DNA of 64,000 nt from Burkholderiaceae bacterium (GTDB lineage: Bacteria; Pseudomonadota; Gammaproteobacteria; Burkholderiales; Burkholderiaceae_F): assembly GCA_019236735.1 (NCBI GenBank), contig JAFAIM010000052.1:1-64000 (forward strand), written 5' to 3'. A program made the translations under genes and the position numbers. Under the pieces are notes generated by a model. That model saw nothing but the letters and a program-made list of their open reading frames with translations. It ran no database searches and was not told the origin of the DNA. Of the stretch, positions 1-64,000 are shown one piece after another; within the stretch, counting starts at the first letter, position 1; each line of letters starts with the position of its first letter.

Positions 1-1358
1 GTGTGGCCGGGCTGAACGTGTTTCGTCTGCTGAATGAGCCGACCGCCGCTGCGCTCGCCTATGGGCTGGATCATGGGTCCGAGGGCATCTATGCCGTTTA
101 CGACCTCGGCGGCGGCACCTTCGATGTATCGATTCTGCGACTGAGCCGCGGCGTATTCGAAGTGCTTGCCACCGGCGGCGACACCGCACTGGGTGGCGAC
201 GACTTCGACCACCGCGTGTATTGCTGGATCCTGGAGCAGAGCAGTCTTTCGCTGCCGGGCCACGAGGACATGCGGACACTGACGGCCAAGGCGCGCTCCG
301 CCAAAGAGGCGCTGTCTTCGCACCCGTCTGCGACGATCCAGGCGCGTCTGGCGGGTGGGCGCTGGGTGCATTTGACGCTGTCGGCCGAGACCTTTTTCGG
401 CCTCACGCAGCATCTGGTGCAAAAGACGATCGATTCGGCTCGGCGCACGCTCAAGGATGCGGGCCTTGCACCCTCGCAGATCAAGGGCGTTGTGCTGGTC
501 GGTGGGGCTAGCCGGATGCCGCACGTGCGCAAGGCGGTGACGGAACTGTTCGGGCAAGCGCCGCTGACGGACCTGGATCCGGATCAGGTGGTCGCGCTCG
601 GCGCGGCGATTCAAGCCAACTTGCTGGCGGGCAACCGCCCAGAAGGCGACGACTGGCTGCTGCTCGACGTCATTCCGCTTTCGCTGGGACTGGAGACGAT
701 GGGCGGCCTGGTCGAACGCGTGATCGCGCGCAATTCGACCATCCCAGTGGCGCGCGCGCAGGAGTTCACCACGTTCAAGGACGGCCAGTCCGCGATGGTG
801 ATCCATGTCGTTCAGGGCGAGCGCGAGCTGGTGGCGGATTGCCGTTCGCTGGCGCGCTTCGAGCTGCGCGGAATCCCGCCGATGGCGGCAGGCGCAGCGC
901 GCGTGCGGGTCACCTTCCAGGTGGACGCGGATGGGCTGCTGTCGGTGTCGGCGCGCGAGACCACATCCGGGGTTGAGGCCGCAGTGACGGTGCGCCCCTC
1001 CTATGGGCTGTCCGACGACGAGATCGCGAGCATGCTTGCCGATTCGATCGCGAACGCGAGCGAAGACCAGCGGCAGCGCGAACTGCGCGAGCTGCAGGTC
1101 GACGGTCGGCGCCTGCTCGAGGCGACGGGCGCGGCGCTCGCTGCGGACGCGGACCTGCTGCAGCCGGACGAACGCCGCCGGATCGATTCCTCGCTGGCGT
1201 CCCTCGCGCCACTGCTGGAAGGCGATGCGGTCGAAGCGATCAGGCAAGCCGCCGCCGACCTCACGCGCGCCACCGAGGATTTCGCGGCGCGGCGGATGGA
1301 TCGATCGATTCGCCATGCGCTGGCTGGGAGCCGGATCGACGACGTGCTGGCTCGATGA
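1..1358 (+). CDS. hscA: Fe-S assembly chaperone HscA, C-terminal 451 residues (5' end outside window)
   Basis: Specialised Hsp70 that, with HscB, drives transfer of an iron-sulfur cluster from the IscU scaffold to acceptor proteins in the cytoplasm. The readable part begins inside the ATPase domain: [11 protein letters not shown] at fragment residues 11-21, the phosphate-binding DLGGGTF at 34-40 and VGGASRMP at 166-173. The substrate-binding domain follows from about [11 protein letters not shown] (221-231). E. coli HscA has about 616 residues, so roughly 165 N-terminal residues lie before the window. The ferredoxin gene overlaps its stop (ATGATGA) and iscX follows. That context separates HscA from DnaK, which would have a longer acidic tail. 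The frame is intact to its stop. Confidence 0.95.
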
Positions 1359-1696
1359 TGCCGCGCATCAGCGTGCTCCCCCACCCGGAGATCTGCCCCG
1401 ACGGCGCGGTGGTTGAGGCCGAGCCCGGGCAAAGTGTCTGCCGCGCGCTGTTGGACAACGGCGTTGAGATCGAACACGCGTGCGAGCTATCGTGCGCCTG
1501 CACGACCTGCCATGTAATCGTGCGCGAAGGGTTCGAATCGCTGCCGCCTTCGACCGACGAGGAGGACGACCTGCTCGACCGAGCGTGGGGGCTGACTTCG
1601 AGGTCGCGCCTGTCGTGCCAGGCAAAAGTGACCGACCGTGACCTCGTGATCGAGATCCCGCGTTACTCGATCAACCAGGTCAAGGAACGGCGCTGA
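1355..1696 (+). CDS. fdx: ISC-type [2Fe-2S] ferredoxin
   Basis: Small adrenodoxin-type ferredoxin that supplies electrons during iron-sulfur cluster assembly. It has 113 residues. The cluster ligands fit the C-x5-C-x2-C...C pattern at Cys43, Cys49, Cys52 and Cys88, with an additional Cys47 between the first two. The GFESLP and SRLSCQA stretches match the E. coli Fdx family closely. The ATG overlaps the hscA stop by four bases, and iscX starts 11 bases after its end. This is the usual hscA-fdx-iscX tail of an isc operon, and the tight overlap implies coupled translation with HscA. Confidence 0.95.
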
Positions 1697-1707
1697 AGGC
1701 GAGGCGG

Positions 1708-1914
1708 ATGGAAGAATCGATGAAGTGGACCGATATCGACCAGATCGCTCAGGCGCTGGCCGACCGATTCCCGGACGTGGACCCGAAGACGGTGCGTTTC
1801 ACGGATCTGCACGACTGGGTGTGCGAGCTGCCGGGATTCGACGACGATCCAAAACGCTCGGGCGAGAAGATCCTGGAAGCAATCCAGATGGCTTGGATCG
1901 AGGAAGCCGACTGA
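1708..1914 (+). CDS. iscX: IscX family Fe-S assembly protein
   Basis: Small acidic protein (68 residues) that binds IscS and iron and modulates the rate of cluster assembly. The family pattern KWTD...[13 protein letters not shown]...FDDDP...EKILEAIQ is clear and nearly collinear with E. coli IscX. A second ATG at 1720 (MKWTD) would give a protein closer to the usual 66 residues and may be the true start. It sits directly after fdx as last gene of the isc operon; the next gene begins 7 bases after its stop, so that gene may be cotranscribed. Confidence 0.93.
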
Positions 1915-1921
1915 GGGGCGA

Positions 1922-2416
1922 ATGGGAGAGGGGCATATGGGAGACTCTGCCGAATCGAAATGGCGCCACCACGGCGTGCGCGTCGTACACGGCAACGAGC
2001 TCGACACGAATACCCCGCAGACGCCGGGCATGAACCGCGCTGCGGCGATCACGTACGCGCGAGCCGGCGCCGAAAAGCTTTGGGCCGGAACCGTGGTGAT
2101 TCACCCGAACGCGAAGACCGGGCCGCACCATCATGGCCACGTGGAAAGCGTGATCTATATCGTCAGCGGCCGCGCCCGGATGCGGTGGGGTGACCGCCTC
2201 GAATTCGTCGCCGAGGCCGGTCCGGGCGATTTCATCTACGTACCGCCATACGTGCCGCACCAGGAGATCAACGCTGCCGAGGACGAGCCGCTGTCGTGCG
2301 TGTTGGTGCGCAGCGGGCAGGAACCGGTGGTCGTCAACCTCGATATACCGGCGATCGAAGAGCCGGAGGAAGTCCACTGGGTGGATGACATCCATTCCCC
2401 ACCCAACCCGCGATAG
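1922..2416 (+). CDS. Cupin domain protein
   Basis: Single-domain cupin of 164 residues with unknown substrate. Cupin motif 1 is visible around GPHHHGHVES (metal-binding histidines followed by a glutamate) and motif 2 around GDFIYVPPYVPHQ. The conserved barrel is therefore probably metal-loaded. An alternative ATG at 1937 (MGDSAES) has an equally good GAGGGG ribosome-binding site, so the first five residues are uncertain. It follows iscX by 7 bases and may ride on the isc transcript, but nothing in the sequence links it to Fe-S assembly. Its end faces a minus-strand gene across a 47-base gap with no clear terminator. Confidence 0.85.
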   Translation: MGEGHMGDSAESKWRHHGVRVVHGNELDTNTPQTPGMNRAAAITYARAGAEKLWAGTVVIHPNAKTGPHHHGHVESVIYIVSGRARMRWGDRLEFVAEAGPGDFIYVPPYVPHQEINAAEDEPLSCVLVRSGQEPVVVNLDIPAIEEPEEVHWVDDIHSPPNPR

Positions 2417-2463
2417 CTATCGGTTCTCATTCGAGCCTCGTGCCGACGGTCAACAGCTGAGCC

Positions 2464-3114
2464 TCACCCCTTCGCCATGTACTCAGCCTGCTGTTGGAGC
2501 GTGCGCTGCCAGGCCGGTAACGCCTCCAGCGTATGGGTCCAGCGCTCGATCGAGCGGTACTCCTGCACCGGGTACTTCGCCATCGCGGCCATCGTCATCG
2601 CCGAGCCGATCGAGAAGTCGGCCAAGGTCAGTTTCGGCCCGGTCACGAACTCGTTGTGCGCCAGCTGTCCGTCAAGCACCCGTGCGGCTCGGTGGAAGTT
2701 CTCCTGGCCGCGCGCAATTGCAGCGGCGTCGACCTCGTGCACGCCCAGGAACAGCGGCTTGATCACATGCTCGAACACGAAAATGGCGCACGACGAATCC
2801 CAGTGCGCCATATCCCAGAGTTGCCAGCGGGTAACGTTCAGGCGCTCGCGCTCATCCAGCGGCAAAAGGCCGGCCTCGGGCCGGCGCAGAGCCAGGTATT
2901 GCAGGATCGCATCCGACTCCCACAGGACATAGTCGCCGTCCTTCAGCGTCGGCATCCGCATATTGGGGTTCATCGCGGCATAGGCCGGTGCTCGTTGCTC
3001 GCCTTTGCGCAGGTCGACGATGCGGATCTGGTAGGGCAGATCCAGGTGGTTGGCTACCGACACGACTCGGAAAGCCCGCGGCGAGGGCGGAAAAACGTAC
3101 AGTTCGATCGCCAT
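2464..3114 (-). CDS. Glutathione S-transferase family protein
   Basis: Protein of 216 residues with the two-domain GST layout. The thioredoxin-like N-terminal domain (about 1-80) carries the MPTLKDGDYVLWESDAIL region, whose cis-proline and ES-A-I glutathione-binding segment are family hallmarks. The all-helical C-terminal domain contains the N-capping motif TLADFSIG. The substrate cannot be predicted, and no catalytic serine or cysteine near the start is obvious. It lies downstream of the NUDIX gene on the same strand, 54 bases away, and faces the cupin gene. Confidence 0.88.
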   Translation of the reverse strand: MAIELYVFPPSPRAFRVVSVANHLDLPYQIRIVDLRKGEQRAPAYAAMNPNMRMPTLKDGDYVLWESDAILQYLALRRPEAGLLPLDERERLNVTRWQLWDMAHWDSSCAIFVFEHVIKPLFLGVHEVDAAAIARGQENFHRAARVLDGQLAHNEFVTGPKLTLADFSIGSAMTMAAMAKYPVQEYRSIERWTHTLEALPAWQRTLQQQAEYMAKG

Positions 3115-3168
3115 TGCCTCTCCTCGGTAGTCGGATCGGATCCAAGATACCGCAACCGGCGGCGCGCG

Positions 3169-4023
3169 TCATCGGGAAATTGCACCGCGGCTCCGCCGCA
3201 GCCAATCGAGGATCGCCAGCGACGCCTGCAACGTGAAATCGCCGCGCTCGATGCCGTCCAGCGCCGCTTCAACGGAGCGCAGTTCAAAGGCGGAAACCTC
3301 GCCGTCCAGGTTCTTCGGGACAAAATCGTCCGGAAGCGCAACGTCAAACACTTGCGCAGTCTCGATCATCAGACCTTCTGGCACCGGTCGCTGCACCCGT
3401 AGAGACGATCCGCGCACGACGGAAACACCCTCGAGCGTCAAGCCTGCCTCCTCGTACGCCTCGCGCGCGAGCGCCTGCACGTCGCTTTCGTCCGAAGCGA
3501 TCATTCCGCCGGCGAGGTTGTCCCAGCGGTCCGGGTCGCTCAGTTTGTGTGAAGCGCGCCGGGCCGCAAAGAGTGCACCGCCGCGACCGAACGCATTGAG
3601 CTGCACGGAGCGCGTCTCGATTCCGAGCGCGCGGCAGGCGGCGCGTTCAACGGTTCCGATCAGCTCGTTGTCGCTCGCGAACACGTCGAGCAGTTCCCGC
3701 CGTCCGGCGCGCACGATTCCGCGCTCACGCAATCGCTCCGCCGCCCATCCAAGAAGGTGCGTAGCCTCCTGCGCATCGGCCACCGGGCGCGATGGGGCAA
3801 CCCAGCCGGTTTCGAACACGAACGGCGAGGGCGGTTGCAACAGGCACGTCCTGGTTGCTGGTGCGAGCCAGCCGCACACGCGTCCCCGCAGCGCGAGTGG
3901 CACGTATTCGGCACCCAGCGGCCGGTTCGCGTGCTGCTGGCACGCGAGCCAGAGGCGCAGCAGCCGCCCGGTGTTCTCGGCAGGCGCCCCGGCGCCTCCA
4001 GCCGCGCGGTCAGTGCACGCCAT
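3169..4023 (-). CDS. NUDIX hydrolase with N-terminal DUF4743-like domain
   Basis: Predicted nucleoside-diphosphate-linked hydrolase of 284 residues. The NUDIX box is perfect: G173-x5-E-x7-REAYEE-AG-L195. About 130 residues precede the NUDIX fold. The segment with GWLAP and FETGWVAP resembles the extra domain of Tnr3/thiamine-pyrophosphokinase-related NUDIX proteins (DUF4743). The assignment of that domain is from memory of the family, so the substrate (possibly an oxidised thiamine diphosphate) is inference. The gene begins immediately after the lysS stop with no gap, so it is almost certainly translated from the prfB-lysS transcript. Confidence 0.85.
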   Translation of the reverse strand: MACTDRAAGGAGAPAENTGRLLRLWLACQQHANRPLGAEYVPLALRGRVCGWLAPATRTCLLQPPSPFVFETGWVAPSRPVADAQEATHLLGWAAERLRERGIVRAGRRELLDVFASDNELIGTVERAACRALGIETRSVQLNAFGRGGALFAARRASHKLSDPDRWDNLAGGMIASDESDVQALAREAYEEAGLTLEGVSVVRGSSLRVQRPVPEGLMIETAQVFDVALPDDFVPKNLDGEVSAFELRSVEAALDGIERGDFTLQASLAILDWLRRSRGAISR

Positions 4024-5535
<1,512 letters not shown>

Positions 5536-5543
5536 GAGAGCGG

Positions 5544-6648
5544 TCAGACGCCCTGCTTCAGACTGGCGGTGATCAGATCATCCAGGTCCCCGTCCAGCAC
5601 TGCCTGGGTGTTGCCGATCTCGACCTGCGTTCGCAGGTCCTTGATGCGGGATTGGTCCAGCACGTACGAACGGATCTGGTGGCCCCAGGCCACGTCGGTC
5701 TTGGATTCCTCCAGGCGGGACTGTTCGGCCAAGCGCTTGCGCATCTCCAGCTCGAACAGCCTGGATCTGAGCATCGCCATGCATTCAGCGCGGTTGCGGT
5801 GCTGCGAACGGTCGTTCTGGCTCTGCACGACGATACCGGTCGGAATGTGGGTGATTCGAACCGCTGATTCGGTTTTGTTGACGTGCTGGCCGCCGGCTCC
5901 CGAGGCTCGATACACGTCGATGCGAAGATCGGCTGGGTTGATCTCGACCTGCACCGTGTCGTCGACCTCCGGATAGACGAACACGCTGGCGAACGAGGTA
6001 TGTCGGCGCGCGTTGGAGTCGAACGGAGACTTGCGCACCAGCCGGTGCACTCCGGTCTCCGTTCGCAACATGCCGTACGCGTATGAACCGGAGACTTTGA
6101 TCGTCGCGCTTTTGATCCCGGCCACTTCACCGGCCGACTCCTCCAGCACTTCGGCCTTGAAGCTCTTGCGTTCGGCGTAGCGCAGGTACATCCGCTCGAG
6201 CATCGCGGCCCAGTCCTGTGCTTCGGTTCCGCCTGCGCCCGCCTGGATGTCCAGGAAGCAGTTGTTCGGGTCCAGCGGGTTGTGGAACATCCGCCGGAAC
6301 TCCAGATCGCCGATCTCGCGCGCGAGCGACGCCACGTCGGCCTCGATCGCCGTCAGCGCCGCAATGTCCCGATCGCTGCGCGACAGCTCGAACAGCTCGG
6401 TCGCGTCACCCAGATCGTGGTCGAGACGGTGCATCCGATCGACCACTTCCTCGAGCGACTTCTTCTCGCGTCCGAGATCCTGTGCCCGCTTGGGATCGCC
6501 CCAGATGTTCGGCTGCTCGAGCGCAAGGACCACTTCGCTCAGCCGCTTCTGCTTGGTGTCGACGTCAAAGATACCTCCGCAGATCCGATAGCCGGCTGCG
6601 CAGGTCGGACAGGGTTGCGGCGGTCTGATTGAGCTGTTCGGCGTCCAT
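5544..6648 (-). CDS. prfB: Peptide chain release factor 2, with programmed +1 frameshift
   Basis: RF2 recognises UGA and UAA stop codons and triggers peptide release. The main frame contains the SPF stop-reading tripeptide (VRKSPFDSN) and the catalytic GGQ (GAGGQHVNK). Translation begins at the ATG at 6648 ([16 protein letters not shown]...) in a different frame and meets an in-frame UGA at 6567-6565 after 27 codons. A +1 shift at CUU-UGA-C joins it to DVDTKQKR. The product would have 367 residues, the normal RF2 length. The open frame can be read upstream to 6911 without the shift, but that extension has no RF2 similarity. lysS follows 8 bases later. Confidence 0.96.
6564..6579 (-). promoter_or_regulatory. 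prfB: RF2 programmed +1 frameshift site
   Basis: On the minus strand the bases read CGGAGGTATCTTTGAC. An internal Shine-Dalgarno-like GGAGG sits three bases before the CUU slippery codon, followed by UGA and C, a poor termination context. This is the arrangement known from E. coli prfB (AGGGGGUAUCUUUGAC). When RF2 is scarce, the ribosome pauses at UGA and slips +1, so RF2 controls its own synthesis. The site is directly visible; the regulatory role is known from the family. Confidence 0.95.
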
Positions 6649-7028
6649 GGTTTTTCGTCTCCGATGCGCCGATTATCGCCGAACTGAAAGGGCGGAGCGG
6701 CCGGGTGCAGTCTCGCTCCTGGGGCGCCTTTCGCCACCACGGGGGCGGAGGCGGTGCCGCTGGTGGGTTGTAGCCGGCCGACCAGGGGCAGCCAGCACCG
6801 GCGCGGCCTTGCGCGGATACCCGGTCCGTCGAACCGAATTCGACCACACGGGACCCTTGCCGCGAAACCTTGCCCGAACGCCGTTGCCTCGCGTGTGATG
6901 TTGAACAACACGCGCAGGCAACCAGGATCCGGGCGGGATGGGACCGGCTATACCCGACGCGGCTCGCCATCACTGACGGCGACAGGACTGCCAACGGCGC
7001 CTGATCCGAACAGGCGCGAACTGGGCAC
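6649..7028. other. Intergenic stretch upstream of prfB
   Basis: A 380-base interval between the divergent prfB and DUF5681 genes. It must hold the prfB promoter reading leftward, but I could not pick out a convincing -35/-10 pair in this GC-rich DNA. No open frame here has recognisable protein character; the frames that cross it are unmatched extensions of prfB or random. It marks the left edge of the accessory interval that separates prfB from recJ. Confidence 0.5.
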
Positions 7029-7500
7029 ATGCCGAAGTTTCAGGTGGGCCAAAGCGGCAATCCAAGCGGTAGGCCACCGAACCGCGGGAAGACGGCGTTG
7101 CTCAGGCGCGCCATGGAACGGCAGTCGAAGGCGATCATCGATCGTGTGATCCATGCGGCGATCGGCGGGGATGTTCAGTGCGCGAAGCTGGTCCTGGACC
7201 GCGTCTGCCCGCCGTTGCGCCCGGTCGATCTGCCTGTGCAACTACTCGGCGCCGACGGCGACGCCTGGGCCCGCGTCAACACGGTTATGACTGCTGCGCT
7301 CAGCGGGACGATCACGCCGGACGCCTGCGATGGCGTTGCTGGCCGCCTTGGCGCATGGTGCGAGGGTAATTGACAGCGCGACTCCGGGAAAACGGATCGC
7401 TGCCCTGGAAAGACGCTTCGACATAGGACCACCGTCGGCGACAGGGCCAGGAGCACCCGCGCCCGCGAGCGGGGTCCCTACGATGGCCAGCGGGCGTTGA
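7029..7500 (+). pseudogene. DUF5681 family gene broken by a frameshift
   Basis: The first frame (7029-7373, 114 residues) opens with the DUF5681 signature FQVGQSGNPSGRPP and runs normally to about SGTITPDA near 7325. It then loses family character and stops. From about 7331 another frame continues with AMALLAALAHGARVIDSA and GKRIAALERRF, typical of the C-terminal end of DUF5681 proteins, to a TGA at 7498-7500. One extra T near GACGCCTGCGATGG would explain the shift. DUF5681 proteins are mostly phage- or mobile-element-associated and have no established function. A sequencing error cannot be excluded, but the join of two family-like segments is clear. No other phage gene is nearby. Confidence 0.75.
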
Positions 7501-7642
7501 GCGGTGCATCGCAACATGAGCGCCCGCTAACGCGGCAAGGTATCGATCTTTCGGACTGGCTCAGTTCGGCCAGGAGCCGACTACTGAGGGCACAAGGAAG
7601 CTCGGACAAGAGCGGCCCGCCGAGGCTCCTTTGCAGACGCGT

Positions 7643-9607
7643 TCAGCGCGGCAGCGCATAGGCGATTAGATAATCGCCCCGCGTACTGTCGCTCTTATAG
7701 CCGCCGGCGGCGATCACGAGATACTGCCGCCCGGAGATGGAATAGGTCATGGGTGTGGCCTGTCCCCCGGCGGGAAGCTTCACTTCCCAGAGGAGCTTAC
7801 CGCTATCCGTGTCGAACGCACGCAGGCGGTCGTCGAGACTGGCGGCGATGAACACCAAGCCGCCGCCTGTGACGACAGGACCGCCCAGACCCGGCATGCC
7901 CAGAGGCACATGAATGAACGGTGTATCGCCGAGGGGGATTTGCCATTTGATCGTCCCGTGCTCCATATCCACCGCCGTAAGCACGCCCCAGGGCGGCTTT
8001 ACGCACGGAATGCCAAGGTCGGACTTGAACACTTTGCGACGCATTCCGTACGGTGTGCCTTCCTGACGTCCGAACTCCCATTCCGCGTATTTGCCCGACG
8101 CACGTTCCTTCTCCCATCGGGCACGCGGCACGAGCTCGACGATGAACGGCAGATTGATCGTGTTGACGACAGCGAGTTGACGCTTGGGATCGAACGCGAT
8201 GCCACCCCAATTGACACCGCCAGCACTGCCGGGCTGCATGATGGATTCCTTGAGCCGCGGCGGCTGGAAGATGCCTTCCGAGCGGTAGCTCTCGATACGC
8301 CTGCGGCACGCCCGGGTGTCGAACCAGGCGATCCCCCAAGCGTCATCTTCCGTGACCGGCGCCTGACGCGCCAGCGGTGGTGGCGCGACAGGATAAGGTT
8401 GCGTGGGCGAAGGGTGCTCGCCCGGAACTGCGTCCTGCGGCACGGGCCTTTCGATGATCGGGAAAAGTGGCGCGCCGCTCTCGCGGTCGAATGTGTAAAG
8501 GAAACCGGACTTGGTCGCTTGGATGACGGCGGCCACACGCCCGCCGTCGTGCAGAATCTCTACCAGCGTTGGCTGGGACCCGACGTCGTAGTCCCAGAGA
8601 TCATGGTGCACCAGCTGCTGGCCCCAGCTGAACGTGCCGGTATTGCCGTCAAGGGCCACCACCGAGTTAGCCCAGCGATTATCGCCCGGGCGTTCGCCAC
8701 CGAAGAAATCCGGGCTCGCGGATCCGGTGGGCACGAATACGAGGTGGCGGCTCGGGTCCACCGACAGTGGCGCCCAGGCATTGGCCGCGCTCGCCGTTTT
8801 GACGCTCTCCGGAGTCCATTCCTTGTACACCGGATTGGATTCATCACGCGGGATCGGGTCCCAGCTCCAGACCAACTTGCCGGTCCTGGCATCGAACGCC
8901 CGCACGGTGCCGAGTTCAACGAGCACAGCGCGATTGTCGCCGATGGATGACCCGACGATGACCTTCCCGTCCAGGACGGCGGATGGGGAGGTCACGAGAT
9001 AGTCCCGCCACTCGTCACCCTCCTTGAACTGCGAACGCACGCCCTTCAGCAGGTTCACGGTGCCATGCTCACCGAAATCAGCGCAGGGCTTTCCCGTCGC
9101 CGCATCAAGCGCGAGCAACCTGCCGTCCAGCGTGGGTGCGTAAATGCGCGCATGGCACGGGGCGGCCTGAGGGCTAAGATCATCCACCCACAGGGATACC
9201 CCGCGCGACACACCGTCAGAATAGTGCAGGTCTCTGCGACTCTCGCTGTTGTGGCGCCAGCGCAGCGTGCCGGTGACCGCGTCTACTGCGACGACGTCCG
9301 TGCCGCTGGTCGTGAGATAGAGCGTGCCGTCGTAGAGGATAGGGGTGGCTTCGAATGCCGAGCGATTCCAGTCTTTTACGCCATGGCCGAGTTCGCCCGT
9401 ACGGAAGATCCAGGCCACGCGAAGCCGGCCAACATTGGCCGGCGTTATCTCGGCCAGGGGCGAGTACCGGCTCCCGCCAGCGTCACCCCCATAGGCAGGC
9501 CAATCCGCATCAGGTGTCGGAGCAGCCGAGACACTGGTGACGACCGCAAGCACCTGCAGCCCGATGAACGGGCGAGTGATCGTCTGACGCGGTTCGGGCG
9601 TGTCCAT
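7643..9607 (-). CDS. PQQ-dependent (glucose/alcohol-type) quinoprotein dehydrogenase
   Basis: Predicted periplasmic quinoprotein of about 654 residues that oxidises a sugar or alcohol using pyrroloquinoline quinone and passes electrons to ubiquinone. The start ATG at 9607 gives MDTPEPRQ followed by a hydrophobic stretch ending in VSAAP, which fits a signal peptide or anchor; the frame is open upstream to 9730 but without protein character. Beta-propeller repeats are visible as WPAYGGDAGGSRYSPL, NVGRLRVAWIFRTGE, VDAVTGTLRW and GKLVWSWDPI. The C-terminal end (GMPGLGGPVVTGGGLVF) resembles the membrane glucose dehydrogenase subgroup, but the five N-terminal membrane helices of Gcd are absent. No PQQ synthesis gene and no partner cytochrome is in the window. 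It belongs to the accessory interval. Confidence 0.88.
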   Translation of the reverse strand: MDTPEPRQTITRPFIGLQVLAVVTSVSAAPTPDADWPAYGGDAGGSRYSPLAEITPANVGRLRVAWIFRTGELGHGVKDWNRSAFEATPILYDGTLYLTTSGTDVVAVDAVTGTLRWRHNSESRRDLHYSDGVSRGVSLWVDDLSPQAAPCHARIYAPTLDGRLLALDAATGKPCADFGEHGTVNLLKGVRSQFKEGDEWRDYLVTSPSAVLDGKVIVGSSIGDNRAVLVELGTVRAFDARTGKLVWSWDPIPRDESNPVYKEWTPESVKTASAANAWAPLSVDPSRHLVFVPTGSASPDFFGGERPGDNRWANSVVALDGNTGTFSWGQQLVHHDLWDYDVGSQPTLVEILHDGGRVAAVIQATKSGFLYTFDRESGAPLFPIIERPVPQDAVPGEHPSPTQPYPVAPPPLARQAPVTEDDAWGIAWFDTRACRRRIESYRSEGIFQPPRLKESIMQPGSAGGVNWGGIAFDPKRQLAVVNTINLPFIVELVPRARWEKERASGKYAEWEFGRQEGTPYGMRRKVFKSDLGIPCVKPPWGVLTAVDMEHGTIKWQIPLGDTPFIHVPLGMPGLGGPVVTGGGLVFIAASLDDRLRAFDTDSGKLLWEVKLPAGGQATPMTYSISGRQYLVIAAGGYKSDSTRGDYLIAYALPR

Positions 9608-10221
9608 CGCCACGGGCGATCTTACGAGGAGGCTGCTGCTTTTGCGATGATACGGTGAGGCGATGTGAATCGCCCCGGGTTCTCCGGAGGCTTCCGAGTT
9701 TGAGTCAGGCTGGGATAGCCGGACTTTCACTACGACAGTGCGAACTCGTCACGCTCGTCGCGTTTCGCCTCTGCAGTGCGTCGAGGCCGTGTGAAAACGG
9801 GAGTCCGCTTTGGCGCGATGCTGCGGCGAGCGCTGATGTCGGCTCAGGGTCGCGTGCACGCGATGAAGGTCAGCATTGTGGCGCTCGGTCGAAATTCGGG
9901 TCTGCGGCGCTGAGCCGGCCCTCAGCGATCCTGGGACTGGCGTAGAACGCATCGCCGCCGTACGATTTCGACTGCAGCGGCCGCTGGCCGAAGCCAGGGT
10001 CCGCCCATGACCCGTCCGTTCGCCGGTATCCCGAAATTCGCTCCGAAGCGGGCGCCCCCGCTGGGAGACCAGCTAATTCGCGGGCGGGAGACCGGGAGAT
10101 CCAACTACGAGGTGATGATAAGCGCCCGATAACTGCGGCACTCCCTCGAGGTCCGGGCCGGCCTGCTGTTCGGGCAGTACGATTGCAGAAACTTCACAGC
10201 GCAGCGGTGCGCTTGATCGTT
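9608..10221. other. Intergenic region, no gene recognised; possible mobile-element debris
   Basis: About 610 bases between the dehydrogenase and the DUF302 gene, both on the minus strand. Short open frames exist on both strands but none has recognisable protein character. The segments around 9785-9830 (GAGGCCGTGTGAAAACG) and 10080-10140 (TGATAAGCGCCCGATAACTG) look to me like insertion-sequence end debris. I cannot confirm this without a search, and no transposase frame is present. A promoter for the dehydrogenase should lie near 9610-9700, but I see no clear hexamer pair. Confidence 0.4.
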
Positions 10222-10677
10222 TCACTCGAAGGTCGCGTCGAGAAGCGCGGCGAGTCCGGAGATGTTCTTCACCAAGTTTTCCGGAATCGCGTGACGTTCT
10301 TCCAGCGTTTCGGGGTTCCAGTGCGCTACGTGCGTAGCGCCGTCACCGGCCTGCCAGATCAGCACGTGCAACGGCAGATCGATCGCGGACGTTGGCGCAG
10401 CTACCATGACCGGTGTGCCGCCCTTGGGATTTCCCAGCACCAGGACGATCGTCGGCGGCATCACCAGCCCCACGTTCTGCGCATTCCTGGCATGGTCGAT
10501 ACGCGCAAAAATGGTCAGGCCGCGCGCCTTGGCAGCCGCTTCGATCTTGTCGGCGGCCTCATCGACCGTGACGGGAACGATGCGCGAGAGCAGCCCGTGC
10601 TCCGCATGCGCGGGCAGGCTCAGGCCCAGCCAAGACAGCAATGCGAAGGCGGCAAGTACGAAAGATCTAACGATCAT
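10222..10677 (-). CDS. DUF302 domain secreted protein
   Basis: Protein of 151 residues with a clear signal peptide: MIVRSFVLAAFALL with cleavage likely after PAHA. The mature part is a DUF302 domain, seen in the pattern VDEAADKIEAAAKARGLTIFARIDH and the VLVLGNPKGGTPVM segment. DUF302 folds are small alpha/beta domains of unknown function, often periplasmic. The ATG at 10677 was chosen because GGGAG lies just upstream and the signal peptide begins there; the frame is open further upstream to 10746. Its start overlaps the end of the preceding membrane-protein fragment by 11 bases, so the two are probably cotranscribed. Confidence 0.85.
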   Translation of the reverse strand: MIVRSFVLAAFALLSWLGLSLPAHAEHGLLSRIVPVTVDEAADKIEAAAKARGLTIFARIDHARNAQNVGLVMPPTIVLVLGNPKGGTPVMVAAPTSAIDLPLHVLIWQAGDGATHVAHWNPETLEERHAIPENLVKNISGLAALLDATFE

Positions 10678-11047
10678 GGCGGTTCTCCCAGGCGACGAGG
10701 TTGGGGTGGGGCTTCGAAATGGCTGACCGGGCGACGGGCGGGTCATCCTGGCCTCGATCTGGTGATCGTCCGATCCGCAATAGATAGGCGGACAGCATCA
10801 GTGCCACCACCAAGGCCAGTGCGGCCAGCCACGCGCCCGCAGCGCGCAGCGTGTGAAGGTCGCTCTTGACCAGCCGCGGGGGAGTTGTCCTCGGCTGCGG
10901 TATCAGCAGCCGCCCGAAGCTCTCGGAGCCGAGGTGCAAGTCGAAGGTCTCAGCCGCACGCGCAACGTCGTCGGCCACGAGCGTCCCGATCTGAACGTCC
11001 GACCAATCGCCGGCAATCGCAATGACCCGCTGCTTGGCACTGCTCAC
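10667..11047 (-). pseudogene. C-terminal fragment of a frameshifted membrane protein
   Basis: Reading from a GTG at 11047 gives 126 residues: a soluble part (AKQRVIAIAGDWSDVQIGT...), a hydrophobic helix at about residues 76-96 (GAWLAALALVVALMLSAYLL) and a short basic tail. The soluble part reads like the second half of an extracytoplasmic sensor domain whose first half (SDYGEVQEMLSTYADSGYF) ends the upstream fragment. Together they would form helix-sensor-helix, which suggests one ancestral protein cut by a frameshift near 11046-11055. The GTGA overlap would also permit coupled translation as two subunits, so an intact split pair is the alternative. The frame is open upstream to 11587 but has no protein character there. 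Confidence 0.6.
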
Positions 11048-11685
11048 GGCTCCTGCGAGAAGTAGCCGCTGTCGGCGTACGTGGACAACATCTCCTGAAC
11101 CTCGCCATAGTCGCTTTTCGCCAACGCCAGCGAAAGACTGCGCAACATCGCACTGTCCATCAGTGTGCGAACGTGCAATATTTCCAAGTGGCTCTTCTTT
11201 GCGAACAGCCAAACGCCAAGCGCAGCGCATGCCAGCATGGACAGCACACAAGCCCCGCCGGCTTTGACCCAGCGCGCGCGAGCACTCCGAGAACGAGGAT
11301 CGATGCTTGAGAGTGCCGAGCTCGCTGCTTCGCGTTGCCCGGACGCCGCGGCGCTCTTGCTCGCGTTGATGGCCGCGCTGCAAATCTCTTTCATGAGTTG
11401 CACATCGACATTGGAGGCCGGAAGTGATCCGATGCTGCTTAGCTCGGCGAGGACGACCACGCCCGGCTCCGTGCGCCAGACATAAAGCGAGCGCTGCAAG
11501 CCGAGCTTCTTGACAAGAATCTCGCCGATCGCAGTTTTCGAAAGCTGCTCGACGATTCTGGCGAAACCTGGACGCCCAGTATTCCATCCGCGCTCGGACT
11601 TATCGGCCCCGACGACGACGCGATTTTCGACCGACCAGCTCGATCGGCACTCGAGCGATTGTAGATCGATGACCGCGGTCCGCAA
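11044..11685 (-). pseudogene. N-terminal fragment of a frameshifted membrane protein
   Basis: This frame encodes 213 residues from a TTG at 11685. Residues about 1-135 are soluble and unrecognised (RPGFARIVEQLSKTAIGE and GVVVLAELSSIGS stand out). A transmembrane helix follows at about 144-163 (GGACVLSMLACAALGVWLF), and then a periplasmic-looking segment that ends abruptly at YFSQEP. The sequence continues sensibly in the next frame. The start is uncertain: TTGCGG at 11685-11680 and TACAAT at 11663-11658 with a 16-base spacer resemble a promoter that would overlap it. The frame is also open upstream to about 11736 without an ATG. The family is unknown. Confidence 0.55.
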
Positions 11686-12005
11686 CTTCCTGGCCTCTAG
11701 CGGATTGAAGAACGCTTCGAAGTCGCCGGGCAGCGACTACCACTCGCCGCTCGCCGCCGCCCCAAACTCCCCGATACGCGGTACCGGCGTGTCCGGACTT
11801 ACCCTCTGTCCCCATGAAGGGACGGGCGAGTCAGTCGCGCGCCGGGTGGAAGCCACGCCGTTCACTTGGCAACGCTCATTGCGCGTCGCGTTTGCTCCAC
11901 GTAGCTGTCCAGCTCGCGCAACTGCGCCTCGTCGGCGTCGTTCATGGCCGCAATGCCGGTCGCACTCGCGAAAACCGCCTGACAGGACGTCCACTCCCCC
12001 TTCTT
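11686..12005. other. Intergenic stretch after recJ; tiny ORF only
   Basis: About 320 bases between the recJ stop and the membrane-protein fragment. On the minus strand the recJ frame stays open after its stop and includes an ATG at 11945 that would give 27 residues (MNDADEAQLRELDSY..., stop at 11862). The segment is helical and acidic, but it has no clear ribosome-binding site. It may be a small gene or the tail of a decayed one. Nothing else is recognised. This marks the right edge of the accessory interval. Confidence 0.35.
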
Positions 12006-13718
12006 TCAATTTCCACGATCCGCGGCGACAACGTGCAGTCGGATTCGCCGCAACCCCTGGTAGGTGTCGAACTTCAGCCGATACGCCAGGCGTGCGCGCG
12101 ACGGCAGTGTTTCGGTCCGTCCGAACCAGACCGCCGGAAGCCGTCTGCGTTCGAGCCCGAGCGTCAGCTGCAGATGCCGGTCCTGCAGCAGGCGTTGTTC
12201 CAGAACCTCGAACTCGTTGGCGAACAGCGGCTCCGCGAAACCCTGGCCCCAAACGATCGCTTCGATCGCCTCGGCCAGCTCCGGCCCGATCTCGTTCGGC
12301 GCGAGCACGCCGTCGGTTGCGAGCGAGCGAGCGAACAGCGACGAGTCGGCCATTGCTCGCGTTGCCGCTTCGAACGCCTCGCTGAAGGCCTCCAGGTGCT
12401 CGCGGCGAAGGGTCAAGCCGGCCGCCATGGCATGCCCGCCGAAACGCTCGATCAACGCCGGCGCAGCCTTGGTGACGCGATCCAAGGTGTCGCGCAGGTG
12501 AATGCCGTCGATCGAACGGCCGGAGCCGCGCAGCGTGCCGTCTCCGCCCTGCGCGAACGCGATCGTCGGCCGGTGATAGCGCTCCTTGATGCGCGATGCC
12601 ACCAATCCGACGATCCCCTGGTGCCACTGGGGGTCGAACAGAACGATCGATCGCCGCTGCGCGAATCCCTGCGCATCGATGCCGTCGATCGCTTCCTCCT
12701 GCATTTTTGCTTCGATCTGGCGGCGTTCTCGGTTCAGTCGATCGAGCTGACGCGCCAATTCGTCCGCGCGCGCCGGATCGTCGCACGTCAAGCATTCGAT
12801 CCCGACGGTCATCTCTGCCAGGCGGCCGGCGGCGTTGATTCGGGGCGCAATCGAAAAGCCCAAGTCTTCGGCGCGAGCTTCCGGCGCGCTTCGGCCGGCG
12901 GCCCGGAACAGCGCCGCCACGCCCGGCTGAAGGCTGCCGCGCCGGATGTTCTGCAGACCCGCACTGACCAGCGCGCGGTTGTTGCGGTCCAGGCGGACCA
13001 GATCGGCTACCGTGCCGAGCGCCACTAGATCGAGCAGCGAACCCAGGTGGGGCTGCGATGCTCCGTCATACCGTCCGCGGCCGCGCAGCTCGGCCCGCAG
13101 CGCGGTCAGCACGTAGAACATCACTCCAACTCCCGCCAGATGCTTGGACGGGAAGGTGCATCCCGGCACGTTCGGATTGACGATCGCGCGGGCGGCGGGC
13201 AGCCGTTCGCCGGGAAGGTGATGGTCGGTGATCAGCACCTGGATGCCGAGAGCGTTGGCGCGCTCGACTCCCTCGACGCTCGCCACACCGTTGTCCACCG
13301 TGATGATCCAGTCCGGATGCCTCGCAGCCGCCAGCTCGACCAGCGCCGGGGTCAGTCCGTATCCGAATTCGAAGCGGTTTGGGACCAGGTATTCCACCTG
13401 GGCGCCCATCGCGCGCAATGCGCGCACGCCAACCGCGCACGCAGTGGCGCCGTCGCAGTCGTAGTCGGCGACGATCAGTAGTCGTTGCCCCTGCTCGATC
13501 GCTTCGGCCAGGAGAAACGCGGCGCGCTGGCACTGGTCCAGCAGTGCCGGAGCGTGCAGTTCGGCCAGCGTCGGGTTCAGTTCCGAGGTCGATAGGATGC
13601 CGCGCGCGGCCAAAGCGCGCGCAAGCGGCGCGGGGATGCCGGCGGCGGTCAAGCGGCCCGCGACACCCGGGTCGTACGGGCGCTCGGCCAGGGTCGGAAG
13701 TGGGGGAAGCGCACTCAT
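12006..13718 (-). CDS. recJ: Single-stranded-DNA-specific 5'-3' exonuclease RecJ
   Basis: Degrades single-stranded DNA 5' to 3' in recombinational repair (RecFOR pathway), mismatch repair and base excision repair. The 570 residues match the family. DHH-superfamily motifs bind the metal pair: DYDCDGA at 85-91, VDNG at 141-144 and DHH at 165-167. The DHHA1 motif FGGHAMAAG lies later, and an OB-fold region closes the protein. The RpfE/PGM-like gene lies 28 bases upstream on the same strand. In related bacteria recJ is usually followed closely by prfB; here about 5.3 kb of accessory DNA intervenes. Confidence 0.96.
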   Translation of the reverse strand: MSALPPLPTLAERPYDPGVAGRLTAAGIPAPLARALAARGILSTSELNPTLAELHAPALLDQCQRAAFLLAEAIEQGQRLLIVADYDCDGATACAVGVRALRAMGAQVEYLVPNRFEFGYGLTPALVELAAARHPDWIITVDNGVASVEGVERANALGIQVLITDHHLPGERLPAARAIVNPNVPGCTFPSKHLAGVGVMFYVLTALRAELRGRGRYDGASQPHLGSLLDLVALGTVADLVRLDRNNRALVSAGLQNIRRGSLQPGVAALFRAAGRSAPEARAEDLGFSIAPRINAAGRLAEMTVGIECLTCDDPARADELARQLDRLNRERRQIEAKMQEEAIDGIDAQGFAQRRSIVLFDPQWHQGIVGLVASRIKERYHRPTIAFAQGGDGTLRGSGRSIDGIHLRDTLDRVTKAAPALIERFGGHAMAAGLTLRREHLEAFSEAFEAATRAMADSSLFARSLATDGVLAPNEIGPELAEAIEAIVWGQGFAEPLFANEFEVLEQRLLQDRHLQLTLGLERRRLPAVWFGRTETLPSRARLAYRLKFDTYQGLRRIRLHVVAADRGN

Positions 13719-13746
13719 GGGGGATCGATGGAAGCACGCTGGCGCT

Positions 13747-14799
13747 TCATCCCTGCGCGGGCTCTGTCAGAGACTCCCGAAGCGGTCGGCGCCGCGGCTC
13801 GAGAAAACTGCGCAGAATACTGTGACGACGCAGCAGCTCGAATGTCGCAACCCCGGCACGCCCGCAGGCAACCAGTTCGACCTGCTCTTGCGGCCCGGCA
13901 TCAGCGGCGTCGAGTTGCGATTGAACCTGCGCGTTCACCGCGGTCCACGCGGTCGCCCAGGTTCGCCAGTCCCTTCGCCAGTAGGCCTCGAATAGCTGCG
14001 GGCAGACGGTCAGCGAATCGGTCGGCGCCCCGTTCAGCGAATCGCAGGGAGCGCCTGCGGCCTGCCAGCCGAGCAGAACTGGGTCTTCGCTGTGCACGCG
14101 CGCGAAGCGGCACCGATCGAGCGCCTGCCAGGCGCCGCCTCCGTGCAGCCAAAGTGCATTGGCGAGTTGCTGGCCGCGCTCTTCGCGTTCCCGGTTGACC
14201 CGATGGGCGTGCCACCGCATTTGCACCTCGTTCAGCAACCGCCGCCAGCGGGACGCATCCTCGCCATGCGGTAGACGCACCTCCACCGACGCACCCAGCG
14301 CGGCCTGCAGCGGGGTGGACTGCAAGTCCCAGGGCTCGGCCGGAAAAAGATACCAGCGTCCGGACACCTCGCGTAGTGTGGCGCCATGGGCGCGGGCGCT
14401 GTCGGCGGCTTCTTCGAATAGCGCTGCGCTCTCGGCTGCAGCCAACGCCGGTGTGTCGATTGCCGCGAGCACGGTGCGCTCCGCCTGCAGGCTGAAATGG
14501 ACCGGCTCGCAGAACCAGATCTGTGCGTCCGCTGCGCCCGCCTCCCCGGGCGCGGCGCTCGCGCGCCAGGCATAGGGAGCGCACACCGGCGGTTCACCCG
14601 GAGCGGCGAACTCGCGCGCCAACCACGCCAGATGCGCGGCCCCTTCCGCCCAGCGCAGACAGCGCACCGGCAGCTCGCTCCACGAACGTCGCGCGCGCGT
14701 CAAGCGGCGCGCCAGAGGCTCGGGTACGAAGTCCGCGGCGATTGTCTCCCAGTCCTGCTCGAGCAGCAGTGCACCGGGGACGAGCAGCGTGTGGGTCAT
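13747..14799 (-). CDS. Conserved RpfE-type / phosphoglycerate-mutase-like protein
   Basis: Protein of 350 residues conserved next to recJ in betaproteobacteria. Homologues are labelled either regulatory protein RpfE or cofactor-independent phosphoglycerate mutase. The family pattern is visible in LLVPGALLL near the start, in LNEVQMRWHAHRVNRERE in the middle and in the ANALWLHGGG segment. I do not see the alkaline-phosphatase-superfamily metal ligands expected of a working iPGM, so a mutase activity is doubtful and the biochemical role should be called unknown. It lies 28 bases before recJ and is divergent from lolC across about 80 bases. Confidence 0.7.
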   Translation of the reverse strand: MTHTLLVPGALLLEQDWETIAADFVPEPLARRLTRARRSWSELPVRCLRWAEGAAHLAWLAREFAAPGEPPVCAPYAWRASAAPGEAGAADAQIWFCEPVHFSLQAERTVLAAIDTPALAAAESAALFEEAADSARAHGATLREVSGRWYLFPAEPWDLQSTPLQAALGASVEVRLPHGEDASRWRRLLNEVQMRWHAHRVNREREERGQQLANALWLHGGGAWQALDRCRFARVHSEDPVLLGWQAAGAPCDSLNGAPTDSLTVCPQLFEAYWRRDWRTWATAWTAVNAQVQSQLDAADAGPQEQVELVACGRAGVATFELLRRHSILRSFLEPRRRPLRESLTEPAQG

Positions 14800-14882
14800 T
14801 CACATCTCCAGGACGGATCGAATTGTAGGTAAGCACGGATTGCCGGTTGCTAGAATCCATTTTTCCGTCCATCCGGTCGATC

Positions 14883-16139
14883 TTGGGCATTCCGTTCGAA
14901 ATTCGGATCGGCCTGCGCTACACACGAGCCGGGCGCCGCGCGCACCGCCGCAACACGTTCATTTCTTTTATCTCGGCGATCTCGATCGGCGGGATCGCGC
15001 TGGGCGTCGCCGCGCTGATCGTCGTGCTGAGCGTGATGAACGGCTTCACGCGCGACGTGCGCGACCGCATGCTGTCCGTAATCCCGCACATCCAGATCGA
15101 GTCGACGGAGGGCACTCTGGCCGACTGGAATGCGATCGCTGCGCAGGCGCGGATGGATCCGGAGGTTGTTGCCAGCGCTCCTCTGGCACAGGGGCAGGCG
15201 ATGCTGGTTCGCGACGACTCGGTGCGAGGGGTGGTGATCTCGGGCATCGATCCGATTGAGGAGGCGGGCGTGTCGGACATCGTCCAGCACTTAGATGGTG
15301 GTCGGATCGGTGAGCTGGCGGCCGGTGGCTTCGGGATCGTGCTCGGTCGCGACCTCGCACAGGCGCTGGGCGTGATGGTCGGCGACAAAGTAACGGTGGT
15401 GGTTCCGGAAGGAAACCTGACTCCGGCCGGCCTCATCCCGCGCTTAAAGCAGTTTCGCGTGATCGGGACGTTCAATTCGGGTCATTTCGAGTTCGACAGC
15501 GCTTTGGCGTTGATCAACCTGTCGGACGCCGAGCGGCTGTTCCGCTTGGCGGGGCCGACCGCAGTGCGGCTGCGGCTGCATGACATGCAGCTTGCCCCGC
15601 AGGTGGCGCGGCGCCTTGCTCGCGAGCTTGGGTCGCAGGTGCTGGTGAGGGACTGGTCGAGCGTGAACCGAACCTGGTTTGCCGCCACGCAGATCGAGAA
15701 GAGGATGATGTTCCTGATCCTGGCGCTGATCGTTGCCGTTGCCGCGTTCAATCTCGTATCCACGCTGGTGATGACGGTCACCGAGAAGCATGCCGACATT
15801 GCGATCCTGCGCACGTTGGGCGCGAGTCCGCGCAGCGTGATGGCCATTTTCGTGATCCAGGGCGCGCTGGTGGGGTTCTTGGGCGTCGGCTTGGGCTTGG
15901 CAGGCGGACTGCTGCTGGCGACAAATCTGGAGACGATCGTTCCCGTCATCGAGCATGCGTTCGGGATCCATTTTCTGGATCCGTCAATTTACTTCATCAG
16001 CGAATTGCCATCCGATCCGCGCGCCTCCGACATCGTTCCGATCTGTACGATTTCCCTGTTGTTGTCGTTTGTGGCGACGCTGTATCCGAGCTGGAGTGCT
16101 TCGCGCGTACGCCCGGCGCAAGCTTTGCGGTATGACTGA
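14883..16139 (+). CDS. lolC: Lipoprotein-releasing ABC transporter permease LolC/LolE
   Basis: Inner-membrane subunit that, with LolD, extracts outer-membrane lipoproteins and hands them to LolA. About 418 residues. A helix follows the start ([30 protein letters not shown] cut short here as [12 protein letters not shown]), a large periplasmic domain comes next, and three C-terminal helices include the FtsX-family region [18 protein letters not shown] chose the TTG at 14883 because the family normally begins just before [15 protein letters not shown]. The frame is also open from a TTG at 14847, but that overlaps a TAGAAT that could be a -10 box. Only one permease is present, as in bacteria with a single LolF-like subunit, although a second could lie elsewhere. 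It overlaps lolD by 8 bases. Confidence 0.9.
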
Positions 16140-16809
16140 TACCGTCCGCGCGCTTGGCCTTTTCAAGGCGTACCGCGAGGACAAGCTTGCGGTCGAGGTG
16201 CTCAAGGGCGCCGATCTGGGCGTCCGCGCGGGCGAGATCGTTGCGGTGGTCGGTGCGTCCGGTTCCGGCAAGAGCACGCTGCTGCACTGCCTGGGGGGTT
16301 TGGACTCGATCGACGCAGGATCGATCGCCATCGATGGTCGCGAGCTCGCCGAGTTGACCGAGGCGCAGCGGGGGGAGTTGCGCAATCGCCATCTCGGTTT
16401 CGTGTACCAGTTTCACCATTTGCTGCCGGAATTCACGGCGCTCGACAACGTATGCATGCCTCTTGTTATCCGGCGCATGCCGCTGCAGCAGGCCCGGGAT
16501 CGGGCTGCCCAGATCCTGTCCGCCGTGGGCTTGGCCGATCGCTTGCAGCACCATCCCAGCGAGTTGTCGGGCGGCGAGCGCCAGCGCACCGCGATCGCGC
16601 GGGCGCTTGTCAGCGAGCCGGTGTGCGTACTGGCCGACGAGCCCACTGGAAACCTGGATCGCGAGACCGCGCGCACCGTCTTTGACGTCCTGATCGACGC
16701 CGCCCGCCGGTGCGGTGCGGCGATCGTGATTGCGACGCACGATTCGGAGCTGTCGGGGCGCTGCGATCGCGTCTTGCGCCTGAGCGGCGGGCGGCTACAG
16801 CCTGTCTGA
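16132..16809 (+). CDS. lolD: Lipoprotein-releasing ABC transporter ATPase LolD
   Basis: Cytoplasmic ATPase that powers lipoprotein release by the Lol permease. It has 225 residues. Walker A is GASGSGKST at residues 41-49. The Q-loop lies in [18 protein letters not shown], the family-typical LolD segment. The signature is [15 protein letters not shown], and Walker B is [11 protein letters not shown]. The ATG at 16132 lies inside the end of lolC (8-base overlap), which implies coupled translation. The longer open frame from 15955 is a shadow of lolC. Confidence 0.95.
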
Positions 16810-16915
16810 CGACACTGCCGCCGGCGGTCTGAGCCGCGATGGCGGCGACGTCTACACTGCAACGAAAGCTGCCGGGGCTTTGCTGCCGGCGCTTCATCGA
16901 CCCGGGGCCTTCCAA

Positions 16916-17731
16916 ATGTGGATCGACAGCCACTGTCATCTGGATGCGGAGGAGTTCGATCCAGACCGCGAGCAGGTGGTCGAGCGCGCGGTCGCCGCCG
17001 GCGTGCGAATGATGCTGATTCCTGCGGTCGAGGCACGCACCTTCGAACGCGCGCGCGACATCGCGCGTCGCTACGGCTTCGGTTACACGCTCGGGATCCA
17101 CCCGCTGTACGTATCGCGCGCGGCCGATGCGGACTTGGAAACGCTGTCGGACGCGGTCCGACGCGCGCAAGTGGACCCGAACTTCATCGGTATCGGAGAG
17201 ATCGGCTTGGACTTCCACGACGGCGCGCCGGACGCTGCTCGCCAGGAGAGCTTCTACGAGGCACAGCTGCGGCTGGCGCGTGCTTGGTCGCTGCCGGTGG
17301 TGCTGCACGTTCGCCGCTCGGCCGATCGCCTTCTGAAGTATCTGCGACGGATCGAGGTTCCGGGTGGCATCGCACACGCGTTCAACGGTTCCGAGCAGCA
17401 GGCGCACGAATTCGCTGCACTGGGGCTTCGGCTGGGTTTTGGCGGAGCGGCGACATTCAGCGGGTCGCTGCGGATCCGCAGGCACGCGGCGCAGGTACCG
17501 GAAAACCGGATCGCACTGGAAACCGACGCGCCGGATATCGCGCCGCAGTGGATGCACGAACCGTCTGGCGAGCGGCGCAATGAGCCGGCGCAGCTGCCGC
17601 GAATCGCTTCCGTGATCGCGCAACTGCGCTCGACCACACCGGAGCATCTGGCCACGATCAACAAGCGCAACGTGCTGGATGCCTTTCCGCGTCTTTCCGC
17701 TCTGGCCGAGGCGAAGCCAGTGGCGACTTAG
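16916..17731 (+). CDS. tatD: TatD family metal-dependent DNase
   Basis: TIM-barrel metallo-hydrolase of 271 residues with 3'-5' exonuclease or DNase activity in studied homologues. Metal-binding features are visible: WIDSHCHLD at the N-terminus, the GEIGLDFH segment near residues 98-105, HVRRSADRLL, and the late aspartate in ALETDAPD. The ATG at 16916 gives the typical MWIDSHCHLD start; the frame is open upstream to 16880 without family similarity. The gene is 106 bases after lolD and 19 bases before comEC, so it may link the two. The usual three-member family (TatD, YcfH, YjjV) makes the exact orthologue uncertain. Confidence 0.9.
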   Translation: MWIDSHCHLDAEEFDPDREQVVERAVAAGVRMMLIPAVEARTFERARDIARRYGFGYTLGIHPLYVSRAADADLETLSDAVRRAQVDPNFIGIGEIGLDFHDGAPDAARQESFYEAQLRLARAWSLPVVLHVRRSADRLLKYLRRIEVPGGIAHAFNGSEQQAHEFAALGLRLGFGGAATFSGSLRIRRHAAQVPENRIALETDAPDIAPQWMHEPSGERRNEPAQLPRIASVIAQLRSTTPEHLATINKRNVLDAFPRLSALAEAKPVAT

Positions 17732-17750
17732 TGGCCCGTAACCCCCACGA

Positions 17751-20267
17751 GTGGTTTGGGCGCTGATCGCCTTTGTCGGCGCCGTCGGATGCCTGCAGCA
17801 GGCTGCCTCGCTTCCTTCGGGGCAAGCGATGGCGGCCATCGCAGCAGCGGCGCTAGCGGCCTCGGGTACGGCATTCGTGCTGCACCGGGTTTCCTCGAGC
17901 GCCGCGGTCATCGTCGCTTGCGCTGCGGCAGCCCTGTCCGGGTACGACTACGCCGCGTGGCGAGCGGCGCACTGCCTCGCCGACGAGCTGCGTTTCGCCG
18001 ACGAAGGACGCGAGATCGAGGTGACGGGAATCGTCGCCGGTTTGCCCTCTGCAATCGAACGCGGCGTGCGTTTTCCATTCGAGGTGGAGGCGGTCGAATC
18101 CGCTCAGGTGCACGTGCCGCAGCTGATCGCGTTGGCCTGGTACGACAATCCGGGCAAAGGTGCGCCGGAAGTACGGCCAGCGCAGCGCTGGCGCATGACG
18201 GTCAAACTGCGGCGCCCACATGGCACTTTCAATCCAGCCGGATTTGACTCCGAGTTGTGGATGCTCGAGCAGGGCGTGCGAGCCACCGGGTATGTGCGCG
18301 ACCGTCCGGGACGGCCGCAGCCGCAATGCCTGCAACAGCTGGTGTTGCGGTTCAATCCGTTGATCGACCGCGCGCGCGATGCCTTGCGTGGGCGACTGCA
18401 GCACCTATTAAGCGGTCGGCGCTATGGGCCGGTGATCATCGCGCTCGTGATGGGAGATCAAGGTTCGATTGTCCAGTCGGACTGGACACTGTTCAACCGC
18501 ACCGGGATCTCTCACTTGGTCAGCATCTCCGGCCTACACATCACGATGATCGCGGCGCTTGTCGCGTTGGTCGCGGGGGCGCTTTGGCGCCGCTCGATGC
18601 GGCTGCTGGCCTTTGCCCCGGTTCAGAGCGTGCGCGCGTGCGCCGGCGCCGCCGCGGCGCTCGGCTACTGCCTGCTGGCGGGATGGGGCGTACCGGCGCA
18701 GCGCACGTTCGTCATGCTGGCAACGGTGGCGCTGGCGCTGCTGCTGCGCTGGCAGCTCAGCGCGGCAACGATTTTGGCCAGCGCCGCTGTCGTCGTTTGC
18801 CTGTGGGATCCGTGGGCCGTCACCGCGACAGGCTTTTGGCTGTCGTTCGGCGCGGTTGCTTCGATTTTCCTGGTGTGCCACGGCAGGCTGCCAGAGGAAA
18901 GCGTCGAGCGAACCCATGCCTCGCCGCGGTCGCCACGCGTTCGGCTGCATGCATGGAGATCGCACGCTGCAAGCGCGGTGCGCGAAGCTTCTCGCATTCA
19001 GGCCGCGGTGACGATCGCACTCGTTCCGCTGACACTGGTGCTGTTCCAGCAGGTATCTCTGATCTCGCCGATCGCCAACGCGATCGCCATTCCGCTCGTC
19101 AGCTACCTGGTCACACCGCTGGCCTTGCTCGGAGCACTCGCTTGTGCTCTGGGCGATTGGCTGCTGCCGCTTGCGAAGGTGACTTTGCAGCTTTCGGAGA
19201 CTCTGTTTGCGCTGCTCGCAGGGATACTAAATTGGCTCGTTCAGCTTCCGTACGCGTGGATGGGCTCTGCGGCGCCTCCGCCGTGGGCGGTGGCAGTCGC
19301 CGTCGGCGGCATCGTATGGCTGCTGGCACCGGCGGGGTGGCCGCTGCGCTGGGCCGGAATCGCGTGGCTATTGCCCGCGTTTGCGATGCCGCCCGAGCGC
19401 CCGCAGGCAGGAGGCCTCTGGCTGACTGCACTAGACGTTGGACAGGGAATGGCGCTGATCCTCGAGAGCGCAGAAGCCACAGTTGTGTTCGACACGGGGC
19501 CGAAAGTCGCCGAGGATGCAGATGCAGGTGCGCGTGTGATCGTGCCGTACCTGCGCGCTCGCGGTATCGACCGGGTGCAAGTGCTGGTGGTGTCGCATCT
19601 GGACTCGGATCACTCCGGCGGAGCCCGGTCGCTGCTCGAGAGCATCGCGGTCGATCGCGTTTTGACTTCGATCGATCCTGGCGAGGCGCTCCTTCAGGCG
19701 GCGCATGCGGTACAGCGCTGCGAAGCGGGACAGCACGCCGAGGTCGGAGACTTGCGACTTCGGGTGTTCAGCCCTGCGGCAGAGCTTTACGATCGCCCCC
19801 GCGCAACGACAAACCAGAAGAGTTGCGTCGTGATGGCACAACTGGGCGCCGCCCGCGTGCTGCTGACGGGAGACATCCCCGCGCGCGAGGAGGCTGCGAT
19901 GGTGGGTGCTTTTGGAGCGGCTTTGCAAGCGGCGGTGATGGTGGCGCCGCACCACGGGAGCAAGACTTCATCCAGCGAGGCGCTGATCTCGGCGGTCGCA
20001 CCGCATTGGGTGTCGATCCAAGCAGGGTACCGCAGCCGCTTCGGGCATCCGCATCCGCAGGTGGTCGAGCGCTACGAGCAACACGGAGCGCGGATCGTGC
20101 GCAGCGACTTCAGCGGAGCGGCCCGCTGGCGCTTCGATGCCTCCGGATCGGTGACGCTGGAGGAGTGGCGTCTGGATCATTCCCGCTATTGGCTAAATCA
20201 GCCGGCGGGGTGGGTAAACTCGGCCTCTCGCCGATTGGACCAGACAGGACCCGAGGCAGGACCATGA
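17751..20267 (+). CDS. comEC: DNA internalisation competence protein ComEC/Rec2
   Basis: Inner-membrane channel for single-stranded DNA uptake during natural transformation. It has 838 residues. An N-terminal hydrophobic and DUF4131 region is followed by the multi-helix Competence domain (GISHLVSISGLHITMIA is the family signature) and a C-terminal metallo-beta-lactamase domain with SHLDSDHSGG, the LLTGDI segment and APHHGSKTSSS. The beta-lactamase-like part is thought to degrade one strand. The GTG at 17751 follows tatD closely. Its stop overlaps the next gene (ATGA). Presence of comEC and pilW suggests, but does not prove, natural competence. Confidence 0.94.
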   Translation: MVWALIAFVGAVGCLQQAASLPSGQAMAAIAAAALAASGTAFVLHRVSSSAAVIVACAAAALSGYDYAAWRAAHCLADELRFADEGREIEVTGIVAGLPSAIERGVRFPFEVEAVESAQVHVPQLIALAWYDNPGKGAPEVRPAQRWRMTVKLRRPHGTFNPAGFDSELWMLEQGVRATGYVRDRPGRPQPQCLQQLVLRFNPLIDRARDALRGRLQHLLSGRRYGPVIIALVMGDQGSIVQSDWTLFNRTGISHLVSISGLHITMIAALVALVAGALWRRSMRLLAFAPVQSVRACAGAAAALGYCLLAGWGVPAQRTFVMLATVALALLLRWQLSAATILASAAVVVCLWDPWAVTATGFWLSFGAVASIFLVCHGRLPEESVERTHASPRSPRVRLHAWRSHAASAVREASRIQAAVTIALVPLTLVLFQQVSLISPIANAIAIPLVSYLVTPLALLGALACALGDWLLPLAKVTLQLSETLFALLAGILNWLVQLPYAWMGSAAPPPWAVAVAVGGIVWLLAPAGWPLRWAGIAWLLPAFAMPPERPQAGGLWLTALDVGQGMALILESAEATVVFDTGPKVAEDADAGARVIVPYLRARGIDRVQVLVVSHLDSDHSGGARSLLESIAVDRVLTSIDPGEALLQAAHAVQRCEAGQHAEVGDLRLRVFSPAAELYDRPRATTNQKSCVVMAQLGAARVLLTGDIPAREEAAMVGAFGAALQAAVMVAPHHGSKTSSSEALISAVAPHWVSIQAGYRSRFGHPHPQVVERYEQHGARIVRSDFSGAARWRFDASGSVTLEEWRLDHSRYWLNQPAGWVNSASRRLDQTGPEAGP

Positions 20268-21130
20268 CGACTCCGCGTACAGATGCGGTGCGCTGCCTGA
20301 GCCGCAGCGGTTTTCACACGATGCGTTATGCGGAGTGGGGCGCTGCCGACAACCCGCGCGTGCTGCTGTGCGTGCACGGACTGACGCGCGTGGGCGACGA
20401 TTTTGCACATCTGGCCGCGGATTTGAGCGACCAGTACCGGGTGGTCTGTCCCGACGTGGTCGGACGCGGTCGCAGCGATTGGCTGGCGGACCCGAACTTA
20501 TATGGGTTGCCGCAATACGCGTTCGATATGACCACCCTGATCGCGCGTCTGAACGTCGAGCGCGTCGATCTGCTTGGAACGTCAATGGGGGGGCTGATCG
20601 GACTTTCGCTGGCCGGACAGCCGAACGCGCCGATCGGCCGGCTGATCCTGAACGATATCGGGCCGCGGATGGAACTCGATGCGCTGGTTCGGATCGGAGA
20701 GTATGTCGCCAAGCCCCCGAGCTTCGCGGACCTGGACGAAGCCACCCAGTACGTTCGGTCGATTTCGCTCGGCTTCGGGCTGCGAACCGAGCAGCAGTGG
20801 CGCCAGCTGACTGAAACCGCGACTCGCTTCGACGGCTCGCGCTGGGTGTTCCGCTACGACCCCGGTATCGCCCAAACGCTCAAAGGCACGACGGCCGAAG
20901 CTAATGCCGCGGCCGGGGCAAAGCTCTGGGAGCTCTACGATGCGGTTCGCGGTCCAGCGCTGGTCGTGCGCGGTGCGGAATCGGATCTGCTATCGCGCGC
21001 CACTGCCGTCGAGATGACGCAGCGTGGCCCGCGCGCGCAGCTCACCGAGATCCCGGGCGTTGGCCACGCGCCGATGTTCTTCGATCCGGATCAGATCGCG
21101 ATCGTGCGGCGCTTTCTGCTGTCGACATGA
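20264..21130 (+). CDS. Alpha/beta-fold hydrolase
   Basis: Predicted serine hydrolase of 288 residues. The oxyanion region is LLCVHGLTR, the nucleophile is Ser107 in GTSMGG (105-110), the acid is probably the Asp in RGAESDLL, and the base is His268 in GVGHAPMF. The triad is therefore complete and enzyme activity is likely, but the ester, lactone or amide substrate cannot be predicted. The ATG overlaps the comEC stop by four bases, so its translation is probably coupled. A much longer open frame beginning at 18257 is the comEC shadow and was not used. Confidence 0.9.
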   Translation: MTTPRTDAVRCLSRSGFHTMRYAEWGAADNPRVLLCVHGLTRVGDDFAHLAADLSDQYRVVCPDVVGRGRSDWLADPNLYGLPQYAFDMTTLIARLNVERVDLLGTSMGGLIGLSLAGQPNAPIGRLILNDIGPRMELDALVRIGEYVAKPPSFADLDEATQYVRSISLGFGLRTEQQWRQLTETATRFDGSRWVFRYDPGIAQTLKGTTAEANAAAGAKLWELYDAVRGPALVVRGAESDLLSRATAVEMTQRGPRAQLTEIPGVGHAPMFFDPDQIAIVRRFLLST

Positions 21131-21163
21131 TCCTGCCGGGGTAGTAAGACTCAAGGCAGCCGG

Positions 21164-22561
21164 ATGCTCCGGCCCGCGAACCAGCGATCGATGCCTGCCA
21201 CCGATCTGGCCCACTCGCTCCGACCGCGCCATGTGGCTTTGATTTCTTTGGGCGGAATCATCGGGGCGGGCCTGTTTGTCGGCAGCAGCGCCGCGATCCA
21301 TATGGCGGGCCCTTCGGTGTTGGTCAGCTACGCGCTTTCGGGGCTACTGGTATTCCTGATCATGCGGATGCTGGGCGAAATGGCGGTTGCGCGCCCCGGT
21401 ATCGGTACGTTCGCAGAGTATGCGGGACTGGGCCTTGGCCCATGGGCGGCATTCCTGACCGGCTGGCTCTACTGGTATTTCTGGGTGATCGTGGTCGGCG
21501 TAGAGACGATTGCGGGTGCGACGCTGCTGCAGCATTGGATTGCAGCGCCCGTATGGTCGATCGGCTTGGTGCTGATCGTCGCGATGACGGCAACGAATCT
21601 GCTTTCGGTGCGCACGTACGGCGAGTTCGAGTTCTGGTTTGCCTCACTCAAAGTTGCTGCGATCGCTGCCTTCATCGTGATAGGCCTCGGTTTCCTGCTG
21701 TTTTTCGGCCCCGGACCCGCCTCGGCGGCGCACCAGATGACCGAACACGGCGGCTTCTTTGCCAAGGGATGGATCGGCCCGGTGACGGCGATCCCGGTTG
21801 TGATCTTCTCGATGATGGGCAGCGAGGTCGCAACGATCGCTGCTGCCGAGACGCAGGATCCTGCACGCAACGTCACCCGTGCCGCGCGCACGGTGTCTCT
21901 TCGCGTTCTCGCTTTTTACGTGGCTTCGATCGCGATCATCGTCAGTGTCGAGCCGTGGGACAGCGTGGTGCCGGGCGATTCGCCTTTTACCCGGACGCTG
22001 CAGGCCATCGGGATTCCGGGAGCTGCAACGCTGATGTCGGTGATCGCGGTCACCGCAGTTCTGTCCTGCCTGAATTCCGGCTTGTACATCACGTCTCGAA
22101 TGCTGCATGAGCTGGCACGGCGAGGCGACGCACCAGCGCTGTTCGCAGCAACCTCTGCGCGGCGGGTTCCGAGGCTCGGGATCCTGTTCGGGACAGCTGC
22201 CGGACTATTGGCGGCTCTCGCATCGGTCGTCTCGCCCAATGGGGTGTTTCTCTTCCTGATTAACACCTCGGGAGCGATGATCCTGTTCATCTACATGATC
22301 GTCGCACTCGCACAGATCCGCTTTCGCCAGAACGTGGAAGCGGCCGGCGAGCAGCTGCAACTGCGCATGTGGCTGTTTCCGTGGCTCAGCTACGGCGTCA
22401 TTGGCGGTGTGGCGGCGGTGCTCGTCCTGATGGCCGTGACCCCTGGGCTATCGGTGCAGCTCGCCCTAAGCGCGTTGAGCGTGGCAGTGGCGCTTGCTGC
22501 GCTGTGGTTGCGGCGGGCGTTCTCGCGCAGGCGAGTGTTGAAAGCGCGAGCTGCTAGCTAA
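21164..22561 (+). CDS. Amino-acid permease (APC superfamily, GabP/AAT-like)
   Basis: Inner-membrane proton symporter for an amino acid or GABA, 465 residues with about 12 predicted helices. The family signature near the start, LISLGGIIGAGLFVGSS, forms the unwound substrate-binding helix 1. GEFEFWFASLKV and SMMGSEVATIAAAETQDP are typical of the AAT/GabP branch. The exact substrate is unknown. I kept the ATG at 21164 because AAGG precedes it at good distance; an ATG at 21191 is closer to usual family starts. The end converges on mtfA with only 10 bases between. Confidence 0.9.
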   Translation: MLRPANQRSMPATDLAHSLRPRHVALISLGGIIGAGLFVGSSAAIHMAGPSVLVSYALSGLLVFLIMRMLGEMAVARPGIGTFAEYAGLGLGPWAAFLTGWLYWYFWVIVVGVETIAGATLLQHWIAAPVWSIGLVLIVAMTATNLLSVRTYGEFEFWFASLKVAAIAAFIVIGLGFLLFFGPGPASAAHQMTEHGGFFAKGWIGPVTAIPVVIFSMMGSEVATIAAAETQDPARNVTRAARTVSLRVLAFYVASIAIIVSVEPWDSVVPGDSPFTRTLQAIGIPGAATLMSVIAVTAVLSCLNSGLYITSRMLHELARRGDAPALFAATSARRVPRLGILFGTAAGLLAALASVVSPNGVFLFLINTSGAMILFIYMIVALAQIRFRQNVEAAGEQLQLRMWLFPWLSYGVIGGVAAVLVLMAVTPGLSVQLALSALSVAVALAALWLRRAFSRRRVLKARAAS

Positions 22562-22571
22562 AGGAAGGTCG

Positions 22572-23393
22572 TCAGGCTGCGAGCGGATCTTGCAGGTAGA
22601 AGCGACTGAGCAGTTCGTACCACTGCGGAAATGCATCGAGCAGCCGCTGAGGACTGACGAAAAACGTCTCGCTGGAGACGGCAAAAAATTCGGCTTCGTC
22701 CTGGGCGGCGTAGGGATCGAGCGGCAAGCGCGCGTAGTACGGATCGGCTTGGTCGGACTCCGGATCGATGTCGGCGGGCAGGTCCAGTTCGACCAGATCA
22801 ACGGCGGCGGCAAAACGCTGCCAGACGTCCTCCAAGACGCCGCGCCAATGGTGCGGGTCCAAGCCTGCATGCAGGCGTCGATCCAGCGGCGGCAGGCCGT
22901 CGGCCTGCCCGTCAAGCAAATCGAGTTTGTGAGCGAATTCGTGGATCACTACGTTGAACGCCGAATTCTCCGGCGCGTGCGCATCCGGGTCCCAGGAGAC
23001 GATCACGGGGCCTCCTTCCCACGCTTCGCCGGCGGCGGTCTCCTCGAACTCATGCACGAGACCGGACTCGTCCTGAATTCGCCTGCGGGCCACGTATTCG
23101 GAGGGATAGACGATGATTCCGCTCCAGCCACGGTACCAATCGATTCCCAGCCGAAGGATCGGCAAGCACGCTTGCGCTCCGATCGCAACCTGAATCGCGG
23201 CAGTCAACTCCAGTCCGCCGGCCCCGCTCATCACCTTGGTCGCCAGAAGCCGGGCGCAGAGTTCGCGCAGCGACGCGCCGGCTTGTGTGTCGAAACGCCG
23301 CAGGAATGGAAGGGCGGCGCGCGTCTGTTCCCACAACGGCGGCGGGATTTCGACGCTGCCGCTGACGATGGAATCGAGCAGTCGTGCGAACAT
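22572..23393 (-). CDS. mtfA: Zinc-dependent peptidase MtfA (M90 family)
   Basis: In E. coli MtfA binds and inactivates the glucose-PTS regulator Mlc and has aminopeptidase activity. This protein has 273 residues. The zinc motif HEFAH is at 151-155, in the family context FNVVIHEFAHKLD. The downstream aspartate- and glutamate-rich segment (PYAAQDEAEFFAVSSETFF) contains the third ligand region, and the protein ends FYLQDPLAA much as E. coli MtfA does. The ATG at 23393 fits the family N-terminus; the frame is open to 23495 but that would run into relA. relA starts 45 bases away in the other direction, so the two promoters must be compact or overlapping. Confidence 0.92.
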   Translation of the reverse strand: MFARLLDSIVSGSVEIPPPLWEQTRAALPFLRRFDTQAGASLRELCARLLATKVMSGAGGLELTAAIQVAIGAQACLPILRLGIDWYRGWSGIIVYPSEYVARRRIQDESGLVHEFEETAAGEAWEGGPVIVSWDPDAHAPENSAFNVVIHEFAHKLDLLDGQADGLPPLDRRLHAGLDPHHWRGVLEDVWQRFAAAVDLVELDLPADIDPESDQADPYYARLPLDPYAAQDEAEFFAVSSETFFVSPQRLLDAFPQWYELLSRFYLQDPLAA

Positions 23394-23438
23394 TTGCGAA
23401 TATTGCCTCAGGTCCGACGCGCAGTTTCGGGGTGCATA

Positions 23439-25637
23439 ATGGTCGGCAAGTCGCCGCCACAAATCGAAGCGATCGATGTGACGCAGCAACCGCACGCGCT
23501 GCCGGCCGAATCGGCGCTGGATGCAGCAGGAGCGCGGTCGCTGATCTTGCCGCTGTACGAGGGTCGGCTGCTACGAACCGGTGAGCCGTTCGCCGAGCAT
23601 GCCGACGGCACGGCTGCAATCGTACAGTCGATCCGGGGTGCGCCCGATCTGCTGGCGGCCGCATACCTGTTCGGTGCGCACGAGGTGCTGCGAAACGCCG
23701 ACGAATGGATCCGCACGCGCGCCGGCGCCAGCGTCGCTGTGTTGGTCGCGGATCTGCGCCAGTTGATGCTGTTGTCCGACAGCATTCGAACCCACTGGAA
23801 CGAAGCGGCGGGTGGACAGGGAAGGCGGGAGCCTCAGGCGGAGGCGCTGCGGCGGATGCTGCTGGCGATGGTGAACGATCCGCGCGTGGTGGTGCTGCGC
23901 CTGGCCTCGCGCCTGCAAACGATGCGCTACCTCGCCCGCGAGCCGGCGACCGCGATGCTTGCGGCGACCGTCGCGGTTGCACGCGAAACATCGGCGCTGC
24001 TTGCGCCGCTGGCCAATCGGCTGGGCATCTGGCAGCTGAAGTGGGAACTGGAGGACCTCGCGCTGCAGTTGCTGGAGCCTCGGATTTACGAGCAGATTGC
24101 CGGGCAGCTCGAGCAAAGCCGGGCTCAGCGCGAGCGCACCGCCGAGGAAGCTTCGCAGCGCCTGCGCGAGTTGCTGGGAGGCGCGGGCATCGACGCGGAG
24201 ATCAGCGGCCGGCCCAAGCACATCGCCAGCATCCACCAAAAGATGGTCGCCAAGGCGCTCAGATTCGAGCAAGTTCACGACCTGCTGGCGCTCCGGGTGA
24301 TCGTCGATGAGGTCGCCGCCTGCTACGAGGCTCTTTCGGCAGTGCACTCGGCCTGGCCGCCGATCGAGCGGGAATATGACGACTACATCGCCCGTCCCAA
24401 ACCGAACGGATACCAGTCCTTGCACACGGTTGTGCGTCCTCCGGACGGGCCGTTTATCGAGATCCAGATCCGCACGCGCCAGATGCACCAGGACGCCGAA
24501 CTGGGCATCGCGGCTCACTGGCGCTACAAGGAGGGGCGGCGCGACGCGGCGGCCAGCTATGACGAGCGGATCGCCTGGCTGCGCCGGCTGTTCGACTGGA
24601 GCCAGGATGCAGAGGCGGCAGCGCTCGCTTCGCAGCCGCAGGCGGAGGCGGTCGCCGAGCGCGTATATGCATTGACCCCGCAGGGGCGTGTAATCGAACT
24701 GCCGCCGGGAGCGACACCGATCGATTTCGCCTATCACGTGCACACCGAGCTGGGACACCGCTGTCGCGGAGCGCGCGTGGACGGCGCACTGGTGGCGCTG
24801 AACACGCGGCTGCGCACCGGACAGACGGTCGAGATCATCGCGGCGCGCAGCGGCGGACCGAGTCGGGACTGGCTCAACCCTGAGCTGGGCTTTGTGTCGA
24901 GTGCACGTACCCGCACCAAGGTGCGGCAATGGTTCAATGCGATCGAGCACGAGCAGACGGTCGCTGCCGGAAGGGAAGCAGTCACACGCGAGCTGCAGCG
25001 CCTGGGGCGCACTGCCGTGAACCTCGAGGACCTGGCAGGTCGCTTGGGCTTCGCCTCGATCGACGAGCTTTGTGTGGCGATCGCGCGCGAGGAACTGGGT
25101 CCGCGCAGCATCGAGCAGGCGCTGTCAGGAACCGAACAGCCTGCTCCGGAAGAATCGGTGGTGGCGCCGCAACGGGCGCAACGTCCGACGTTGCCCGCGC
25201 ATGGGCGCGTACTGGTAGTCGGAGTCGACTCCCTGATGACGAACCTCGCGCAATGCTGCCGTCCAATCCCACCGGACGAGATCGTCGGATTCGTGACGCG
25301 CGGCCGCGGCGTCTCGGTCCACCGGGCCTCGTGCGTCAACGCGCGCGCTCTCGCGAAACGCAACCCCGAGCGGGTGATCGAGGTCGGGTGGGGCGCGGGT
25401 GGGGAGGGCTATCCGACCGAAGTGTTCGTTCTGGCACAGGACCGCCCCGGCCTGCTGCGCGACATCTCCGAGGTGTTCGCCCGCGAAAAGCTCAACGTGC
25501 TGGGGGTGAACACGCTGTCGCAAAATGGCGAAGCGCGCATGCAATTCACGGTCCAGGTTCCGGACGCTGCGATCGCGCGCCGCGCGCTGGCGCAGATCAC
25601 CGAGATTAAAGGGGTGATCGTCGCCAGAAGGCGGTGA
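23439..25637 (+). CDS. relA: GTP pyrophosphokinase RelA
   Basis: Ribosome-associated (p)ppGpp synthetase that triggers the stringent response to amino-acid starvation. It has 732 residues from the ATG at 23439. The N-terminal region corresponds to the HD hydrolase domain but lacks HDxxED, as in RelA proteins. The synthetase domain follows (RPKHIASIHQKM, then EYDDYIARPKPNGYQSLHT), with the E-x-D-D metal motif characteristic of RelA rather than the R-x-K-D of SpoT. TGS (VYALTPQGRVIELPPG) and C-terminal ACT (EVFVLAQDRPGLL) domains complete the protein. The frame is open for 283 more codons upstream, but that is antisense to mtfA. A bifunctional SpoT should exist elsewhere. Confidence 0.95.
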   Translation: MVGKSPPQIEAIDVTQQPHALPAESALDAAGARSLILPLYEGRLLRTGEPFAEHADGTAAIVQSIRGAPDLLAAAYLFGAHEVLRNADEWIRTRAGASVAVLVADLRQLMLLSDSIRTHWNEAAGGQGRREPQAEALRRMLLAMVNDPRVVVLRLASRLQTMRYLAREPATAMLAATVAVARETSALLAPLANRLGIWQLKWELEDLALQLLEPRIYEQIAGQLEQSRAQRERTAEEASQRLRELLGGAGIDAEISGRPKHIASIHQKMVAKALRFEQVHDLLALRVIVDEVAACYEALSAVHSAWPPIEREYDDYIARPKPNGYQSLHTVVRPPDGPFIEIQIRTRQMHQDAELGIAAHWRYKEGRRDAAASYDERIAWLRRLFDWSQDAEAAALASQPQAEAVAERVYALTPQGRVIELPPGATPIDFAYHVHTELGHRCRGARVDGALVALNTRLRTGQTVEIIAARSGGPSRDWLNPELGFVSSARTRTKVRQWFNAIEHEQTVAAGREAVTRELQRLGRTAVNLEDLAGRLGFASIDELCVAIAREELGPRSIEQALSGTEQPAPEESVVAPQRAQRPTLPAHGRVLVVGVDSLMTNLAQCCRPIPPDEIVGFVTRGRGVSVHRASCVNARALAKRNPERVIEVGWGAGGEGYPTEVFVLAQDRPGLLRDISEVFAREKLNVLGVNTLSQNGEARMQFTVQVPDAAIARRALAQITEIKGVIVARRR

Positions 25638-25654
25638 TAGCCCGACAATGGCGT

Positions 25655-26455
25655 TCAGCGCTCGGGGGCAGCCAACTGTGCCGCCAACAGATCGAAATGC
25701 CGCGCGTAGCGCGGGTCGATCCCGTCCAGCGACAGCCAAATCAGGAAGTCGGCAGTATTGAAGTCGGGATCCCACGCCGGCTCGCCGCAGACTTTGGCAC
25801 CCAGCCTCACATAGCCTTTGATCAGAGGCGGAATCTCGACGCTGCTGGCCCGCGGGATGCGCGCGTGCGGAAATGGCACGCGTGGGAAGACCCGGTATTC
25901 GGGACTTGCCAGATACCCTTGGAGCTCATCGCGCAAGCGGGCTGCCTGCATCCCGCCATCGGCCAGCGGAGCGCTCGCACAGCCGATCAGATGACGGTAG
26001 CCGGCGCTCTTCATGTACTGCGCCATTCCCGCCCACAGCAGCAAAATGGCGCTGCCGTTGCGATAGTCGGCGTGCACGCAGGAACGACCGACCTCGATCA
26101 GCGATGGACGCAGGTGTGTCAGGCGCGACAGGTCGAATTCGTTCTCCGAATACAGCTTGCCGAGTGCACGCGCTTTGTGTGGCGGCAGAATCCGATAGGT
26201 GCCGACCACGCGCGTGGTGTCATCGTCGCGCACGATCAGGTGGTCGCAGAACGCGTCGAACTCGTCTTGATCGATGCCGTCGTCGGTCGGCTCCAGCTGC
26301 GCTCCCATTTCCTGCGCAAAGACCTCGAAGCGCAGCCGCTGTGCATCCTCGATATCGGCCGGGCCACGCGCCAATCCCACCGACAGGCGCGGCTCGCGCT
26401 GTCCTTTCTCGACGCCGGAGTCGACGCGCAGGACGCGCGGATCACGAAGTGCCAT
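25655..26455 (-). CDS. OlsB-like GNAT acyltransferase (ornithine N-acyltransferase family)
   Basis: Protein of 266 residues with the hemolysin-like/OlsB variant of the GNAT fold. Visible features are RLRFEVFAQEMGA, TRVVGTYRI, LIEVGRSCVHADYRNGSAILLLW and HLIGCAS, which follow the order of OlsB proteins that transfer a 3-hydroxyacyl group to ornithine as the first step of ornithine-lipid synthesis. The olsA partner is not in the window, so the specific reaction is inference. It converges on relA with 17 bases between and is divergent from tRNA-Val. The 177-base gap upstream contains short inverted repeats but no obvious promoter. Confidence 0.8.
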   Translation of the reverse strand: MALRDPRVLRVDSGVEKGQREPRLSVGLARGPADIEDAQRLRFEVFAQEMGAQLEPTDDGIDQDEFDAFCDHLIVRDDDTTRVVGTYRILPPHKARALGKLYSENEFDLSRLTHLRPSLIEVGRSCVHADYRNGSAILLLWAGMAQYMKSAGYRHLIGCASAPLADGGMQAARLRDELQGYLASPEYRVFPRVPFPHARIPRASSVEIPPLIKGYVRLGAKVCGEPAWDPDFNTADFLIWLSLDGIDPRYARHFDLLAAQLAAPER

Positions 26456-26632
26456 CGGCTCTCCCTTCCCCTACCTTCAAGGGGTGTTTCGTGTCCGGAA
26501 CTTCGGAACCTCCGGACCGCCCCCCAGATTAGCCAGGTTCGTTGTCACGCGCGTGAAACCCTCGTTTCGCGAACATGACAAGCCATAAGCCGCCGGGTCA
26601 TTGTAATGCGTCGTGTATCATGGCCCGCCCGC

Positions 26633-26709
26633 AGGCGCGTAGCTCAGCTGGCTAGAGCACCACCTTGACATGGTGGGGGTCGTTGGTTCGAGTCCAATCG
26701 CGCCTACCA
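26633..26709 (+). tRNA. tRNA-Val (GAC)
   Basis: A 77-base cloverleaf. The acceptor stem pairs AGGCGCG (26633-26639) with CGCGCCT (26699-26705), then discriminator A and an encoded CCA. The anticodon stem CCACC/GGTGG encloses TTGACAT, giving anticodon GAC. The T arm GTTGG-TTCGAGT-CCAAT is complete. TATCAT at 26616-26621 could be a -10 box. thrS starts 10 bases downstream, so tRNA processing may free the thrS message. Confidence 0.97.
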
Positions 26710-26719
26710 CCGTACTCCG

Positions 26720-28642
26720 ATGCCCCTGATATCACTGCCGGACGGCTCGCACCGCACATTCGATCGCCCGGTCACCGTCGCGGAAATTGCCGCCGCCATC
26801 GGTTCTGGACTGGCCAAGGCCGCGCTGGCCGGGCGGGTCGATGGCCGGCTGGTGGACACGTCTTTCCTGGTCGATCGCGATGCCAACGTGGCGATCGTCA
26901 CCGATCGGGATGCCGACGGCGTCGAGGTGATCCGACACTCGACCGCGCACCTGCTCGCGTATGCGGTCAAAGAGCTGTTCCCGGAGGCCCAGGTAACGAT
27001 CGGGCCGGTGATCGAGAACGGCTTTTACTACGACATCTCCTATCACCGCGCCTTCACTCCCGAGGATCTGCAGGCGATCGAGCGCAAGATGGTCGAGCTT
27101 GCAGCGCTGGACGAACCGGTGCGCCGGGAGGTGTGGCAGCGCGACGAGGCGGTGCGGTACTTCGAGTCGATTGGCGAGCGCTACAAGGCCGAGATCATCG
27201 CCTCGATCCCACCGGAGGAACAGGTTTCGTTGTACCGCGAAGGTCGCTTCGTCGACCTGTGCCGCGGGCCCCACGTGCCGTCCACCGGCCGCCTGAAGGT
27301 CTTCAAGCTCACCAAAGTGGCCGGTGCGTACTGGCGGGGCGACAGCCGCAACGAGATGCTGCAGCGGATCTATGGCACGGCCTGGGCGCGCAAGGACGAG
27401 CTGGACGCGTACTTGCACATGCTGGAGGAGGCGGAGAAGCGAGACCACCGTCGCCTGGGGCGCGAACTGGACCTGTTTCACATGCAGGAGGAGGCGCCCG
27501 GCCTGGTGTTCTGGCATCCAAAAGGCTGGGTGATCTGGCAGCAGGTCGAGCAGTACATGCGCAGGGTGTATCGGGACAACGGCTACCAGGAGGTCAAAGG
27601 TCCGCAGCTGTTGGATCGCAGCATCTGGGAGAAAACTGGGCACTGGGAAAATTTTCGCGAGCACATGTTCACGACCGAGTCGGAAAATCGGCATTACGCG
27701 CTGAAGCCGATGAACTGTCCCGGGCACGTCCAGATCTACAAATCGGATTTGCGCTCATACCGGGATCTGCCGCTGCGCTATGGCGAATTCGGCCAGTGCC
27801 ATCGCAACGAGGCCTCGGGCGCACTGCACGGCATCATGCGCGTGCGCGGGTTTACTCAAGACGATGGCCACATTTTCTGCACCGAGGATCAGATCCTCCC
27901 CGAGTGCGCCGCGTATACCGCGCTGTTGCAACGCGTGTATCGCGACTTCGGATTCGACAACATCGCCTACAAGGTTGCGACGCGCCCCGAGCGCAGGATC
28001 GGCTCCGACGAATTGTGGGACAAAGCCGAGCACGCCTTAATGGAGTCTCTGCGGCAGTCCGGATGCGACTTTGCGATCGCGCCGGGTGACGGCGTCTTCT
28101 ACGGGCCGAAGATCGAATACCACTTGAAAGACTCGATCGGGCGATCGTGGCAATGCGGCACGATGCAGGTCGACTTTCTGATGCCTGGCCGGCTGGGTGC
28201 CGAGTATGTCGCTGAGGACAACGCCCGCCGCGTTCCGGTCATGCTGCACCGGGCCATTCTTGGATCGCTCGAGCGCTTTATCGGGATCCTGATCGAGCAC
28301 TTTGCGGGGGCACTGCCAGTTTGGCTGGCGCCGGTGCAGGTCGTCGTCGCCAGCATCAGCGAGCACCAGCGCAACTACGCGATCCAATTGGCGGAAGAGC
28401 TGAAAAAACAGGGGGTTAGAGCCGACGCGGATTTGCGGGACGACAAGATCGGATATAAGATTCGCAGTCTTGCGCTGCAAAAGCTACCTTACATCTGCGT
28501 GGTCGGAGACAAGGAGCTGCAGGCGGGAACGGTGGCCGTGCGAGCTCGTGGAGGTGCCGACCTGGGCGCGATGTCCCTGGCGGATTTTTCCGAGCGGCTA
28601 CGGCTGGAAGTCGAGCGGCGAAGCACGAGCCGGGGCGGCTGA
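26720..28642 (+). CDS. thrS: Threonyl-tRNA synthetase
   Basis: Charges tRNA-Thr in the cytoplasm. The 640 residues match the bacterial length. Domains in order are an N-terminal TGS domain, the N2 editing domain with [11 protein letters not shown] and the second cluster [11 protein letters not shown], the class II catalytic core (MNCPGH carries the zinc cysteine, [15 protein letters not shown] is motif 2, and [13 protein letters not shown] is motif 3), and the C-terminal anticodon-binding domain. It follows tRNA-Val by 10 bases and starts the thrS-infC-rpmI-rplT-pheS-pheT block. E. coli ThrRS represses its own translation through an anticodon-like leader; I see no clear counterpart in the short leader here. 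Confidence 0.97.
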
Positions 28643-28723
28643 GGGCGGCGACGAACGCGCGGTACGGCGGGCGGCCCGCGGAAGCACGCCAACGGGCCCG
28701 GGCTTGCGGCTCGATATTTTTTC

Positions 28724-28741
28724 AGGAGGTTTGCAACCATC
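28724..28741 (+). promoter_or_regulatory. infC: Ribosome-binding site and AUC start of infC
   Basis: AGGAGGT at 28724-28730 is an almost ideal Shine-Dalgarno sequence, 8 bases before the ATC at 28739-28741. No ATG, GTG or TTG lies at this spacing in the infC frame. A non-canonical AUU/AUC start is known from infC in other bacteria, where IF3 rejects it and so limits its own synthesis. The autoregulation is inferred from that family knowledge. Confidence 0.85.
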
Positions 28742-29260
28742 GCTCAAGAACGTGCGCACCGACTCAATGGGGAGATCAGCGTTCCGGAGGTTCGGCTGAT
28801 CGGCAAGAGTGGCGAGCAATTGGGAGTGGTCCGCACCGCCGATGCGCTGCGGATGGCTGAAGAGGCCGATGTAGATCTGGTGGAGATCGCACCGACCGCC
28901 GTTCCGCCGGTTTGCCGGTTAATGGACTACGGAAAGTTCCGGTACGAGGAGCAGAAAAAGGCGCACGAAGCGAAGCTGAAGCAGAAGCAGATCCAGATCA
29001 AGGAGATCAAGTTTCGGCCCGCTACCGACGAGAACGACTACCTCACGAAGGTACGAAAGCTCACGGAGTTCCTGGAGGAAGGTGATAAGGCCAAGGTAAC
29101 GATGCGCTTTCGCGGCCGCGAAATGGCGCACCAGGAGCTGGGGTTGAAAGTGCTCGAACGGGTCAAAGCGGACCTGGAACTGATCAGCCAGGTCGAGGCG
29201 ATGCCCAGGCTCGAGGGGCGGCAGATGGTGATGGTGCTGTCGCCCAGGAAGAAGAAGTAG
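28739..29260 (+). CDS. infC: Translation initiation factor IF-3 (AUC start)
   Basis: IF3 keeps 30S subunits free and proofreads start codons. Reading from ATC at 28739 gives 173 residues beginning (f-M)[20 protein letters not shown], which matches the conserved IF3 N-terminal domain. A start at the first standard codon (GTG at about 28820) would delete that domain, so ATC is strongly preferred. The linker is lysine-rich ([15 protein letters not shown]), and the C-terminal domain includes [16 protein letters not shown] and [11 protein letters not shown]. thrS lies 96 bases upstream and rpmI 96 bases downstream. Confidence 0.94.
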
Positions 29261-29356
29261 CAGCATCGAAAAGAAATAACGACAAGTGTCGCGGGCAATG
29301 AAAGTTCCGCCGTTCGAGGCGGGCGCCTGGCGGCATCAAAGAACGGAGTACGTGTC

Positions 29357-29554
29357 ATGCCGAAGTTGAAGACGAAGCGAGCCGCCGCCAAGCGCTTCAC
29401 GGTCCGCTCGAGCGGATCGATCAAGCGTGCCCAGGCGTTCAAGCGGCACCTGCTGACCAAGAAGAAGACAAAGAACAAGCGCCATCTGCGCGGCCTGGTC
29501 GAGATCCATCCATCAGACACGGCGTCGGTGCGGCGCATGCTTCCGTACGCTTGA
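29357..29554 (+). CDS. rpmI: 50S ribosomal protein L35 (bL35)
   Basis: Small basic protein of 65 residues in the large ribosomal subunit. The family pattern [13 protein letters not shown] near the start and [16 protein letters not shown] in the middle is unmistakable. A GGAGTACGTGTC segment before the ATG supplies the ribosome-binding site. rplT begins 16 bases after its stop. In E. coli L20 represses rpmI-rplT translation through an RNA structure upstream of rpmI; the infC-rpmI gap here has a GC-rich inverted repeat near 29309-29335 that could serve the same role, but I cannot verify its fold. Confidence 0.97.
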
Positions 29555-29570
29555 GCGAGGAGGCTGCCCC

Positions 29571-29930
29571 ATGCCACGCGTAAAAAGAGGTGTCACCAGC
29601 CGCGCACGCCACAAGAAGGTGCTGACGCAGGCCAAAGGCTATACGCAGCGTCGTAAGAGCGTGTTCCGCGTCGCCAAGCAGGCGGTGATGAAAGCGGGGC
29701 AGTATGCGTACCGCGACCGGCGCCAGCGCAAGCGCGTGTTCCGCTCGTTGTGGATCGCCCGGATCAACGCAGCCGTGCGCGAGCACGACTTGTCGTACAG
29801 CGCGTTCATCGACGGCCTGCGCCGTGCCGCGATCGATCTGGACCGCAAGGTCCTGGCCGACATGGCCGTGCTGGACAAGCCCGCGTTCGCGGCGATTGTC
29901 GAACGCGTCAAGTCGCTGCGCGGCGCCTGA
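29571..29930 (+). CDS. rplT: 50S ribosomal protein L20 (bL20)
   Basis: Early-assembling 23S rRNA binding protein of 119 residues. The N-terminal basic extension [15 protein letters not shown] and the following [18 protein letters not shown] are diagnostic. The globular domain contains [21 protein letters not shown]. In many bacteria L20 also represses its own operon. A GAGGAGGCTG segment lies before the ATG. pheS follows after 111 bases. Confidence 0.97.
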
Positions 29931-30041
29931 GAGGCCAAAGAGCCTTGGCGCGCTCCAAGCCGCGCGCGGGGCCGCGGGCCAGATCGAAGGCAGCCCGCGA
30001 CAGCCACAGCCAGGCGGCACGCGGGCGCACCGGCGGACCCG

Positions 30042-31061
30042 ATGCAGTCGATTGACGAGCTGATCGCAGCTGCTCGCCGCGCGTTCGCCGCTGCGGCGCG
30101 CCCGGCCGACCTGGAAAACGAGAAGGCACGCTTCCTTGGCAAGGCCGGAATCCTGACCGAGCGCCTGAAGTCGCTCGCGCGCCTCGAGCCACAGCAGCGA
30201 CGCGAGGAGGGCGCCCGCTTAAACGTCGCGAAGGAGGCGATCGAGCGGCTGCTGAACGAGCGCCGGGCGCAGTTGGCCGAGGACGCAGTGTCCGCCCAGC
30301 TTGCCCAGGAGGCGATCGACGTGACGCTGCCCGGGCGCTCGCGCAGCCGTGGCGGCCTGCATCCGGTGATCCGCACCTGGATCCGGGTCGAGGAGATCTT
30401 CCGTTCGATCGGCTTCGACGTTGCCGACGGGCCCGAGATCGAGACCGACTGGTACAACTTCACCGCGCTGAACAGCCCGGAGAACCACCCGGCACGCTCG
30501 ATGCAGGATACCTTCTATGTCGATGCGCCCGACGCACAAGGTCAACCTCTGGTGTTGCGAACCCATACCTCGCCGATGCAGGTGCGCTACGCCCGCCAGC
30601 ACGGTCCTGCGCTGCGCGTGATCGCGCCGGGACGCACCTACCGCGTGGACGACGACGCGACCCACTCGCCGATGTTCCATCAGGTCGAAGGGTTGTGGCT
30701 GGACGAGGACATCAGCTTCGCGGACTTAAAGGGCGTGTACACGGATTTCGTGCAGCGCTTTTTCGAGAGCGACGACCTGCGCGTGCGCTTCCGCCCTTCG
30801 TATTTCCCCTTTACGGAACCCTCGGCCGAGATCGACCTGATGTTCACGAGCGGGCCGCGAAAAGGCCAGTGGCTCGAAATCTCGGGCGCCGGCCAAGTGC
30901 ATCCGGCGGTGATTCGCAATTACGGCTTCGATCCGGAAAAGACGCTCGGCTTCGCGTTCGGCTCAGGGTTGGAGCGCCTGACGATGCTGCGCTATGGGGT
31001 GGATGACTTGAGGAATTTCTTCTCGGGCGACCTGCGCTTCTTGCGGCAGTTCCAAGAATGA
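30042..31061 (+). CDS. pheS: Phenylalanyl-tRNA synthetase alpha subunit
   Basis: Catalytic subunit of the (alpha-beta)2 PheRS that charges tRNA-Phe. It has 339 residues. An N-terminal coiled coil (about 1-85) is followed by the class II core: motif 1 near [14 protein letters not shown], motif 2 in [27 protein letters not shown], and motif 3 in [17 protein letters not shown]. The pheT ATG overlaps its stop by four bases, ensuring stoichiometric synthesis. The 111-base rplT-pheS gap contains no evident leader-peptide run of Phe codons. Confidence 0.97.
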
Positions 31062-33508
31062 GGATCCCGGAAGGCTGGTTGCGCCAATTCTGCGATCCTC
31101 CCATCGATACGCTCGCGCTCGCCGAGCGGCTGACGATGGGTGGGCTGGAGGTCGAGTCGGTTGACCCGGCGGCGCCGCCGTTTACCGCAGTCGTGGTAGC
31201 GCGCGTCCTCGAGGTCGTTCCGCACCCGAACGCCGAGCGCTTGACGCTGTGCCGCGTCGATGTCGGCGCGGCCGAGCCGGTGCAGGTCGTTTGCGGAGCG
31301 CCGAATGTGGCCGCCGGCCTGCGCGTGCCGTGCGCGTTGCCGGGTGCGCAGTTGCCGGGTGGCATTGCGATCGGCGCTGCCGAGGTGCGCGGCGTGCGAT
31401 CCGCCGGGATGCTGTGCTCGGCACGCGAGCTGGGTCTGTCGGACGATCACGCCGGTCTGCTCGTGCTGGCGGGCGACGCGCCGGTGGGCCAACTGCTGCG
31501 GCAGGCGCTCGACCTGGACGAGGCGTGTCTGCAGATCAAGCTCACTCCGAACCGGGGCGATTGCCTGAGCGTACTGGGCGTGGCGCGAGAGGTTTCGGCA
31601 CTAACGGGCAGCCAGTTGCGCGAGCCGACATTCGAACCGGTGAGCCCCAGCAGCGACGAGCGCATGCCGGTGAGCATCGAGGCGCCCGATCTGTGCGGGC
31701 GTTTTTCCGGGCGCATTCTTCGCGGTCTGAATGCACGCGCGAGCACACCTGGGTGGATGCGGAAACGCTTGGAACGCAGCGGGCTGCGCTCGGTGTCTGC
31801 GCTGGTCGACATCTCCAACTACGTGATGCTCGAGCTCGGGCGCCCGACGCACGTATTCGACCTCGCGACCCTGGACGGAGGGCTGGTCGTGCGCTGGGGA
31901 CGCGCCGGCGAGCGCCTGCGGCTGCTGGCCGGCCGCGACATCGAGATCGATCCGCAGCTCGGAGTGATCGCCGACCGGCGCGGGGTGCAGTCGCTTGCCG
32001 GCATCATGGGCGGTGAATCCAGCGCGGTGACGTTGGACACGACCGACATTTACGTCGAGGCGGCCTTTTGGTGGCCCGAGGCGATTCAAGGGCGCGGGCG
32101 CCGCTTGAGCTTGATCACGGACGCTGGGCATCGCTTCGAGCGAGGCGTGGACTACGCCACGACAGTTGCGCATATCGAGGCGGTCACTCGGTTGATCCTG
32201 GACACGTGCGCCACCGCGCACACGCGCGTCGGCCCTGTGGATGATCGGATCGCACGTCTGCCCTCGCGGCCGCCGATTTCGATCCGGAGCGAGCGCTGCC
32301 GCAAGGTACTCGGAACGGCAGTTACGGACCCTCAGATCGCCCAAGTCTTTTCCAGGCTTGGCCTGGCGTTTCGGCCATTCGCCGGCGGGTTCGAGGTCGA
32401 GCCACCGCCATACCGCTTCGATCTGCAGATCGAGGAGGATCTGATCGAGGAAGTGGCGCGCATCGTCGGCTACGAAGCCATTCCGGCGCACGCGCCGCGT
32501 GAGGCGACGCGGATGGTCGAGCTGCCCGAGACCGTGCGGCGACCACACCAGTTGCGCGGGCGCATGGTCGATTGCGGCTACCAGGAAGTGATCAGCTATT
32601 CGTTCGTCGAGACGGCGCGCGAGGCTGATTTCGGGGCTTCGAGCGAGCCGATCGCGGTCGTCAATCCCATTGCGTCACAGCACGCGGTGATGCGCACCAC
32701 GCTCTTTGGCGGGCTGGTCGGCGTGTTGAAGCACAACCTGAACAATCAGGCCGGGCGAGTACGGGTTTTCGAGATTGGGCGCGTCTTCCGGCGGCAGCCG
32801 GATTTGCCGGAAGGTCCACTGCAGGTGGCCGGGGTCGAACAGCCGACGTTGCTCGGAGCCCTCGCGTACGGCAACGCTGACGACGAACAATGGGGTCTGA
32901 CCTCACGCTCGGTCGATTTCTTCGACGTCAAGGGCGATCTGGAGCGATTGATCAGCCCGCTGCGGGCCCGCTTCGAGGCGGCAGCGCACCCGGCGCTGCA
33001 CCCCGGTCGCTGTGCAAGGATCGAAGTCGACGGCCGGCCGACCGGATGGATCGGTGAGCTGCATCCGCGCCTCGCACGCAAATACGGGCTTCCGGGGAGT
33101 CCTGTTTTGTTCGAGCTTCCGCTCGATGCGGTGCAGGAAGTACCTTTGCCGCGTGCGACCCCGATTGCCGAGGTACCCGCGGTTGTGCGGGATATCTCAA
33201 TTTGGGTAGCCGATACGTTGCCGGTAGCGCGCGTGTTCGAGGAGATCGCACGCTTGTCGGCTGGCGACAACCGTCTGGCGGTATTGCGCGAGGTTAAGCT
33301 CTTCGACGTGTTCCGCGCCGGTGCCGGAACCATCGAGCAAACCTCGAAAGCGCCCGCTAACGTGTTGTTAAATAAGGAGAAAAGTCTTGCCTTCCGATTG
33401 GTTCTGCAAGATACTCGTCGCTCGCTTTCGGACTCCGAAGCGGATGCCGTCCGCGGCGCGATCGTTGAGCACCTGACGAGCGCACTCGGTGGTCGCCTCC
33501 GCGAATGA
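31058..33508 (+). CDS. pheT: Phenylalanyl-tRNA synthetase beta subunit
   Basis: Editing and tRNA-binding subunit of PheRS, 816 residues. In order: an N-terminal EMAP/tRNA-binding-like domain ([26 protein letters not shown]), the B3/B4 editing domain ([20 protein letters not shown]), the B5 domain, the inactive class II-like core, and the C-terminal anticodon-binding domain ([10 protein letters not shown]). It overlaps pheS by four bases at its start and ihfA by four at its end (ATGA in both). The frame is intact. Confidence 0.97.
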
Positions 33509-33894
33509 GCAGTGCGATGGCCGCCGAACCGATGACGTCCTTTAAGTTTCCAGATCTTCCTCAAGCCGCGAGGCCTCGAGGCGAGACCGACCGTGGCAGT
33601 CGCACGCTGACGAAAGCCGAGCTTGCTGATGCGCTGTTCGAGCGCCTCGGATTGAACAAGCGCGAAGCCAAAGACATGGTCGACGGCTTTTTCGAGGAAA
33701 TCAGCCAGGCGCTGCAGAGAGGCGAATCGGTCAAGCTATCGGGCTTTGGCAATTTCCAACTCCGCAACAAGCCCACGCGGCCGGGCCGCAACCCGAAGAC
33801 CGGTGAGGAGATCGCGATCACGGCGCGCCGCGTCGTGACGTTCCACGCGAGCCAGAAGTTGAAGGCGGCGGTGTCGCGTGCCACCGAGCGCTGA
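33505..33894 (+). CDS. ihfA: Integration host factor alpha subunit
   Basis: DNA-bending nucleoid protein that pairs with IHF-beta. The core is standard: [25 protein letters not shown], the [13 protein letters not shown] stretch, the DNA-intercalating arm with [12 protein letters not shown], and [10 protein letters not shown]. The protein has 129 residues from the ATG at 33505 that overlaps the pheT stop. That leaves about 33 residues before LTKAEL, rich in Pro, Arg and Gly, where E. coli IhfA has only one or two. Internal ATGs at 33517 and 33532 would shorten but not remove this tail. Longer N-termini occur in betaproteobacterial homologues. merR follows. Confidence 0.95.
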
Positions 33895-33916
33895 CCGAGG
33901 ATCGTTCGCAGGCGCA

Positions 33917-34300
33917 ATGCAGAGTCTCGACGGCTCGCATGATGTGGACGGCGTCCTGCCGCCGATCCCGGCTAAGCGCTACTTCACGATCGGCGAGGTC
34001 AGCGAGCTGTGCGCAGTCAAACCGCACGTGCTGCGATACTGGGAGCAGGAGTTCACCCAGCTCAGACCGATCAAGCGCCGGGGCAACCGGCGCTACTACC
34101 AGCACCACGAGGTCTTGCTGATCCGCCGCATCCGCTCGTTGCTGTACGAGCACGGCTTCACGATCAACGGCGCACGCAACCGTCTCGAAACCTCGGGCCC
34201 CATAGCGCTTGCACGAGAAGCGCCGGGCAAAGCCCCAGCCGGCAGTGCGCTTCGAGCGCGGTTGCAGGAGATCCGCGCGCTGCTGCATCGTCGCGACTGA
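33917..34300 (+). CDS. MerR family transcriptional regulator
   Basis: Protein of 127 residues with a MerR-type winged-helix domain: [25 protein letters not shown], then [23 protein letters not shown]. After the DNA-binding part there are only about 45 residues, with no cysteine cluster, so it does not look metal-sensing; it resembles the short MerR regulator conserved after ihfA in beta- and gammaproteobacteria. The ATG at 33917 was preferred over a longer frame starting within ihfA at 33878. Targets are unknown. tRNA-Pro follows 26 bases later. Confidence 0.9.
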
Positions 34301-34325
34301 CCCGCACGGTACAATTCATTCCACG

Positions 34326-34403
<78 letters not shown>

Positions 34404-34478
34404 ATATCCAAGCTGCTTTCCACGGTAGCCAGACAGCTTGCTCAACAGCGCGCTTCACTCAGTTTGCCGACTTCCCCG

Positions 34479-35132
34479 ATGAAGCTCGTAAGAACCGCGC
34501 TCGCGATAGCGGGCTACCCTGCGATCTTCCTTCTCGGCACGGTCGCCGGCTGCGGCTCGTTGCGGCAGGGCGAATCGACCTCGCGGTGCACTGACTGCGC
34601 CACCGCCTTATATCGCGACTCCGGCAGCGGGGGAACCATCTACAGCGCTGCTTCGGCGGGCGAGGACGCCGTTGGGCGCGTTGCGCACAGGTACTGCACG
34701 GAGCATGGACTCGGTCAGCCGGTAATCGGCGATCGAACTGCCTCACCGTTGGGCTCTGCTTTCTGGAACTACGACTTTTCCTGTGGCGCGGAGGGAACGC
34801 CGGCGCCGCAACAGGCCGTCGGCAGCGATACGGAAAGGTTCGGTGCAACCTGTGCCAGTATCGGCTTTCAGAAGGGAACGACCGACTATGGCAATTGCGT
34901 GCTGAAGCTCATGGAAATGAACAGCGCGCAGGCGAGCGCATCCTCGCCGATGCAGCAACAGCTTCGGCAGCAACAGCGGGAACACGCAACGCGGGTCATT
35001 CGTCAAGGACTCGACGGTCTGTCGGACCAACCCGCGCCCGGTTGCGAGGCGGCGACGACGATGACAATCAGGCTGCCCTGCGGCGATGTCGTCTCGTGTA
35101 CGAAAAAGGGTGACCAAGTCAGCTGTGAATAA
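34479..35132 (+). CDS. Predicted lipoprotein with a C-x3-GF-x-KGT motif, unknown function
   Basis: Protein of 217 residues not matched to a named family. The N-terminus MKLVRTALAIAGYPAIFLLG ends in a lipobox-like TVAGC with Cys25, so it is probably a lipoprotein. Eight more cysteines occur in the mature part. Residues 125-140 read C-x3-GF-x-KGT-x4-NC, resembling a short repeat found in many proteobacterial hypothetical proteins, often preceding Gln-rich helices as here (MQQQLRQQQREHATR). The extra frame upstream (from 34359) overlaps tRNA-Pro and is not used. A 169-base gap follows before surE in which I see no feature. Confidence 0.7.
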   Translation: MKLVRTALAIAGYPAIFLLGTVAGCGSLRQGESTSRCTDCATALYRDSGSGGTIYSAASAGEDAVGRVAHRYCTEHGLGQPVIGDRTASPLGSAFWNYDFSCGAEGTPAPQQAVGSDTERFGATCASIGFQKGTTDYGNCVLKLMEMNSAQASASSPMQQQLRQQQREHATRVIRQGLDGLSDQPAPGCEAATTMTIRLPCGDVVSCTKKGDQVSCE

Positions 35133-35301
35133 TTGCGACAACCGCGACCGGCTCATAGCCGTCAGCGGGCAGCAGGCAATCGCACCGGATTCGCTCGATC
35201 CCGCTAACATGTCGATATTGTTCAATGCGGCGCAGCTTGAATCCCGCCGCCGATCAAAGCTACCAAACCCCTTGACGCCGTAACGATCGCGGCGTCGGCC
35301 G

Positions 35302-36054
35302 ATGCACATTCTGGTCAGCAACGACGACGGCTACCTCGCCCCGGGCCTGCGGGCCCTGGCAGAGGCAATGCGCCCGTTCGGCGAGATCACGGTAGTGGCG
35401 CCGGAGCAGAACTGCAGCGGCGCCAGCAATTCGCTGACGCTGACGCGCCCGCTGTCGGTGCGGCGCGCAGAAAACGGCTACCTGTTTGTCAACGGCACCC
35501 CGACCGACTGCGTCCACATCGCTCTGACAGGATTGCTGGAACGACGCCCCGACCTGGTTGTCTCGGGAATCAACGACGGCCAGAACATGGGAGACGACAC
35601 GATCTACTCGGGAACGGTCGCCGCCGCGATGGAAGGCTATCTTTTCGGGGTGCCGGCGATCGCCTTTTCGGTCGTTCAAAAAGGCCTTGAGCACCTCGAC
35701 AGTGCCGCCCTCGTGTGTGCGGCGATCGTCGAACGAATGCGTGCCGGTGCGCTGCCCCGGCCGTTCCTGCTGAACGTCAACATTCCGGATCTGCCGTACT
35801 CGCAGCTACGTGGCCTCGCATGCACCAGGCTCGGCAAGCGCCACCCGTCCGAACCGGTAGTGCAAGGGCTCAGCCCGCGCGGCGACACGATCTACTGGGT
35901 CGGCGCGGCCGGCGAAGCTGCCGATGCGAGCCCTGGCACCGACTTCCACGCGACCGCCAACGGCCAGGTTTCGATCACTCCGCTGCAGATCGACTTGACG
36001 CATACCGAGCAGCTGGAGGCGGTATCGGAATGGCTCGGGCAGGGGCGGCTTTGA
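35302..36054 (+). CDS. surE: 5'/3'-nucleotidase SurE
   Basis: Metal-dependent nucleoside monophosphate phosphatase involved in survival under stress. It has 250 residues. The N-terminal [13 protein letters not shown] contains the tandem aspartates that bind the metal, and SGASNSLT and [23 protein letters not shown] are the other SurE signatures. It is followed by pcm and nlpD, the conserved surE-pcm-nlpD order in which rpoS usually comes next. It overlaps pcm at its end. Confidence 0.96.
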
Positions 36055-36725
36055 CAACGCGATCCGGCACCGGGTTGACTTCGGAGCGGGTTCGCGCGCG
36101 CATGGTCGAACGCGTCCAGCGACTCGGGGTGAGCGATTCCCGGGTGCTTGCGGCAATGCTCAGGATCGAGCGGCATCGTTTCGTCGATCCGGCGCTCGCC
36201 AGTCGCGCGTATGAGGACAGCGCGCTGCCGATCGGTTTTGGCCAGAGCATCTCGCAGCCGTACACCGTGGCGCGCTGCGCGGAACTTGCCCTCGGCGGGG
36301 CGGAGGATCCGAAGCGCTCGACGGTACTCGAGGTGGGTACCGGGTGCGGTTACGCCGCCGCCGTGCTCAGCGAGCTGTTCGGCATCGTCTATTCGATCGA
36401 GCGAGTGCGTCCACTGCAAGAGATGGCCCGTGAAAATCTGCGACCGCTGAGGATTGCCAACTTGCGGCTGACCTTTGGCGACGGCATGCTCGGACTTGCA
36501 TCGGAAGCTCCGTTCGGCGTTATCGTTTCCACTGCGGCTGCGGACGACATCCCGCCGGCATGGATCGAGCAGTTGGCGCCCGGCGGCGTGATCGTCGCGC
36601 CACTTGGGCGTAACGCGCAGGTTCTGGCCGTGGTCTCCAAAGACGCAAATGGGCGTATCGACCGGCGCAAGCACGAGCCGGTACGCTTCGTACCGCTGTT
36701 GCACGGAACCGTGAGGACGAATTGA
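36030..36725 (+). CDS. pcm: Protein-L-isoaspartate O-methyltransferase
   Basis: Repairs isoaspartyl residues in ageing proteins using S-adenosylmethionine. It has 231 residues from the ATG at 36030. A TTG at 36051 within TTGA, 5 bases after AGGGG, is an equally credible start and would overlap surE by four bases. Family signatures are [34 protein letters not shown] (only the ends quoted by position, about residues 50-83), the SAM-binding [15 protein letters not shown] and the C-terminal [12 protein letters not shown]. The stop shares a base with the nlpD start. Confidence 0.94.
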
Positions 36726-37729
36726 TGCGAACCGAGCCGCCGACGTTTACCCGATCGCTGCGCTACCCGCTGCTCTCTCTACTGGCGGCCGCATCGACGG
36801 CCGCGTTGTCGGCATGCGTCGTCTCGCCGACCCAAACGGCACCGATCGAGGATCGCTCGAAAGTCGTGCACATCGTGCCCGCTCCAGCTCCAGCACCCGC
36901 TCCGGTCGCGGTGCAGCCGCGCGAGGCGCATGGCGGAATGTATGTCGTACAGGGGGGCGATACGGTGTACAGCGTCGCTCTGGCGTTTGGCCGTGATTTT
37001 CGCGATATCGCTCGTTGGAACGGACTGGATGAAAAGGCGTTGCTGCAGCCCGGACAAACGCTCAGGGTAGAGCCGCCGCCAGAGGAGACTGCGGCGGAAG
37101 CGAGCCCGGTTGCGATTGCTCCGGCCGAGAAGGTGGAGTCGCGGCCGCTCGCACCGAGCGAGGCAATCGTTACCCAGCCGGGCTCCGCAGCTGCGGCACC
37201 GACGCCAGGGCAGGCCGCCGGGACTGGGACTGCGCCGGCAGCCCCGCCATCCGGGCAGGCAGCGGGCGCTGCGCTGCAGGGTGCACCCGGCTCCGCGGCA
37301 GGCGCTGCCGCAGGTGCAGCTCCACCGGCAGCAGGCGCCACGGGCGCTAGGCCGGCCGAGCCGCAAACCGCGTGGATGTGGCCTAGCTCTGGAAAACTGC
37401 TCGAGCACTTCGAGGAAACCAACAACAAGGGCATCGATATCGCAGGCAGCGTCGGCGATCCGGTTTTGGCGGCCAACGACGGTCAAGTCGTCTACAGCGG
37501 CAGCGGCCTGCATGGCTACGGCAACCTGGTGATCATCAAGCACACGGACGACTACGTATCGGCGTACGCGCACAACAGCCAGAATCTGGTGACCCAGGGG
37601 GAAATCGTCAAGCGCGGACAGCACATCGCCGATCTGGGGATGAGCGATGCGTCTTCTCCGAGGCTGCACTTCGAAATCCGGCGGCGCGGAACGCCAGTCG
37701 ATCCGCTGGCGTACCTGCCGCCGCGCTAG
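36725..37729 (+). CDS. nlpD: NlpD-type LysM/M23 lipoprotein (degenerate peptidase)
   Basis: Outer-membrane lipoprotein activator of cell-wall amidase AmiC. It has 334 residues. A signal sequence ends in lipobox LSAC (Cys31), a LysM domain spans about 72-115 (YVVQGGDTVYSVALAFGR), a long Ala/Pro/Gly linker follows, and a C-terminal M23 (LytM) domain starts near NNKGIDIAG. The first zinc ligand position is Asn-Lys-Gly rather than His, as in E. coli NlpD, so it should be an activator and not an active endopeptidase. The ATG shares its A with the pcm stop. No rpoS follows; the next gene begins 2 bases after. Confidence 0.93.
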   Translation: MRTEPPTFTRSLRYPLLSLLAAASTAALSACVVSPTQTAPIEDRSKVVHIVPAPAPAPAPVAVQPREAHGGMYVVQGGDTVYSVALAFGRDFRDIARWNGLDEKALLQPGQTLRVEPPPEETAAEASPVAIAPAEKVESRPLAPSEAIVTQPGSAAAAPTPGQAAGTGTAPAAPPSGQAAGAALQGAPGSAAGAAAGAAPPAAGATGARPAEPQTAWMWPSSGKLLEHFEETNNKGIDIAGSVGDPVLAANDGQVVYSGSGLHGYGNLVIIKHTDDYVSAYAHNSQNLVTQGEIVKRGQHIADLGMSDASSPRLHFEIRRRGTPVDPLAYLPPR

Positions 37730-37731
37730 CG

Positions 37732-38520
37732 GTGACTCCGATCCTTGCGTTCGACCTGGAGACCGTTCCCGATGTAGAAGGGCTGCGGCGATTGCGGCCG
37801 CAGTGGTCAAGCCTCGACGATCGCACGGTCGCGGCGCAGGCGACAGCAGAGCGGCGTGAACGCACCGGCGGCGACTTGCTGGGCTTGCACCTGCAGCGGG
37901 TGGTGGCGATCGGGTGCGCATTCCGCGATGAAACCGGTTTCCGCATTCGTAGTCTCGGAGCGCCGCAGGATGGCGAAGCCAAGCTGATCGCGGATTTCTT
38001 CCGGTTGATCGATCGCTACGCTCCACAGCTGATCAGCTGGAACGGCAGCGGATTCGACCTGCCGGTTTTGCACTACCGCTCAATGATCCAAGGTGTTGTG
38101 GCTCCTCGCTACTGGGATCAGGGCGACGACGATCCTCAGGCGCGCTACAGCAACTACCTGAACCGGTACCACCTGCGACACCTTGACCTGATGAACGAGC
38201 TTTCGCGCTACCAAGGTCGTGCCAACGCGCCTCTGGACGAGGTCGCACGCCTGTGCGGCTTCGCGGGCAAGCTCGGAATGGATGGCTCCAGGGTCTGGGA
38301 CGCGTATTGCAACGGCGAGCTCGAACGGATCCGCGCCTACTGCGAGACAGACTGCGTCAACACATATCTGCTGTATTGCCGGTTCCGGCGGATGCGAGGG
38401 CAGCTCGACGAAAAGGGGTACGCGCAGGAGCTGCAATTGGTGCGCGATTGCCTCGCCGCAGCCGAAGGTGCGGTCTGGCAGGAGTTCCTCGACGCTTGGC
38501 CGGTACCACCGGACCCGTGA
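37732..38520 (+). CDS. Predicted 3'-5' exonuclease (DEDD, PolB-exo-like)
   Basis: Protein of 262 residues with the DEDD exonuclease pattern: ILAFDLETVPD (Exo I), ISWNGSGFDLPVL (Exo II), HLDLMNELS, and YCETDCVNTYLLY (Exo III, Y-x3-D). It matches the PF10108-type predicted 3'-5' exonuclease related to the proofreading domain of family B polymerases, but has no polymerase part. The biological role is unknown; repair or RNA turnover is possible. The GTG start lies 2 bases after nlpD, where rpoS would usually be found. rlmD overlaps its stop (GTGA). Confidence 0.85.
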   Translation: MTPILAFDLETVPDVEGLRRLRPQWSSLDDRTVAAQATAERRERTGGDLLGLHLQRVVAIGCAFRDETGFRIRSLGAPQDGEAKLIADFFRLIDRYAPQLISWNGSGFDLPVLHYRSMIQGVVAPRYWDQGDDDPQARYSNYLNRYHLRHLDLMNELSRYQGRANAPLDEVARLCGFAGKLGMDGSRVWDAYCNGELERIRAYCETDCVNTYLLYCRFRRMRGQLDEKGYAQELQLVRDCLAAAEGAVWQEFLDAWPVPPDP

Positions 38521-39902
38521 GGTCGCAGCGGCAGGACCGGGTCGAGTCGCTCGACCAGGAGGGCCGGGGGATCGTACGGGCCGACGGCAAGATCGCTTTC
38601 GTCGAGGGCGCGCTGCCCGGCGAGCGCATCGAGTGGGAAAGCGTTCGCACGGGCTCCAGATTCGACGTGGGGCGCCTGATCCGGGTGCGGCATCCAAGCA
38701 GTCAGCGCGTGGCGCCGCGCTGCCCACACTTCGGCCTGCACAAAGGCGCTTGCGGCGGCTGCTCGATGCAGCACCTAGATGCGCGCGCTCAGGTCGCAAT
38801 CAAGCAGCGTGTGCTGGAAGATGCGCTGTGGCATCTGGGCCGGCTGAAGCCTGCGCAGATCTTGCGCCCGATCGCTGGGCCTGCGTGGGGCTACCGTCAC
38901 AGGGCGCGCCTGTCGGTGCGCTACGTTGCCCGCCGCGGCGAAGCGCTGGTCGGATTTCATGAGCGCGCGAGCAGCTTCGTCGCCGACATCGCCCGCTGTC
39001 ACGTACTGGCGGATCCGGTCGGCACGCTTCTGATGCCGCTGCGGAATCTGGTCAGCTCTATGCAGGCGCGTGCCAGGCTGCCGCAGATCGAGGTGGCAGT
39101 TGCGGTCGCGGCGAGCGACTCGCGAGCGCAGGCAGTACTGGTGTTTCGCGTGCTCGACCCGCTTTCAGATTCCGACCGCGAGCTGCTAAAGCGGTTCGCC
39201 GCCGAGCACGACGTGAAGATCTGGCTGCAGCCGGGCGGGCCGGCAACGGCAGCGCCACTGACGCCAGCGGACCGATTCGAACCGGCGCTACGGCTGCCGG
39301 AATTCGGCCTGGAAGTGCCATTCGCACCGACGGATTTCACGCAGATCAACCACGCCGCCAATGAGGTGCTGGTCAGGCGCGCGCTTGCACTGCTGCAACC
39401 GCAAACGCACGAGCGAGCACTCGACCTTTTTTGTGGACTGGGGAATTTCACGCTGCCGCTGGCCACGTGTGTTACGCGAGTCCTTGGCATCGACGGCAAT
39501 TCCGCTCTGGTGGCCCGCGCGGAGCAAGCTGCCCGGACAGCGGGGCTCGAGCTGAGCGTCGAATTTGCCTCGCACGACCTTACCGCGTGGACTCGCGAGG
39601 AATGGGAGGAGGTGAATCGCAACCGCAACGGCAACCAGCGTGACGGCGCGATTTCGCTCGTGCTGATCGATCCTCCGCGCGAGGGCGCATTGGCAGTGGC
39701 ACGAGCGCTGGCGGCGAGTGCCGTGCGTCCTCGACGAATGCTGTATGTCTCTTGCAATCCTGCAACGCTGGCACGCGATTGCGCGGTGCTCGTGCACGAG
39801 GGCGGTTGGAGGCTCGCCGCCACTGGAGTCGTCAACATGTTTCCGCACACCTCGCATGTCGAGTCGCTGGCGATCCTCGAGCCGGAGCAAGCGCCGGGCT
39901 GA
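38517..39902 (+). CDS. rlmD: 23S rRNA (uracil-1939-C5)-methyltransferase RlmD
   Basis: Methylates U1939 of 23S rRNA. It has 461 residues from a GTG that overlaps the preceding stop (GTGA). An N-terminal TRAM domain (VESLDQEGRGIVRADGKIAFV) is followed by the [4Fe-4S] cysteines in CPHFGLHKGACGGC with a fourth in ARCHVL. The SAM-binding motif is ALDLFCGLGNFTLPLA, and the catalytic cysteine lies in YVSCNPATLARD. Substrate assignment rests on the iron-sulfur cluster plus TRAM arrangement, which distinguishes RlmD from TrmA. A 119-base gap leads to ndk. Confidence 0.94.
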   Translation: MRSQRQDRVESLDQEGRGIVRADGKIAFVEGALPGERIEWESVRTGSRFDVGRLIRVRHPSSQRVAPRCPHFGLHKGACGGCSMQHLDARAQVAIKQRVLEDALWHLGRLKPAQILRPIAGPAWGYRHRARLSVRYVARRGEALVGFHERASSFVADIARCHVLADPVGTLLMPLRNLVSSMQARARLPQIEVAVAVAASDSRAQAVLVFRVLDPLSDSDRELLKRFAAEHDVKIWLQPGGPATAAPLTPADRFEPALRLPEFGLEVPFAPTDFTQINHAANEVLVRRALALLQPQTHERALDLFCGLGNFTLPLATCVTRVLGIDGNSALVARAEQAARTAGLELSVEFASHDLTAWTREEWEEVNRNRNGNQRDGAISLVLIDPPREGALAVARALAASAVRPRRMLYVSCNPATLARDCAVLVHEGGWRLAATGVVNMFPHTSHVESLAILEPEQAPG

Positions 39903-39952
39903 ATGTTTTGCGCGGGCAGTGTGCAGATCGCGCGCGGGAAGCAGGTGCGCGT

Positions 39953-39961
39953 GCTACACTC
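39953..39961 (+). promoter_or_regulatory. Possible extended -10 promoter for ndk
   Basis: The bases read TG-C-TACACT, an extended -10 element 61 bases before the ndk start in the rlmD-ndk gap. No convincing -35 hexamer lies 17 bases upstream, as is common for extended -10 promoters. A downstream T-rich run (near 39990-40008) would be the leader. Evidence is the motif alone. Confidence 0.35.
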
Positions 39962-40021
39962 GCGTGTTGGATTGCGTCGTAACCTGTTCTTTTCATTCAT
40001 TTTTTCCCATCCCGAATGCGA

Positions 40022-40447
40022 ATGGCAATCGAACGAACTCTGTCCATCATCAAGCCGGATGCGGTCCGCAAGAACCTGATCGGCAAAATCCTGGCGCGCT
40101 TTGAAGCAGCCGGATTGCGCATCGTGGCAGCGCGCATGGTTCATCTGTCGCGGGCAGAGGCGGAGGCGTTTTACGCCGTGCACCGAGAGCGGCCGTTTTT
40201 TCGCGACCTGGTTCAATTCATGACATCCGGTCCGATCCTGGTGCAGGTGCTCGAAGGCGAAGACGCCATTGACCGCAATCGCGACCTGATGGGGGCGACG
40301 GATCCGAAAAAGGCCGCGCCGGGAACGATTCGCGCCGATTTTGCCGACAGCATCGAGGCCAACGCGGTACACGGCTCTGACGGTGCGCAGACGGCACCGG
40401 CAGAGGTGGCGTTCTTTTTTTCGACGATAGCGCTGCTGCCGCGCTAG
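40022..40447 (+). CDS. ndk: Nucleoside diphosphate kinase
   Basis: Transfers the terminal phosphate from ATP to nucleoside diphosphates. It has 141 residues from the ATG at 40022 ([15 protein letters not shown]); an ATG at 40016 would add two residues. The active-site histidine lies in NAVHGSD, and [15 protein letters not shown] is the nucleotide-binding region. The reading frame ends with TAG at 40445-40447. The TA of that stop codon is also the target site of the inverted-repeat element described next, which followed the original TAA and left TAG. Confidence 0.96.
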
Positions 40448-40629
40448 TGTCCTGAGTCGGAGGTTCGTCGAACAATGCCTGCGGGATCGGAGCTGGTGCC
40501 AAGAATGTCGAGATCGGCGTCGGGCGCGAAGCCGCGCGGAGCCGGGTTCGGGACCCGGCGAGCACGGCGACAAGGCCCGACGTCGATTCTCGACATTCTT
40601 GTGCGACGAACTTCCGACTCAGGACACTA
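40445..40629. mobile_element. MITE-like palindromic element with TA target duplication
   Basis: A 181-base element (40447-40627) flanked by TA on both sides. The outer 26 bases of each end including the TA (40445-40470 and 40604-40629) are inverted repeats with one mismatch, beginning TAGTGTCCTGAGTCGGA. The repeat resumes inside: AAGAATGTCGAGA at 40501-40513 pairs with TCTCGACATTCTT near 40588-40600, and GGCGTCGGGC with GCCCGACGTC near 40575, with about 27 extra bases in the left arm. No transposase frame exists. The TA duplication and size fit a non-autonomous derivative of an IS630/Tc1-like element, which is inference. It separates ndk from rlmN. Confidence 0.8.
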
Positions 40630-40646
40630 AGCGCGCGGCGCACATC

Positions 40647-41780
40647 ATGAGCGTGAGCGCGGTGAACCTGCTCGACCTGGATGGCGCGGCGCTCGAGGAG
40701 CTGGTTGCCTCCCTCGGTGAGCGGCCATTCCGCGCGCGCCAGCTCAAGCGCTGGATACACCGGCACGGTGCGGCGGACTTCGATTCGATGACCGATCTGG
40801 CCCGGTCGCTGCGCGAAAAGTTGCGCGGCCGCGCGGTGATCGCAGCGCCGGCGATCCTCTCAGACTCGGTCGCAGCCGATTCGACCCGCAAGTGGCTGCT
40901 TTCCGTCGGCGAGCGCGACGCCATCGAGACGGTTTACATACCGGAGCCCGACCGGGCAACGCTGTGTGTTTCGACGCAAGCCGGTTGCGCGGTCAACTGC
41001 GTGTTCTGTTCCACCGGCAAGCAAGGTTTCAGCCGCAATCTGACCACCGGCGAAATCATCGGCCAACTGTGGCTGGCCGAGCACGGACTACGGGCCGACG
41101 CCTTTCGCAACGCTGGGCAGGCCGATCGAATCATCAGCAATGTTGTCTTGATGGGGATGGGCGAGCCCCTGCAAAACTACGATGCGGTGCTGCCCGCGCT
41201 TCGGTTGATGCTCGACGACGACGCCTATGGTCTGTCGCGACGCAGAGTCACCGTTTCCACCGCCGGAATGGTGCCGCAGATCGACCGCCTCGCGCACGAC
41301 TGCCCGGTCGCGCTGGCCGTGTCGCTTCACGCCCCGGATGACGCGCTGCGCGACGAGCTGGTGCCCTTGAATCGGAAGTATCCTTTGCAGGTGTTGATGG
41401 CTGCGTGCCGCCGCTATTTGCGCAGCGCGCCGCGCGATTTCATCACCTTCGAATACGTGATGCTCGACGGCGTCAACGACAGCGACCGGCAGGCCCGCGT
41501 GCTGGTCGAGTTGGTCGCAGACCTGCCGTGCAAGTTCAACCTGATCCCATTTAACCCATTTCCGGGCGCTACGGTGCGGCGATCGGCGCCCGAGCGGATC
41601 CGCGAGTTCGCGGCACGACTGCAGGCGGCCGGGATCGTGACGACGACGCGCCGCACGCGAGGCGATCAAATCGATGCGGCGTGCGGACAGCTCGCCGGCG
41701 CGGTTGACGATCGCACCAACGTCGCTGCGCGCGCAGGCCATGGAGCTCGCGTGGTCCCCGTGCGGACGTGGACGGAATGA
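40647..41780 (+). CDS. rlmN: Dual-specificity RNA methyltransferase RlmN
   Basis: Radical-SAM enzyme that methylates A2503 of 23S rRNA and A37 of some tRNAs. It has 377 residues from the ATG at 40647 ([11 protein letters not shown]). The cluster motif C-x3-C-x2-C is [36 protein letters not shown] and [15 protein letters not shown] are family signatures, and the second catalytic cysteine is in [16 protein letters not shown]. The start lies 17 bases after the inserted element; before the insertion it would have stood 16 bases after the ndk stop. pilW overlaps its stop (ATGA). Confidence 0.95.
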
Positions 41781-42613
41781 AGGCATTCGGGCTGTTGCCC
41801 GCCGGGCGTGCGGTTGCAGCTCTCATATCGGTTGCGTTCGCCGTTGCTATTGCAACCACGCTGGGCGGCTGCAAGACAACGACCACCGTCGTCGAGAAGT
41901 CGGACTCGGGACCGGTGACCGGCGCCAAAGCAGAAGCCGATCCACACCGCCGCGCGCTCGTGCGCCTTCAGCTGGCGGCGGGCTACTACCAGCAGGGACA
42001 GCTCGAGGTGGCGATCAAGGAAGCCACGGATGCTACCCAACTGAATCCGGATCTTGGGGGCGCGTACAGCCTGCTCGGATTGATCTACATGGATCTGCAG
42101 CAGAACAGCGAGGCCGAAGACAATTTCAAGCACGCGCTGCAGCTCGGTCCGAACGATCCCGAGTCGAACAATAATTTTGGCTGGTTCCTGTGCCGAACGC
42201 ACCGCGAGCGCGAGTCTCTCGTCTATTTCGACCGGGCCGCGAGCAACCGGCTGTACAGCACGCCGGCGATGGCCCTTGAAAACGCAGGAATCTGTTTGCG
42301 GCAGATCGCCGATGACCAGCGCGCCGAGGAGTACCTGAAAAAAGCGCTGGAAGCCGATGCGACGAGCCCGGTGGCGAAATTCCAGCTCGCCAAGCTGTAC
42401 CTGGATACACACCGTTCGGATCGCGCCCAGTTCTATTACGACCTGCTGGTGAAGACCGCCGAGCCGAACGCCCAGACGTTATGGCTGGGCACCAAGATTG
42501 CGCACGCGCGTGCCGATTCGAAGACCGAGCATCGTTTGAGCGAAGAGCTCCGAAGCCGCTTTCCCACCGCACCTGAGACCGCGCTGCTGAACCGGGAGGC
42601 GTTTCATGAGTGA
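41777..42613 (+). CDS. pilW: Type IV pilus biogenesis/stability lipoprotein PilW (PilF)
   Basis: Lipoprotein pilotin that assembles the PilQ secretin in the outer membrane. It has 278 residues. The signal peptide ends in lipobox LGGC ([13 protein letters not shown]). The mature protein is a TPR superhelix with repeats such as [38 protein letters not shown] and [17 protein letters not shown]. The ATG overlaps the rlmN stop and the frame overlaps rodZ by 8 bases. The order rlmN-pilW-rodZ-ispG-hisS is widely conserved. Its presence implies type IV pili elsewhere in the genome. Confidence 0.93.
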
Positions 42614-43736
42614 GGAGCTCGTGGCGCAGGTGCCGCCCACTCAGGGCGACCCGCAGGCCGACCAACCGTCGGCCACGAGCGCAGCCGCAGGCCTAGCCGA
42701 GCAAAGCGGGTTTGGGCCGGTGCTTGCGCAGGCGCGCGCTCGTGCCGGCCTGAGTGTCGAGCAGGCGGCGGCGCGGATTCGCCTGAGCTCGAAGCAATTG
42801 CAGGCGATCGAGAACGAGAATCTGCAGGCGCTCCCGGCTCCTGCGTACGTGAACGGCTTCGTGCGCAACTATGCGCGCGAGCTCGGGGTCGATGCGACTC
42901 CACTCATCGAGGATTTGAACGCCAAGCTCAAGCTCAGAGGCCTGGCGATACAGGAACCGGACCTCGGATTGGGCGGCCCCATCAGTGGGCCTTTCCTCGA
43001 CGATCGTGGTTGGCGCTATCTCGTGGTGGCGGTGATCGTGATCGGTCTGCTTTCCTCCTTGGCGGTCGGTGCTTGGAGGATCGCGCACACCCGGCGCGCT
43101 GAGCTCGAAACGCCGCCGGCTACGCCGAGAGTGACTTCGGCGACGAACCCCGAACCGGCTGCGACTGCTGCGCCGGCGGCACGCGCCGCTGCGAAAGAGG
43201 CGTCTGCACCAAATGGTGCTACCGGGACGGCGCAACCGAGCGGCGCCCCAGCATCAACGCGGGGCGGAGATTCTGCGCCGCAGAGCGCCGCCACGATCGC
43301 GGTGGCAACGCCGGCAGGTTCCAGCGGCAAGCCTGAGGTGTCTGCCCCGACGGCGGCGACAACCGAATCTGCTCCGGCGGCGGAGAACGAGGCAAAAGCT
43401 GCGACTTCGCAAAGCTCTGGCCTGCCGGTGGTCGCGCTGCCCGGAGGCAGCGGGCGCGGCAATGGCCTGTTGCTGCGCTTTACTCAGCGCTCGTGGGTAC
43501 AAGTCAGCCGCCCGGACGGGCGAGTCCTGCTTTCGCACATGGGCGAGCCAGGCAGCCTCGAAATGGTGAACGCGGTGGCCCCTCTGGTGTTGATCGTCGG
43601 CCGGGTCGATGCTGTCTCAGTGGAATACCGCGGCCAAGCAGTGGACCTGAAGCCGTATGCCAATTCCGCAAGCGGCGTGGCGAAAGTGCTGTTGGCCGAT
43701 GCCGCAGTTGCCAATGGAGGGCAGAGCGACCGATGA
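42606..43736 (+). CDS. rodZ: RodZ-like helix-turn-helix membrane protein
   Basis: Links MreB filaments to the inner membrane in rod-shape maintenance. It has 376 residues. A Cro/C1-type HTH domain spans about 38-100 ([20 protein letters not shown] then [14 protein letters not shown]). One transmembrane helix is at about 137-156. A long Ala/Pro/Ser/Thr periplasmic linker follows, and a C-terminal beta domain of DUF4115 type ([21 protein letters not shown]) closes the protein. It overlaps pilW at its start and ispG at its end (ATGA). Confidence 0.9.
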
Positions 43737-45019
43737 ATGCGCCCGAGAAGTCCCCAGTGAATGCAGCGCAAGCCGCGTCCCCCGCTCCGCGGCGTCGGTC
43801 GCGCCAAGTCGAGTTGCGCTGGGGCTCGCATACGGTCCGCTTTGGCGCAGATGCACCGGTGATGGTGCAGGCGATGACGAATACCGACACGGCCGATCCG
43901 GTGGCGACGGCGATACAAGTGCGCGAGCTCGCCAATGCCGGGTCGGAGGCGGTCCGGATCACGGTGAACTCGCCGGAAGCAGCCCGCGAGGTCGCGTACC
44001 TGCGCGACTTGCTCGACAAGGGCGGGCTTTCGGTGCCGCTGATCGGTGACTTCCACTTTAACGGCCACAAGCTGCTGACCCAATTTCCCGATTGCGCGCA
44101 GGCGCTGTCGAAGTACCGCATCAATCCGGGCAACGTCGGGCGGGGCGCTCGCGGCGACGACAATTTCGCGCAGATGATCGAGGTCGCGTGCCGCTATGAG
44201 CGGCCCGTGCGGATTGGCGTGAACTGGGGCAGCCTCGACCAGGAGTTGCTCGCCCGCTTAATGGACGACAACGGCAAGCTCGCCCAGCCGCTGGACGCCT
44301 CGGCGGTGCTGCGCGAGGCGCTGGTGCGTTCGGCACTCGACAGTGCGCGCCGCGCGGAGGAGCTGGGCCTTCCGGGCGACCGAATCTGCCTTTCGGCGAA
44401 GGTGAGTGCGGTGCAGGAGCTGATCGCGGTGTACCGCGAGCTGGCCGGGCGCTGCGACTATCCGCTGCACTTGGGGCTGACCGAAGCGGGAATGGGAACG
44501 AAGGCCATTGTGGCGTCAACCGCGGCGCTCGCGGTGCTGCTGCAGGAAGGCATTGGCGACACGATCCGGGTGTCGCTCACTCCCGAACCAGGTGGCGCGC
44601 GAACGCGCGAGGTCCAGGTTGCGCAGGAGATCCTGCAATCGCTCGGGTTGCGCGCGTTCGTGCCGATGGTAACGGCGTGTCCGGGTTGCGGACGCACCAC
44701 GAGCACGGTGTTCCAACACCTGGCTTCACGCGTGCAGGCGCATCTGCGCGAGCGGATGCCGGAATGGAAGAGTCGCTACCCCGGTGTCGAGAACCTGACC
44801 GTCGCCGTGATGGGCTGCGTGGTCAATGGCCCCGGTGAGAGTCGCCATGCCGACATTGGCATCAGTCTGCCGGGTACGGGCGAGCAACCGGTTGCTCCGG
44901 TATTCATCGATGGCGAACGGCGAGTCACGCTCAAGGGCGAGCGAATCAGCGAGGAATTCGAAGCGATCGTCGAAGACTACGTTCAACGACGCTTTGGGCA
45001 CACGGCGCGCGTGGATTGA
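43733..45019 (+). CDS. ispG: 4-hydroxy-3-methylbut-2-en-1-yl diphosphate synthase IspG
   Basis: Penultimate enzyme of the MEP isoprenoid pathway, a [4Fe-4S] reductase. It has 428 residues. A TIM barrel begins after a short Ala/Pro-rich N-terminus at [24 protein letters not shown] lies in the middle. The cluster ligands are in [10 protein letters not shown] and [16 protein letters not shown], with the third cysteine in the latter. The ATG overlaps the rodZ stop. Electrons come from flavodoxin or ferredoxin. hisS follows after 4 bases. Confidence 0.96.
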
Positions 45020-45023
45020 AGCA

Positions 45024-46331
45024 GTGAGCTCCAAGATCGCCGCAGTGCGCGGCATGAATGACCTGCTGCCCGCGCAGGCGCAGGTGTGGGAGACGTTCGA
45101 GGCCTGCGCGGTGCGCGTGCTGCGGGGCTATGGGTACGTGCAGATCCGCACACCCATTTTGGAACCGACTGCGCTGTTTCGCCGTGGGCTCGGCGAGGTG
45201 ACCGACATCGTCGAGAGGGAGATGTACAGCTTTGTCGACTCCCTGAACGGCGAGGCACTGACGCTGCGACCGGAAAACACCGCCGGCGTCGTGCGAGCCG
45301 TGATCGAGCACAGCCTCTTGTACGACGGGCCTTGCCGCCTCTGGTACATGGGCCCGATGTTCCGGCACGAACGGCCGCAGCGCGGCCGCTATCGCCAGTT
45401 CTACCAACTCGGCGCCGAGGCGTTCGGTTTTCCTGGCCCGGACGTGGAGTGCGAGCAGATACTGATGCTCAAGCGCCTGTGGCACGAGCTGGGCCTTCCA
45501 GCGGTCCGCCTCGAGCTGAACACGCTAGGCCAGCCGCCGGAGCGCGCTCGCCATCGAACCGATCTGATCCGTTACCTGGAAGGGCACCACGACCAGCTGG
45601 ACGAAAGCGCGCGACGCCGCGTGCACTCCAATCCGTTGCGGATCCTCGACACGAAGAACCCGTCGATGCAAGAACTCGTCGCAGCGGCGCCGCGTCTGCT
45701 GGACTACCTGGGAGAGGCGTCGCTCGCGCATTTCGAAGATTTGCAGCAGCTGTTGCGCTCGGCCGGGGTCGACTTTCGTGTCAACCCCCGTCTGGTGCGC
45801 GGCCTGGACTATTACAACCTGACGGTCTTCGAGTGGGTGACGGACCGCCTCGGCGCCCAGGGCACGATCTGCGGCGGCGGCCGCTACGACGGCCTGGTCG
45901 AGCTTCTTGGCGGCAAGCCGGCCCCGGCGTGCGGCTTCTCGATCGGCATCGACCGCGTGATCGAGCTGATGCGCGACAATGCGAGCGGCGCGTCGGACCC
46001 GCTGTGCCAGGTGTACGTGCTGCACCAGGGTGCCGGCACCTACGAGATCGCGTTACAAGCAGCAGAACGCCTGCGCGACTGTGGATTGCGGGTGATCCTG
46101 CATTGCGGCGAGGGCAGCTTGAAATCGCAGATGAAACGCGCCGACGCGAGCGGGGCGCGGTTCGGGGTGATCGTCGGTGAGCAGGAGGCCGCACAGTCGA
46201 CGGCTGCGATCAAGGATCTGCGATTTACCGGCGCGACCAGCGCGGACGGCGACACAGGCCGCCAGCGTGCCGTGCCGCTGGAGCAACTGGCGCCGACGCT
46301 GGCAAGAGAGTTCGCGCAGCTGGCTGGATAG
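45024..46331 (+). CDS. hisS: Histidyl-tRNA synthetase
   Basis: Charges tRNA-His. It has 435 residues from a GTG at 45024 ([15 protein letters not shown]); an ATG at 45054 is unlikely because it removes the conserved start. Class II motif 2 is in [17 protein letters not shown], the histidine-A motif is LVRGLDYYN, and motif 3 is [15 protein letters not shown]-terminal anticodon-binding domain follows. The second family member, hisZ, lies 7 kb downstream and lacks tRNA charging function. ispG precedes by 4 bases. Confidence 0.96.
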
Positions 46332-46360
46332 ACTGGGTTGCGGAAACACGGAATCGAACC

Positions 46361-47020
46361 ATGTCATACGACCTTCAGGAACAGGAACAAGTCGAAGCGC
46401 TCAAGACTTGGTGGAAGGCCAACGCCAACTGGGTGACCTGGCTTGCGGCAGCTGTGCTGTTGGGGATCCTTGGATACCAGGGCTGGACCTGGTACGGGAC
46501 GCGGCAGGCGCTTGCAGCCTCGGCGCTGTATGAACAATTCGAGCACGCGGCGGATTCGAAAGACCCGAAGGATGTTGCCAAGGCGCGCGACGTGAGCGGT
46601 ACTCTGATGGAGCGATACGGTTCAACCGTGTATGCCGCGATGGCGGCTCTGCGGCAAGCCAAGTCCAATATCGATGCAAGCGACCCGAAAGCGGCCAAGG
46701 TGCAACTGGCTTGGGCTGCGAATCACGCGTCCGCCCCTGAGCTGGCCATGCTCGCGCGCGCCAGGCTGGCGGGCCTGCTGCTCGACGAGAAGGCGTACGA
46801 CGAGGCGCTGAAGACGCTCGACGTCAGTGTGCCGGACGCGTTTGCCGCCGAATTTGCCAACCGGCGCGGCGACGTATATGCCGCCGAGGGGAAGGTGTCC
46901 GAGGCGCGCGCGGCTTACTCCGAGGCGCTCGCAAAGGCCGGCACGCTGCCGATCCGCTCGCTGATCCAGCTCAAGCTCGACTCGCTGCCGGCAAGCGGTA
47001 CAAGCGGCGGCGGAGCATAG
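46361..47020 (+). CDS. yfgM: YfgM family TPR membrane protein
   Basis: Inner-membrane protein of 219 residues that associates with SecYEG and the periplasmic chaperone network in E. coli. The cytoplasmic start MSYDLQEQEQVEALKTWWKAN is typical. A helix at about 25-42 (VTWLAAAVLLGILGYQGW) anchors it, and the periplasmic part has TPR-like repeats (LAGLLLDEKAYDEALKTL and RGDVYAAEGKVSEARAAY). It lies between hisS and bamB, as in many proteobacteria. bamB starts 4 bases after its stop. Confidence 0.92.
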   Translation: MSYDLQEQEQVEALKTWWKANANWVTWLAAAVLLGILGYQGWTWYGTRQALAASALYEQFEHAADSKDPKDVAKARDVSGTLMERYGSTVYAAMAALRQAKSNIDASDPKAAKVQLAWAANHASAPELAMLARARLAGLLLDEKAYDEALKTLDVSVPDAFAAEFANRRGDVYAAEGKVSEARAAYSEALAKAGTLPIRSLIQLKLDSLPASGTSGGGA

Positions 47021-47024
47021 GAAG

Positions 47025-48203
47025 GTGTCTAGGCAGCAAACGATCGGTTCCGGCGCAGCACCCCCGCCGGAACCTCTGCGCGGGCGGACTGCCGGTCGCG
47101 TTGTGCTCCTGGCTTGCCTGGTGGCCGCTTGCTCGAGCACCAGCAAATCGGAAGAGCCGGCCGCTCTGACCGAAATCAAGTCTCCTTTGTCGATTCACGT
47201 CGCTTGGCGCGTGCACGTCGGCGACGGTCGGCGCATCTTCCTGCAGCCCGCTGTGACGCAGAACGCCGTTTACGCGGCTGCCGCCGATGGCCATCTGTAC
47301 CGCCTGGAACCCGACACCGGCCGCGAGGTGTGGCGTGTGCGCGCGCCGGCATCGCTCGGCGCCGGGGTCGGGTCGGATGGGTTCGTGGTGGCCGTTGCCG
47401 GCCAGCGCGGCGAAGTATTCGGTTACGGGGCCGACGGCAAGCCGCTGTGGCAGAAGCAGGTGCCGAGCGACGTGGTGACGCCTCCGCTGGTCGGACATGG
47501 CCTGGTGATCGTGCGCTCGACCGACCAGGCGATCACGGCGTTCGACGCCGAAACTGGCCAGCAAAAATGGATCTTTCGCCGTGCAACCCCACCGTTGGCG
47601 CTACGTGCCTCGACCGAGATGGTCTTTTCTGGCGACAACGTCATCGCAGGGTTTCCCGGCGGGCATTTGGTCGCCGTCGCGCTGGACAACGGCGCGTCGC
47701 GTTGGGACAGCGCAGTATCCGAGCCAAAAGGCGCAACAGAGGTCGAGCGTTTGGCCGATGTGATCGGATCGATCGGATTGGCGGACAACCAGGTGTGCGC
47801 GGCTTCGTATCAGGGCCGGGTGGCGTGTTTCGACGCCGCTAGCGGCGACCAGCAGTGGGCGCGCGAGATGTCCGCCGAGGCCGGCGTCGCGATCGCCGGC
47901 CCGGAATTGCTCAGCGTCGACGCCGCCTCGACGATACAGGCCTTCTCGCTGGCGGGCGGCGCTCCGCGATGGTCGTGCAAGACGTTGGCGTACCGTGGCT
48001 TGTCCTCACCCGGCGCGGGGGAGCGCTGGGTCGCGGTCGGTGACCGGGAGGGCTATGTCCACTTCGTCGACACAAGCAACGGAAAACTGGTCGGGCGCGT
48101 CAGCCTTGATGGACAGATCGTGGCAGCGCCGCAGCAGAGCGGTGGCGGGCTTCTGGTTCAGACGCAGAGCGGTGAGGTCGCGCTGCTGATGCCGAAGGGC
48201 TGA
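47025..48203 (+). CDS. bamB: Outer membrane assembly lipoprotein BamB
   Basis: Lipoprotein of the BAM complex that assists insertion of beta-barrel proteins. It has 392 residues. The signal peptide ends in lipobox LVAAC (VVLLACLVAACSS). The mature protein is an eight-bladed beta-propeller with PQQ-like repeats: LYRLEPDTGREVWR, ITAFDAETGQQKW, VACFDAASGDQQW. The GTG at 47025 follows AGGA with very short spacing. It follows yfgM closely, and der begins 36 bases after the stop. Confidence 0.93.
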   Translation: MSRQQTIGSGAAPPPEPLRGRTAGRVVLLACLVAACSSTSKSEEPAALTEIKSPLSIHVAWRVHVGDGRRIFLQPAVTQNAVYAAAADGHLYRLEPDTGREVWRVRAPASLGAGVGSDGFVVAVAGQRGEVFGYGADGKPLWQKQVPSDVVTPPLVGHGLVIVRSTDQAITAFDAETGQQKWIFRRATPPLALRASTEMVFSGDNVIAGFPGGHLVAVALDNGASRWDSAVSEPKGATEVERLADVIGSIGLADNQVCAASYQGRVACFDAASGDQQWAREMSAEAGVAIAGPELLSVDAASTIQAFSLAGGAPRWSCKTLAYRGLSSPGAGERWVAVGDREGYVHFVDTSNGKLVGRVSLDGQIVAAPQQSGGGLLVQTQSGEVALLMPKG

Positions 48204-48239
48204 CGCTGGCGTCCGTACCAGTGCCGCCCGGGTGAGGCC

Positions 48240-49637
48240 ATGAAACCGGTTGTCGCGCTGATCGGGCGCACCAACGTTGGCAAGTCCACCTTGTTCAACA
48301 GGCTTACCGGCTCGCGTGCCGCGCTGGTGGCTGATTTTCCGGGTCTGACCCGCGACCGCCAGTACGGCGACGGCGACGTCGGTTCCGTCCCGTTTCTGGC
48401 AATCGACACCGGTGGCTTCGATCCGGATGCCAGCGATGCCTTGCAACGGGCGGTCAACGAGCAGACCGAGACGGCGATCGCCGAGAGTGACGTGTTGTTG
48501 TTTGTCGTGGACGTGCGAGCGGGCCTGACGGCCCAGGATGCGCGCATCGCGCAACGCCTGCGCACCAGCGGGCGGCCGATCGTCGTCGCAGCCAACAAGG
48601 CCGAAGGTCTTGGTGCGCATGCCGGCGACGAATTCCATGAGGTCGGCCTGGGAGCGCCGTGCCTGATTTCGGCTGCGCATCGGCAAGGGCTGGTCGAGTT
48701 GATGGAAACGGCGCTCGCTGGCTTCTCCGAGAAGGCGGGCCTGCCGTCCGACTTGCCCGCCGTAGCGCGCAGCGCGAAGGCCGGAGCGCTGTCAGGCGCT
48801 TCGGTGCGGACGCGCGTGGCGATCGCCGGCCGTCCCAACGTCGGCAAGTCGACGCTGATCAACACGCTGATCGGCGAGCAGCGACTGGTGGCCTCCGAAC
48901 AGCCGGGAACAACCCGTGATGCGATCGAGGTCGAATTCGAATTCGGCGGCGGCCCGTTCGTGCTGATTGATACGGCGGGCCTTCGGCGCAAGGGGCGCGT
49001 GTTTGAAACCGTGGAGAAGTTCTCCGTGGTCAAGACACTGCAGGCGATTGATCAGTGCAACGTCGTCGTATTGCTGTTGGACGCTTCGGGCGGGATCGCC
49101 GAACAGGACGCGCACATCGCCGGCTACGTGCTCGAGCGCGGGCGGGCGCTCGTGATCGGTGTCAACAAGTGGGATGCGGTCGGCGCGGACGAGCGCGAGC
49201 GGGTAAAACGGGAGATGCGCCGCAAGCTGCATTTCCTCGACTGGGCCAGCCTTCACTTCATCTCCGGCTTGCGCGGCACGGGGCTAAAGAGCCTGATGCG
49301 GTCGGTGGCGGCGGCGGAGCAGGCCGCCTTTCGGCGGCTACCGACACCGCGCCTGACACGTGCTTTGATTGCTGCGGTTCAGCGGCAGGAGCCACCACGA
49401 GCAGGAAACTGGCGCCCCAAACTGCGTTATGCGCACCAAGGAGGCACCAATCCACCGGTGATCGTGATCCACGGCAGTTCGCTCAATCGGGTGCCGGACA
49501 GCTATCGTCGCTATCTGGAAGGGTGGTTTCGCGATACCTTCGAACTGCGCGGGACCCCGCTGCGGATCGAGTTCCGCAATGCGGCCAATCCGTATGCGCC
49601 GCGCGCTGGCAAACGGGCGGCTTTTCCAGTAGATTGA
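48240..49637 (+). CDS. der: Ribosome-associated GTPase Der (EngA)
   Basis: Essential GTPase for 50S subunit assembly with two tandem G domains. It has 465 residues. G1 of the first domain is GRTNVGKST near residue 10. G1 of the second is GRPNVGKSTLIN near 201, followed by EQPGTTRDAIE and DTAGLRRKG. NKWD supplies the guanine-specificity motif of the second domain; the first has NKAE. A C-terminal KH-like domain completes the protein. Its stop overlaps the possible hfq promoter. Confidence 0.96.
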   Translation: MKPVVALIGRTNVGKSTLFNRLTGSRAALVADFPGLTRDRQYGDGDVGSVPFLAIDTGGFDPDASDALQRAVNEQTETAIAESDVLLFVVDVRAGLTAQDARIAQRLRTSGRPIVVAANKAEGLGAHAGDEFHEVGLGAPCLISAAHRQGLVELMETALAGFSEKAGLPSDLPAVARSAKAGALSGASVRTRVAIAGRPNVGKSTLINTLIGEQRLVASEQPGTTRDAIEVEFEFGGGPFVLIDTAGLRRKGRVFETVEKFSVVKTLQAIDQCNVVVLLLDASGGIAEQDAHIAGYVLERGRALVIGVNKWDAVGADERERVKREMRRKLHFLDWASLHFISGLRGTGLKSLMRSVAAAEQAAFRRLPTPRLTRALIAAVQRQEPPRAGNWRPKLRYAHQGGTNPPVIVIHGSSLNRVPDSYRRYLEGWFRDTFELRGTPLRIEFRNAANPYAPRAGKRAAFPVD

Positions 49638-49661
49638 ATTTTGTGGCACCGCACATATCTA
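49634..49661 (+). promoter_or_regulatory. Possible hfq promoter
   Basis: TTGAAT at 49634-49639 and TATCTA at 49656-49661 are separated by 16 bases, a weak sigma-70 pair overlapping the der stop codon and 47 bases before the hfq ATG. It is the best AT-rich stretch in this part of the window. Function is inferred from position and motif only. Confidence 0.35.
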
Positions 49662-49707
49662 AGAGTTTGCGTCCCTTGCGGTGGCATGGCGCTAGCCAGG
49701 AGAAAAC

Positions 49708-49941
49708 ATGAGCAATAAGGGCCAACTCCTACAAGACCCGTTCCTGAATGCGTTGCGCAAGGAACACGTGCCGGTGTCCATTTACCTGGTCAACGGAATC
49801 AAACTTCAGGGGCAGATCGAGTCGTTCGACCAGTACGTGGTCCTGCTGCGCAACACGGTGACACAGATGGTCTACAAGCACGCCATCTCGACTGTCGTTC
49901 CCGCGCGCCCGGTCAACCTGAGCACGGAGCCCGAGTCCTGA
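49708..49941 (+). CDS. hfq: RNA chaperone Hfq
   Basis: Sm-like hexameric protein that pairs small RNAs with messages. It has 77 residues. Family motifs are [22 protein letters not shown], here residues 3-24, the [17 protein letters not shown] equivalent at 25-41, and the Sm2 motif VYKHAIST with the proximal-face KH. It has the short C-terminus usual in betaproteobacteria. AGGAG lies seven bases before the ATG. It precedes hflX, as in E. coli. Confidence 0.97.
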
Positions 49942-49991
49942 GCGGATTCCAGATCGAAGCTTCGCGCGCCGCACCTACTTCGGCGCTCGTC

Positions 49992-51170
49992 GTGGAGGTG
50001 GCGCTGCGCGGGCGCCAGGGCGGTGCGCTCGATGCGCAAGATCAGGCCGAAGAGCTTCGCCAGTTATCCGAAAGCGCCGGCTTCACAACTGCGGGACAGA
50101 TGGTCGTTCGGCGCGACCGTCCTGATCCGGCGTTATATCTGGGGCGCGGCAAAGTCGACGAAATCCGCGAGCGGCTGCGGGCATCCGGTTGCGGGATCCT
50201 GGTTGTGGGCGTGCCGTTGTCACCGGTGCAGCAGCGCAACCTGGAGCGCGAGCTGGAGGTGGCGGTGCTCGACCGCACCGCGCTTATCCTGGATATCTTT
50301 GCCCAGCGTGCACAGAGCCGCGAGGGCAAGCTGCAGGTGGAGCTTGCCAGGCTGCAGCATCTTTCCACTCGCCTGGTGCGCGGCTGGACCCACTTGGAGC
50401 GCCAGCGCGGCGGGATCGGCTTGCGAGCCGGCCCAGGGGAAAAGCAGATCGAGCTGGACCGCCGGATGATCGGCCAACGCGTCAAGCAGTTGCGCGAGCG
50501 GCTTCGTACGCTCGATGCGCAGCGGCGCACGCAGCGCAAGGCGCGGCGGCGGCGCGAGGCATTCTGCGTATCCTTGGTCGGTTATACCAACGCGGGCAAG
50601 TCGACGCTGTTCAACGCCTTGACGCGCTCCAGCGCGCTTTGTGCAGACCAGTTGTTCGCTACTCTGGACACGACCAGTCGGCGCTGTTTTGTCGCGCCGG
50701 GCGTACCGGTGGTGCTGTCCGATACGGTCGGGTTCATCCGCGATTTGCCGCACGCGCTGATCGAAGCGTTCAAGGCCACCCTGGATGAAGCGGCGCAGGC
50801 CGATCTTCTGGTGCACGTGGTCGACGCATCGGCCGCATCGCGCGAAGCGCAAATGGCCGCCGTCGACGAGGTGCTGCAGGAGATCGGCGCTTCCGAAGTG
50901 CCGCGCTGCGTGGTGTTCAACAAGATCGATCAGGTCGAACGCCGGGCGTCAGTCGAGACGGCGGCCTGTGGTAGGATTGAAACGGTTTGGCTGAGCGCAC
51001 GGTCGGGCAACGGGCTCGAGTTGCTGCGCGGCGCGATCGCCCAGCGTGCACAAGAGCAAACTGCAGAGCAAACTGCAGAGCAGGCAGCGGAGCAGACTGC
51101 ACGGCAAACCGCAGAGCCGTACCCCGGCGACGCCGGCATCCTTCCTTTCTCCGATTCACACCCGACATGA
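49992..51170 (+). CDS. hflX: GTPase HflX
   Basis: Ribosome-splitting GTPase active under heat stress. It has 392 residues from a GTG at 49992. The family segment LVVEVALRG, equivalent to the first strand of E. coli HflX, begins upstream of that codon; the frame is open back into hfq but offers no ATG, GTG or TTG there, so the true start may be non-standard (CTG at 49938 or ATC). ATP/GTP motifs are GYTNAGKSTLFNAL, the DTVGFIRDLPHALIEAFKATL region and NKID. The C-terminus carries a run of Glu-Gln-Thr-Ala repeats. hflK overlaps the stop. Confidence 0.94.
   Translation: MEVALRGRQGGALDAQDQAEELRQLSESAGFTTAGQMVVRRDRPDPALYLGRGKVDEIRERLRASGCGILVVGVPLSPVQQRNLERELEVAVLDRTALILDIFAQRAQSREGKLQVELARLQHLSTRLVRGWTHLERQRGGIGLRAGPGEKQIELDRRMIGQRVKQLRERLRTLDAQRRTQRKARRRREAFCVSLVGYTNAGKSTLFNALTRSSALCADQLFATLDTTSRRCFVAPGVPVVLSDTVGFIRDLPHALIEAFKATLDEAAQADLLVHVVDASAASREAQMAAVDEVLQEIGASEVPRCVVFNKIDQVERRASVETAACGRIETVWLSARSGNGLELLRGAIAQRAQEQTAEQTAEQAAEQTARQTAEPYPGDAGILPFSDSHPT
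51054..51113 (+). repeat. Five tandem 12-base repeats in the 3' end of hflX
   Basis: Units of the type GAGCAAACTGCA start at 51054, 51066, 51078, 51090 and 51102. The first two are identical and the others differ at 1-4 positions. In frame they encode EQTA, EQTA, EQAA, EQTA and RQTA. Being a multiple of three they can change number without breaking the frame. They extend the HflX C-terminus. Confidence 0.9.
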
Positions 51171-52396
51171 ATGACCCGCAGTGGGGTCGCGGCGGAGGAT
51201 CCGGCGATGGGGGCGACGGCCAGCGCCCGCGCCGACCCAACGGCCAGGATGGCCCACCCGACCTCGAAGAACTGTGGCGCGAACTGAGCAGGCGCGTCGG
51301 AAACCTGTTCGGATCGGCGCCGGGAGGTGGTGCGTTCAGGGCCCTGGTGGGAGTGTCGGCGGTGCTGGCGGCGATCTTGTTTGTATGGATGTGTACGGGC
51401 TTCTACATCGTGCAGGAAGGGCAGGTCGCCGTCGTTTCGACATTCGGCCGTTTCGACACGATCACCGGAGCGGGCTTTCGCTGGCGAGCACCGTGGCCGA
51501 TTCAATCGCACCAGATCGTCGACGTGTTCTCGCAGCGCGAAATCGAAGTCGGCACAAAAGTGCGCGGCCCGGACCGTTTGAAAGAAGCGCTGATGCTGAC
51601 CGACGACGAGAATATCGTCGACATGCAATTCAAAGTGCAGTACCGGATCAAATCCGGACCCGATGGTGCACGCGATTTCGTGTTCGGCAGCCGCTTTTCG
51701 CCGGAAAGCGATGCGAGCTCGGTGGTGCGGCAAGTCGGCGAATCGGCGATGCGGGAGGTCGTTGGCCATCGCAAGATGGATTCAGTGCTGTACGAGTCGC
51801 GCCAGCAAATCGCCGACGAGGTGCGCGAACGCATGCAGGAAATGCTCGACCGCTACAGCACCGGGATCCTCGTGACGGCAGTGGCGATCCAGAATGCGCA
51901 GCCGCCGGAGCAGGTTCAAGCAGCGTTCATCGACGCCGTTCAGGCTGGCCAGGACCGCCAGCGGCAGATCAACGAAGGCCAGGCATATGCCAATGACGTC
52001 GTGCCGCGTGCACGGGGCGGCGCCGCACGGTTGATCCAGGAGGCCGAGGGCTACCGGGCCAGGACGGTGGAGACTGCGCAGGGCGATGCGGCACGCTTCC
52101 GCGAGGTGCTGACCGAATACTCCAAAGCTCCGTCGGTGACGCGCGAGCGCATGTACCTGGACACGATGCAGCAGATCTTCGCCAACACGACAAAGGTGAT
52201 GGTGGATCTGAAGACCTCCAGCCAGCTGCTGTACCTTCCGCTGGACAAGCTGCTGCAGCAGTCGGCGGCGGAGACGGTGCACCCTGGCGCGCCGGCAGCC
52301 AGCGCACCTGCCGCAAGCACGCCGTCCTCCGGGGGCGCGGAAGCGCGTGCGCGCGAGACGCCTGGCGATCGCGACCGCGATCGGGAGTCGCGCTGA
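51167..52396 (+). CDS. hflK: FtsH protease regulator HflK
   Basis: With HflC forms a large cage around FtsH in the inner membrane. It has 409 residues. A Gly/Arg/Pro-rich cytoplasmic N-terminus (about 1-60) is followed by a helix at about 62-82 and a periplasmic SPFH/band-7 domain (FYIVQEGQVAVVSTFGRF, PWPIQSHQIVDV) with a coiled coil. The C-terminus is low in complexity and charged. The ATG overlaps the hflX stop (ATGA). A longer frame to 50987 is a shadow of hflX. hflC follows after 19 bases. Confidence 0.95.
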   Translation: MNDPQWGRGGGSGDGGDGQRPRRPNGQDGPPDLEELWRELSRRVGNLFGSAPGGGAFRALVGVSAVLAAILFVWMCTGFYIVQEGQVAVVSTFGRFDTITGAGFRWRAPWPIQSHQIVDVFSQREIEVGTKVRGPDRLKEALMLTDDENIVDMQFKVQYRIKSGPDGARDFVFGSRFSPESDASSVVRQVGESAMREVVGHRKMDSVLYESRQQIADEVRERMQEMLDRYSTGILVTAVAIQNAQPPEQVQAAFIDAVQAGQDRQRQINEGQAYANDVVPRARGGAARLIQEAEGYRARTVETAQGDAARFREVLTEYSKAPSVTRERMYLDTMQQIFANTTKVMVDLKTSSQLLYLPLDKLLQQSAAETVHPGAPAASAPAASTPSSGGAEARARETPGDRDRDRESR

Positions 52397-52415
52397 TGGC
52401 GACGGAAAGCTCGCT

Positions 52416-53300
52416 GTGAACCGGATCATCTGGACCGTCCTCGGGGTAGTGATTGCGACGGGCTTGTTCCGCCTGTGCGCTTTTATCGTCGATCAGAAGC
52501 ACTACGCAATCGTGTTCGAGCTCGGTCATATCAGCCGGGTGATCGACAAACCAGGGCTGAATTTCAAGCTTCCGCCGCCGTTCCAGAACGTCGAGTATCT
52601 GGACAAGCGGATCCTGACGATCGACCCGCAGAGCGACGATCGCGTGCAAACTGCGGAGAAAAAGAACCTGCTGATCGATTCGTTCGTGAAGTGGCGAATC
52701 GTCGATGCACACAGCTTCTGGGTCAGTTTCCATGGCGCCGAGCACGATGCCGAAGATCGCATCACGACGCTCGTGCGCGATGCTCTGAACCAGGCCGTTA
52801 ACAAGCGTACCGTCAACGACATCACATCGCGCGAGCGCGACAAGGCGATGGAGGAGATCCGCGTGGCGGTCCAGGCTCGCGTGAAGGATTTCGGAGTCGA
52901 CATCGTCGACGTACGCCTCAAGCGCGTCGATTTCATTCCGGAGGCGAGCGAATCGGTGTTCCACCGAATGGAGTCGGAGCGCAAGCAGGTTGCCAACAAG
53001 CAACGCTCCGACGGGGCCGCCGATGCCGAGAAGATCCGGGCGGATGCCGACCGGCAACGCGAGGTGTTGCTGGCCGAAGCCTATCGCGATGCTCAGCGGA
53101 TCAAGGGCGAGGGTGACGCCCGCGCTTCGGCGATCTACGCGCAGGCGTTCGGCGCAAATCCCGAGTTCTACGCGTTCTACCGCAGCCTGGATGCGTACCG
53201 CCAGAGCTTCCGCAGCCGCTCGGACACGCTGATGATCGATCCGTCCTCGGAGTTCTTCAAGTACTTCAAGGCCCAGGGTGGCGCCGCGGCGGGAAGATGA
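52416..53300 (+). CDS. hflC: FtsH protease regulator HflC
   Basis: Partner of HflK. It has 294 residues from the GTG at 52416 (NRIIWTVLGVVIATGLF), which opens directly with the membrane helix. The band-7 domain has AIVFELGHISRVIDKPGLNFKLP, cut here at the ends, and ERDKAMEEIRVAVQARVKDFG. The C-terminal coiled coil ends in RSDTLMIDPSSEFFKYF, a typical HflC end. GGAAAG supplies the ribosome-binding site. The following DUF2065 gene overlaps by four bases. Confidence 0.95.
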   Translation: MNRIIWTVLGVVIATGLFRLCAFIVDQKHYAIVFELGHISRVIDKPGLNFKLPPPFQNVEYLDKRILTIDPQSDDRVQTAEKKNLLIDSFVKWRIVDAHSFWVSFHGAEHDAEDRITTLVRDALNQAVNKRTVNDITSRERDKAMEEIRVAVQARVKDFGVDIVDVRLKRVDFIPEASESVFHRMESERKQVANKQRSDGAADAEKIRADADRQREVLLAEAYRDAQRIKGEGDARASAIYAQAFGANPEFYAFYRSLDAYRQSFRSRSDTLMIDPSSEFFKYFKAQGGAAAGR

Positions 53301-53488
53301 TCATGCTGGATGCGCTCGGCCCCGCGTTTGCTCTGATGCTCGTTCTCGAGGGGCTCGCGCCGCTGCTTTCACCGCGCTCCTGGCGAGGCGCGATGCGGCG
53401 CGCCACCGACCTGGCCGACGGGCAGATCCGCTTCTTCGGACTCGTGTCCATCGTGCTCGGTACGCTGCTGTTTTGGCTGCTGGCGTAG
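53297..53488 (+). CDS. DUF2065 (YjeT) small membrane protein
   Basis: Protein of 63 residues with two hydrophobic helices: LGPAFALMLVLEGLAPLL and FFGLVSIVLGTLLFWLLA, joined by a basic loop (PRSWRGAMRRATDLADGQI). This is the DUF2065/YjeT family found next to hflC in many proteobacteria. The function is unknown; location suggests a role with the HflKC-FtsH complex, which is inference. The ATG overlaps the hflC stop. hisZ follows 26 bases later. Confidence 0.93.
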   Translation: MIMLDALGPAFALMLVLEGLAPLLSPRSWRGAMRRATDLADGQIRFFGLVSIVLGTLLFWLLA

Positions 53489-53514
53489 GCGAAAGCGCAC
53501 CCCGTACCCGGCGA

Positions 53515-56559
<3,045 letters not shown>

Positions 56560-56565
56560 CGGAAC

Positions 56566-56652
56566 TGGTGCCCAGAAGAGGACTCGAACCTCCACACCCT
56601 CGCGGGCGCCAGGACCTGAACCTGGTGCGTCTACCAATTCCGCCATCTGGGC
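56566..56652 (-). tRNA. tRNA-Leu (CAG)
   Basis: An 87-base class II tRNA. The acceptor pairs GCCCAGA (56652-56646) with TCTGGGC, and CCA is encoded (56568-56566). The anticodon stem CCAGG/CCTGG encloses TTCAGGT, giving anticodon CAG. A long variable arm (GCGCCCGCGAGGGTGT) precedes the T arm. It is antisense to the gene run on both sides, so readthrough from purA toward rnr would cross it in the opposite direction. Confidence 0.96.
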
Positions 56653-56667
56653 AGCGGGGAGGCGCGG

Positions 56668-56695
56668 ATTTTAGATCGAGGTATTTGCTTGTCAA
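56668..56695 (-). promoter_or_regulatory. tRNA-Leu promoter
   Basis: On the minus strand TTGACA (56695-56690) and TAAAAT (56673-56668) are separated by 16 bases, an almost consensus sigma-70 promoter whose expected start is a few bases before the tRNA 5' end at 56652. The -35 box includes the TTG used as the rnr start codon on the other strand. Confidence 0.8.
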
Positions 56696-59133
56696 ATCAA
56701 CGTAATTCAAATTCACCACGAGGCGCGCGGCCGGGGCCGCAGGCGGACCCGCAAGGCCGCAAGCAATCCGTGGCAGCGATTGAGGGAAAGTCGATCATCG
56801 AGGCGCTGACCGCGGCCGGCTCGCCGCTGACCGACGCCCAGGTGGCCGAGCGGCTGCAAATCGCTGAACAGCAGCGCGCGGCGCTGGCGGCAGCGCTGAC
56901 GGAGCTCGAGCGCGAGGGGCGCATCGTTCGCAACCGCGCCGGCCTGCTGCTGGTAACGACGCGCGCTGGGCTACTGTCGGGCCAGGTGCAGGGGCACCGC
57001 GAGGGCCACGGCCTGCTGGTGCGTGACGACGGCGGGCCGGACGTGGTGCTGGACGACCACGAAATGAGCAAGGTCCTGCACGGCGACCGCGTTCTGGTGC
57101 GGCCAACCGGTTTGGAACGGCGCGGCCGGCCCGTGGGAGAAATCGTCGAAGTCATCGAGAGGCGCACCACCGTGCTGGTGGGGCGCCTGCTGAACGAACG
57201 CGGCGTCACCATCGTCGTTCCGGAGGACCAGCGTATTCAGCATGACATCCTGGTACCGCCACACGGCGCCGGAGAAGCCCGTCACGGCCAGGTCGTTGTG
57301 GTCGAGATCATCCAGCAGCCGCAGCGCTACGTGCAGCCGATTGGCCGGGTGACCGAGGTGCTCGGCGAGATCGATGACCCAGGAATGGAGATCGAGATCG
57401 CGGTACGCAAATTCGCCGTCCCGCATCAGTTTCCGGAGGCAGCCCTACGTGAAGCGCAAGCGCTGCCCGCGGAGGTACGTGCGGCCGACCGCAAGTCGCG
57501 CGTCGACCTGCGCGACATCCCGCTGGTGACGATCGACGGGGAGGACGCACGCGACTTCGACGACGCCGTGTACTGCGAGGCGATCGGCCGCAAGGGTTGG
57601 CGCCTGATCGTTGCGATTGCGGACGTTGGCCACTACGTCGGACCGGGTAGCGCGCTGGACCGGGAAGCACAAGCACGTTCGACCTCCGTTTACTTCCCGC
57701 GCCGCGTGATTCCGATGCTGCCGGAGCGCCTTTCCAACGGCCTGTGTTCGCTCAATCCAGGAGTCGAGCGGGTGGCGATGGTGTGCGACATCGTGATCGG
57801 TCCCAAGGGAGCGATCCACGCATATCAGTTCTACCCCGCGCTGATCCAGTCGCGCGCACGCTTGACGTACACGGAGGTGTGGGAGGCGCTCTCGGTTCCC
57901 GATTCGCCCGCCCAGCGGCGCCTGCAGTCCTTACTGCCGCAGCTGCGCAATTTGCACGAGCTGTACGAGGTGCTGGTTGCGCGCCGGGATCAGCGCGGCG
58001 CGCTCGAGTTGGACACGGTCGAGACGCAGATCGTCTGCGATGCGAACGGTCGGATCGAGCGAATCGTCCCGCGCGTGCGCAACGACGCCCATCGGCTGAT
58101 CGAGGAATGCATGCTGGCAGCGAACGTGTGCGCTGCCGACTTCCTGCAACGGGGGCGGCAGCACACGCTGTACCGGGTACACGAGGGGCCGACGCCGGCG
58201 AAGCTGGAGGCGCTGCGCACCTCGCTGCGCGCGTTCGGCCTGCAGCTCGACGGCGGTGCGGTACCCCAACCTCACCATTACGCCAAACTGTTGCGAGCGG
58301 TCCGTGCGCGCGCCGACGCCCAGTTGCTGCAGACGACGGTACTGCGATCGATGCAGCAGGCGATCTATACGCCGCACAACAGCGGCCATTTCGGCCTGGC
58401 GTATCCCGCGTATGCACACTTCACCTCTCCAATCCGACGGTATCCGGATCTGCTTGTGCACCGCGCGATTCGGGCATTGCTTGCCGGTCGGCGCTTCGAT
58501 CCGACCCTTTACGGACTGGACGGTTCCGTGGGCAATGGCGCATCGGCGATGGCGAGCTGGGAGCGCCTTGGGGTTCTGTGCTCGGCCAACGAACGCCGAG
58601 CCGACGAGGCCTCGCGCGACGTCGAAGCATGGCTGAAGAGCTACTACGTCCGCGAGCGCGTCGGCGAGACTTTCACGGGGTCGATCTCTGCCGTTGTGCC
58701 GTTTGGGGCATTCGTGATCCTGGACGATTTGTACGTAGAGGGCCTGGTGCACGTCTCGGAGCTGGGGTCCGAGTACTTCCACTTCAACGAGGGGCTCCAT
58801 GAGCTGCGAGGCGAGCGCACGGGGCTGCGCTTTCGGCTGGGAGATCGACTTACGGTGCAGGTCGCTCGCGTTGACCTGGAGGCGCGGCGGATCGACTTCC
58901 GCCTGGTGCGGCCGGGAGCTGTCCCGAGCCGCCCTAATGGGCGGGACGCCGCGCAGAAAACCCGAGGCGCGGACGGCGCAGTCGATCAACGTGCATCGGC
59001 GCGTAGCGCGCGCAAGGCACGCCGAGCGGCGAAGTTCGCACTTCGTTCAGCGGAGCCTGCCGCGCACGCCCAGCGACGCGGGAAAGTCGGAGTCGGAGGG
59101 CGTAAGGGGCGGCGGCGGGGTGCTTCCCGATGA
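56689..59133 (+). CDS. rnr: Ribonuclease R
   Basis: Processive 3'-5' exoribonuclease that degrades structured RNA. It has 814 residues from a TTG at 56689. Order: N-terminal helix-turn-helix (IIEALTAAGSPLTDAQVAERL), cold-shock domains (GQVQGHREGHGLLVRDD), the RNB catalytic domain with IDGEDARDFDDAVY (four acidic metal ligands) and HFTSPIRRYPDLLVHRAI, the S1 domain (GETFTGSISAVVPFGAFV) and a basic C-terminal tail. The TTG is weakly supported by an upstream GAGG; a GTG at 56771 is an alternative. The TTG overlaps the tRNA-Leu -35 box. rlmB overlaps the stop (ATGA). Confidence 0.95.
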   Translation: MSNQRNSNSPRGARPGPQADPQGRKQSVAAIEGKSIIEALTAAGSPLTDAQVAERLQIAEQQRAALAAALTELEREGRIVRNRAGLLLVTTRAGLLSGQVQGHREGHGLLVRDDGGPDVVLDDHEMSKVLHGDRVLVRPTGLERRGRPVGEIVEVIERRTTVLVGRLLNERGVTIVVPEDQRIQHDILVPPHGAGEARHGQVVVVEIIQQPQRYVQPIGRVTEVLGEIDDPGMEIEIAVRKFAVPHQFPEAALREAQALPAEVRAADRKSRVDLRDIPLVTIDGEDARDFDDAVYCEAIGRKGWRLIVAIADVGHYVGPGSALDREAQARSTSVYFPRRVIPMLPERLSNGLCSLNPGVERVAMVCDIVIGPKGAIHAYQFYPALIQSRARLTYTEVWEALSVPDSPAQRRLQSLLPQLRNLHELYEVLVARRDQRGALELDTVETQIVCDANGRIERIVPRVRNDAHRLIEECMLAANVCAADFLQRGRQHTLYRVHEGPTPAKLEALRTSLRAFGLQLDGGAVPQPHHYAKLLRAVRARADAQLLQTTVLRSMQQAIYTPHNSGHFGLAYPAYAHFTSPIRRYPDLLVHRAIRALLAGRRFDPTLYGLDGSVGNGASAMASWERLGVLCSANERRADEASRDVEAWLKSYYVRERVGETFTGSISAVVPFGAFVILDDLYVEGLVHVSELGSEYFHFNEGLHELRGERTGLRFRLGDRLTVQVARVDLEARRIDFRLVRPGAVPSRPNGRDAAQKTRGADGAVDQRASARSARKARRAAKFALRSAEPAAHAQRRGKVGVGGRKGRRRGASR

Positions 59134-59924
59134 GTCGGCACACGGTGGTGGCGGGATTTCACGCAGTCACCGCCAGATTGCGCAACTCCCCGGACACGAT
59201 CGAATCGCTGTATTACGACGCGACCCGCCGGGATGGGCGAATGCAGCAGCTATTGGAGCGCGCCCAGCACGCCCGGGTGCGGCCGATCGCGGCGGAATCT
59301 GCGCGCCTGCAGGCGCTTGCGGGCGGCACTCGTCATCAGGGGGTAGTGGCACTGTGCGAAGCGGTGCAGCCGGCGCGGTCTCTTGCACAAATCCTCGAGC
59401 GGATCGGGTCCGATTCGCTTTTGATGTTGTTGGACGGGATCACCGATCCGCGCAACCTCGGGGCTTGTCTGCGGACGGCAGAGGCTGCGGCGGTGCAGGC
59501 AGTGGTGCTGCCGCGCGACCGCAGCGCACCTCTTTCGTCCGCAGCGCTTAAGGCGGCCAGCGGAGCGATCGAGTCGTTGCCGGTGATCGCTGTGGTGAAT
59601 CTTGCGAGGTCGATGGACGAGATCAAGGAGGCCGGGGTGCGAATCGTCGGCGCCGATCACACAGCCTCGCGCAGTATTTACGCGGTGAACCTAGGCGGTC
59701 CGCTGGCCTGGGCGCTGGGTGCCGAGGGGCACGGCCTGCGGCGACTCACGCGCGAGCGCTGCGACGAACTGGCGAGCATCCCGCTGGGGGGGCAGGTCGA
59801 AAGCTTGAACGTTTCGGTCGCGGCTGGCGTCTGCCTGTTCGAAACGCGCCGCCAGAGGAGCGCTGGTCGCGGCGCAAGCCCCAGCGCTTCCGGGGCGGTC
59901 TCGGATGACGCACAAGTAAGGTAA
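59130..59924 (+). CDS. rlmB: 23S rRNA (guanosine-2'-O)-methyltransferase RlmB
   Basis: SPOUT-family enzyme that methylates G2251 of 23S rRNA. It has 264 residues. An N-terminal L30e-like substrate-binding domain (VVAGFHAVTARLRNSPDTIESL, by position 4-25) is followed by the knotted catalytic domain with LDGITDPRNLGACLRTAEA, ALGAEGHGLRRLTRERCD and IPLGGQVESLNVSVA. The ATG overlaps the rnr stop, the classical rnr-rlmB pair. Its stop overlaps a TAAAAT that may be the -10 box of the ribosomal-protein operon. Confidence 0.95.
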   Translation: MSRHTVVAGFHAVTARLRNSPDTIESLYYDATRRDGRMQQLLERAQHARVRPIAAESARLQALAGGTRHQGVVALCEAVQPARSLAQILERIGSDSLLMLLDGITDPRNLGACLRTAEAAAVQAVVLPRDRSAPLSSAALKAASGAIESLPVIAVVNLARSMDEIKEAGVRIVGADHTASRSIYAVNLGGPLAWALGAEGHGLRRLTRERCDELASIPLGGQVESLNVSVAAGVCLFETRRQRSAGRGASPSASGAVSDDAQVR

Positions 59925-59971
59925 AATCTTGCGTTTGTTCCTTGCCACACCGGAAAGACGCTCCGGGTGGC
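59922..59971 (+). promoter_or_regulatory. Possible rpsF promoter -10 and S6:S18 leader hairpin
   Basis: TAAAAT at 59922-59927 is a good -10 box across the rlmB stop, though no clear -35 lies 16-18 bases upstream. A perfect bulged hairpin follows at 59944-59971: GCCAC, bulged A, CCGGA, loop AAGACGC, TCCGG, GTGGC. It sits 19 bases before the rpsF ATG. A structured leader with an ACACCG element that binds the S6:S18 complex is known upstream of rpsF in many bacteria. The match here is by eye, so the regulatory role is inference. Confidence 0.5.
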
Positions 59972-59990
59972 TTCATCCAGAGGGAGCGCG

Positions 59991-60353
59991 ATGCGTCACT
60001 ACGAGATCTGTTTCATCGTCCATCCGGACCAGAGCGAGCAGGTGCCGGGAATGATCGAGCGCTACCGTGCGCTCGTGACGGCGCAGGGCGGAAAAATTCA
60101 CCGTGTCGAGGACTGGGGCCGGCGCCAGCTCGCCTATCCAATCGACAAGCTGGTCAAAGCGCACTACGTGCTGATGAATGTGGAGTGCGGCAAGGCCACG
60201 CTGGATGAGCTCGAGCACGGTTTCCGCTACAACGACGCTGTGCTGCGACATTTGACGGTTGGAATGAAGTTGGCGCAGACGGGACCCTCTCCGATGATGA
60301 AAATCGTCGAAAGAGAGGAGGCGCGCAAGGCGGCCTCGGAGCAGGCTGGCTGA
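59991..60353 (+). CDS. rpsF: 30S ribosomal protein S6 (bS6)
   Basis: Small-subunit protein that binds S18 and the central domain of 16S rRNA. It has 120 residues from the ATG at 59991. The family pattern [18 protein letters not shown] and [23 protein letters not shown], with the C-terminal [12 protein letters not shown], is clear. GAGGGAGCG before the ATG supplies the ribosome-binding site. It opens the rpsF-priB-rpsR-rplI operon, and the leader hairpin above may allow feedback. Confidence 0.97.
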
Positions 60354-60357
60354 TCGG

Positions 60358-60414
60358 GCTGCAATGCGCGGGCTGCAATGCGCGGGCTGCAATGCGCGGG
60401 CTGGAAATGCGCGG
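60358..60414 (+). repeat. Tandem 14-base repeats between rpsF and priB
   Basis: Three perfect copies of GCTGCAATGCGCGG (starting 60358, 60372 and 60386) and a fourth imperfect 15-base copy (60400-60414) follow the rpsF stop. A further inverted CCGCGCAG-like segment lies downstream at about 60422-60430, so alternative hairpins are possible. They lie in the 125-base untranslated gap before priB. Confidence 0.9.
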
Positions 60415-60478
60415 CCCGCACCTGCGCGGCGCTGTTCGACATCGCCGGCCGGATCGGTGATCGTCGCGGCAGGACGGG

Positions 60479-60847
60479 GTGAGCGGCGGCGAGGTGAACG
60501 ACGGCGAGGTGAACGACGGGGACAACGAGGTTCGGCTCGCTGGCTTCCTTGTGGAACGCGGCGCGCTGCGGCGCACGCCGGCCGGGGTGGCGGTGCTGGA
60601 GGCGCGGATCCAGCACCGGTGTGAGGTGATCGAAGCGGGGTTGCCGCGCACGGTGGAGTTTGTGATGGGCGCCGTCGCTTTGGGCGCCGTGGCGGACCTG
60701 TTGGAACGCGAGGCCCTCGGCGCGCGGCTGGAGCTGTCGGGCTTCCTGGCACCTCGCACGCGCCGATCCAGCAGATTGGTTTTGCATTTGACGGCCATAC
60801 GAAGTATTGCGACAGGAAGCAGTCGGGACGATCAAGCAGGGAGTTGA
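60479..60847 (+). CDS. priB: Primosomal replication protein N (PriB)
   Basis: OB-fold single-stranded DNA binding protein that helps PriA restart stalled forks. It has 122 residues from a GTG at 60479. The core [23 protein letters not shown] (by position about 18-40), the [13 protein letters not shown] strand and the [18 protein letters not shown] end fit PriB. The N-terminus contains two direct GEVND repeats (15-base units GGCGAGGTGAACGAC), which makes the start uncertain; GTGs at 60494 and 60509 also read in frame. It lies between rpsF and rpsR, as in beta- and gammaproteobacteria. Confidence 0.88.
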
Positions 60848-60854
60848 GGAAAAA

Positions 60855-61160
60855 ATGCCTTTCGGACGCAGAGCGAGCAAATCCACCAAGGGCAAGCCGA
60901 CCGGACGAGGCGGCACGGGACGGCGCGGACAACAGCAAAATGCGTTGTTCAAGCGGCGCAAGTTCTGTCGCTTTACGGCCGAGAAAGTCGAGATGATCGA
61001 CTACAAGGACATCGAGACGCTGCGCGACTTCATTCTGGACAACGGCAAGATCATCCCCGCTCGCCTTACCGGAACGAAGGCGCACTACCAACGCCAGCTC
61101 GATACGGCGATCAAGCGGGCGCGCTTCCTGGCACTGTTGCCGTACACGGACAATCACTGA
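60855..61160 (+). CDS. rpsR: 30S ribosomal protein S18 (bS18)
   Basis: Small-subunit protein and partner of S6. It has 101 residues from the ATG at 60855. The family core is [29 protein letters not shown], read by position about 34-62, followed by [16 protein letters not shown] and [15 protein letters not shown]. The Lys/Arg/Gly-rich N-terminal extension ([19 protein letters not shown]) makes it longer than the 75-residue E. coli protein, as in other betaproteobacteria. GAGG precedes the ATG. rplI follows after 34 bases. Confidence 0.97.
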
Positions 61161-61194
61161 GGGCGAAATCCCCGAAGGCGGGCAGGAGAGTGCA

Positions 61195-61647
61195 ATGCAA
61201 GTAATCCTTCTGGAAAAGCTGGGCCATTTGGGCCAGCTCGGTGATGTCGTCAAAGTCAAGGACGGCTTTGCGCGCAACTACCTGATCCCGCAAGGCAAGG
61301 CGAAGCGCGCCACCGAGGCGGCACTCAAGGAGTTCGAGGGCCGGCGCGCCGAGCTGGAAAAGGCACATGCCGATCGGCTGGAGGCGGCACAAGGGGTCGG
61401 CGGCCGTTTGGCGGGCCTGACCGTGCAGATTCCGGCCCGCGCGGGCGTCGACGGACGCCTGTTCGGGTCGGTCACAAACTACGACATCGCCGAGGCGGTC
61501 AACCAGCAAGGTTTCCAGATCACCAAGGCCCAAGTCCGAATGCCGCAGGGTCCGCTCAAGACGGTGGGCGATCACAAAGTCCAGCTTGCGCTTCACTCGG
61601 ACGTGGTGGTCGAAATCACGGTCTCGGTCCTGAGCGACGCCGCCTGA
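61195..61647 (+). CDS. rplI: 50S ribosomal protein L9 (bL9)
   Basis: Elongated large-subunit protein of 150 residues. The N-terminal domain has [19 protein letters not shown] and [14 protein letters not shown] long central helix is rich in Glu, Ala and Arg, and the C-terminal domain contains [26 protein letters not shown] supplies the ribosome-binding site. It closes the ribosomal-protein operon, and dnaB begins 61 bases later. Confidence 0.97.
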
Positions 61648-61708
61648 GCTGCCGGCGGCCATTTCGGTCAACAGCGTCAACAGCGCGATCGACAGCACGA
61701 TCGACGCC

Positions 61709-63094
61709 ATGAGCTCGACGCCGGCCGATGCCCAGCTGGCGGCGGTGCGCACGCCGCCGCATTCAGTCGAGGCCGAGCAGTCGGTTCTGGGCGGTTTGCT
61801 GCTGGACAACAACGCGTGGGATCGAATCGGCGATCGGCTGGCGGTCGAAGATTTCTACCGGCACGACCACCGCCTGATCTTCCAGCAAATTTCACGTCTG
61901 ATCGATCAGAACAAACCGGCCGACACCGTGACGGTGTTCGAGGGCCTGCAGCTGGCCGGGCGGGCCGGCGACTGTGGCGGGCTGGCGTACTTGAACGCGC
62001 TCGCGCAAAACACTCCCTCGGCCGCGAATATCCGACGCTACGCGGAAATCGTGCATGAGCGCGCCATTTTGCGGCGTCTGGTCACGGTCGGCGAGGAGAT
62101 CGCGGTCTCGGCACTCGAACCACAAGGCCGGGACGCCAAGCAAATCCTGGATGATGCGGAAGGCAAAGTGTTCCGGATCGCGGAGCAGGGTGCCCGCGAC
62201 CGCGCCGGCTTCGTCCGCCTCGAACCGCTGCTGACGCGCGTGGTCGAGCGGGTGCAGGAGCTGTTCGAGCGAGCGGGCGCGAGCGACGTCACCGGCGTGC
62301 CGACCGGGTTCGTTGACCTGGACTCGAAGACCAGCGGCTTGCAGCCCGGCGATCTAGTTGTCATCGCGGGACGTCCCTCGATGGGAAAGACCGCACTTGC
62401 ACTGAACATCGGCGAGCACGTGGCAATCGACCTTGAAATGCCGGTTGCGCTCTTCTCGATGGAAATGGGGGCATCGCAGGTCGCGCTTCGGATGCTGGGC
62501 TCGGTCGGGCGCATTGACCAGCAGCGGCTTCGCACCGGACGTCTGAACGATGAGGACTGGCCGCGCCTGACCGAAGCGATCGAGCGGATGCATGCTGCGC
62601 CGCTGTATATCGACGAAACGGCAGCGTTGAACGCGCTGGAGCTGCGCGCTCGTGCGCGGCGCCTCGCACGCGAATACAAGCAGCTGGGCTTAGTGATCGT
62701 CGATTACCTGCAACTGATGACCGCCACCGCGACCGGTGAAAACCGCGCAACCGAGATCTCGGAGATCTCGCGCTCGCTCAAGGCGCTCGCCAAGGAGCTG
62801 AAAGTCCCCGTCGTGGCCCTTTCCCAGCTGAACCGGACCGTCGAATCCCGCACCGACAAGCGCCCGGTGATGTCGGATCTGCGCGAGTCGGGCGCGATCG
62901 AGCAGGACGCCGACGTGATTCTGTTCATTTACCGCGACGAAGTTTACAACCCGGACACCTCCGACAAGGGCATCGCCGAGATCATCATCGGCAAGCAGCG
63001 CAACGGCCCGATCGGGCGGGTGAACCTGCGCTTCGGCGGCGAGTTCACGCGCTTCGACAATCTGGCGCGGGGGGCCGGCCCGCAGTTCGCGTAG
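61709..63094 (+). CDS. dnaB: Replicative DNA helicase DnaB
   Basis: Hexameric 5'-3' helicase that unwinds the replication fork. It has 461 residues. The N-terminal domain (PPHSVEAEQSVLGGLLLDN) and the C-terminal RecA-like domain are both complete. Walker A is AGRPSMGKTALA, the Walker B region is LGLVIVDYLQLM, and SQLNRTVESRTDKRPVMSDLRESGAIEQDAD (by position about 371-400) is the conserved motif H3/H4. It has no intein. The following 92 bases contain nothing recognised before the convergent phoH gene. Confidence 0.97.
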   Translation: MSSTPADAQLAAVRTPPHSVEAEQSVLGGLLLDNNAWDRIGDRLAVEDFYRHDHRLIFQQISRLIDQNKPADTVTVFEGLQLAGRAGDCGGLAYLNALAQNTPSAANIRRYAEIVHERAILRRLVTVGEEIAVSALEPQGRDAKQILDDAEGKVFRIAEQGARDRAGFVRLEPLLTRVVERVQELFERAGASDVTGVPTGFVDLDSKTSGLQPGDLVVIAGRPSMGKTALALNIGEHVAIDLEMPVALFSMEMGASQVALRMLGSVGRIDQQRLRTGRLNDEDWPRLTEAIERMHAAPLYIDETAALNALELRARARRLAREYKQLGLVIVDYLQLMTATATGENRATEISEISRSLKALAKELKVPVVALSQLNRTVESRTDKRPVMSDLRESGAIEQDADVILFIYRDEVYNPDTSDKGIAEIIIGKQRNGPIGRVNLRFGGEFTRFDNLARGAGPQFA

Positions 63095-63186
63095 GGCTGC
63101 GGATCATTGGCTACGGGAGATTGGCTTTGGCCGCCTCGGTGAATCGGGCCAAGGGCAGTAGCGACAGGATTCACCCTACATCGCCA

Positions 63187-64000
63187 CTAGAGCGCCTCGG
63201 CTGCGTGATCGGCCAGCCGGGAGCGCTCGCCCCGCAGCAGCGTGACGTGGCCGGCATGCGGCCAGCCCTTGAACCGGTCCACCACGTACGTCAGGCCGGA
63301 GCTTCCCTCGGTCAGATACGGCGTGTCGATCTGCGCGATGTTGCCCACGCAGACGACCTTGGTGCCGGGGCCTGCGCGCGTGATCAACGTCTTCATCTGC
63401 TTCGGGGTGAGGTTCTGCGCCTCGTCGATGATCAGGTATTTGCTGATGAACGTGCGGCCGCGCATGAAGCTCATCGCCTTGATTCGGATCCGGCTGCGGA
63501 TCAGATCCGTGGCCGCTGCTCGGCCCCAATCGCCGGCAGCGTCTCCGCCCCGATTCAGCACCTCGAGGTTGTCCTCCAACGCGCCCATCCACGGCGCCAT
63601 CTTCTCCTCTTCGGTTCCCGGCAGGAAGCCAATGTCCTCTCCGAGCGGAACGGTCGCGCGTGTGACGATGATCTCTGAATAGCGGCGCGACTCCAGCGTC
63701 TGCGCCAGTCCCGCCGCCAGACCCAGCAGCGTCTTGCCCGTGCCGGCCTGCCCGATCAGCGTGACGAAGTCGCACTCCGCGTCCATCAGTAGGTTCAACG
63801 CGAAGCTCTGTTCACGGTTGCGCGCGGTAATTCCCCATACCGAATTCTTCGCGTGCAGGTAGTCCCGCAGCACCCGCAGCACAGCGGTCTTTCCGCGGAT
63901 CTCCTTGACCTGGGCGTAGAACGGCGGAGTGGCCGATTCCAAGAACACGAACTGGTTGATCAGCAGCTCCGACACCAGCGGGCCGGCGATTCGGTAAAAA
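63187..64000 (-). CDS. PhoH family protein, C-terminal part (gene runs off the window)
   Basis: ATPase-domain half of a PhoH/YlaK-type protein. The Walker A motif is IGQAGTGKTLLGLA. EIIVTRATVPLGEDIGFLPG, YLIIDEAQNLTPKQMKTLITRAGPGTK (by position) with Walker B IIDEAQ, and GEPGQID-like VVCVGNIAQID are typical of PhoH. The frame continues past 64000 in sensible sequence, so the missing N-terminal part probably carries a PIN-type nuclease domain as in other PhoH2-like proteins. That is inference from family knowledge. The gene converges on dnaB. Confidence 0.92.
   Translation of the reverse strand, partial: FYRIAGPLVSELLINQFVFLESATPPFYAQVKEIRGKTAVLRVLRDYLHAKNSVWGITARNREQSFALNLLMDAECDFVTLIGQAGTGKTLLGLAAGLAQTLESRRYSEIIVTRATVPLGEDIGFLPGTEEEKMAPWMGALEDNLEVLNRGGDAAGDWGRAAATDLIRSRIRIKAMSFMRGRTFISKYLIIDEAQNLTPKQMKTLITRAGPGTKVVCVGNIAQIDTPYLTEGSSGLTYVVDRFKGWPHAGHVTLLRGERSRLADHAAEAL

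Follow-up and report, generated by a model that had tools for sequence, protein, structure and literature searches.

The split membrane sensor gene that lies between recJ and prfB in a Burkholderiaceae bacterium is very probably an ordinary pseudogene, truncated and relocated. What looks like a split protein would thus be a broken copy, and annotation should give a pseudogene rather than a pair of coupled genes. The window analyzed is a stretch of 64,000 nucleotides (contig JAFAIM010000052.1 of assembly GCA_019236735.1), and all coordinates below are positions in it. The genome to which it belongs (G000; 3.32 Mb in 95 contigs) is the sole genome of its species in our comparison. A side result is a rare conserved gene pair, encoding a phosphonate-binding-type protein and a two-helix sensor without a Pfam family, which may be of interest for work on receptors linked to solute-binding proteins.

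On the minus strand, an open reading frame of 213 aa with a TTG start (11044..11685) ends in ADSGYFSQEP* at TGA 11044-11046. A GTG at 11047 overlaps this stop and opens a second frame of 126 codons, reading (V)SSAKQRVIAIAGDW..., which closes at the stop 10667-10669. The initial annotation had described exactly this, an upstream frame ending in YFSQEP and a next frame on an overlapping GTGA, and the two together do give 213+126 = 339 residues. A single hydrophobic peak occurs in each half, GACVLSMLACAALGVWLFA in the upstream and AWLAALALVVALMLSAYLL in the downstream one, and these are the two peaks of an intact paralogue. As both halves match one continuous protein of the same genome (E 1.2e-90 for the first part, 2.3e-30 for the second), the split frames are not a chance arrangement. 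The proposal that the joined frames represent a single helix-sensor-helix protein is further supported by the homologues that the initial annotation had called for: both parts form a single chain in all four distinct intact loci, and no split copy was found outside the window.

The sensor gene does not start at 11685, as had been assumed. Homology in the same frame extends upstream to GTG 11865, and an in-frame TAG (11737..11739, minus strand) lies between the two positions. Defined in this way, the upstream part of the broken gene (11047..11865, minus strand) comprises an N-terminal cytoplasmic-type region, the first transmembrane helix and the helical segment that opens the sensor domain, and it shares 61.5% amino acid identity over 270 codons with the intact copy of a genome of the same genus, G001. 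The downstream part (10667..11047, minus strand) contains four sensor-domain strands, the second transmembrane helix and an altered C-terminus, with 58% identity to the same copy over 112 codons and a further match at E 7.1e-36.

Two lesions disrupt the gene. The first is the TAG, recognized by homology as codon 43 from GTG 11865, where the window reads ...SGEW*SLPGDFEAFF and intact copies read SDEQWSLGGDFESFF and GDEPRPLGGNFETFF; it is independent of the frame break. The initial annotation had overlooked both this lesion and the remnant of a partner gene further upstream. The frame break itself (11044..11055, minus strand) was located by alignment: between positions 10773 and 11979, the window is 75.8% identical to G001 with four gaps. 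Three of these measure 3 nt; the remaining one, a single nucleotide, is the sole gap whose length is not divisible by 3 and hence the only one of the four to break the frame. It corresponds to a net loss of one base near window position 11052, after which the frame runs into TGA 11044-11046. A small insertion had been suggested near 11046-11055; a small indel is indeed present there, but relative to the same-genus copy it is a one-base loss and not an insertion. At the junction, the two closest intact copies, to which the DNA-level check was applied (G001 and the paralogue on contig 53 of the window's own genome, G000:C53), read GCC GTG AGC (Ala-Val-Ser) in frame. Since GTGA is thus already present in intact genes, the stop/start overlap arises only through the shifted frame, of which it is a by-product.

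A sequencing or assembly error, in which the missing base is an artefact and the cell carries an unbroken gene, is improbable as an explanation. The genome is a 95-contig assembly, codon positions still appear constrained and just one gap breaks the frame, all of which would fit such an error. However, a single indel error explains neither the separate in-frame TAG nor the near-total loss of the partner gene, the longest single-base run within 11035-11075 is only 2, and the neighbouring recJ (12006..13718, minus strand; TIGR00644, 483 bits against a cut-off of 397) is intact and open over 570 codons. As for the constraint, dN/dS estimates (YN00) against G001 are 0.25/0.59 in the upstream and 0.31/0.90 in the downstream half, close to the 0.30/0.85 obtained between the two intact copies. 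With values so near those of the intact pair, substitutions still look constrained and nothing points to prolonged decay: either the lesions are recent or too few changes have accumulated, and the gene, if dead, died recently.

The same overlap could be read as a pair of subunits whose translation is coupled by termination-reinitiation. Coupled genes are commonly laid out with a GTGA overlap, and both halves stay open, yet this reading, which the initial annotation had raised, is very unlikely. One chain is encoded at each of the four distinct intact loci, the GTG is an in-frame valine codon followed by AGC in the two intact copies checked, and the first half is already cut by the TAG. The position of the break adds a structural argument. 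In a model of the helix-sensor-helix part obtained from three intact homologues (mean pLDDT 76.3, pTM 0.55, with a pLDDT of about 90 in the sensor domain), the break maps to residues 79-81, that is, within the first strand (79-83) of one compact domain. Each half alone would therefore contain an incomplete domain, as is hardly expected of natural subunits.

Least probable of all, and hardly credible, is a programmed -1 frameshift joining the halves. At the overlap, the second frame is indeed in the -1 position with respect to the first, and a recoding site had been proposed, but a scan for the XXXYYYZ type of site found no such heptamer on the minus strand of 11044-11685. By contrast, the well-known site GGAGGTATCTTTGAC in prfB (6564-6573, minus strand), the classic RF2 programmed frameshift site, is conserved between the window and G001. 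Moreover, the four intact relatives are in one frame and need no recoding, and the upstream TAG would stop translation in any case.

The pseudogene reading is thus favoured by intact homologous open frames at four distinct loci, by more than one disabling lesion (the TAG and the one-base loss) and by the truncation of the gene that precedes it. This gene encodes a phosphonate-binding-type protein and stands before the sensor gene in three of the four intact loci, those of G001, of a Burkholderiales MAG and of Schlegelella koreensis (PF12974, E 1e-29, 2.6e-31 and 4e-33, respectively). All that homology identifies of it in the window is its last 38 codons (11865..11978, minus strand), 82% identical to residues 411-448 of the G001 partner, a PhnD-like protein with a LysM-like N-terminus taken as a 448-residue query (477 aa with an earlier start). 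Residues 1-410 of this query had no match at the window locus. The stop of the remnant, TGA 11862-11864, overlaps the sensor GTG at 11863-11865. There is no other close copy of the partner in G000, where the remaining matches reach 37% (query residues 90-182) and 24% (177-327), and none lies directly before the G000:C53 paralogue among its listed frames. The LysM-like region of the partner is only suggested by weak matches: NF008399 below the cut-off in G001 and PF01476 in S. koreensis (20.7 bits against a cut-off of 20.9), with no LysM among the matches listed for the Burkholderiales MAG protein. Around the intact pairs, a DUF6851 + VCPO_2nd gene neighbours the binding-protein and sensor genes in two genera, with a differing gene order (L007 6818-11617, L023 1600-6023 and L022 3546-7199), and in the Burkholderiales MAG (L022) the gene after the pair encodes a class III cyclase.

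The genomic setting points to relocation. The homologous ends of recJ and prfB are 33 bp apart in G001 and 5.3 kb apart in the window, where they flank a block (6684..12021) that is absent from the G001 junction. Among four relatives examined, prfB directly follows recJ in three (G001, G007 and G009); in G018, prfB was not found within 1.5 kb behind recJ. Given this adjacency in relatives, the sensor fragment is most likely a relocated piece. Besides the broken sensor, the block contains a DUF5681 frame (7029-7373; PF18932, E 2.2e-10), a PQQ-dependent dehydrogenase-like gene (7643-9730; PF01011, E 1.8e-222) and, next downstream of the sensor, a DUF302 protein gene (10222..10677, minus strand; PF03625, E 2.5e-18), for which ATG 10677 was chosen as a signal-peptide-like start while the mechanical ORF starts at 10746. 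A search for repeats at the ends of the block yielded only short imperfect ones, and no tRNA lies near it, the nearest being at 26633.

In the scenario we propose, a fragment of a conserved two-gene unit, a phosphonate-binding-type gene followed by a two-helix sensor gene, would have come to lie between recJ and prfB. Most of the first gene would have been missing on arrival or been lost there, leaving 38 codons. The nonsense codon and the one-base frameshift would have disabled the sensor gene, the GTGA overlap being accidental. We infer that the window copy is most likely without a functional product; as a counterpoint, TTG 11685, which lies after the TAG, could give an N-terminally shortened first half.

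The intact homologues are few. The paralogue G000:C53 encodes 347 aa in a single frame that runs through the break point as YFDQAAVSNAKYRVIAIAG; its identity to the window copy is 62% in the upstream part and 59% in the downstream part. The three others, each one chain located behind a phosphonate-binding-type gene, have 382 aa in the same-genus genome (G001:C243), 319 aa in the Burkholderiales MAG and 397 aa in S. koreensis (NZ_JABWMJ010000001.1). A search of 101 genomes taken as relatives gave matches in two, G000 and G001. In 399 genomes of the order, the G001 protein matched three (G000, G231 and G108) and a profile search two (G000 and G231). A scan of genome contigs found three relatives among 387 candidate stretches: VBCK01000176.1 (Betaproteobacteria MAG BP_15), which is 100% identical to the G001 contig; JAEUOR010000053.1 (Burkholderiales MAG), with the same open frames as G231, of 411 and 319 aa; and S. 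koreensis. The G108 match (E 9.8e-4, with one internal TGA) was dropped as chance: the open frames at that locus resemble a TolQ/ExbB-type protein and an aminotransferase, and the profile search did not return this genome. Stops within matches to intact loci (two TGA in G000:C53, one TGA in G231) reflect matches that overrun the ends of the open frames, and none occurred in other searches of the same places.

All four intact homologues share with the window copy the succession of helix, sensor domain and helix, a DYGEVQ motif and an A-x-V-x-N-A strand; they differ from it in being single chains, without the TAG and without the frame break. Two of them stand apart from the others, the Burkholderiales MAG copy by lacking the N-terminal domain and G000:C53 by having no phosphonate-binding-type partner gene close by.

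Sequence searches place the sensor in no recognized family. No Pfam family scored above its cut-off for the window halves, the paralogue or the other intact homologues; Resolvase for the upstream half (E 0.067) and CHASE8 in one of three sequences (E 0.061) both stayed below theirs. NCBIfam gave nothing above cut-off for the two intact copies tried, and neither a PDB sequence search nor a plasmid collection searched in protein mode returned a match. The N-terminal region of about 150 residues likewise has no family match above cut-off and is modelled with low confidence; family searches found no kinase, cyclase or GGDEF/EAL family in the same chain as the sensor. The listings and opening parts of abstracts returned by a literature search contain nothing on this sensor family, which is no proof of its absence from print.

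Where it is intact, the protein most likely acts as a two-helix receptor whose extracytoplasmic domain, to judge by the predicted model, is probably PAS/Cache-like: an N-terminal cytoplasmic domain would be followed by one helix, the extracytoplasmic domain and a second helix. Judging from gene order, such a sensor may respond to a ligand handed over by the binding protein of the neighbouring gene. It is conceivable, and we put it forward only tentatively, that the intact family and its partner constitute an undescribed betaproteobacterial receptor unit, in which a binding protein held at the wall or envelope presents its ligand to the PAS/Cache-like sensor and the signal passes into an N-terminal cytoplasmic domain without known family, the window copy being dead.

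Fold comparisons were made with the helix-sensor-helix model, the full-length model (mean pLDDT 57, pTM 0.32) being kept out of the search. Foldseek returned two matches at E <= 0.001, the LapD-type CdgS9 (4u64, 2.3e-4) and an integrative model of WalK (9a5d_A, 5.7e-4); its weaker rows contained more WalK, DctB and CitA sensor domains, with some GAF domains lower. TM-scores of the structural matches are modest (0.36-0.60). In VIA-align, the best Z was 9.5 (9a5d_A), little above the 7 to 8 that the tool notes as usual without a clear match, which speaks for a PAS/Cache-like arrangement but does not place the domain in any one family. Among individual structures, the WalK domain 4ywz_A superposes on the sensor model with Z 9.3 (4.6 A over 117 residues), and the CitA domain 2j80_B with Z 9.1 (2.9 A over 87 residues). 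At sequence identities of 8-24%, the sensor domains of WalK, CitA, DctB and the LapD-type CdgS9 display an order of helices and strands like that of the predicted model.
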